Below are positions 1-26,457 of a stretch of 26,457 nucleotides of DNA, piece after piece; position 1 is the first letter of the stretch, and every line of letters begins with the position of its first letter. The DNA comes from a virus: positions 1-26,457 of the IMG/VR virus record IMGVR_UViG_3300031977_001148; one strand, written 5' to 3'. The notes beneath the pieces are model-generated. The model did not search any database and was not told where the DNA came from. It was given only the letters and a program-made list of their open reading frames with translations. The position numbers and the translations under genes are program-made.

Positions 1-2
1 TG

Positions 3-347
3 CTGAATGAATGTCAGAGAGGATCTATCTCGGGGACATTGAGTTTGCCCCCAAGTAAGGACTCTGATATATCGGATACGTACACACAACTGTTCGGTGC
101 GATCCGTGACAAGAACTTCAAGAAGATGCGATCATGGGTAGTCAACAACGTTGACGTAGAACCTGCAGCAATCTTCAGAGGTCTCTATGATCGGATGTAC
201 GACTTCGTTGTACCGACTAGTATTCCGCAACTGGTTCTTATCCTTGCGGACTATCAGTACAAGAACGCATTCGTTGCGGACCATGAACTCAACTTGGTTG
301 CTTGTCTCACAGAGGTCATGGCAAACGTGGAAATAAAAAATGCATAA
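3..347 (+). CDS. 44: DNA polymerase clamp loader large subunit (T4 gp44-like), C-terminal part
   Basis: This is the 3' end of an open frame that enters from the left edge, with no stop from base 3 on. The visible 114 or so residues match the C-terminal collar domain of T4 gp44, the AAA+ ATPase that with gp62 loads the gp45 sliding clamp. The clearest stretch is SIPQLVLILADYQYKNAF followed by VADHELNL, which aligns with the end of T4 gp44 as I recall it. The ATPase motifs lie outside the window. A TTG at 39 could be read as a start, but the frame and the homology continue upstream, so the gene is partial, not short. Its stop overlaps the next start (ATG at 340). The order 44-62-regA downstream supports the call. 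Confidence 0.85.
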   Translation: MNECQRGSISGTLSLPPSKDSDISDTYTQLFGAIRDKNFKKMRSWVVNNVDVEPAAIFRGLYDRMYDFVVPTSIPQLVLILADYQYKNAFVADHELNLVACLTEVMANVEIKNA

Positions 348-996
348 CACCCGACAATATGAAATGTCCCCCGCGGACAATGTGTTGTATTTTCCCAACA
401 ATATTGACGTTAGGATGTGTCCTAAAAATGGAATGTCTACCCTGAAAGAACTACATAGGTTTATACGGGGGGTCGATGACTATATCGGTCGTGTCGAACG
501 ACTCAATAAAGTAAGAGAGCACGGAGATCAGTTTGACATTCCATTTCGTAAGGGTAGTTATCGAATCGCAGTAAGACGTGATCCGGTTGTTAGGTTTAGA
601 TCTGCTTGCGAGTACTTGGTTCAAAATCAAGCAGAATATATCCGTCAAGGAAGAGCAGATGAGTGCCCGTCCTTAGAGACGGAACTAGACCTAGTCCTTG
701 ATAGGATTGAGGATGGTACCCTGAAAAACAACCACTTCTATACACAGACGTGGTATATGGGGAAACCGGAGGATTATGACATGGTAGTTTATATTGACGA
801 ATTATCACAACTTATGATATTCTTAAACGAGGCTTGTGGTCTTGGTTATTCGGATGAGAAGTTGGACATTCGAGAGAACCAGACTAAAATGAAGGTCTAT
901 AATAGTATTATTACGACCCAACAACGTCGAAGAATTAAGCAACTATATCGTAAGGACTATTTGAATGGGTGGTGCAAAATTGAAGACAGATATTAA
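340..996 (+). CDS. Sulfotransferase-like protein inserted between gp44 and gp62
   Basis: The 218-residue protein has two hallmarks of PAPS-dependent sulfotransferases of the Sulfotransfer_2 type. A 5'-phosphosulfate loop-like segment is at residues 27-34 (CPKNGMST), and a 3'-phosphate motif is at 78-93, with RRDPVVRFRSACEYL containing the RDPxxRxxS core. A downstream HFYTQTWYMG and DMVVYIDEL pattern also fits the family. Such enzymes move sulfate from PAPS to a hydroxyl, often on a carbohydrate; the acceptor here is unknown. The gene overlaps gp44 by 8 bases and gp62 by 32 bases, so it is embedded in the clamp-loader operon. T4 has no gene between 44 and 62, so this is an insertion. A generic nucleotide-binding protein is the alternative. 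Confidence 0.65.
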   Translation: MHNTRQYEMSPADNVLYFPNNIDVRMCPKNGMSTLKELHRFIRGVDDYIGRVERLNKVREHGDQFDIPFRKGSYRIAVRRDPVVRFRSACEYLVQNQAEYIRQGRADECPSLETELDLVLDRIEDGTLKNNHFYTQTWYMGKPEDYDMVVYIDELSQLMIFLNEACGLGYSDEKLDIRENQTKMKVYNSIITTQQRRRIKQLYRKDYLNGWCKIEDRY

Positions 997-1372
997 ACCC
1001 TTCGATTTTTTAAACAGCATTAACAGTACCAAGGTTAATTTGCTCGATAAGGATCCGGAAAATATCAAGCAATACAACAGCTTCCTTGTGAATCGGTCGC
1101 TGTCGTACTTTCCGGATACTGTGTTTATGTCCAATGAAATGAACAGGTTGCATCATTTAGATGCCAAACTACAGTACGACTTTTTTATAAATATCATACG
1201 TAAGAAGAAACGATTCTCTAAGTGGGATAAACCTGAAAAACGAGACGACATAGAATGTGTGAAACGTTATTTTGGCTACAGTGAAAATAAAGCAAAACAG
1301 GTGGTAGGTCTTTTGTCAGAATCACAAATAACAACAATTAAAACTAAGGTGTCCGTAGGTGGAAGAGAATAA
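965..1372 (+). CDS. 62: DNA polymerase clamp loader small subunit (T4 gp62-like)
   Basis: The 135-residue protein lies in the expected place between gp44 and RegA. It shares the pattern of T4 gp62: a short N-terminal segment, a NSFLVNRSLSYFPDT stretch equivalent to T4 SKFMVENALSQFPE, and KKKRFSKWDK equivalent to T4 RGKRYGKWAK. It is shorter than T4 gp62 (about 187 residues), as I recall for marine T4-like phages. With gp44 it would form the clamp loader that places gp45 on primer-template ends. The start lies inside the sulfotransferase-like gene (32-base overlap), so translation is probably coupled to that inserted gene and not directly to gp44 as in T4. Confidence 0.85.
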   Translation: MGGAKLKTDIKPFDFLNSINSTKVNLLDKDPENIKQYNSFLVNRSLSYFPDTVFMSNEMNRLHHLDAKLQYDFFINIIRKKKRFSKWDKPEKRDDIECVKRYFGYSENKAKQVVGLLSESQITTIKTKVSVGGRE

Positions 1373-1397
1373 TCTAGTTCAATGGAACGCTGATATG

Positions 1398-1769
1398 ATG
1401 TTAGAAATCACGTTGGCAGAACCAGATGACTTTTTAAAGGTCAGAGAAACCCTAACCCGAATAGGTGTTGCCTCACGTCGTGACAACACCCTATTCCAAT
1501 CATGCCATATCTTGCACAAGCAGGGTAGGTACTTTATCGTCCATTTCAAGGAGTTGTTTCTACTGGACGGTAAGAAGTCAAATTTAGAAACAACTGACAT
1601 GGAACGTCGTAACACGATCGCAACCCTGCTGCAGGATTGGGGTCTAGTAGAAATCGTAAATCCGGAGGTTGCTCGTGACTGTGCTCCAATGCGACAGATC
1701 AAGATCATCTCCTATAAAGATAAGTCAAATTGGACACTGAAGCCAAAGTATAACATCGGGAACAATTAA
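1398..1769 (+). CDS. regA: RegA translational repressor
   Basis: The protein matches T4 RegA almost end to end: MLEITLAEPDDFLKVRETLT, then FQSCHILHKQGRYFIVHFKE, DWGLVEIV and the C-terminal WTLKPKYNIGNN. RegA is a small RNA-binding protein that blocks ribosome access to the start regions of many early phage mRNAs. The frame is open from a GTG at 1359 (13 extra residues). I prefer ATG 1398 because T4 RegA begins MIEITL and is 122 residues, against 123 here. The GTG has a modest AAGG upstream and cannot be excluded. The gene sits directly after gp62 as in T4, and its stop overlaps the next start (TAATG). Confidence 0.93.
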   Translation: MLEITLAEPDDFLKVRETLTRIGVASRRDNTLFQSCHILHKQGRYFIVHFKELFLLDGKKSNLETTDMERRNTIATLLQDWGLVEIVNPEVARDCAPMRQIKIISYKDKSNWTLKPKYNIGNN

Positions 1770-2311
1770 TGACTACTGAATATTATGGTATTTTTGACGA
1801 CCGTGAGGATGAGATCCAAACCAAGACTCCATTCACAGGTCGACTTCCATTCAATATGGAAGAAACGTATAACTGGAACGAGTTCATGCAAATGATGGAC
1901 TCGCATCCAGACGATCTATATGATCGCAATTCTGATAAGATGCGCATCGGTCTCAACTCTTTCCACTCTCGCGGTAGTGCACCGGAGTTTGCGAAGAACA
2001 TCTACGAGGAGATGCAAGATGTCTTTACACTACACGCACAGAAGATCACTAACATTGCATTCAGTGGATTCGGTCGTGATAGTGGTTCATATCCTTGGCA
2101 TAAGGATTCTATGGATGTATTTTTAGTTCAGGTTATTAGTACTGTCGGTCTCAAGGTAGAAGGCATCAATAACAATGAACCGTTTGATTTTGAACCAGGA
2201 ATGTATGTGTATTTACCTAGAGGAACGCACCATCAAGTGTTTCCCAAGGTTTCCCGTGTGTCATTTTCATTTGGTGTGGAGGGTGATCCAGATCCATCAA
2301 AGTACTATTAA
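1769..2311 (+). CDS. JmjC/cupin-fold Fe(II)/2-oxoglutarate oxygenase-like protein
   Basis: The 180-residue protein resembles the catalytic core of bacterial ribosomal-oxygenase (YcfD/ROX) and JmjC-type cupins. PWHKDSMDVFLVQV at residues 109-122 provides an HxD metal pair (H111, D113). FEPGMYVYLPRGTHHQVFP at 141-159 provides the GD-like turn, the LP-G motif and the distal His (H154 or H155). These enzymes use Fe(II) and 2-oxoglutarate to hydroxylate proteins or small molecules. The N-terminus (NWNEFMQMMDSHPDDLY) resembles the region before the HxD motif in that group. It is far shorter than ROX proteins (about 370 residues), so only the oxygenase core is present. It starts on the RegA stop (TAATG). 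The substrate cannot be told from sequence. Confidence 0.6.
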   Translation: MTTEYYGIFDDREDEIQTKTPFTGRLPFNMEETYNWNEFMQMMDSHPDDLYDRNSDKMRIGLNSFHSRGSAPEFAKNIYEEMQDVFTLHAQKITNIAFSGFGRDSGSYPWHKDSMDVFLVQVISTVGLKVEGINNNEPFDFEPGMYVYLPRGTHHQVFPKVSRVSFSFGVEGDPDPSKYY

Positions 2312-2320
2312 GGAACCACT

Positions 2321-2566
2321 ATGTCTGGTAAAGAAAATGTTATATCATTATCAGCAGTCTTGAAGAGAAAGCAAGACAAAGAAAAGGAACTTGACATGTA
2401 CCGTCGACATCTCTCAATGATAGAAGACCGAATGGCATTCTTGGAGATGGACAGAAAAGTAACGACAGAGATCATAGAAATGATCGAACAAGATGCTGTC
2501 GTTGTTATAGATGATTCTTTGCCAATCATTAATATTGATGATGACGAAGATGATCCAGAAATGTAA
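2321..2566 (+). CDS. Small acidic coiled-coil protein of unknown function
   Basis: The 81-residue protein is not recognised. Residues 12-60 are rich in Lys, Glu, Arg and Met with a heptad-like pattern (KRKQDKEKELDMYRRHL) and probably form a helix or coiled coil. The C-terminus is very acidic (INIDDDEDDPEM). A good ribosome site, AAGGA at 2311-2315, precedes the ATG by 5 bases. It is the last gene of the gp44-62-regA group: its stop codon lies within the stem of a terminator-like hairpin at 2563-2595. It may be a regulatory or DNA-mimic protein, but nothing specific supports that. Confidence 0.7.
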   Translation: MSGKENVISLSAVLKRKQDKEKELDMYRRHLSMIEDRMAFLEMDRKVTTEIIEMIEQDAVVVIDDSLPIINIDDDEDDPEM

Positions 2567-2595
2567 CATATTCACAGGTTATATGTTACTTTTTT
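2563..2595 (+). terminator. Rho-independent terminator after the regA group
   Basis: A perfect 9-bp inverted repeat, GTAACATAT (2563-2571) and ATATGTTAC (2581-2589), flanks a 9-base loop and is followed by six T residues (2590-2595). The stop codon of the preceding gene is part of the stem. The stem is AT-rich, so it may be a weak terminator. The loop also pairs with downstream bases (see the inverted repeat at 2574-2608). Confidence 0.6.
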
Positions 2596-2608
2596 ACCCA
2601 TAACCTGT
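2574..2608 (+). promoter_or_regulatory. Alternative hairpin overlapping the terminator
   Basis: ACAGGTTAT (2574-2582) and ATAACCTGT (2600-2608) form a perfect 9-bp inverted repeat with a 17-base loop. Its left arm uses the loop and two right-arm bases of the terminator at 2563-2595, so the two structures compete. Such geometry is typical of terminator/antiterminator pairs. That function is inference. Confidence 0.4.
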
Positions 2609-2620
2609 ATATATAGTATC

Positions 2621-2652
2621 GAGTATGCCGAATAGTTCGGGTACTCTTTTTT
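2621..2652 (+). terminator. Second terminator-like hairpin upstream of hsp20
   Basis: GAGTATGCCGAA (2621-2632) pairs with TTCGGGTACTC (2636-2646) with one bulge or mismatch and a 3-base TAG loop. A run of T residues follows (2647-2652). It lies 30 bases before the Hsp20 start, so either the two hairpins form a double terminator or one of them controls read-through into hsp20. Confidence 0.55.
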
Positions 2653-2681
2653 AAACTTGCTTATTACTAAGGAGTCACAAC

Positions 2682-3176
2682 ATGACATTAACAGCAAAAC
2701 AACTGTTCCCACGTTCAGCATTCGTCGGATTTGAAACCATGATCGACGAACTAGACAGGGTCGCACGACACTCGGGTGATACGTTCCCCCCGCATAATAT
2801 TCTAAAGACGGGAGAGGATCAATACCTAATCGAGTTAGCAGTCGCAGGATTCTCTGAAGACGAGCTCGAGATCGAAGTAAAGAACCGTACACTTAGCATT
2901 CGAGGGTCTGTAGACGACACTAGAGAGTATATTCACAAAGGCATTTCGACGAAGAGATTTGAACGTCAGTTCCGTCTGTCGGAGTATGTTGAAGTAATGG
3001 GAGCTGATTTCAGGAACGGATTACTCGCAGTAGCATTGGAAGTAATAATCCCTGAAAGTCAGAAGCCTCGTAAAGTCGCAATAAATTCTGGTGTCACCGG
3101 CATCACGTATCAGTCGACACCGCAACTTTTAAACGAGGAGAGCAACAATGGAGAAGAGCACCCGTCCCAACTCTAA
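2682..3176 (+). CDS. hsp20: Small heat shock protein, Hsp20/alpha-crystallin family (IbpA-like)
   Basis: The 164-residue protein has the N-terminal FVGFETMIDELDR of IbpA-type chaperones. An alpha-crystallin domain follows at about residues 38-127: NILKTGEDQYLIELAVAGF, then a beta strand with LEIEVKNRTLSIRG, and the closing NGLLAVALEVIIPE with the family's G-x-L motif. Small heat shock proteins hold unfolding proteins for later refolding; in marine T4-like phages Hsp20 is a common gene of presumed virion-assembly or stress use. A strong AAGGAG site (2670-2675) precedes the ATG. Two terminator-like hairpins lie just upstream and a perfect terminator follows the next small gene, so hsp20 and the 35-residue gene appear to form a separate unit. 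I see no clear -35/-10 pair in front, only AT-rich sequence around 2607-2620. Confidence 0.93.
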   Translation: MTLTAKQLFPRSAFVGFETMIDELDRVARHSGDTFPPHNILKTGEDQYLIELAVAGFSEDELEIEVKNRTLSIRGSVDDTREYIHKGISTKRFERQFRLSEYVEVMGADFRNGLLAVALEVIIPESQKPRKVAINSGVTGITYQSTPQLLNEESNNGEEHPSQL

Positions 3177-3255
3177 ATTAGAGGAAATGGGTTGGATGTT
3201 CGCAGGACTATCAAGTGTATTCGTGATAGCCGTCTGTGTCCAACAACTAGTCTAA
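3148..3255 (+). CDS. Small single-span membrane peptide (35 aa)
   Basis: An ATG at 3148, preceded by GAGGAG (3135-3140), opens a 35-codon frame ending at the TAA at 3253-3255. The N-terminus is charged (MEKSTRPNSKLEEM) and residues 15-34 form one hydrophobic segment (GWMFAGLSSVFVIAVCVQQL). It overlaps the 3' end of hsp20 in another frame and sits immediately before a terminator, as expected for a real last gene of the unit. The function is unknown. A small membrane effector or holin-like peptide is possible, but length alone cannot decide. Confidence 0.55.
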   Translation: MEKSTRPNSKLEEMGWMFAGLSSVFVIAVCVQQLV

Positions 3256-3260
3256 TAAAT

Positions 3261-3284
3261 AAGGGAACTTCGGTTCCCTTTTTT
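3261..3284 (+). terminator. Strong rho-independent terminator with UUCG tetraloop
   Basis: AAGGGAAC (3261-3268), loop TTCG (3269-3272) and GTTCCCTT (3273-3280) form a perfect 8-bp stem, followed by further T residues to 3284. UUCG loops are unusually stable. The next ATG is only 5 bases beyond the T run. Confidence 0.9.
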
Positions 3285-3288
3285 ATAC

Positions 3289-3870
3289 ATGAACATAAAT
3301 CACTATAGACAAAAAGGTTGGGTCGTCATTGAGAACGCACTTAACCTACAACAAGTTGATATGGTCAAAAGTATCGGTGAGGACATGCGTCTCCACGCCG
3401 CAGACTATTCTACATGGAGTGGGATATCGTGCGCAGGTAACTTTGATGATCGACTGTTTCGGTCTTACACCAGTGACACCATGAAAGGGTTCGCACGTGA
3501 GATCTTAGGGGATGAGGTCTATCTCTTCAACGACCAGATCGTCATCAAACTACCCAACGACCGACTCCGTTTCGAACCTCACAAGGACAACCAATACGGA
3601 CCCAATAGTGACGGATCCATCCATACGGTCAATATGTCTTGGATACTTGATGACTTCACCGAAGAGAACGGTACCCTTGAGTTGCAGAACCAAGACGATG
3701 GAGAGTGGGTTACTATATACCCTAAGAAAGGTGACATCGTAGCGATACAGGGGAACACCTATCACAGATCCGGAAGAAATAAATCTGCGTATAGTAGAGG
3801 TTTGTACGCTTGCGTTTACACGGAATCCCCTATACACCTTGAAGGATTTTATACAGAGAAATTTATATGA
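3289..3870 (+). CDS. Phytanoyl-CoA dioxygenase (PhyH)-like Fe(II)/2OG oxygenase
   Basis: The 193-residue protein has the layout of PhyH-family oxygenases. An N-terminal YRQKGWVVIENAL segment leads in. The metal pair is in FEPHKDNQYGP (H98, D100), and the distal His and 2-oxoglutarate-binding Arg are in YHRSGRNKSAYSRGLYACVY (H159, R170). TVNMSWILDDFTEENGTLEL and KKGDIVAIQG are the strands between them, as in the family. The enzyme would hydroxylate an unknown substrate with Fe(II), O2 and 2-oxoglutarate. The ATG comes 5 bases after the terminator T run and lacks a clear ribosome site, so either its transcript reads through the terminator or it starts very close to the ATG. The next gene overlaps its stop (ATGA), suggesting a common unit with the glycosyltransferase-like gene. 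Confidence 0.75.
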   Translation: MNINHYRQKGWVVIENALNLQQVDMVKSIGEDMRLHAADYSTWSGISCAGNFDDRLFRSYTSDTMKGFAREILGDEVYLFNDQIVIKLPNDRLRFEPHKDNQYGPNSDGSIHTVNMSWILDDFTEENGTLELQNQDDGEWVTIYPKKGDIVAIQGNTYHRSGRNKSAYSRGLYACVYTESPIHLEGFYTEKFI

Positions 3871-4667
3871 AGGCAATACAGATTGTAATGAAGGGAGACG
3901 AACGGTCTGAGGAATATGCTGAGATCTCACGTCAATCTTTTCAAAAGGCAATTGATGAGGGATACATTGATTCCATCGAGACCTTCGACGCAATCACTCC
4001 GGACTCTGATACGTTTCAAGAACATGTAGATAAGTACACGTGGTCGAAGAGTCTCATGACTTTAGACTTAGTATCGGGTAAAGAGATGGACGACCATTCA
4101 CCCACAGAGAAAGCCGGTATGTGTTCTCATTGGGAGATCATGCGTCAGGTTGCAGAGTCGGGAGAACGTGTGTGGGTGATGGAACACGACACTTGGATGA
4201 TTCGAGATCGTTGGGAGTCGTTCAAACTTTTGACCGAATATGCGGAAGGCACTCTATATGCAAACATCGGTCTCTTTATGGGTATGTATTCTCTCGATCC
4301 TAGATTCGCACACTGGGCATATCATATGCTCACCGACCAAGACTTCCCTATCAACTGTGGTCCCTACTGTGTACTGCAACGTCTCTTCCGTACGTTCACC
4401 ACAGATCATCTCAAGAGGGAAGACATAGACTACTTCGGCATTCGTAATACTGCTTTACATCCTTGGGGTGCTTGTGATACAATTGGCATTGGTCGCAACA
4501 TTGAACCCTACTTTAATAGGTTTGATCACGGCAAGACGGGAATACCTACACCGACAACTCAGGTGATTTCAAAACGTCTGTGCGTGACTCAGGATCATCA
4601 TGGATACAAAGATGTGCATATTGAACAACCGTGGACACGACACAAGTTTTTCCACGTCATTGATTGA
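3867..4667 (+). CDS. Glycosyltransferase-like protein (GT25-like features)
   Basis: The 266-residue protein has features reminiscent of family 25 glycosyltransferases. An N-terminal strand leads to SPTEKAGMCSHWEIMRQV at residues 79-96, which resembles the conserved s-xE-aC-xSH block of GT25. VWVMEHD at 102-108 sits where GT25 enzymes have the EDD metal site. The EHD in place of EDD is a departure. No membrane segment or signal peptide is seen. The ATG overlaps the preceding stop. Later genes encode nucleotide-sugar enzymes, which agrees with a glycan role, but the acceptor and sugar are unknown. It could equally be a conserved phage family of unknown role. Confidence 0.45.
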   Translation: MKAIQIVMKGDERSEEYAEISRQSFQKAIDEGYIDSIETFDAITPDSDTFQEHVDKYTWSKSLMTLDLVSGKEMDDHSPTEKAGMCSHWEIMRQVAESGERVWVMEHDTWMIRDRWESFKLLTEYAEGTLYANIGLFMGMYSLDPRFAHWAYHMLTDQDFPINCGPYCVLQRLFRTFTTDHLKREDIDYFGIRNTALHPWGACDTIGIGRNIEPYFNRFDHGKTGIPTPTTQVISKRLCVTQDHHGYKDVHIEQPWTRHKFFHVID

Positions 4668-4693
4668 CTCGTACACTTAGTGTATGATATAAT
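4664..4693 (+). promoter_or_regulatory. Sigma70-type promoter with extended -10, leaderless layout
   Basis: TTGACT (4664-4669) and a perfect TATAAT (4688-4693) are 18 bases apart, and a TG one base before the -10 makes it extended. The -35 box overlaps the end of the preceding gene. The ATG at 4701 lies 7 bases after the -10, so transcription should begin at or next to the start codon. The 15 bases TATGATATAATACAC (4683-4697) recur exactly at 17515-17529. Confidence 0.75.
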
Positions 4694-4700
4694 ACACCTC

Positions 4701-5645
4701 ATGTATGAACTAACCGTATTCAAGAATCAATACGACAACAAGACACATCGTCGGACTACCTTCCTTAGTTGGATGGACTTCGTGGTGAGTCTTCGTGATT
4801 CCTATACTAAACCTGGAGAGAAGGGTGGAAATAATTCTAGTCCTTTGCTTACTCCTAGTGTTTTCGACGTGGGTGCGACGCGTAGTAATCGATCTGTTCT
4901 ATATTGGAGTTCTTGGTGTTGTGTTGATGTGGATGATCCTATTGACGGTGTCCATGATACCGAATCTCTGAGAGCATGGTTGCACCGAAATTATGGTCAG
5001 TATGACTATGTTGTCTATAACACTGCGAGCAGTCGCAAAGATAACCTCAAGTTCCGTATCGTGTTTCGTCTGGACGAACAGGTAGAGAACAATCGTATCA
5101 AAGCATTCTGGCATGCACTCAACACAGAGTTGGGTGAACTGGGAGATCCTCAAACTAAAGACCTTGCACGTATGTACTACGTTCCTGCGCAGTATCCGAA
5201 TGCGTACTCGTTCTTCATGGTCAACTCTGGTGGAACCCCTCTCAATGTATCTGAATTAATTGCGAAGCATCCCTACGTGGAGAAAACAGGTAATTCTTTC
5301 CTAGATAGATTGCCACCAGAAATGCAGAAGGCAGTAATACAGCATCGTAAAGATAGTCTAAATAACACCGACTACCGATGGTCGTCCTATCGTGACTGTC
5401 CATTCTGGCCCAAGAAACTGGGTGCAGAATATCAGCAGATATCTGGGACGGGGTGGTACGGAAAGATGTACAAAATTATGGTGGCAGTGGCAGGTAGTGC
5501 TTTTGAGAAGGGGTACCCTATCACTGCTAAACAGATAGAAGAACTTTGTAGGGAGTTCGATCGTGACACAGGCAACTGGTATGAGAACAGACCACTGCAT
5601 GTCGAAGCAGATCGAGCACTTGAATACATTTACAAGAATGGGTGA
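4701..5645 (+). CDS. Archaeo-eukaryotic primase-like conserved phage protein
   Basis: I recognise this 314-residue protein as conserved in marine T4-like phages, and its core resembles AEP/RepB-type primases. A hydrophobic strand ends in an acid pair, WCCVDVDDP (D76, D78, D79). YNTASSRKDNLKFRIVFRL at 106-124 occupies the motif II position, and DPQTKDLARMYYVPA at 149-163 resembles the third motif with its D and R-x-x-x-P. The usual motif II histidine is not apparent. The frame is open from a GTG at 4680, but that codon lies within the promoter spacer, so ATG 4701 is chosen; there is no Shine-Dalgarno. If active it would make primers or extend them near the gp41 helicase. A DNA-binding role without catalysis is the alternative. 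No DnaG-type gp61 is visible in the window. Confidence 0.55.
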   Translation: MYELTVFKNQYDNKTHRRTTFLSWMDFVVSLRDSYTKPGEKGGNNSSPLLTPSVFDVGATRSNRSVLYWSSWCCVDVDDPIDGVHDTESLRAWLHRNYGQYDYVVYNTASSRKDNLKFRIVFRLDEQVENNRIKAFWHALNTELGELGDPQTKDLARMYYVPAQYPNAYSFFMVNSGGTPLNVSELIAKHPYVEKTGNSFLDRLPPEMQKAVIQHRKDSLNNTDYRWSSYRDCPFWPKKLGAEYQQISGTGWYGKMYKIMVAVAGSAFEKGYPITAKQIEELCREFDRDTGNWYENRPLHVEADRALEYIYKNG

Positions 5646-5648
5646 AAA

Positions 5649-6590
5649 ATGGAACGTGTATTGATTACAGGCGCAGCAGGTTTTATCGGAGCACAACTTG
5701 CGGCACGACTTATGGAACGTGGATTGACAGTTAAGGGTATTGACAACTTTAACAACCATCTATATGATCCGAAACTTAAGGCAGACCGACTGAAGCATTT
5801 CGGTTTGGATATCTGGGGATGTGACCTTCGTGATGAGGTCAAACTGGAGGCACTGCTACGTGACTTTCAACCAGATACTATCGTACACCTTGCGGCACAT
5901 GCTGGGGTACGTGACTCTCTAGGACAAGAGAAGCATTATCACTCAAACAACATTGATGCCACACAGAATCTTATCGATATCTGTAAGGCACACCTTCCCG
6001 ACGTACGAATCCTGTACGCATCTACCTCGTGCATCTATGCAGGGTCACCCGTCCCTTGGGTCGAAGGCAAAGAGCACGGCAAGCAATTGAACCCTTACGG
6101 TTGGTCTAAGTGGGCAAACGAATGCCAATTCCAGTCTTCGGGTCTCAACACAATCGGTTTACGATTCTTCACAGTATACGGTCCTTGGGGTCGTCCAGAC
6201 ATGGCATTGTTTGGATTCACCGACAAGATCTCTGCTGGAGAACCGATTACCGTCTATAACTATGGGGACATGAAACGAGACTTCACATATGTCGATGACA
6301 TCAATGACGGTATCGAGATCATCCTCAACAATCCAGATATTGAATCTGGTGAAATTTTCAACATCGGACGTGGAGAGCAAGTCAACTTGATGGACTTCAT
6401 TGATGAGATTGAAAAGAATGTTGGTAAAGAGGCAATCCGTGATTTGGCACCTAGACATCCAGCAGATACAAAAGAAACGTGGTCAGACACTAGCAAACTA
6501 CAAGCATACGGATACAGTCCGAAGGTTAGCATTGCTGAAGGTGTGGAACGTTTCTATGAATGGTATAAGAATTATAACGAGGTAGACTAA
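5649..6590 (+). CDS. UDP-glucuronate 4-epimerase-like NAD-dependent epimerase
   Basis: This 313-residue protein is an extended short-chain dehydrogenase/reductase. The Rossmann motif GAAGFIG is at residues 8-14, STSCIY at 125-130 contains the catalytic Ser/Thr, and YGWSK (Y150, K154) is the catalytic pair. RFFTVYGPWGRPDMALF and DMKRDFTYVDDI are typical of UDP-glucuronate 4-epimerases, which interconvert UDP-glucuronate and UDP-galacturonate with bound NAD. The length is normal for the family. The next gene is a UDP-glucose dehydrogenase starting on this stop (TAATG), so the pair would make UDP-GlcA and then UDP-GalA. A related UDP-sugar 4-epimerase or 4,6-dehydratase is the main alternative. 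Confidence 0.85.
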   Translation: MERVLITGAAGFIGAQLAARLMERGLTVKGIDNFNNHLYDPKLKADRLKHFGLDIWGCDLRDEVKLEALLRDFQPDTIVHLAAHAGVRDSLGQEKHYHSNNIDATQNLIDICKAHLPDVRILYASTSCIYAGSPVPWVEGKEHGKQLNPYGWSKWANECQFQSSGLNTIGLRFFTVYGPWGRPDMALFGFTDKISAGEPITVYNYGDMKRDFTYVDDINDGIEIILNNPDIESGEIFNIGRGEQVNLMDFIDEIEKNVGKEAIRDLAPRHPADTKETWSDTSKLQAYGYSPKVSIAEGVERFYEWYKNYNEVD

Positions 6591-7552
6591 TGTCCAGAAC
6601 TATGCCAGACGGTCAACCCAATCGATTTAGGATTGGGATCGTCGGTCATGGGTTTGTAGGTCAGGCCGTAGAGTATGCGTTTACGCATCCTTTGGTCGAC
6701 TTCTCCCTATATGATCCAAAATACAATACGAGCATCTCATCTCTAAAAGATCAGAGTAAGGATGAACACCCACAGTGCTTCTTCATTGCCGCACCTACCC
6801 CATCAAATGATGATGGTTCTGTGAACGGTAGCATGGTTGAAGAGGCAGTGCTGACATGCTTGAACGATACAGACGCATTGGTTATTGTCAAGTCGACAAT
6901 TACACCTAATGTGATTGACTCCATCTATCAGCAGATAGACAGTGAGAAAGCAGATCGTTTCTGCTACAACCCTGAGTTCTTGACAGAGAAGAATGCTAAG
7001 GCAGACTTTGTGACTGCCAAGTTCCACGTTGTGGGTGGTGCACCGAATGCTATCATGGAGTGCATCGACATCTACGAAATCTTTAGTGGGTGTCAGTCAA
7101 ACGTGTATCACCGAATGACTGCTTATGAAGCATCTTTCGTGAAGTACGCAATCAACTCATTCCTATCGACCAAGATCACCTTCTTCAATCAGTTGTATGA
7201 TCTGGTGAACATGTATGGGTGTAACTTCAACACCATCGTCCGTGCTGTAGGTTCTGACGACCGTGTTGGTATGGGTCACACACGTGTACCAGGTTTCGAC
7301 GGCAAACGTGGATTCGGTGGTGCTTGTCTACCCAAAGATACAAGAGCATTGCTTAATTTCTCGACCTATGATCATCCAGATGGTGGTCAGGTTAGTTTCG
7401 ATCTTCTGCAAAAAGTACTTGACATCAATAGTGCTTATCGTGTACAATACGAACTCGATGAACGTGAAAAAGTCAACAACATTACCTTTGTAGATTTCGG
7501 AGGAAGTAAGAATGTCAATAATGGACAAACTGAAGAAGAACTCGAAGATTAA
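6590..7552 (+). CDS. UDP-glucose 6-dehydrogenase-like protein lacking the C-terminal domain
   Basis: Residues 15-24 carry the NAD-binding GIVGHGFVG. Typical UDP-glucose/GDP-mannose dehydrogenase blocks follow: FIAAPTPSNDDGSVN, VIVKSTITPN, YNPEFLTEKNA and the helix YEASFVKYAINSFLSTK. The catalytic Cys is C246 in GFGGACLPKDT. The reaction would be two-step NAD-dependent oxidation of UDP-glucose to UDP-glucuronate. At 320 residues it stops about 70 residues after the catalytic Cys. Full-length enzymes (about 390-440 residues) have a third, UDP-binding domain there; it is absent. There is no sign of a frameshift, because the frame runs cleanly into the overlapping uvsX start. It may be a compact phage form or may need a partner. 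Confidence 0.85.
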   Translation: MSRTMPDGQPNRFRIGIVGHGFVGQAVEYAFTHPLVDFSLYDPKYNTSISSLKDQSKDEHPQCFFIAAPTPSNDDGSVNGSMVEEAVLTCLNDTDALVIVKSTITPNVIDSIYQQIDSEKADRFCYNPEFLTEKNAKADFVTAKFHVVGGAPNAIMECIDIYEIFSGCQSNVYHRMTAYEASFVKYAINSFLSTKITFFNQLYDLVNMYGCNFNTIVRAVGSDDRVGMGHTRVPGFDGKRGFGGACLPKDTRALLNFSTYDHPDGGQVSFDLLQKVLDINSAYRVQYELDEREKVNNITFVDFGGSKNVNNGQTEEELED

Positions 7553-8567
7553 GGAAACCGCTACCTTATCCACGAGTAGATTCTTCACAGAAAAAGATAT
7601 GGTTCCGACAGATGTGCCGATGGTTAACGTCGCACTGTCGGGATCTGTTAACGGTGGTATTTCCCCAGGACTGACAGTACTTGCTGGTCCTTCCAAGCAC
7701 TTCAAGACTTCATTTGCTCTTCTTATGGCAGGTGCATACTTGAACGCAAAACCAGAGGCAGTTGTCCTCTTCTATGATTCGGAGTTCGGTTCTCCGCAGT
7801 CATACTTCGAGCAGTTCGGTGTCGACACTGACCGTGTCCTACACACACCGATCGCAAACGTCGAAGAACTCAAGTTCGATCTGATCAACCAGTTGGAAGA
7901 ACTCGACCGTGACGATGACGTGATCATCATCATTGACTCGATCGGTAACCTTGCGTCTAAGAAAGAACTAGAGGACGCACTGAACGAGAAGGGTGTCGCA
8001 GACATGTCTCGTGCGAAAGCACTGAAAGGTCTGTTCCGTATGGCAACACCATACTTGACGATGAAGAACATTCCTTTGGTTGCAATCAACCACACGTACA
8101 AAGAGATCGGTTTGTTTCCAAAAGATATCGTCGGTGGTGGTACAGGTATCTACTACTCTGCGGACAACATCTGGATTCTGGGTCGTCAACAAGAGAAGCA
8201 AGGCACGGAGGTTGTTGGATACAACTTCGTCATCAACGTAGAGAAGTCCCGTTATGTCAAAGAGAAGTCTAAGATCCCGATTGGTGTATCTTGGGAAGGT
8301 GGTGTTCAGAAGTATTCGGGTCTACTTGATGTCGCTCTTGCTGGTGGTTATGTTGCTAAACCTTCTAACGGTTGGTATCAAAAAGTTGACACAACTACAG
8401 GCGAACTCGTTGGGACTAAAGTACGAACAAAGGACACCCTAGACGCAGAGTTCTGGGAACCTATTTTTGAGACAACTGATTTTGCAGAGTTCCTTGCCAA
8501 AACCTATAAAATAGGTTATAATAGTACACTTGATGCAGAACGGATTGCCGAACTGGAGGAGGCATGA
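7512..8567 (+). CDS. uvsX: UvsX RecA-like recombinase
   Basis: The 351-residue protein matches T4 UvsX. A Walker A-type loop is at residues 59-67 (GPSKHFKTS), VVLFYDSEFGSP at 84-95, Walker B strand VIIIIDSIGNL at 137-147, and the DNA-binding loop region with INHTYKEIG and GGGTGIYYSAD. UvsX coats single-stranded DNA and drives strand exchange for recombination-dependent replication and repair. A GGAGG site (7499-7503) precedes the ATG at 7512 by 8 bases. The start overlaps the dehydrogenase gene by 41 bases, and a second ATG at 7521 is possible. The stop overlaps the next ATG (GGCATGA). Confidence 0.95.
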   Translation: MSIMDKLKKNSKIKETATLSTSRFFTEKDMVPTDVPMVNVALSGSVNGGISPGLTVLAGPSKHFKTSFALLMAGAYLNAKPEAVVLFYDSEFGSPQSYFEQFGVDTDRVLHTPIANVEELKFDLINQLEELDRDDDVIIIIDSIGNLASKKELEDALNEKGVADMSRAKALKGLFRMATPYLTMKNIPLVAINHTYKEIGLFPKDIVGGGTGIYYSADNIWILGRQQEKQGTEVVGYNFVINVEKSRYVKEKSKIPIGVSWEGGVQKYSGLLDVALAGGYVAKPSNGWYQKVDTTTGELVGTKVRTKDTLDAEFWEPIFETTDFAEFLAKTYKIGYNSTLDAERIAELEEA

Positions 8568-8926
8568 AAGAATTAGATTTAGATAAACCTTGCGAGAACT
8601 TGGACTATATGCTTAGTCCGGTCTTCGATGAAAAGGGTACACAGGTATGGAACGTGAACCTATTACGTGCACCATACGACAATGTGACCATTCGTTACAA
8701 CAACGTTGCGGTTGATGGTGAACGTGGAGCAATGACTTTCAATTTTGAAATCATTGAGGGTGAGACTGAAGAGATGTCACTCGAAAATAAATTGCTCCAA
8801 GAATTTGCAGGTGATGTACTAGGTGATATCCTAGATGCGGCAATTCGAAACAAAACTCTAATGGCACAGGAACGAGATGACGGAAATCAATCTACAGCAG
8901 ACGATTCTACGGAATCTACTGACTAA
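8564..8926 (+). CDS. Conserved hypothetical protein between uvsX and gene 41
   Basis: The 120-residue protein is acidic, with no membrane segment or signal peptide. It has a beta-rich N-terminal half (TQVWNVNLLRAPYDNVTIRY), a helix with EMSLENKLLQEFAGDVLGDIL, and a polar acidic tail ending DDSTESTD. I do not recognise a domain. Its start overlaps the uvsX stop (ATGA) and its last 50 bases overlap the gp41 start, so it is co-translated within the recombination-replication operon. That context suggests a role with UvsX or gp41, but this is inference. Confidence 0.7.
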   Translation: MKELDLDKPCENLDYMLSPVFDEKGTQVWNVNLLRAPYDNVTIRYNNVAVDGERGAMTFNFEIIEGETEEMSLENKLLQEFAGDVLGDILDAAIRNKTLMAQERDDGNQSTADDSTESTD

Positions 8927-10271
8927 CGATTCTTATATGAGGAAGGTCGCTCCCTTCCTTTCACCCGAATACTTTGAGGGGGTCTACAAGGGTCTCTTCA
9001 AAGAATTCACTTCATATATTGCTAAGTTTAACAGTCTGCCCACCAAGGAAGCATTCAAGATCGAGGTGGATTCTGCAGACCGTTTGACTGACGATCAGTA
9101 CCGTGTTGCTATGGAAATCCTACCGGACATATTTCAGTATGCCGAAGAGGATCTTTCATGGTTGGTCGATCGCACAGAGAAGTGGTGTCAAGATCGTGCG
9201 GTATTCAATGCCGTTATGGAATCTATAACTATCATTGACGGTAATCACCAATCTCTGTCACGTAATGCAATACCAGACGTGTTGTCCAAAGCACTGTCCG
9301 TTACGTTTGACACTAACATTGGTCACGACTATCTTGAGTCGGTGGACGCACGTTATGACTTTTATACACAGACTGAGGAACGCATTCCATTCGATCTGGA
9401 CTACTTTAACCGGATCACTAAGGGTGGACTACCTAATAAAACCCTCAACATCGCACTGGCAGGTACGGGTGTGGGTAAGTCTCTCTTCATGTGTCATTGT
9501 GCTGGTGCTTCCCTATCACAAGGAAAGAATGTCCTTTACATCACTATGGAGATGGCTGAAGAACGCATTGCGGAACGGATCGATGCGAATCTACTCAACG
9601 TCCCAATAGACCAACTCGAACACTTGAGCAAAGACATGTTCTCAAATCGAGTCAAGTCTTTGGCAGACAAGACCAATGGTAAACTGATCATCAAGGAGTA
9701 CCCTACGGGTCAGGCACACGCAAATCACTTCCGTGCTTTGTTGAATGAATTGAAACTGAAGAAGAAGTTTACTCCTGATTTGATCTTTATTGATTATCTG
9801 AATATCTGTGCGAGTGCACGAATGAAGGGGATGGGTGGTGCTATTAACTCGTATACGTATATCAAGTCTATTGCTGAAGAGTTACGTGGTCTTGCCGTGG
9901 AATTCGACGTGCCGATCGTGTCTGCAACGCAGACGACTCGTTCTGGTTACTCTAATGATGACTTGGGGTTGGAAGATACGTCCGAGTCTTTTGGACTACC
10001 CGCAACGGCAGATCTCATGTTCGCACTTATCTCCAACGACGAACTCAGTTCGAACGGACAGATCTTAGTCAAGCAGTTGAAGAACAGATACAATGATCCA
10101 AGCAGTAACCAACGATTTGTCGTAGGTATTGACCGGAGTAAAATGCGGTTATTTGATGTTGATCAAAATGATTCTCCCCTAAATAAAGAGGTAGATAATG
10201 GCCCAGCATTTGATAATTCCAACTCAGGTCAAAGAGTATCCTCTGAGAGGTTCTCTGACTTCACTCTTTAA
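8877..10271 (+). CDS. 41: Replicative DNA helicase (T4 gp41/DnaB-like)
   Basis: The 464-residue protein has the DnaB/gp41 plan. An N-terminal helical domain (EINLQQTILRNLLTND) leads to the RecA-like motor with Walker A AGTGVGKS at residues 195-202. YITMEMAEERIAERID follows at 221-236, Walker B LIFIDYLNI at 302-310, then the VSATQTTRSG sensor region and KQLKNRYNDPSSNQRF near the C-terminus. The length is close to T4 gp41 (475 residues). It unwinds DNA ahead of the polymerase as a hexamer and recruits primase. ATG 8877 has AGGA 8 bases upstream and lies 50 bases inside the preceding gene. Confidence 0.95.
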   Translation: MTEINLQQTILRNLLTNDSYMRKVAPFLSPEYFEGVYKGLFKEFTSYIAKFNSLPTKEAFKIEVDSADRLTDDQYRVAMEILPDIFQYAEEDLSWLVDRTEKWCQDRAVFNAVMESITIIDGNHQSLSRNAIPDVLSKALSVTFDTNIGHDYLESVDARYDFYTQTEERIPFDLDYFNRITKGGLPNKTLNIALAGTGVGKSLFMCHCAGASLSQGKNVLYITMEMAEERIAERIDANLLNVPIDQLEHLSKDMFSNRVKSLADKTNGKLIIKEYPTGQAHANHFRALLNELKLKKKFTPDLIFIDYLNICASARMKGMGGAINSYTYIKSIAEELRGLAVEFDVPIVSATQTTRSGYSNDDLGLEDTSESFGLPATADLMFALISNDELSSNGQILVKQLKNRYNDPSSNQRFVVGIDRSKMRLFDVDQNDSPLNKEVDNGPAFDNSNSGQRVSSERFSDFTL

Positions 10272-10280
10272 GGAGTTAAA

Positions 10281-10466
10281 ATGGATCCATATATACATAC
10301 GATATTAGCAGTAGGACTGCTATGGATATCTTACTTCATTGGTGATTTAATCGGTAGACAAAAGGGAATCAATGCAACAGTAGCATATCTGCTTCACACC
10401 GGAGCATGCACTGAGGCAGATTTAAAGAAAGCAAATGACAAGTTCGACAGGGATAATCAAGAGTAA
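10281..10466 (+). CDS. Small membrane protein of unknown function
   Basis: The 61-residue protein has one N-terminal hydrophobic segment (residues 6-25, HTILAVGLLWISYFIGDLIG), then a positively charged turn (RQK) and a polar, mostly helical tail. It has an excellent AAGGAG site 6 bases before the ATG and starts 9 bases after the gp41 stop. The tail would be cytoplasmic by the positive-inside rule. I recall similar small proteins next to gene 41 in marine T4-like phages, but no function is known to me. Confidence 0.75.
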   Translation: MDPYIHTILAVGLLWISYFIGDLIGRQKGINATVAYLLHTGACTEADLKKANDKFDRDNQE

Positions 10467-10635
10467 AGAAATCTTTGCCTGTCCCGTTATTGAATTAGAT
10501 AATGGTGAGTTCGCATTCGAATTGCCCGACGATTTGTTGGACAAGTTTCGTTTGTCGGACGGTGATACTATAACCTTTAAGCAGCAGGTTGGGGATCGTT
10601 ACTCGATGATCATCCGACGTGGTAAGAAGAAATGA
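10435..10635 (+). CDS. Small protein with AbrB/MazE-like pattern
   Basis: The 66-residue protein has ELDNGEFAFELPDDLLDKF followed by RLSDGDTITFKQQ and SMIIRRGKKK. This pattern (small strand, P-x-x-L/L-x-x-x-x-L, then G-D-x-I) resembles swapped-hairpin AbrB/MazE DNA-binding domains, so it may be a small regulator. The match is by eye and weak. The only usable start in the frame is ATG 10435, 32 bases inside the previous gene and with a poor ribosome site. The first 10 or so residues do not look conserved. The stop overlaps the next ATG (ATGA). Confidence 0.5.
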   Translation: MTSSTGIIKSKEIFACPVIELDNGEFAFELPDDLLDKFRLSDGDTITFKQQVGDRYSMIIRRGKKK

Positions 10636-11312
10636 CTGAAGTAGTAATTCGTAATAAAGAAATGTTGGAGGTACTCAACGGATTCTCCGAAGAGATGTTA
10701 TCCAAACCGTCGTACAACGACGAAAAGTACTGGACGTATCATGAGAGAAAGGATATTGACTTGGGGTCTTACTATACCTCACGTGAGTATCTGCTTGATT
10801 GCTTATCTCGTGGTCAAGAAGGTCTAGTTGGCCCGCCTGATCGGTACTTCGCACAACCGATTTCAAAAATGGTGCGAGAAGATAAGGAAATGTGGGGAGA
10901 CTTCATGCAGAAGGTCAAGTATGACTTCGCTGCTGAACTGGGTGCACACACATCTGCTCTCCTTTCTTATTACCCACCCGGAGGTTTCGTGGGTTGGCAT
11001 ACTAACTTTGATGCCAACGCATATCAGGTTCTGTTCACGTGGTCAGAGACCGGAGACGGTTTCTTCGAGTACTACGACAAACAGAAAGACGAAATCATTA
11101 AGATCCCAGATGTTCCTGGTTGGCAGTGTCGTCACTACTACTTTGGTGCTGGTCATGAAACTGATCTGCACTGTTGGCATGCCGCATATACGGAGTGTCA
11201 ACGTATCACACTTGCATACAAGTTTGTGAACAACGGTAGTGTAGATAACCCAGAAGACGCACAAGCACGTCAGTTACGAGACATGCTTATTGAAGATATC
11301 GAGACAGAGTAA
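10632..11312 (+). CDS. 2OG-Fe(II) oxygenase-like protein with atypical metal motif
   Basis: The 226-residue protein has a double-stranded beta-helix-like core. LSYYPPGGFVGWHTNFDAN at residues 111-129 sits where prolyl-hydroxylase-like enzymes have the HxD metal pair. A facial-triad His would be H183 in LHCWHAAYTECQRITLAYKF (179-198), with R191 as a candidate 2-oxoglutarate ligand. The first motif reads H123-T-N125 rather than HxD; D127 is one step too far. The protein may therefore use Asn, use D127, or be inactive. I recall closely similar proteins in marine T4-like phages. It starts on the preceding stop (ATGA) and its stop overlaps the iscU start (TAATG), so it is translated together with the Fe-S scaffold. 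Confidence 0.55.
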   Translation: MTEVVIRNKEMLEVLNGFSEEMLSKPSYNDEKYWTYHERKDIDLGSYYTSREYLLDCLSRGQEGLVGPPDRYFAQPISKMVREDKEMWGDFMQKVKYDFAAELGAHTSALLSYYPPGGFVGWHTNFDANAYQVLFTWSETGDGFFEYYDKQKDEIIKIPDVPGWQCRHYYFGAGHETDLHCWHAAYTECQRITLAYKFVNNGSVDNPEDAQARQLRDMLIEDIETE

Positions 11313-11686
11313 TGTATTCTGACAAGGTCTTAGACCACTATGAGAACCCACGCAATGTGGGAAAGATGGACAAGGAAGACGACAATGTCGGAACTGGTAT
11401 GGTGGGAGCACCTGCTTGTGGTGACGTGATGCAACTACAGATTCTCGTAGACGAAATCGGAATTATCCAAGATGCTAAATTTAAAACTTATGGTTGTGGT
11501 AGTGCTATCGCTTCTAGTTCTTTGCTCACTGAGTGGGTCAAAGGTAAAAGTCTCGAAGATGCCGGGAATATCCGTAATACAGACATCGCAAAAGAACTCG
11601 CACTACCACCAGTAAAAATCCATTGCAGTGTGCTCGCAGAGGATGCGATCAAGGCTGCTATCAAAGACTATAAAGAGAAGCACTAA
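11312..11686 (+). CDS. iscU: Iron-sulfur cluster assembly scaffold IscU
   Basis: The 124-residue protein is a clear IscU. It opens YSDKVLDHYENPRNVG and carries all cluster ligands: C36 and D38 in GAPACGDVM, C62 in TYGCGSAIASSS, and H104 and C105 in KIHCSVLAEDAI. The HscA chaperone recognition motif LPPVK is intact at 98-102. IscU accepts sulfur from IscS and iron, builds a [2Fe-2S] cluster and passes it on. Its length matches bacterial IscU (about 128) and no residue looks damaged, so it should plug into host IscS/HscA/HscB. No other isc genes are in the window. It lies in an overlapping operon between an oxygenase-like gene and an SGNH hydrolase, upstream of gene 43. Confidence 0.96.
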   Translation: MYSDKVLDHYENPRNVGKMDKEDDNVGTGMVGAPACGDVMQLQILVDEIGIIQDAKFKTYGCGSAIASSSLLTEWVKGKSLEDAGNIRNTDIAKELALPPVKIHCSVLAEDAIKAAIKDYKEKH

Positions 11687-12477
11687 TGCTATTGACCGCA
11701 GGTTGCAGTTTCGTCTGGGGAGACGAACTGGAAGGTTATGATACAGACCCACCCTCTCACCAGAAGCACACATTCACGAGCATCCTTGCTAATAAGAAAG
11801 GTATCGACTATGTGAACCTAGGTGTCTGCGGTGCATGCAATGATAAGATTTTTCGTGAGGTCACTGACTATCTTTTCGCAAACCCAGATGCAAACATTAC
11901 TCACATGGTTGTTATGTGGTCGGCATGGCAGAGAAACGAGTTGGTCGAGTATGTCCCTGAAGAGAAAGAGTTGAAGATCGGTCGTCAACAGAACGTGACT
12001 CAATATTCCCACATGAGATGTGATCTGATTCAGAATAGACTTCGCAGAGAGATTTTAATAGATTGGTATAACCTTGTGTACACGACGCACACGGACATCA
12101 TGCACACCCTTACTAAGCAGAAAACCTTAGAACTGCTTTGTGAGGCAAGAGGCATTCGTCTGATACAGGGTTGGTTCCACAAGAGGAATAAGGACAACTT
12201 AATGGCAATCTTGACCGATGCTCCGTTACCCGATGGAGATCTGCCATTTGAGCAATCTATCAAACAGATACCAGAATGGTCGGCATGGATTAAAAGGGCA
12301 CTGACGGATCTTAAACCTACGAGCAAAGTGGGTTGGAATTTTGGTAAGGATCTCTACACATTGTGTCTTGAACTTAACGATAAAAAAGAGTACGGTCATC
12401 CAGGGGAAAAAACTCAGCTGGCATTTGCAGATTTCCTTTTCACCACATTCGCAAAGATGGAGCAGGGTGACCTATAA
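11686..12477 (+). CDS. SGNH/GDSL-type hydrolase-like protein
   Basis: The 263-residue protein begins LLTAGCSFVWGDEL, the block I of SGNH hydrolases with nucleophile Ser8. YVNLGVCGACNDKIFREV provides the block II/III-like Gly and Asn, and GHPGEKTQLAFADFL near the C-terminus resembles the His block. Such enzymes are esterases or acetyl hydrolases, often on glycans. The middle part (WSAWQRNELVEYV, DWYNLVYTTHTDIMHTL) is like phage-encoded SGNH families. The start overlaps the iscU stop (TAATG). The stop at 12475-12477 is just before the gene 43 promoter. The substrate is unknown; glycan de-acetylation would match the sugar genes in the window. Confidence 0.65.
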   Translation: MLLTAGCSFVWGDELEGYDTDPPSHQKHTFTSILANKKGIDYVNLGVCGACNDKIFREVTDYLFANPDANITHMVVMWSAWQRNELVEYVPEEKELKIGRQQNVTQYSHMRCDLIQNRLRREILIDWYNLVYTTHTDIMHTLTKQKTLELLCEARGIRLIQGWFHKRNKDNLMAILTDAPLPDGDLPFEQSIKQIPEWSAWIKRALTDLKPTSKVGWNFGKDLYTLCLELNDKKEYGHPGEKTQLAFADFLFTTFAKMEQGDL

Positions 12478-12480
12478 CTA

Positions 12481-12509
12481 TTGACAGACACATCCCCACT
12501 CTGTATAAT
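12481..12509 (+). promoter_or_regulatory. Consensus sigma70 promoter for gene 43, leaderless layout
   Basis: TTGACA (12481-12486) and TATAAT (12504-12509) are both perfect consensus boxes with an ideal 17-base spacer. The ATG of gene 43 (12517) is 7 bases after the -10 box, exactly where transcription should start, and there is no ribosome site between them. Confidence 0.88.
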
Positions 12510-12516
12510 AGGCACC

Positions 12517-14991
12517 ATGAATAGATTCTATACCTCAGTGATCCGGATGGGTAACTCCATCCTCTATCGTGGATATGACAACGGACAGCAAGTCAAGTTA
12601 CGTATCCCCTTCAAACCCAAACTCTACATCCAAGGGGACAGTCCGTCCCCGTGGAAAACCCTCACCGGACAGTCCGTGGTGGAGATGCAGTTCGACTCTA
12701 TGACCGACGCTGCAGACCACGTCAAGTTGTACAGTGGGGTCTCTAACTATACCATCTACGGCAACACCAACTACGTTACGCAGTTCATTGCCGAAGAGTA
12801 TCCCAACGATATTCAGTTCGACCGGAGTCAAGTCCGTGTGATGAACATCGATATCGAGGTGGCATCCGACTCCGGATTCCCAGAACCTGAACGGGCAGAG
12901 CATCCCGTTATCTCGATTGCCATTCGCAAGAACGACGGCAACTATTGGGTGTGGGGTCTCAACGACTACACCCCAACACGTGAGGATGTGCTGTTTATCA
13001 AGTGTGACAATGAGGTCGACCTACTCCGAAAGTTTGTAGATCACTGGATCACCTACGCACCCGATGTCGTTACAGGGTGGAATACACGATTCTTCGATAT
13101 CCCATACATCTGTAACCGATGCATCAAGTTGTTTGGTGACGACACGTTACTAAAACGACTCTCTCCGTGGGGTGCGGTTCGTGATCGTAAGCAGAGAATC
13201 AACAACCGTGATCAGCAATACTACGTCATCGAGGGTGTCGAGCATCTGGACTACATCGAGATCTTCAAGAAGTTCACCCTGAATACGTTGGGGCAGCAGG
13301 AATCGTATCGACTCGATCACATTGCTCACGTGGTGTTGGGTGAACGCAAACTCTCGTATGAGGAGCACGGCAACCTACACACCCTCTACAAAGAGGACTA
13401 TCAGAAGTTCATCGACTACAACGTCAAGGACGTGGAGTTGGTGCACAAACTCGATGAGAAACTCGATCTGATCTCTCTGGTGCTCACCATGGCGTATCGT
13501 GGTGGTGTGAACTATGGAGACACCTTGGGCACCACAAACATCTGGGACTCGATCATTTACCGTATGCTGAACAAGCAGAAGATCGCAGTGCCACCCAAGG
13601 TGGAGAAACCCAAGACTCCTTATCCTGGGGGTTACGTCAAAGAACCACAGGTAGGATCGCATGAGTGGGTTACCTCGTTCGACTTGAACTCTCTATACCC
13701 AAACATCATTGTCCAGTACAACATGTCTCCGGAGACAGTACTAGACGGACTGGATCTGTCTGCCAGTGTGCAAGCATTCCTAGACGGGAAGACGGTCACC
13801 GAAGATGGGTATTCTCTCTCACCGACTGGAGTACGATTTACTCATGATCGGAAGGGGGTGATCCCGAAGATCATTGAGCAATACTATGCTGACCGACGCA
13901 TCATCAAAGACAAGATGCTCGAACTGCAACGAGAATACCAGACGAATCCGAGCAAGTCTCTGCAGTACAAGATCACCTCTCTGGACAACCAGCAAATGGC
14001 AATTAAGATCTTGATGAACTCACTCTATGGTGCACTGGGCAACAAGTACTTCCGATACTTCGATCAACGTGTTGCAGAGTCTATTACTCTTGCGGGTCAG
14101 TTGGCAATTAAGTGGGCAGAACGTGCAGTGAACACTGAGATGCAAGGTATACTCCAGACCGATGAGGACTACGTCGTCGCAATCGATACCGACTCTGTTT
14201 ACATTCGCATGGGTGGTTTGATCGATAAGTTCCAACCCAAGAACCCTGTCGGGTTCCTAGACAAGATCTGCTCCACGCATTTCGAGAAACAACTGCGCAA
14301 GGCATACGACCAAATGGCAGCTGCCACGGGTGCATATGTCAATCGCATGGAGATGGGTCGTGAGGTGATTGCTGATCGTGGTATCTGGATGGCGAAGAAA
14401 CGATACATCCTAAACGTCCACAACAACGAGGGTGTCCAGTACGCACAACCCAAACTCAAGATGATGGGCATCGAGGCAATCAAGTCATCGACTCCACAGG
14501 TCGTGCGTGACAAGTTCAAGGAGATCTTTCGGGTCATCGTAGAAGGTACCGAATCAGATACACAACGGTACATTTCTGACTTTAAGTCCCATTTCAAGAC
14601 CTTACCCCCCGAAGATGTCTCATTCCCACGTGGTGTGTCAGAACTCACCAAGTGGATTGATCGTAATACGGTCTACAAGAAGGGCACACCCATCCACGTG
14701 CGAGGGGCACTGTGCTACAACAATGCTATTGTGGAGAAAGGTCTGACCACACGATACGAGTCTGTCAAGACTGGAGAGAAGATTAAGTTTGTCTATCTCA
14801 AGATGCCAAACCGTTTGGGTGAGAACGTCGTCTCCTATCCACTCAATCTTCCGGAGGAGTTGGGTCTGCACCAGTACGTCGATTATGACACCATGTTCGA
14901 CAAGACGTTCCTAGATCCACTCACCCCGATTCTGGATGCGGTGGGATGGACTGCTGAACCTGTTGCATCTTTGGAAGATTTTTTCGGGTAA
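12517..14991 (+). CDS. 43: DNA polymerase, family B (T4 gp43-like)
   Basis: The 824-residue protein has the exonuclease domain first: Exo [10 protein letters not shown] (D112, E114), Exo [12 protein letters not shown] at 185-194 and Exo [12 protein letters not shown] at 301-309. The polymerase palm and fingers follow: [11 protein letters not shown] at 387-397, [14 protein letters not shown] at 497-510 and the catalytic AIDTDS at 555-560. The extreme C-terminus SLEDFFG resembles the clamp-binding tail of T4 gp43. It is the replicative polymerase with proofreading, somewhat shorter than T4 gp43 (898). The frame is open from a TTG at 12481, but that TTG is the -35 box; ATG 12517 gives MNRFYTSV, like the T4 start. 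RegA, three kilobases of early genes away, is a likely repressor by analogy with T4. Confidence 0.97.
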
Positions 14992-14995
14992 GGGC

Positions 14996-15025
14996 TTGAC
15001 AGGCAGTCCGATAATTTGATACTAT
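14996..15025 (+). promoter_or_regulatory. Sigma70-type promoter upstream of the ParB-like gene
   Basis: A perfect TTGACA (14996-15001), just after the gene 43 stop, is followed by GATACT (15018-15023, 16-base spacer) or TACTAT (15020-15025, 18-base spacer). Transcription would start near 15030, giving a leader of about 80 bases that folds into two hairpins. Confidence 0.65.
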
Positions 15026-15030
15026 ATGCT

Positions 15031-15120
15031 TTCGTTGATGAGAGTTCTTATCAACGAACTTTGAAATCATGTCATAGGCAGTTGTTTATGACATTTTATA
15101 CAGGAGTGACAATATGTCAT
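15031..15120 (+). promoter_or_regulatory. Structured 5' leader with competing hairpins
   Basis: Two perfect stems occur. TTCGTTGAT (15031-15039) pairs with ATCAACGAA (15050-15058), and ATGTCATA (15069-15076) pairs with TATGACAT (15087-15094), the latter followed by TTT. The arm ATGACAT (15088-15094) can alternatively pair with ATGTCAT at 15114-15120, which is the start codon region, enclosing the AGGAG ribosome site (15102-15106) in the loop. This geometry could switch translation on or off; the function is inference. Confidence 0.5.
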
Positions 15121-16391
15121 TAGCAGTAGTAAAAAAGAAAACGGTAAAACGTCGAGGTCTCGACGGTACCTTGAAAAAACGTGTGAGATCGAAGTTTATA
15201 GTAGACCTCACAAACCGCACTCTCTTCACTTCAGAAGATCTTGAATTATCCAAAACAGGTTTTAATCCAGAGACTACTGGGTTTGAGTATCTCTATGGAT
15301 ACGAGGATCAGGGTGTTGAGTACTCACATAAGCAATTTATGTCGACCGAAGAAATATCTGAGATCGTAGATAGTGCAACCAATAAGCAGTTATACCGTAA
15401 AGGTGATAACACAAAAAGAACTCAGATCCGAAACAGTATCCGTGACGGCTTTGACTTACGAGAAAAAGGTATCTTTGTCATCGTTGATGATAATGATAAG
15501 GTCAAGTACGTTTTCAGTGGAAACACTACTCACAAAACTTTATGTGAGTTATATCCACACCTTAAAAATCGTATAGTGCATGTTTTCAAAATGATCGATG
15601 GCCCCATCACTCTTTCTCAAGCAAGTATGATCGGTGCTCGACACAATGCTCTTAGTCGACCAGAAGATCAGATCAACTGGGACACGTGTGAAGAGATCAT
15701 CAATCGAAAGTTTAGTGCTAAAGAATACAATATCAGCAAGAGATCTACCCCTGAGCAGTTGGAAATGTTTCGTGCTCAGGTTAGAGAAGATATTGCCTTC
15801 ATGGGTAACGGCAAGTTTTGCTCAGGCAAAAAAACACAAATCGATCGACTCTTAATCCAGTTGACTAAAGATGCGAAAGGTGAAGAAACTCTTCTTTCCT
15901 TCATAAGTGGTGAAGCATGCATATCTTATTTGCAAGAGACCGACCCGATTAATTTTGCCGACAATCAACGATATGTCTCTAACAAATCGGTAAGCATCGA
16001 CTATCCAAGTAAGACGTTCCATTTCTTTTCTGGAATGGTCAACGAACGACTTAAGTTGTCGATGATGAATAATCCTACAGTGGCACTGCCAGAAGACACA
16101 ACGTATAATATCGTTTGTAACTTCGGTACTATCGATCCATCAAAGGTTCTTTCCTCTATTGAGAAAAAGGTCAAGGAATGGTATAGTACTATTCTAACCC
16201 ACAACAAGGCGGTAGAATCTTTTGTGCCTAAAGGTCGTTGGAAGATCCAAGGATTTATTAACCAGTCTAAAGAACTGGAGACGTTTGCCAAAGAGAAGGG
16301 GATTGACATTCCTTTCGGTGAAGTCACCGATGTCAAGACATGGTTAGATCTATATGAGTTGGATCATGAAGAACTGATCTATATGATCTAA
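15114..16391 (+). CDS. Large protein with ParB-like N-terminal half, function unknown
   Basis: The 425-residue protein starts with a very basic region (residues 5-30, VKKKTVKRRGLDGTLKKRVR). Residues 105-150 contain IRDGFDLREKGIFVIVDDND and VKYVFSGNTTHKTLCELYP, which resemble the ParB/sulfiredoxin-like fold (a strand, then G-N-x-x-H/R-x-x-x-L). The rest (about 160-425) is helical and mixed and is not recognised. No DNA-binding helix-turn-helix is obvious. The ATG has AGGAG 7 bases upstream. The gene has its own promoter, a structured leader and its own terminator, so it is a single-gene unit, as expected for a highly regulated early or host-takeover protein. The ParB assignment is by eye only. 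Confidence 0.5.
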   Translation: MSLAVVKKKTVKRRGLDGTLKKRVRSKFIVDLTNRTLFTSEDLELSKTGFNPETTGFEYLYGYEDQGVEYSHKQFMSTEEISEIVDSATNKQLYRKGDNTKRTQIRNSIRDGFDLREKGIFVIVDDNDKVKYVFSGNTTHKTLCELYPHLKNRIVHVFKMIDGPITLSQASMIGARHNALSRPEDQINWDTCEEIINRKFSAKEYNISKRSTPEQLEMFRAQVREDIAFMGNGKFCSGKKTQIDRLLIQLTKDAKGEETLLSFISGEACISYLQETDPINFADNQRYVSNKSVSIDYPSKTFHFFSGMVNERLKLSMMNNPTVALPEDTTYNIVCNFGTIDPSKVLSSIEKKVKEWYSTILTHNKAVESFVPKGRWKIQGFINQSKELETFAKEKGIDIPFGEVTDVKTWLDLYELDHEELIYMI

Positions 16392-16398
16392 ACACCAC

Positions 16399-16424
16399 GG
16401 GGGATTGACATCCCCCTTTTTTTT
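16399..16424 (+). terminator. Rho-independent terminator whose loop is a -35 box
   Basis: GGGGGA (16399-16404) pairs with TCCCCC (16411-16416) around the loop TTGACA, and eight T residues follow (16417-16424). It ends the 15114 gene 8 bases after its stop. The loop doubles as the -35 element of the next promoter. Confidence 0.9.
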
Positions 16425-16434
16425 GTAGTATAAT
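16405..16434 (+). promoter_or_regulatory. Sigma70 promoter nested in the terminator
   Basis: TTGACA (16405-16410) and TATAAT (16429-16434) are both perfect, with an 18-base spacer that contains the right arm and T tract of the terminator. Transcription would start near 16441, about 30 bases before the ATG at 16471. Confidence 0.85.
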
Positions 16435-16470
16435 AGTCGCATCTTAATCAAAAAAGGATGTGACACCAAG

Positions 16471-16695
16471 ATGCCCTACATAGATGTATTTGTAGATGAC
16501 GATCAGTTCGATCGTATCATAGTTGAAGAAATAGATCACGCACTATCCACAGACAAAGATGTCGAGATGGATTCTGAACTGCGTCGTTCTATGATGATAG
16601 TCAGGAACTACTTCTGCTCTAAACCAGAGATGGTGCAGAAGGCATTCCCGTTCATGTACACCGAAGAGGAAATTTATAATGACGTATCAGTCTAG
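16471..16695 (+). CDS. Small acidic hypothetical protein
   Basis: The 74-residue protein is not recognised. The N-terminus is acidic (MPYIDVFVDDDQFDRIIVEE), and the middle has a likely amphipathic helix (DSELRRSMMIVRNYF). It is the first gene behind the strong promoter at 16405-16434. A weak ribosome site, AAGGA at 16454-16458, is 12 bases before the ATG. The next small gene overlaps its end by 17 bases. Position suggests early expression; no function can be given. Confidence 0.65.
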   Translation: MPYIDVFVDDDQFDRIIVEEIDHALSTDKDVEMDSELRRSMMIVRNYFCSKPEMVQKAFPFMYTEEEIYNDVSV

Positions 16696-16804
16696 GTTAG
16701 CAGAAGAGTACGCAAGACTCATGAATAAGTACGGGGACAATCCACGTCCGTCTCGTGTCAAGCAACTCAACAAGTTGAAGCGGTATCTACGTAGAACACT
16801 GTAA
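16679..16804 (+). CDS. Small basic protein (41 aa)
   Basis: An ATG at 16679 with GAGGA (16666-16670) 8 bases upstream opens a 41-codon frame, MTYQSRLAEEYARLMNKYGD then NPRPSRVKQLNKLKRYLRRT, ending in the TAA at 16802-16804. It is strongly basic and helical in its C-terminal half. Its stop overlaps the lysin start (TAATG), so the tiling of overlaps supports a real gene. The function is unknown; nucleic-acid binding is plausible from charge only. Confidence 0.6.
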   Translation: MTYQSRLAEEYARLMNKYGDNPRPSRVKQLNKLKRYLRRTL

Positions 16805-17286
16805 TGCTACGTTACATATCGATTGCTTTTCTTGTTGCTATAACGTCATATGCGTACGCACAGGAAGAGAGAGCAAAGAGTGAGATCGAATGCCTTGCGA
16901 TGAATGTCTATCACGAGGCACGATCTGAGAGTCTAGCAGGACAGTATGCGGTTGCAGACGTTGTCTTGAATCGTGTGGAGTCGAGACTCTACCCCGACAG
17001 TATCTGTGGGGTTGTGTTTCAGGCAAAGACTTGGGAAGGAGTCCCAATTCGGGACAAGTGCCAGTTCAGTTGGTACTGCGACGGTAAGTCGGACCATCCC
17101 ACTGAGGTCGACTCGTGGTTACGATCGATCACCGTTGCAGTCAACATCCTACACAAGAACCAGTTCAGAGGGATTACAGAGAGTGCCACACACTACCACA
17201 CCGACTATGTCAGTCCGAATTGGAATAAGTCTATGGACTATATTGGTCGTATCGGAAATCATCTATTTTATTTGGAGACACGATAA
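16804..17286 (+). CDS. SleB/CwlJ-type cell wall hydrolase with signal peptide (candidate endolysin)
   Basis: The 160-residue protein has a Sec signal peptide (residues 1-19, MLRYISIAFLVAITSYAYA, cleavage likely before Gln20). A Hydrolase_2 domain follows: IECLAMNVYHEARSES with catalytic Glu38, QYAVADVVLNRV, YPDSICGVVFQ and CQFSWYCDGKSDHP, then ATHYHTDYVSPNW. Such enzymes cleave peptidoglycan as lytic transglycosylases or glucosaminidases. A secreted phage lysin of this type can reach the wall without a holin pore or be held until the membrane collapses. It overlaps both neighbours by one base (TAATG), and no holin is evident nearby. It may instead be a host-like wall-remodelling enzyme. Confidence 0.85.
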   Translation: MLRYISIAFLVAITSYAYAQEERAKSEIECLAMNVYHEARSESLAGQYAVADVVLNRVESRLYPDSICGVVFQAKTWEGVPIRDKCQFSWYCDGKSDHPTEVDSWLRSITVAVNILHKNQFRGITESATHYHTDYVSPNWNKSMDYIGRIGNHLFYLETR

Positions 17287-17519
17287 TGCTTGATCTAGTA
17301 ATCTCTCTTTCCCTAAATACTAGTGCTCCGGAAGAACTCGTTCCCATTAAAAGCAAGGAACGAGAGATTGCCGAGCAGATATTTGAGGAGTCGTACAAAG
17401 AGAAGCGATCGATTCTGAGGACAAGAAAAGTCGTCGTACCTATCGAGGACCGTACAGATTTTGTCCTAAGATTTAGAAACAGAGATGCTCTAACGGTTGT
17501 CTACTACTTTGATATATGA
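17286..17519 (+). CDS. Hypothetical protein
   Basis: The 77-residue protein starts on the lysin stop (TAATG). Residues 1-12 are hydrophobic (MLDLVISLSLNT) but short for a signal peptide. The centre is charged and helical (SKEREIAEQIFEESYKEKR) and the end is a mixed strand region (ALTVVYYFDI). No family is recognised. The promoter for the next gene lies within its last 25 bases. It is part of the 16471-17519 overlapping operon. Confidence 0.6.
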   Translation: MLDLVISLSLNTSAPEELVPIKSKEREIAEQIFEESYKEKRSILRTRKVVVPIEDRTDFVLRFRNRDALTVVYYFDI

Positions 17520-17525
17520 TATAAT
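17497..17525 (+). promoter_or_regulatory. Sigma70-type promoter with extended -10
   Basis: TTGTCT (17497-17502) and TATAAT (17520-17525) are 17 bases apart, with TG one base before the -10. The block TATGATATAATACAC (17515-17529) is identical to that at 4683-4697. Transcription would start near 17532, before the ribosome site AAGGA at 17542. Confidence 0.7.
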
Positions 17526-17549
17526 ACACACTTAAGAGGTACAAGGACA

Positions 17550-17807
17550 ATGGAAGGATTAACATATCCGTCAACATATTTTCGTGATGGTGCGGTTGAT
17601 CTTGGTAATGTATACGTTGTAATGGATCCAATGGCATTTATCATTGGAGTATACAAGTGTCCTGAAAAGGCAATTGATAAAGCCATATTAGAAGTACGCA
17701 GTGGATTCCTAGATGATAGTGTCCACGTTGAAGCGTCAGACGTTGCAATATTTGTTGAAGGGGGAAAGGGCAAGATTGTAATTCTCATCGAACAGATTCG
17801 AGGTTAA
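17550..17807 (+). CDS. Hypothetical protein behind a strong promoter
   Basis: The 85-residue protein is mostly short hydrophobic strands (NVYVVMDPMAFIIGVYKC, DVAIFVEGGKGKIVILIEQI) with one helix (EKAIDKAILEV), which suggests a small alpha/beta domain. There is no signal peptide. A good AAGGA site is 4 bases before the ATG. It is the first gene after the promoter at 17497-17525, and tRNA-Glu and isocitrate lyase follow. I do not recognise a family. Confidence 0.65.
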   Translation: MEGLTYPSTYFRDGAVDLGNVYVVMDPMAFIIGVYKCPEKAIDKAILEVRSGFLDDSVHVEASDVAIFVEGGKGKIVILIEQIRG

Positions 17808-17817
17808 TGCAATCCTA

Positions 17818-17823
17818 TATAAT
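17818..17823 (+). promoter_or_regulatory. Possible -10 box for tRNA-Glu
   Basis: A perfect TATAAT lies 10 bases before the tRNA-Glu 5' end, the right distance for a transcript starting almost at the tRNA. No convincing -35 is found 16-18 bases upstream (GATTCG at 17795), so this is a weak call. Confidence 0.3.
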
Positions 17824-17833
17824 GAACGATTGA

Positions 17834-17909
17834 GTCCCGTTCGTCTAGTGGTCTAGGACTCCGCCCTTTCACGGCGGCAACAGGGGTTCGAACCCCCTAC
17901 GGGATACCA
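17834..17909 (+). tRNA. tRNA-Glu (TTC)
   Basis: This is a full cloverleaf with encoded CCA. Acceptor GTCCCGT pairs with ACGGGAT (the first pair is a G-T wobble), the anticodon stem is CCGCC/GGCGG with loop CTTTCAC (anticodon TTC), and the T arm is GGGGTTCGAACCCC. The sequence closely resembles bacterial tRNA-Glu. It reads GAA and GAG. Confidence 0.95.
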
Positions 17910-17929
17910 CTACTACACTGAGATTTGTT

Positions 17930-19171
17930 ATGAAAAAACGAGATTATTCACCAGACGAAGTTCGTCGTCTAAAAGGAACCGTGCAGATCGATCACACCCT
18001 CGCAAAAATGGGTGCGAAAAAACTGCGCCAACTGTTCGAAGAGAACGAGTACATTAACACATTTGGAGCATACAATGGACAGCAAGCAGTCCAACACGTC
18101 AAAGCAGGACTCAAAGCAATCTATCTTTCAGGGTGGCAAGTTGCCGCGTCTGCGAACTCTCATCACGAAGTTTATCCAGATCAGTCCCTTTATGGTGTTG
18201 ATAGTGTGCCTAATGTTGTCAAGTCTATCAATAATGCATTTAGACGACAAGACCAGATCGAATATCTGGAGTCTGGAAACGGGTTTGAATTTGCCCCTAT
18301 TATTGCCGACGCTGAGGCAGGATTCGGAGGAGTTCTAAATGCGTATGAACTTGCTCGAAACCTTATCGAGGCAGGTGCTGCAGGTGTTCACTTCGAAGAT
18401 CAAGTGGCTGCCGAAAAGAAGTGCGGACACCTTGGAGGAAAAGTTCTTATTCCTACTAGTCAAGCAATACGCAATCTTAATGCCGCTCGCCTTGCTAGTG
18501 ACGTTGCTGACACCGATACTGTTGTTATTGCTCGTACTGATGCCGAGTCTGCTAAGTTAATCTCTAGCAACATATCAGATATCGATAAACCATTTATCAG
18601 GAGAGTCGCACAAGGGAGTGCGGGATCTATTCAATGTCGTACACAAGAAGGGTTCTATCAACTACAGGAAGATAGGGGACTAGAGTTCGGTTGTGTACGT
18701 GGTCAGGCATATGCAGAATACGCAGACCTCGTTTGGTGCGAGACATCGACACCAGACTTGAAGGATGCGAAACGATTTGCCGACGCAGTCAAAGGAGCAG
18801 TGCCAGACGCAATGTTGGCATACAACTGCTCACCATCATTCAACTGGAGAAAGTCCATACCAGGTGACCAAGAACTAAAAGAGTTCCAGAGAGAACTAGG
18901 TCGCATGGGATTCAAGTTCCAGTTTATAACACTTGCTGGTTTCCACCAGACTAACTATGCAATCTTTGATTTCGCAAACCGATACAAAGATGAGGGGATG
19001 TATGCTTACAGTTTATTACAGGAGGCAGAGTTCGATGCAGAGGCACGTGGGTACACAGGAGCAAAACACCAGAGAGAAGTTGGAGTCGGGTACTTTGACG
19101 CAATTACGACAACTCTTGGTTCGTCTTCTACCGCAGCGATGGCAGGGTCGACCGAAGAAAACCAATTTTAA
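17930..19171 (+). CDS. aceA: Isocitrate lyase (glyoxylate shunt)
   Basis: The 413-residue protein is a full-length isocitrate lyase close in plan to E. coli AceA (434). Visible blocks are YLSGWQVAASAN at 65-76, the metal/substrate region IIADAEAGFGGVLNA at 124-138, the signature KKCGHLGGK at 163-171 with catalytic C165, LVWCETSTPDL, NCSPSFNW, FQFITLAGFHQ, and the C-terminus GSTEENQF (E. coli: GSTEESQF). It splits isocitrate into glyoxylate and succinate, bypassing the CO2-releasing TCA steps. Every key motif is intact, so it is probably active. No malate synthase is in the window. It follows tRNA-Glu by 20 bases, with only a weak ribosome site, so it may be expressed from the 17497 or tRNA promoter. 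A hairpin follows its stop. Confidence 0.97.
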   Translation: MKKRDYSPDEVRRLKGTVQIDHTLAKMGAKKLRQLFEENEYINTFGAYNGQQAVQHVKAGLKAIYLSGWQVAASANSHHEVYPDQSLYGVDSVPNVVKSINNAFRRQDQIEYLESGNGFEFAPIIADAEAGFGGVLNAYELARNLIEAGAAGVHFEDQVAAEKKCGHLGGKVLIPTSQAIRNLNAARLASDVADTDTVVIARTDAESAKLISSNISDIDKPFIRRVAQGSAGSIQCRTQEGFYQLQEDRGLEFGCVRGQAYAEYADLVWCETSTPDLKDAKRFADAVKGAVPDAMLAYNCSPSFNWRKSIPGDQELKEFQRELGRMGFKFQFITLAGFHQTNYAIFDFANRYKDEGMYAYSLLQEAEFDAEARGYTGAKHQREVGVGYFDAITTTLGSSSTAAMAGSTEENQF

Positions 19172-19177
19172 GGCACC

Positions 19178-19197
19178 CCCAAACAAGTGTGTTTGGG
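19178..19197 (+). terminator. Terminator-like hairpin after isocitrate lyase
   Basis: CCCAAACA (19178-19185) pairs perfectly with TGTTTGGG (19190-19197) around the loop AGTG. The tail ATTTAG is poor in T, so it may be an imperfect terminator or a transcript-stabilising stem that limits read-through to the next genes. Confidence 0.5.
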
Positions 19198-19220
19198 ATT
19201 TAGAGAACGAGGGATAATAG

Positions 19221-19433
19221 ATGCCAATCAAATATAAGAGAAGTAACGTTGCGAAGAGTCGTTTGAAGAAGACTAGGACGCAACACTTCTATATGCACCA
19301 ACTCGACAACACGCAACTCTGGAAGGAGTTCGACAGTTGTAATGAAAAGAAGTACAAGAACAAGATGCGCACAGAGTTGTACAAGCGTGGGTTCAAGTTA
19401 GAGGACTTCGTACAAAGGGCATCTGAAGGATGA
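19221..19433 (+). CDS. Small basic hypothetical protein
   Basis: The 70-residue, strongly basic protein (KYKRSNVAKSRLKKTRTQHF) has a helical second half containing CNEKKYKNKMRTELYKRGF. I recall similar short proteins in marine T4-like phages but no function. GAGGG about 9 bases upstream is a usable ribosome site. It starts 24 bases after the hairpin following isocitrate lyase, and its stop overlaps the methyltransferase ATG. Charge suggests nucleic-acid or ribosome binding, without proof. Confidence 0.65.
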   Translation: MPIKYKRSNVAKSRLKKTRTQHFYMHQLDNTQLWKEFDSCNEKKYKNKMRTELYKRGFKLEDFVQRASEG

Positions 19434-19996
19434 TCGACACGTCTTTTTTAACCGAAGGACTAAAGAAAGTCGAAGGTCATCTACAAACAACCACAAGGAC
19501 AGTGGATACATTCACAGAGATCTATGACATCATAAAACCGTCTAAGGTCTTTGAGATAGGATTTAATGCTGGTCATAGTGCCTACATGTCATTGACAATC
19601 CTACCCGAAGTGATGTATCATTCTGTAGATATTGGTATGCACAAGTACAGTGCTGTTAATGCTGAAAAACTCAGTGAGGTGTTCGGAGATAGGTTTGCCT
19701 ATCAAGAAGTCGACTCCCAGAAGATTGTTGCGTCGTCTATGAAAGGATACGACGTAGTATTTGTTGACGGAGACCACAGTGTAAAAGGTGTTAGTTCAGA
19801 TCTTAATCTATGTAATAGTACGGCAGTGCCGTACATCTTGGTCGATGATTACCACCCTAAGTGGTTCAAGGTTGTCATAGAACTGACAGAGCATTACCTA
19901 AACAAGGACGACTTCCCCTATGAGATGGTGAAGGTGTTCGATTACGATTCTAAGGACGGCAACAACAGTGTTGCCCTTTTGAAGAGAGTGGAATGA
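19430..19996 (+). CDS. Class I SAM-dependent methyltransferase-like protein
   Basis: The 188-residue protein has the Rossmann-type methyltransferase core. Motif I is VFEIGFNAGHSA at 40-51 (E-x-G-x-x-x-G), an acidic residue follows strand 2 (SVDIG, D67), and YDVVFVDGDHSVKGVSSDL at 107-125 resembles the Methyltransf_24 group with VDGDH. It ends with a strand pattern (NNSVALLKR) as in that fold. The substrate is unknown; members modify sugars, small molecules or proteins. It overlaps both neighbours by 4 bases, so it is part of a tight operon from 19221 to 20280. Confidence 0.8.
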   Translation: MIDTSFLTEGLKKVEGHLQTTTRTVDTFTEIYDIIKPSKVFEIGFNAGHSAYMSLTILPEVMYHSVDIGMHKYSAVNAEKLSEVFGDRFAYQEVDSQKIVASSMKGYDVVFVDGDHSVKGVSSDLNLCNSTAVPYILVDDYHPKWFKVVIELTEHYLNKDDFPYEMVKVFDYDSKDGNNSVALLKRVE

Positions 19997-20280
19997 TGGA
20001 TATAGCAGAATCACCTATTTCTAAAACAGGTAACGATGTATGGGACAGAACATTCAACGAATGTTTCTGGGAGAACATGCGACAGGTGTTGTGGAGTCAC
20101 TCGTGTATGTTCAACGGACAGCACTATGTCGCAAAGGGCTACGAGTGTAACTGGTGTGGTCAGAAAGAAGAAGATGAACCGACACCGGAATACGTTGAGG
20201 TAGTAGGTGATATTGGTCGTACTCCGTCGGCAGTTGATGATGCCGCAGATGTGATGAGTGGTTATGATCGATTTAGGTGA
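19993..20280 (+). CDS. Hypothetical protein with a CxxC pair
   Basis: The 95-residue protein has HSCMFNGQHYVAKGYECNWCG at about residues 36-56. That holds a His/Cys cluster and CNWC, so a small zinc-binding or redox site is possible. The C-terminal part is acidic and probably unstructured (KEEDEPTPEYVEVV). There are two ATGs at 19993 and 19996; either fits the overlap with the methyltransferase stop. The family is unknown. Confidence 0.6.
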   Translation: MMDIAESPISKTGNDVWDRTFNECFWENMRQVLWSHSCMFNGQHYVAKGYECNWCGQKEEDEPTPEYVEVVGDIGRTPSAVDDAADVMSGYDRFR

Positions 20281-20395
20281 GTTAGGTCTCCTCGCAGTTT
20301 TCTTGTGTCCTATGGTGTTCGGTGGTATCACGATGTACTACTCACACAAGTCCATACATAAGGCAACCCTAGATAGATGGGAGAAACAGAAATGA
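20264..20395 (+). CDS. Small membrane protein (43 aa)
   Basis: An ATG at 20264, inside the end of the previous gene, opens a 43-codon frame, MIDLGELGLLAVFLCPMVFG followed by GITMYYSHKSIHK. Residues 5-24 form one membrane span with a positive cytoplasmic tail. The stop TGA (20393-20395) overlaps the ATG of the next gene at 20392. The chain of 4-base overlaps and the fit of frames argue that it is a real gene. Confidence 0.6.
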   Translation: MIDLGELGLLAVFLCPMVFGGITMYYSHKSIHKATLDRWEKQK

Positions 20396-20547
20396 ACTAT
20401 TACGCAATGTGGTTTGTCTTGGGTCTCATAATGGTTTCACCGATTCTATTCTTTGTTGCTGGTGTTTACGGTGATTACCAGTCCACGGGCAAACTGCCGT
20501 GGAAGACGAAGAAAGATAAGGTCAACTCAGGGGCAAAGTTCGGATGA
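20392..20547 (+). CDS. Small membrane protein (51 aa)
   Basis: The 51-residue frame starts with MNYYAMWFVLGLIMVSPILF and continues FVAGVYGDYQ, giving one long membrane span (residues 5-25). A basic tail follows (KLPWKTKKDKVNSGAKF). The start overlaps the preceding stop (ATGA) and the stop overlaps the HExxH gene (ATGA). With the preceding 43-residue protein it forms a pair of tandem one-span proteins. The role is unknown. Confidence 0.65.
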   Translation: MNYYAMWFVLGLIMVSPILFFVAGVYGDYQSTGKLPWKTKKDKVNSGAKFG

Positions 20548-20921
20548 AGTTTAAGATAGTGTACAGAGAAGAGAACGAGTCAATCTTCCCTTGGAAGTCT
20601 CGATTCCGTGGTGTGGTACTATGGCCGTATGTCATCATGCGACCAAAGAAATATGCAACAGGATCAGTTGCACAGTCGGAGATGATGACACGACGTTCAC
20701 TCGTTAAGTTGTATCGACATGAGTTGCAACACTGCTACCAGATCAAACGCATGGGGGTTATCAAATTTTACGTGAGGTACGTCTGGTTGAATCTTATCAA
20801 GGGGTATCAGAACCACCCTGATGAGATCGAGGCAAGACAATACGAGAACGAGAAGTTAACTCAACTCGAAGAGAAGTGGCTTCACAATGGGGTCATAGAT
20901 TTGTCAGAGATGGAGGATTGA
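20544..20921 (+). CDS. Small HExxH protein, putative zinc metallopeptidase-like
   Basis: The 125-residue protein has LYRHELQHCYQIKRMG with the zincin motif H59-E-L-Q-H63. An acidic NHPDEIEARQYE at 90-101 (E94 or E96) could give the third zinc ligand, as in gluzincin-like folds. A hydrophobic stretch between them (FYVRYVWLNLI) may be a buried or membrane-facing helix. This arrangement is seen in small phage and bacterial domains of unknown substrate. It overlaps both neighbours, the following peroxiredoxin by a single base. Proteolysis is inferred only from the motif. Confidence 0.55.
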   Translation: MKFKIVYREENESIFPWKSRFRGVVLWPYVIMRPKKYATGSVAQSEMMTRRSLVKLYRHELQHCYQIKRMGVIKFYVRYVWLNLIKGYQNHPDEIEARQYENEKLTQLEEKWLHNGVIDLSEMED

Positions 20922-21514
20922 TGACAGATAATGATAATCGGTGGATGAAAATCACCGGAATGAAAGTAGGCGATACGTTGCCCGAAGCAACGTTTCAGAC
21001 ACGAGTACGTGATGAAAGTATTGGTGGACCTAACCCATACCGATGGGAAGAGACCACGATGGAAGACTACACAAAGGGTCGACGTGTAGTAATCTTCTCT
21101 TTACCAGGGGCATTCACCCCTACCTGTTCGACCATGCAGTTACCTACGTTCGAAGAAAAGTTCGACCAGTTTGTCGATCTTGGTATTGACGACATCTATT
21201 GCATGTCGGTAAACGATTCGTTCGTGATGAACGCATGGGCACGAGAGCAAGAACTTAAGAGGGTCAAGGTGATCCCAGATGGTTCTGGTCACTTTACACG
21301 TGCGATGGGAATGCTTGTCGACAAAGACAATTTAGGATTCGGATACCGTTCTTGGAGATATGCAATGGTCGTCACCGATGGTGTGATCGAGGCATTGTTC
21401 CGTGAAGCAAGTATCCGTGACAATGCGGATGATGATCCGTATGAGATGACCACCCCTGAAAACCTACTTGGGTATTTGCGCAATGCGATACCACAAGGAG
21501 AAGAGGTGGCATAA
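20921..21514 (+). CDS. Peroxiredoxin (Prx5/AhpE-like thiol peroxidase)
   Basis: The 197-residue protein has the Prx5-type block VVIFSLPGAFTPTCSTMQLP with peroxidatic Cys69. LGIDDIYCMSVNDSFVMNAW and YRSWRYAMVVTDGVIEALF (active-site Arg) also fit. Peroxiredoxins reduce H2O2 and organic peroxides using a thiol donor. No glutaredoxin domain is attached, so reduction would rely on host thioredoxin or glutaredoxin. The frame is open from 20876, but ATG 20921 is chosen: it has GGAGG 4 bases upstream, overlaps the previous stop (TGATG) and starts right before the domain. It is the last + strand gene before a convergent - strand gene only 4 bases away. Confidence 0.93.
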   Translation: MTDNDNRWMKITGMKVGDTLPEATFQTRVRDESIGGPNPYRWEETTMEDYTKGRRVVIFSLPGAFTPTCSTMQLPTFEEKFDQFVDLGIDDIYCMSVNDSFVMNAWAREQELKRVKVIPDGSGHFTRAMGMLVDKDNLGFGYRSWRYAMVVTDGVIEALFREASIRDNADDDPYEMTTPENLLGYLRNAIPQGEEVA

Positions 21515-21518
21515 AAGA

Positions 21519-21803
21519 TTAGACGATTTGTTGAACCTCACAACGAGATCTCTTATCGTCTACTTCAATCACAATGCTACGGTCTTCGACGATTCGACGA
21601 CCGTGGTTCTTCACCACGACTTTAGAGTCTGGTGAAATATTCAAATCACAGTCCAGAGACAGCTTGACAGTCTCATGGTCTTTTGATATAATTTGCACAC
21701 TATCTGAGGATATAAGTAGTTGATCATCCTTACAGATTGTAACTGAGTTTGCAAGTGCCGTTGGTGCGAAGATACATAACACCAATGCGATTAGGTATTT
21801 CAT
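21519..21803 (-). CDS. Secreted small protein of unknown function, only minus-strand gene
   Basis: The 94-residue protein starts with a Sec signal peptide (MKYLIALVLCIFAPTALA, cleavage likely before Asn19). A mature part of about 76 residues with three cysteines (TICKDD, SLDCDL, RSRCEV) follows and is mostly beta-like. No family is recognised. It is supported by a strong AGGAG site (complement of 21811-21815) 7 bases before the ATG, and by the signal peptide itself. It converges on the peroxiredoxin gene with a 4-base gap. The AT-rich region 21881-21912 upstream could hold its promoter, and two small hairpins lie in its leader. The product is likely periplasmic; a role in superinfection exclusion or lysis control is only a guess. 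Confidence 0.75.
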   Translation of the reverse strand: MKYLIALVLCIFAPTALANSVTICKDDQLLISSDSVQIISKDHETVKLSLDCDLNISPDSKVVVKNHGRRIVEDRSIVIEVDDKRSRCEVQQIV

Positions 21804-21815
21804 TTGCTTTCTCCT

Positions 21816-21850
21816 GTCGTCTCACGACGACTTTTGTTGCCTCACGGCAA
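21816..21850 (-). promoter_or_regulatory. Two tandem GUGA-tetraloop hairpins in the leader of the minus-strand gene
   Basis: Read on the - strand, TTGCC-GTGA-GGCAA (21850-21837) and GTCGTC-GTGA-GACGAC (21831-21816) are two perfect short stems. Both are closed by GTGA, a GNRA-type tetraloop. The second ends directly against the AGGAG ribosome site. Confidence 0.6.
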
Positions 21851-21884
21851 TTAATAATATGACAGTTTTGTTACTGCTATATTA

Positions 21885-21912
21885 TATATACGTTACATTA
21901 ATTTTATGTAAA
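21885..21912 (-). promoter_or_regulatory. Possible promoter of the minus-strand gene
   Basis: On the - strand, TTTACA (21912-21907) and TATATA (21890-21885) are separated by 16 bases; a perfect TATAAT (21886-21881) overlaps but with a 20-base spacer. The region is AT-rich, so the call is weak. Transcription would start about 75 bases before the ATG. Confidence 0.35.
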
Positions 21913-21929
21913 GGTTATGTTAAGATTTT

Positions 21930-22005
21930 TGGTGAGTAGTTCAGTTGGTAGAACGCATGACTGTTAATCATGTTGTCGCAGGTTCGAGCCCTGCCTCACC
22001 AGCCA
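21930..22005 (+). tRNA. tRNA-Asn (GTT)
   Basis: Acceptor TGGTGAG pairs with CTCACCA, the anticodon stem is CATGA/TCATG with loop CTGTTAA (anticodon GTT), and the T arm is GCAGGTTCGAGCCCTGC. The CCA end is encoded. The T-first acceptor matches bacterial tRNA-Asn. It lies 4 bases before tRNA-Leu. Confidence 0.95.
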
Positions 22006-22009
22006 CATT

Positions 22010-22094
22010 GCGAGAGTGGTGGAATTGGTAGACACGCTGGTTTTAGGTACCAGTGCCGCAAGGCGTGAGAGTTCGAGTCTCTCCTTTCGCACCA
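22010..22094 (+). tRNA. tRNA-Leu (TAG)
   Basis: This is a class II tRNA with a long variable arm (85 bases). Acceptor GCGAGAG pairs with CTTTCGC, the anticodon stem is CTGGT/ACCAG with loop TTTAGGT (anticodon TAG), and the T loop is TTCGAGT. CCA is encoded. It reads CTA and other CTN codons. Confidence 0.95.
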
Positions 22095-22120
22095 ATTTAT
22101 AATGAACCAGTGAGAAGATA

Positions 22121-22474
22121 ATGACCATGAAGGCCGGAAAGATTTGGGGACAGACAGAACTCATACACGCAAATGGTGTGTTGGAGTTTCACCGTATCGA
22201 GTACAAGAAAGGTTTCAAGTGTTCTGAGCATCTCCACCAGTATAAGTGGAACGGATTCTTTGTAGAGTCCGGTCAGATGATCGTGCGTGTATGGCAAGAC
22301 GACCAAGACGGTCTTGTCGATGAAACTATTCTCAATGCGGGTGACTTCACTCAAGTCAAACCTGGTAAGATTCACCAGTTCGAAGGACTTAAAGACGGAG
22401 TCGCATTCGAGTTATACTGGGCAGAGTTTAACCACAACGACATCGTTCGTCGCACTATCGGGAGTAAGTCTTGA
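22121..22474 (+). CDS. Cupin-domain protein
   Basis: The 117-residue single cupin has motif 1 CSEHLHQYKWNGFFVESG (H37, H39, E49) and motif 2 GDFTQVKPGKIHQFEG (H85). This is the standard metal-binding set of two His, one Glu and one His. Cupins bind Fe, Mn, Ni or Zn and serve as isomerases, dioxygenases or binding proteins. The size suits a small sugar or keto-acid binding enzyme, but the substrate is unknown. A second ATG at 22127 is possible. It starts 26 bases after tRNA-Leu and its stop overlaps the next ATG (TGATG). Confidence 0.8.
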   Translation: MTMKAGKIWGQTELIHANGVLEFHRIEYKKGFKCSEHLHQYKWNGFFVESGQMIVRVWQDDQDGLVDETILNAGDFTQVKPGKIHQFEGLKDGVAFELYWAEFNHNDIVRRTIGSKS

Positions 22475-22776
22475 TGCCCCCGAAGAAAGGACGTGGTGAC
22501 CCAATGGTCCGTGCGGATGGTCGCAACAAACCAGACCGTGAGTGGTACCCCGAAGATTTCGATTGGTACCTCAAGTGGGTCGCATCTATTCTAGTCCTCG
22601 CATCTCTTGCGATGCGTTCCGCAGGCCCAGAGTACCGCATGTATGATCTCGTGATAGGATTCATGGGTATCATTCTGTGGACGTGGGTATCAGTCATCTG
22701 GAAAGATCGTGCACTGATCATGCTCAATGCAATCTCTGGGTTTATGATCTTGACAACCATACTGCGAGAGTGGTAG
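22474..22776 (+). CDS. Multi-span membrane protein of unknown function
   Basis: From ATG 22474 the 100-residue protein has a charged N-terminus (MPPKKGRGDPMVRADGRNK), then about three hydrophobic segments: WVASILVLASLAM, LVIGFMGIILWTWVSVIW and LIMLNAISGFMILTTIL. A TTG three bases earlier (22471) would add one residue, but the overlapping TGATG favours the ATG. GGGAG lies about 8 bases upstream. It may be an inner-membrane protein; a holin-like role is possible given the small size and three spans, though nothing proves it. Confidence 0.65.
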   Translation: MPPKKGRGDPMVRADGRNKPDREWYPEDFDWYLKWVASILVLASLAMRSAGPEYRMYDLVIGFMGIILWTWVSVIWKDRALIMLNAISGFMILTTILREW

Positions 22777-22777
22777 A

Positions 22778-22939
22778 ATGGACCGCAAAACTCATATAGC
22801 AACTTGGGTTTACTACACATACCGTGACCACAAACGATTACCTCAGTGGTTGCAAAACGATTTAGACTATGCGAAACACGTTTTAGGAATAAGTGATGAC
22901 GAAGAAGGGAAAGATCGACTACAAGTTCAACGAGGATAA
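22778..22939 (+). CDS. Small hypothetical protein (53 aa)
   Basis: An ATG at 22778, one base after the previous stop, opens a 53-codon frame: MDRKTHIATWVYYTYRDHKR, LPQWLQNDLDYAKHVLGISD, then a polar tail. It ends 44 bases inside the next gene. GAGAG upstream is a modest ribosome site. The protein-like pattern and close packing support it; the function is unknown. Confidence 0.5.
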   Translation: MDRKTHIATWVYYTYRDHKRLPQWLQNDLDYAKHVLGISDDEEGKDRLQVQRG

Positions 22940-23180
22940 GTTGATCGCAGAATTTGCGAGTTATATCGACTCTACATATAACCAACACTATGCCAAAGAA
23001 AAGTTTCAGGCAACCGAATTTATTATTGATGGGGGGCACGGTACAGGATTCTGTATCGGTAATGTTTTAAAATACGCACAACGTTACGGAAAGAAGGGGA
23101 CACGTGACGATGCGAGAAAGGACTTACTAAAGGTACTCCACTATGCACTTATTCAATTACACGTTCACGATAGCGATTAG
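22896..23180 (+). CDS. DUF3310-like small protein
   Basis: The 94-residue protein contains TEFIIDGGHGTGFCIGNVLK then YAQRYGKKGTRDDARKDLLK, followed by a helix VLHYALIQLH. This GF-x-x-GN-x-xKY-x-x-RxxxK-x-x-x-x-DL pattern is that of DUF3310, common in phage and also found in the T7 gp1.7 nucleotide kinase. By itself the domain has no assured activity; a nucleotide-related role is a reasonable inference. A GTG at 22893 precedes the ATG; the ATG is preferred, with AGGA 8 bases upstream. Its end overlaps the lipoprotein gene by 38 bases. Confidence 0.7.
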   Translation: MTKKGKIDYKFNEDKLIAEFASYIDSTYNQHYAKEKFQATEFIIDGGHGTGFCIGNVLKYAQRYGKKGTRDDARKDLLKVLHYALIQLHVHDSD

Positions 23181-23520
23181 TTTAATCCTCTCTGGTTGTG
23201 CCGGAGTAGGGGTCAACAATGCGTACCGTTACGGTGCGGACGATTATAAGTTCCTAGAAAAGGAATACGAGAACTTGCATCCACAAGTTCATTTTGTTTT
23301 ACTCAAAAACGAAGCCGAATACAACTCAGCAAGACGACAGAATCTTGGAGTAGCATGGGATTCAGTGAGTGCGTTTACTCTCTGGATACCAGAGACCGGT
23401 GAGTGCACCGTGTTCATAAAGGATCCCGAGTGGCAGTGGGAACCTGAGTTGATTGGACACGAAGTTGCACACTGCATATGGGGGAGATACCATAGAGGTA
23501 AAGAAGGCCTCAAACCTTAA
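23143..23520 (+). CDS. Lipoprotein with HExxH motif, putative metallopeptidase
   Basis: The 125-residue protein has a short signal peptide with a lipobox: MHLFNYTFTIAISLILSGCA, with LSGC at 16-19 and Cys19 as lipid anchor. The mature part ends with EPELIGHEVAHCIWGRYH, containing the zinc motif H106-E-V-A-H110 and a downstream His (H117) as a possible third ligand. It looks like a small outer- or inner-membrane-anchored zincin. ECTVFIKDPEW and YRYGADDY suggest a compact fold. Its stop lies 2 bases before tRNA-Asp. A peptidase or wall-related role is inferred; two more putative lipoproteins follow. Confidence 0.65.
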   Translation: MHLFNYTFTIAISLILSGCAGVGVNNAYRYGADDYKFLEKEYENLHPQVHFVLLKNEAEYNSARRQNLGVAWDSVSAFTLWIPETGECTVFIKDPEWQWEPELIGHEVAHCIWGRYHRGKEGLKP

Positions 23521-23522
23521 TT

Positions 23523-23599
23523 GGAACGGTAGTTCAGTTGGTTAGAATACCTGCCTGTCACGCAGGGGGTCGCGGGTTCGAGTCCCGTCCGTTCCGCCA
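23523..23599 (+). tRNA. tRNA-Asp (GTC)
   Basis: Acceptor GGAACGG pairs with CCGTTCC, the anticodon stem is CCTGC/GCAGG with loop CTGTCAC (anticodon GTC), and the T arm is GCGGGTTCGAGTCCCGT. CCA is encoded. It reads GAC and GAT. Confidence 0.95.
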
Positions 23600-23615
23600 A
23601 CTCCGAGAGAAAATT

Positions 23616-23834
23616 ATGAGATTTCTTTTAGCAGTGTTATTGACAGTAGTATCAGGTTGTAGTACAATAGGTGATGAAAAAGTGGATAAAGGTCTCTGTC
23701 TCAAGTACGTTACGTACATGCAGGAGAGAGAAGAGTGCGTCGGAGGACGTGGTGTTGCACCGCAAATCTGCGTAGTCGAATATGTCCCACGAGTATCGTG
23801 TGTTCGTTGGGAATGGCCGGAGGGTAAACCATGA
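23616..23834 (+). CDS. Small cysteine-rich lipoprotein
   Basis: From ATG 23616 the 72-residue protein reads MRFLLAVLLTVVSGCSTIGD, a lipoprotein signal with lipobox VSGC (Cys15). A mature part with paired cysteines follows (GLCLKY, EECVGG, QICVVEYVPRVSCVRW). The frame is open from 23538, but that part lies in tRNA-Asp and is not coding. GAGAGAAA upstream is a weak ribosome site. The next gene, also a lipoprotein, overlaps its stop by 4 bases. Size and type resemble Rz1-like or exclusion lipoproteins, but no proline-rich region is seen, so the role is open. Confidence 0.7.
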   Translation: MRFLLAVLLTVVSGCSTIGDEKVDKGLCLKYVTYMQEREECVGGRGVAPQICVVEYVPRVSCVRWEWPEGKP

Positions 23835-24037
23835 AATGGATTATTCCTGCAGCATTAATCACCGGATGTGCAGTTCCAGAGAAAGACGATCGTATCTGTC
23901 TTGACTGGGACTCACGAGTAGTAGTTCGAGAAAAGTGTGTTCCTATGTACGGCACTTTAATATGTGCCGATCAGGAAAAGGTTCAAACGTGGTGTGTCCT
24001 CTATGAGGAACTTGAACCACTAAAGCAAGAGGATTGA
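23831..24037 (+). CDS. Second small cysteine-rich lipoprotein
   Basis: The 68-residue protein begins MKWIIPAALITGCAVPEKDD, with lipobox ITGC (Cys13). The mature part has ICLDWDSRVVVREKCVPMYG and ICADQEKVQTWCVLYEEL. The spacing of its four mature cysteines and a C-x-x-x/E-x-V pattern resembles the preceding lipoprotein, so the two may be paralogues (for example CVGGRGVAPQICVVEYV against CVPMYGTLICADQE). It overlaps the preceding stop (ATGA). The function is unknown. Confidence 0.65.
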   Translation: MKWIIPAALITGCAVPEKDDRICLDWDSRVVVREKCVPMYGTLICADQEKVQTWCVLYEELEPLKQED

Positions 24038-24038
24038 T

Positions 24039-24236
24039 ATGCGAGGTAAAGCAGAAATCAAACGTCGCCGTGAAGGTGCACTTGAACGTCTTCAATCGTC
24101 ACAGTTCTTTGAGAAGAACGGACGTACCGAAGCACAATGGCAGAAACGTAAGGACAAGGAGGTCGAGATTCTCGAAACCTACCTTGGTCTTCGTCAAGGT
24201 GCCAAGAAAAAACGAGAGGAAATTACTCTCGATTAA
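24039..24236 (+). CDS. Small basic hypothetical protein
   Basis: The 65-residue, highly charged helical protein (MRGKAEIKRRREGALERLQ, then WQKRKDKEVEILETYL and AKKKREEITLD) starts one base after the previous stop, with AGAGGA 7 bases upstream. An overlapping open frame from 24034 is a shadow. It may bind nucleic acid because of its charge; no family is recognised. Confidence 0.65.
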   Translation: MRGKAEIKRRREGALERLQSSQFFEKNGRTEAQWQKRKDKEVEILETYLGLRQGAKKKREEITLD

Positions 24237-24293
24237 GAGTTAGTCCTGAGATGACTCTAAACTCACTCTGGTCGTTACGCCCGTCTCCTGAGT

Positions 24294-24318
24294 AAGAGAA
24301 AAACTGCTCTTTTGTTTT
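24294..24318 (+). terminator. Weak terminator-like hairpin
   Basis: AAGAG (24294-24298) pairs with CTCTT (24307-24311) around an 8-base loop, followed by TTGTTTT. It lies in the 93-base gap between 24237 and 24329. The short stem makes this uncertain. Confidence 0.35.
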
Positions 24319-24329
24319 GAGGAAATGTT

Positions 24330-24491
24330 ATGATACACGAGTGGAAGATTTTTTACAAAGGTATGCAAGTAGGTCTCACCTACTCATTGACAGAGTACGG
24401 TGCGAGAGAAAGGTGGTATAACACACACTCTAGGAGTTCGAGCAAGTACTCCGGTCTTTCGTTTGAAGACATCTTCGCAAAGAAAGCATGA
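24330..24491 (+). CDS. Small protein, first of a tandem related pair (53 aa)
   Basis: An ATG at 24330, with GAGGAA 7 bases upstream, opens a 53-codon frame starting MIHEWKIFYKGMQVGLTYSL and then TEYGARERWYNTHSRSSSKY. Its stop overlaps the next ATG at 24488 (ATGA). The first 20 residues share the W-K-I-x-x-x-G-x-x-x-G-L pattern with the next protein, so they are probably diverged duplicates. The function is unknown. Confidence 0.6.
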   Translation: MIHEWKIFYKGMQVGLTYSLTEYGARERWYNTHSRSSSKYSGLSFEDIFAKKA

Positions 24492-24658
24492 TAGGTCTTT
24501 GGAAGATTTACATTAACGGAGAGTTCATGGGTCTTATATCTGCTTCAGATCAAGTAGAAGCATGTGAGAAATACTGCGAGACCTTTGGCATTCCAACTAA
24601 CCTTACACATACAGGGTATGTGGAAATTATAGCAGAGAGGTTCAGGTATGAGCTTTAA
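24488..24658 (+). CDS. Small protein, second of a tandem related pair (56 aa)
   Basis: The 56-codon frame starts MIGLWKIYINGEFMGLISAS and continues DQVEACEKYCETFG, with a C-terminal ERFRYEL. Its N-terminal pattern matches the previous protein (WKI-G-GL). The start overlaps the previous stop by 4 bases and its end overlaps the next ATG by 11 bases. It may be a small beta-hairpin plus helix protein; the function is unknown. Confidence 0.6.
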   Translation: MIGLWKIYINGEFMGLISASDQVEACEKYCETFGIPTNLTHTGYVEIIAERFRYEL

Positions 24659-24899
24659 AATGCCAAGAGCAGATGAGATTGCAAAGGTGGTGCAAGAGTC
24701 ACTACAGACATATCTCGAATGGCACATATGTGAGACGTATGGTGTCCTTCGAGTCGAAGATCTATCTTTCACCGAAGCACAAGAGTTAATGGCAGAGTAC
24801 TTCAATCAGAAGAGCATGGATCTTAACTCGATGTTAGCAGTCGTCCTTCGTAACATCATACGGTCGTGGGAATTGGCAAACGGTAAAGGTATCCTGTGA
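24648..24899 (+). CDS. Small helical hypothetical protein
   Basis: The 83-residue protein has a helical pattern (DEIAKVVQESLQTYLEWHIC, VEDLSFTEAQELMAEYFNQ, SMLAVVLRNIIRSWELAN) and no membrane segment. It overlaps the preceding and following genes, with AGAGAGG about 10 bases upstream as a ribosome site. I do not recognise the family. It sits directly before psiE in the same operon. Confidence 0.6.
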   Translation: MSFKMPRADEIAKVVQESLQTYLEWHICETYGVLRVEDLSFTEAQELMAEYFNQKSMDLNSMLAVVLRNIIRSWELANGKGIL

Positions 24900-25270
24900 T
24901 GACAAGGTTCTTTGATCTGTTTGAAAAATTAATTCTGAGTGCTATTGTTTTTGCAACGGTGTTTGCTGTTGGAGAAGAGGTTTACAAATTGATTCTTGCA
25001 CAGACCGTCGCACTAACCGATCTCCTGCTGCTGTTCATCTATGCAGAGGTTGTGGGCATGGTTGCGATCTTCTATCGGAGTCATCGTATCCCAGCAACTC
25101 TACCCATCATCATTGCGACTACTGCACTGAGTCGTATGATCATCTTGCAGAGTAAAGAGTTCGATCCGTCGATTATCCTCTTCGAAGCAGGTGGTATTGT
25201 TTTGCTAAGTATAGGTGCATTCATCATGACGTACCGCAATCGGTATATCAGTGAAGATGAACTGACTTAG
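24899..25270 (+). CDS. psiE: PsiE-family phosphate-starvation-inducible membrane protein
   Basis: The 123-residue membrane protein has about four hydrophobic segments. The PsiE signature is FIYAEVVGMVAIFYRSHRIP then PIIIATTALSRMIIL, close to the FIYLEVVAMV-HRIP-IAITALTR pattern of E. coli PsiE as I recall it. PsiE is induced by phosphate starvation in E. coli, but its biochemical role is not known. Marine phages often carry phosphate-stress genes. The frame is open from GTG 24896; ATG 24899 is preferred. No pho box was found upstream, and it appears co-transcribed with the preceding small genes. Confidence 0.85.
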   Translation: MTRFFDLFEKLILSAIVFATVFAVGEEVYKLILAQTVALTDLLLLFIYAEVVGMVAIFYRSHRIPATLPIIIATTALSRMIILQSKEFDPSIILFEAGGIVLLSIGAFIMTYRNRYISEDELT

Positions 25271-25273
25271 GGT

Positions 25274-25362
25274 CTCATTCCCCTGGTTAAATAACTGAAT
25301 GAGTGGTGCCCAGAAGAGCAGAGAGTCTCGTTCCTCTCTCAAAACAACGAACGAGTGGTACC
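25274..25362 (+). repeat. Gap with inverted repeat and imperfect direct repeat
   Basis: The 109-base gap between psiE and tRNA-Arg (25271-25379) holds a 7-bp inverted repeat, CTCATTC (25274-25280) with GAATGAG (25297-25303). It also holds an imperfect direct repeat, GAATGAGTGGTGCC (25297-25310) and GAACGAGTGGTACC (25349-25362), 12 of 14 bases identical. No gene is apparent here. Confidence 0.5.
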
Positions 25363-25379
25363 GGAGGCAGGAGAACTGT

Positions 25380-25456
25380 GCGGGTGTAGCTCAGATGGAT
25401 AGAGCGTCGGTCTACGAAACCGAAGGTCATAGGTTCGACTCCTATCACCCGTGCCA
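25380..25456 (+). tRNA. tRNA-Arg (ACG)
   Basis: Acceptor GCGGGTG pairs with CACCCGT (first pair G-T), the anticodon stem is TCGGT/ACCGA with loop CTACGAA (anticodon ACG), and the T loop is TTCGACT. CCA is encoded. It reads CGT, CGC and CGA if A34 is converted to inosine by host TadA. Confidence 0.93.
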
Positions 25457-25463
25457 GAATATT

Positions 25464-25538
25464 TGGGGTGTCGCCAAGTGGCAAGGCATCGGGTTTTGAT
25501 CCCGACATTCGGTGGTTCGAATCCATCCACCCCAGCCA
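25464..25538 (+). tRNA. tRNA-Gln (TTG)
   Basis: Acceptor TGGGGTG pairs with CACCCCA, the anticodon stem is TCGGG/CCCGA with loop TTTTGAT (anticodon TTG), and the T loop is TTCGAAT. CCA is encoded. The T-first acceptor is typical of bacterial tRNA-Gln. It lies 7 bases after tRNA-Arg. Confidence 0.95.
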
Positions 25539-25553
25539 TACAGTGAGGATAGT

Positions 25554-25793
25554 ATGAGTTTTGTTAGAGAGTTAGAAAGAATGCAACAGAGCATTCGAGA
25601 ACTGAGTCAGTGCTTCGAGGCACTGAAAGAAGCAACTGATAGGTTGACTCCACCAGAGCACCCTAACCAGTTGCGTGAACCGGACACAACGGATCTTGCA
25701 GATCCGAAACCAAGACAGTCTATTGATGAAGCAAGTCCACAAGAGTGGGACTCTGTGTCACGGAAGTTTTATCGAAATCCGAAGGGTGGGTGA
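25554..25793 (+). CDS. Coiled-coil protein whose end overlaps tRNA-Ser
   Basis: From ATG 25554 the 79-residue protein has an N-terminal coiled-coil (FVRELERMQQSIRELSQCF, EALKEATDRL). A Pro- and Asp-rich linker (TPPEHPNQLREPDTTDLADP) and a tail ending FYRNPKGG follow. A GAGGAT site precedes the ATG. The frame is open from 25512 inside tRNA-Gln, but that part is not coding. The last five codons or so and the TGA stop lie inside tRNA-Ser (from 25780), so translation and the tRNA share sequence. The function is unknown. Confidence 0.6.
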   Translation: MSFVRELERMQQSIRELSQCFEALKEATDRLTPPEHPNQLREPDTTDLADPKPRQSIDEASPQEWDSVSRKFYRNPKGG

Positions 25794-25867
25794 GTGGTCG
25801 AAACCAACGGTCTTGAAAACCGTCGACGGGAAACCGTCCGTGGGTTCGAATCCCACCCCTTCGGCCA
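25780..25867 (+). tRNA. tRNA-Ser (TGA)
   Basis: This is a class II tRNA of 88 bases. Acceptor CGAAGGG pairs with CCCTTCG, the anticodon stem is ACGGT/ACCGT with loop CTTGAAA (anticodon TGA), a variable arm GACGGGAAACCGTC follows, and the T arm is GTGGGTTCGAATCCCAC. CCA is encoded. It reads TCA and other TCN codons. Its C-G first pair is unusual, since most bacterial tRNA-Ser start with G. Confidence 0.92.
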
Positions 25868-25896
25868 TTTATTTTCAAAAAGTGTAATATTCACAC

Positions 25897-25925
25897 TTGA
25901 CACACACCTATCATTATAGTATACT
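25897..25925 (+). promoter_or_regulatory. Sigma70-type promoter upstream of the hydrolase
   Basis: TTGACA (25897-25902) and TATACT (25920-25925) have a 17-base spacer. Transcription would start near 25932, giving a leader of about 24 bases before the GTG at 25956. Confidence 0.8.
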
Positions 25926-25955
25926 TGTTTTCGAAATGTGTGATAGAGGTTTCAA

Positions 25956-26457
25956 GTGATCAAGATATTCTATGTCCACGGTTGGGGTTCTGAGTTTGAC
26001 CCTACTAGTGACAAGGTTCGAGCATTGTCTGAGTTGGGTGAAGTTCATGGTGTTACTGTGACATGGGCAGACGGGCACCGACAAGTCTTCGACCAACTTA
26101 CCGAAGAGATCAGTGAATATCAACCCGACCTTCTTGTCGGCACTTCTATGGGTGGTTATGGTGTTAGTCATCTAGGTGCTGAACTCGGCATTCCTTTCGT
26201 TGCGATCAATCCCGCTATTCGACCCCACGAGACTCTTATGGAACGAGTCGGTGTTGGGACTGATTACTATGGTCGTGATTACGAACTGACTTGGCAAACT
26301 GTCAGCGCATTCCCTGAGTTACCTGTCGGTGGATACGGACTTATGCTTGTTGCGATGGACGATGACGTTATTGACGCGCAAGAAACTATAAATAGTTATT
26401 CTGAACACTATGATGTTCGGGCGTATGAGACTGGCGGTCATCGATTCACTAACCTAT
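25956..26457 (+). CDS. Alpha/beta hydrolase (YqiA/UPF0227-like), partial at right edge
   Basis: The frame runs from GTG 25956, with AGAGG 6 bases upstream, to the window end; at least 167 residues. The start IKIFYVHGWGSEFD is the oxyanion strand-turn of small esterases. VGTSMGGYGVSHLG at 61-74 is the nucleophile elbow with Ser64, FVAINPAIRPHETL follows, MDDDVID at 134-140 can supply the acid and GGHRF (H162) the His. The order and size resemble YqiA-type esterases of bacteria (about 190 residues). It is the first gene after a promoter, so it may be early. The substrate is unknown, an acyl or lipid ester being likely. The C-terminus is cut by the window. Confidence 0.8.
   Translation, partial: MIKIFYVHGWGSEFDPTSDKVRALSELGEVHGVTVTWADGHRQVFDQLTEEISEYQPDLLVGTSMGGYGVSHLGAELGIPFVAINPAIRPHETLMERVGVGTDYYGRDYELTWQTVSAFPELPVGGYGLMLVAMDDDVIDAQETINSYSEHYDVRAYETGGHRFTNL

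Follow-up and report, generated by a model that had tools for sequence, protein, structure and literature searches.

An isocitrate lyase gene at a fixed site in a lineage of marine T4-type phages, and its possible link with respiration

The isocitrate lyase gene and its surroundings

The stretch of viral DNA analysed here (hereafter the window) comprises 26,457 nucleotides and corresponds to positions 1 to 26,457 of the IMG/VR record IMGVR_UViG_3300031977_001148. On its plus strand, at positions 17930-19171, exactly as stated in the initial annotation, lies an open reading frame that starts with ATG and codes for 413 amino acids followed by a stop codon, and that family, fold and motif evidence identify as isocitrate lyase (ICL, aceA). 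To its left, on the same strand, are found an endolysin (cell-wall hydrolase, SleB-like; 16804-17286), which is a conserved neighbour, an 85-aa ORF at 17550-17807 (the 17550 ORF), which forms a conserved left border in ICL carriers and non-carriers alike, and a tRNA-Glu (TTC) gene at 17834-17909, which ends about 20 bp before the ICL start and is likewise found at the empty site of sister phages devoid of ICL. To its right, again on the plus strand, follow a conserved 70-aa ORF (19221-19433), a class I SAM methyltransferase-like protein (PF13578; 19430-19996) and a peroxiredoxin (redoxin; 20876-21514), the last of which also occurs close to viral ICL genes in several lineages. This layout bears out the early description of a gene placed between a phage tRNA and small phage genes, and the GC content is flat over the whole ICL region.

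The T4-type setting proposed at the outset is equally borne out by the plus-strand genes for the UvsX recombinase (7512-8567), the gp41-type DnaB-like helicase (8877-10271) and the gp43 DNA polymerase (12481-14991), the last of which sets the phage lineage. These form a T4-type replication set with the C-terminal part of a clamp loader gene (3-347, plus strand), 82% identical to residues 202-314 of its counterpart in phage C48C1. A primase, seven tRNAs and a NifU-like Fe-S cluster scaffold (11312-11686, plus strand) are present as well, and the T4-type structural module lies outside the window but is present in the close relative C48C1. As a side observation, gp43 is shifted downstream of the NifU and 11686 ORFs in the window, a gene order shared with contigs L010, L166 and L167, whereas it precedes the primase in most relatives. 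The window also codes for a PhyH-type 2OG-Fe(II) oxygenase (3289-3870) and a cupin protein (22121-22474).

The nearest good upstream promoter candidate for the 17550 ORF, tRNA-Glu and ICL is a sigma-70-like site, TTGTCT-17-TATAAT with TG before the -10 box (17497-17525, plus strand); it is a consensus match only, and the ten such sites found in the window against 7.6 expected in shuffles support it weakly. A TTGACA-18-TATAAT site stands directly upstream of ICL in L003-L005. No T4 late promoter motif was detected near ICL, and the two matches elsewhere are at chance level.

That the gene codes for a complete AceA, as initially claimed, is confirmed by two curated equivalog models for isocitrate lyase, in which membership corresponds to a score above the cut-off over the full length: the window protein reaches 619 bits with NCBIfam NF011645 (cut-off 562) and 503 bits with TIGR01346 (cut-off 276), and it also matches Pfam PF00463. 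It aligns end to end with solved ICLs (e.g. 6lrp, E=4e-152, residues 4-413). The enzymes of M. tuberculosis (Icl1, 1f61) and C. aurantiacus (6lrp), about 57% identical to it, share its fold, catalytic motifs and C-terminal tail, but differ at the N-terminus, a variable region that is about 25 residues shorter in the window ICL and its viral relatives than in bacterial ICLs. Residues 163-167 read KKCGH, and SGW, YPDQ, DAEAGFGG, HFEDQ, ARTDA, YNCSPSFNW, FQFITLAGFH and the C-terminal STE..QF tail are all retained; in ICLs, the catalytic and metal-binding residues sit in the motifs other than the tail, ITLAGFH being the relevant part of the last one before it. The KKCGH loop, the acidic residues of the metal site and the C-terminal tail that characterize AceA are thus all found, and the key motif positions do not vary among 16 diverse viral relatives with identities down to 67%. 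An AlphaFold model built from 16 viral relatives, of moderate confidence (pLDDT 76) and low in the active-site loops, retrieved only ICLs as top Foldseek matches in the PDB, with a TM-score of about 0.85.

Given that ICL, methylisocitrate lyase and PEP mutase belong to one superfamily, an enzyme acting on a related substrate such as 2-methylisocitrate could be envisaged; this is nevertheless very improbable in the light of the 111 bits obtained with the methylisocitrate lyase (PrpB) model, well under its cut-off of 354, as against the ICL equivalog score above, and of the presence of KKCGH and of the full-length C-terminal ICL regions. Besides, dN/dS values of 0.04-0.10 between the window ICL and its close relatives, with changes dominated by the third codon position, indicate strong purifying selection, and no sign of decay is apparent in the reading frame. 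Judged by its sequence, the enzyme is most likely active and would convert isocitrate into succinate and glyoxylate.

A phage gene at a defined site

ICL relatives are encoded by at least 382 IMG/VR viral stretches, while no PHROGs family matches the window ICL. The best viral matches reach 90-97% identity, the best cellular one 76-79%. More than 20 other viral contigs, together with the circular genome of phage C48C1 (OQ984149.1; 156,191 bp, T4-like, complete), hold a copy 87-97% identical, mostly in the same neighbourhood. The ICL of C48C1 is annotated as 'hypothetical protein' in a record that gives no host; it is 96.6% identical to that of the window and its neighbourhood is largely the same, but C48C1 differs in having a succinate dehydrogenase subunit (SdhB) and a small ORF upstream of ICL and no tRNA-Glu directly before it. 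Among the 50,697 phage records searched, C48C1 is the only one with a phage-embedded close copy; records labelled as Salmonella or E. coli phages, whose ICLs are 54-56% identical, have the appearance of host DNA, as judged by their labels and identity.

Some twenty close contigs display the fixed order endolysin - 17550 ORF - tRNA-Glu - ICL, most of which is also seen in C48C1. ICL usually lies directly 3' of tRNA-Glu; no such tRNA directly precedes it in C48C1, L003-L006 and L018, and a tRNA-Pro takes its place in L022. T4-like sister phages, whose gp43 is about 73-77% identical to that of the window, have no ICL in their records, and an empty site is recognizable in G036, G037 and G047, where endolysin, 17550 ORF and tRNA-Glu are followed by the downstream ORFs, tRNA-Asn/Leu and cupin; contig ends in G043 and G050 preserve the left portion of this layout. 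A conserved locus combined with an empty site marks ICL as an accessory gene that is gained or lost at one particular position.

The window being a single short contig (26 kb), host DNA misassembled into phage sequence had to be considered, as the initial annotation itself had pointed out. Since many independent contigs share these junctions, a circular genome has a close copy in mostly the same neighbourhood and the sisters have the empty site, misassembly is excluded for the lineage, and with best matches that are viral rather than cellular it can practically be dismissed for the window too. Taken together, ICL is a genuine phage gene of the auxiliary metabolic type, namely a metabolic gene of cellular type that has become established in phage genomes and is subject to selection.

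Regarding the lineage, C48C1 is placed in the Kyanoviridae by the NCBI taxonomy, and the closest matches of gp43 and terminase are those of cyanophages, at 45-49%. Despite this, a cyanophage reading was rejected, psbA being absent from all 12 records tested. A weak host hint comes from one of 396 related bacterial genomes, the marine gammaproteobacterial MAG G062, with which a 106-kb contig carrying T4-like genes (G062:C28; L333, L334) was binned; its UvsX is 70% and its polymerase 50% identical to those of the window, and no ICL was found on it. The host is expected among the marine Gammaproteobacteria.

Viral aceA genes have been encountered before. Hurwitz et al. (2013) attributed aceA and aceB gene families from Pacific Ocean viromes to viruses (PMC4053976), and Nishimura et al. 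(2017) described an aceBA operon in the T4-like environmental viral genome TARA_ERS478052_N000008 (PMC5332604); viral ICL also appears in Antarctic and Tibetan data sets (PMC10721903, PMC12783922). Viral aceA is therefore less new than first suggested: the early statement that no cultured T4-type phage is known to have aceA holds insofar as C48C1, itself given no host, is the only phage record with a phage-embedded close copy, but it has to be set against these virome and environmental genome reports. The TARA genome resembles the window phage as an oceanic virus with aceA among T4-like structural genes and differs in pairing it with aceB, a comparison made by description rather than by sequence (PMC5332604). 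The Pacific viromes likewise assign glyoxylate-shunt genes to viruses, as gene families outside any genome context and, in the part of the report available, with no link to alternative oxidase or SdhB (PMC4053976). What is added here is an aceA without malate synthase in a T4-like lineage, the co-carriage of alternative oxidase, and an ICL-oxidase pair on a gammaproteobacterial contig, within a coherent T4-type lineage defined by a fixed aceA site and an empty-site comparison.

Malate synthase, alternative oxidase and exchange with bacteria

Among the window ORFs tested, the window being a fragment, no malate synthase was matched, in agreement with the initial annotation, and a PF01274 HMM search found none in C48C1 and 29 other viral records, some of them 137-338 kb long. 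It follows that host enzymes must handle the glyoxylate, as had also been proposed. A scan of viral contigs with a gammaproteobacterial malate synthase as query found nothing; this reflects a limit of sensitivity, since clustering of the ORFs near ICL revealed malate synthase in 24 loci with distantly related viral ICLs, mostly immediately upstream of aceA, and it is accordingly the HMM search of whole records that supports the absence in the lineage. A phage-encoded glyoxylate shunt, with aceA and aceB in the same phage, is hence not what the window's lineage displays, and two viral designs exist: aceBA, and aceA alone. Separate viral ICL lineages (L281-L327), some on contigs above 200 kb, hold such aceB-aceA pairs.

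When ORFs up to 7 kb away from viral ICLs were clustered, another partner emerged, an alternative oxidase (AOX; PF01786, 225-226 bits against a cut-off of 22.7) related in sequence to the solved mitochondrial AOX. Of the 49 wider-clade loci, 24 have it at most 2.5 kb away from ICL, upstream or downstream, examples being L018:3802-4371, L028:9236-9802 and L048:10240-10881. For the close T4-type clade, the usual location of AOX is elsewhere in the genome; such a gene is present in C48C1 (OQ984149.1:26279-26830) and in five other ICL-bearing records of this clade. In C48C1 it immediately precedes the clamp loader gene. The window breaks off within this very gene, so AOX is not seen in it and, if placed as in C48C1, would lie just off its edge. 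The two are not obligate partners, given that G013 and G015 (about 160 kb) have ICL and no AOX, whereas the ICL-less sister G037 has AOX. Few genomes of the bacterial order searched, 7 of 396, have an AOX. Besides, C48C1 codes for SdhB between endolysin and ICL (350 bits, cut-off 228), an arrangement seen near ICL in C48C1 only, where SdhB alone amounts to an incomplete enzyme. These neighbours suggest that ICL may be linked to uncoupled respiration in these viruses, and no report of an AOX-ICL linkage in phages was found in the open-licence literature.

Other small genes accompany these loci. Many phages encode, beginning 3 bp behind ICL, a conserved hydrophobic protein of 112 aa without a Pfam match (L009:1317-1655 and relatives). 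An ORF of the window, at 19993, was considered as its counterpart, but a direct search showed a different protein, and the window is without the 112-aa ORF. A cytochrome c-like lipoprotein stands between ICL and AOX in the viral contig L048 (9750-10211). A di-haem cytochrome c peroxidase/MauG-like protein is present in C48C1 (L082:33816-35237), with homologues in L003 and L010 and also in ICL-less sisters (the listed loci being L003, L010 and L248-L250).

The comparison of AceA with viral and bacterial sequences, suggested early on as a check, gives closest matches that are viral. The nearest cellular ICLs are those of marine Gammaproteobacteria, namely the MAG contig L086 (76-79%) and streamlined genomes (about 67-74%); other members of the bacterial order that were drawn reach 51-60% and Pelagibacter 56%. 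In the maximum-likelihood tree, L086 is nested in the viral clade holding the window, and the streamlined gammaproteobacteria group with the viral L074 beside that clade. An AU test rejects holding the viral ICLs together with p = 0.001, an optimistic value since the tested group was chosen after the first tree. On L086, ICL, AOX and the 112-aa membrane ORF stand beside coxB and coxA; ICL and AOX overlap by 4 bp both there and in phage L028, and the 112-aa ORF follows in both. As L086 is a 6-kb MAG contig, a single-contig error is possible there. An ICL-AOX pair on a gammaproteobacterial contig and the rejection of a virus-only ancestry nevertheless indicate that these genes moved between phages and such bacteria, the nested ICLs pointing to phage-bacterium exchange of a central-metabolism gene. 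In the proposed scenario, ICL would have been exchanged with marine Gammaproteobacteria and, in the window's lineage, placed after the tRNA-Glu gene.

Possible roles of the phage enzyme

The reading preferred here, to which we give a probability of roughly 0.7, is that a functional, phage-owned ICL serves as an auxiliary metabolic gene of a marine T4-type lineage, its succinate going to respiration and its glyoxylate to host enzymes. It builds on the identity of the enzyme, its active site, selection and position, the empty site, the absence of aceB and the AOX and SdhB of relatives; activity, expression in infection, flux and benefit are presumed from these. A host-type promoter, for which 17497-17525 is the candidate in the window, would drive ICL transcription. 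During infection, ICL would cleave isocitrate into succinate and glyoxylate, so that carbon skips the two TCA-cycle steps at which CO2 is released. The succinate would enter the respiratory chain via succinate dehydrogenase, and the SdhB and AOX of related phages may pass its electrons to oxygen with no proton pumping. Glyoxylate would be used by the host, either by malate synthase to give malate or by aminotransfer to give glycine for purines. That the phage could benefit is made plausible by Pseudoalteromonas infected by phage HP1, in which host aceA and aceB are the most highly expressed TCA-cycle genes (PMC7082346). The whole suggests a virus that redirects host carbon and electron flow. 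Should the enzymes function as predicted, marine phages would rewire a TCA branch point and the respiratory electron disposal of heterotrophic bacteria, affecting the share of host carbon respired versus going into virus particles.

A serious contender, although judged somewhat short of even odds, is the classic carbon-saving glyoxylate shunt, in which phage ICL would feed host malate synthase and acetyl-CoA from acetate or fatty acids would be assimilated, the AOX and SdhB links being incidental. Of the 8 marine gammaproteobacterial genomes whose ICLs are the nearest cellular ones, 6 indeed have malate synthase, aceB directly adjoins aceA in other viral lineages, and host aceA and aceB are both up in HP1-infected cells (PMC7082346). 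However, the window's lineage kept aceA without aceB; the closest cellular carrier, G056, a MAG that may be incomplete, shows no malate synthase; and AOX occurs beside ICL far above random placement in a genome of roughly 150 kb, even if related loci are not independent. Use of acetate or fatty acids for growth, put forward in the initial annotation as the purpose of the gene, is not supported; the associated AOX and SdhB genes, to which that annotation had no access, speak instead for a role centred on succinate and the flow of respiratory electrons.

Within the preferred reading, a more specific respiratory bypass is put forward tentatively: with succinate supplied by ICL, phage SdhB might aid succinate dehydrogenase and phage AOX might drop the electrons without energy coupling, so that biosynthetic carbon flow could be kept when host oxidative phosphorylation is limiting. 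T4-type cyanophages carry a plastoquinol terminal oxidase of the AOX family; the phages considered here differ by the absence of psbA (12 of 12 records) and by the link of the oxidase with ICL. If true, the bypass would be, in phages of heterotrophs, the equivalent of the photosynthesis and terminal-oxidase genes that cyanophages carry.

Finally, glyoxylate itself could be the wanted product. Its conversion to glycine is established biochemistry, and transamination could supply purine and protein synthesis during phage replication. We regard this as rather unlikely, since no glyoxylate aminotransferase or glycine-pathway gene appears among the window ORFs tested or in the C48C1 annotation, even though the phage lacks aceB, phages require purines and C48C1 codes for a ribonucleotide reductase of its own.
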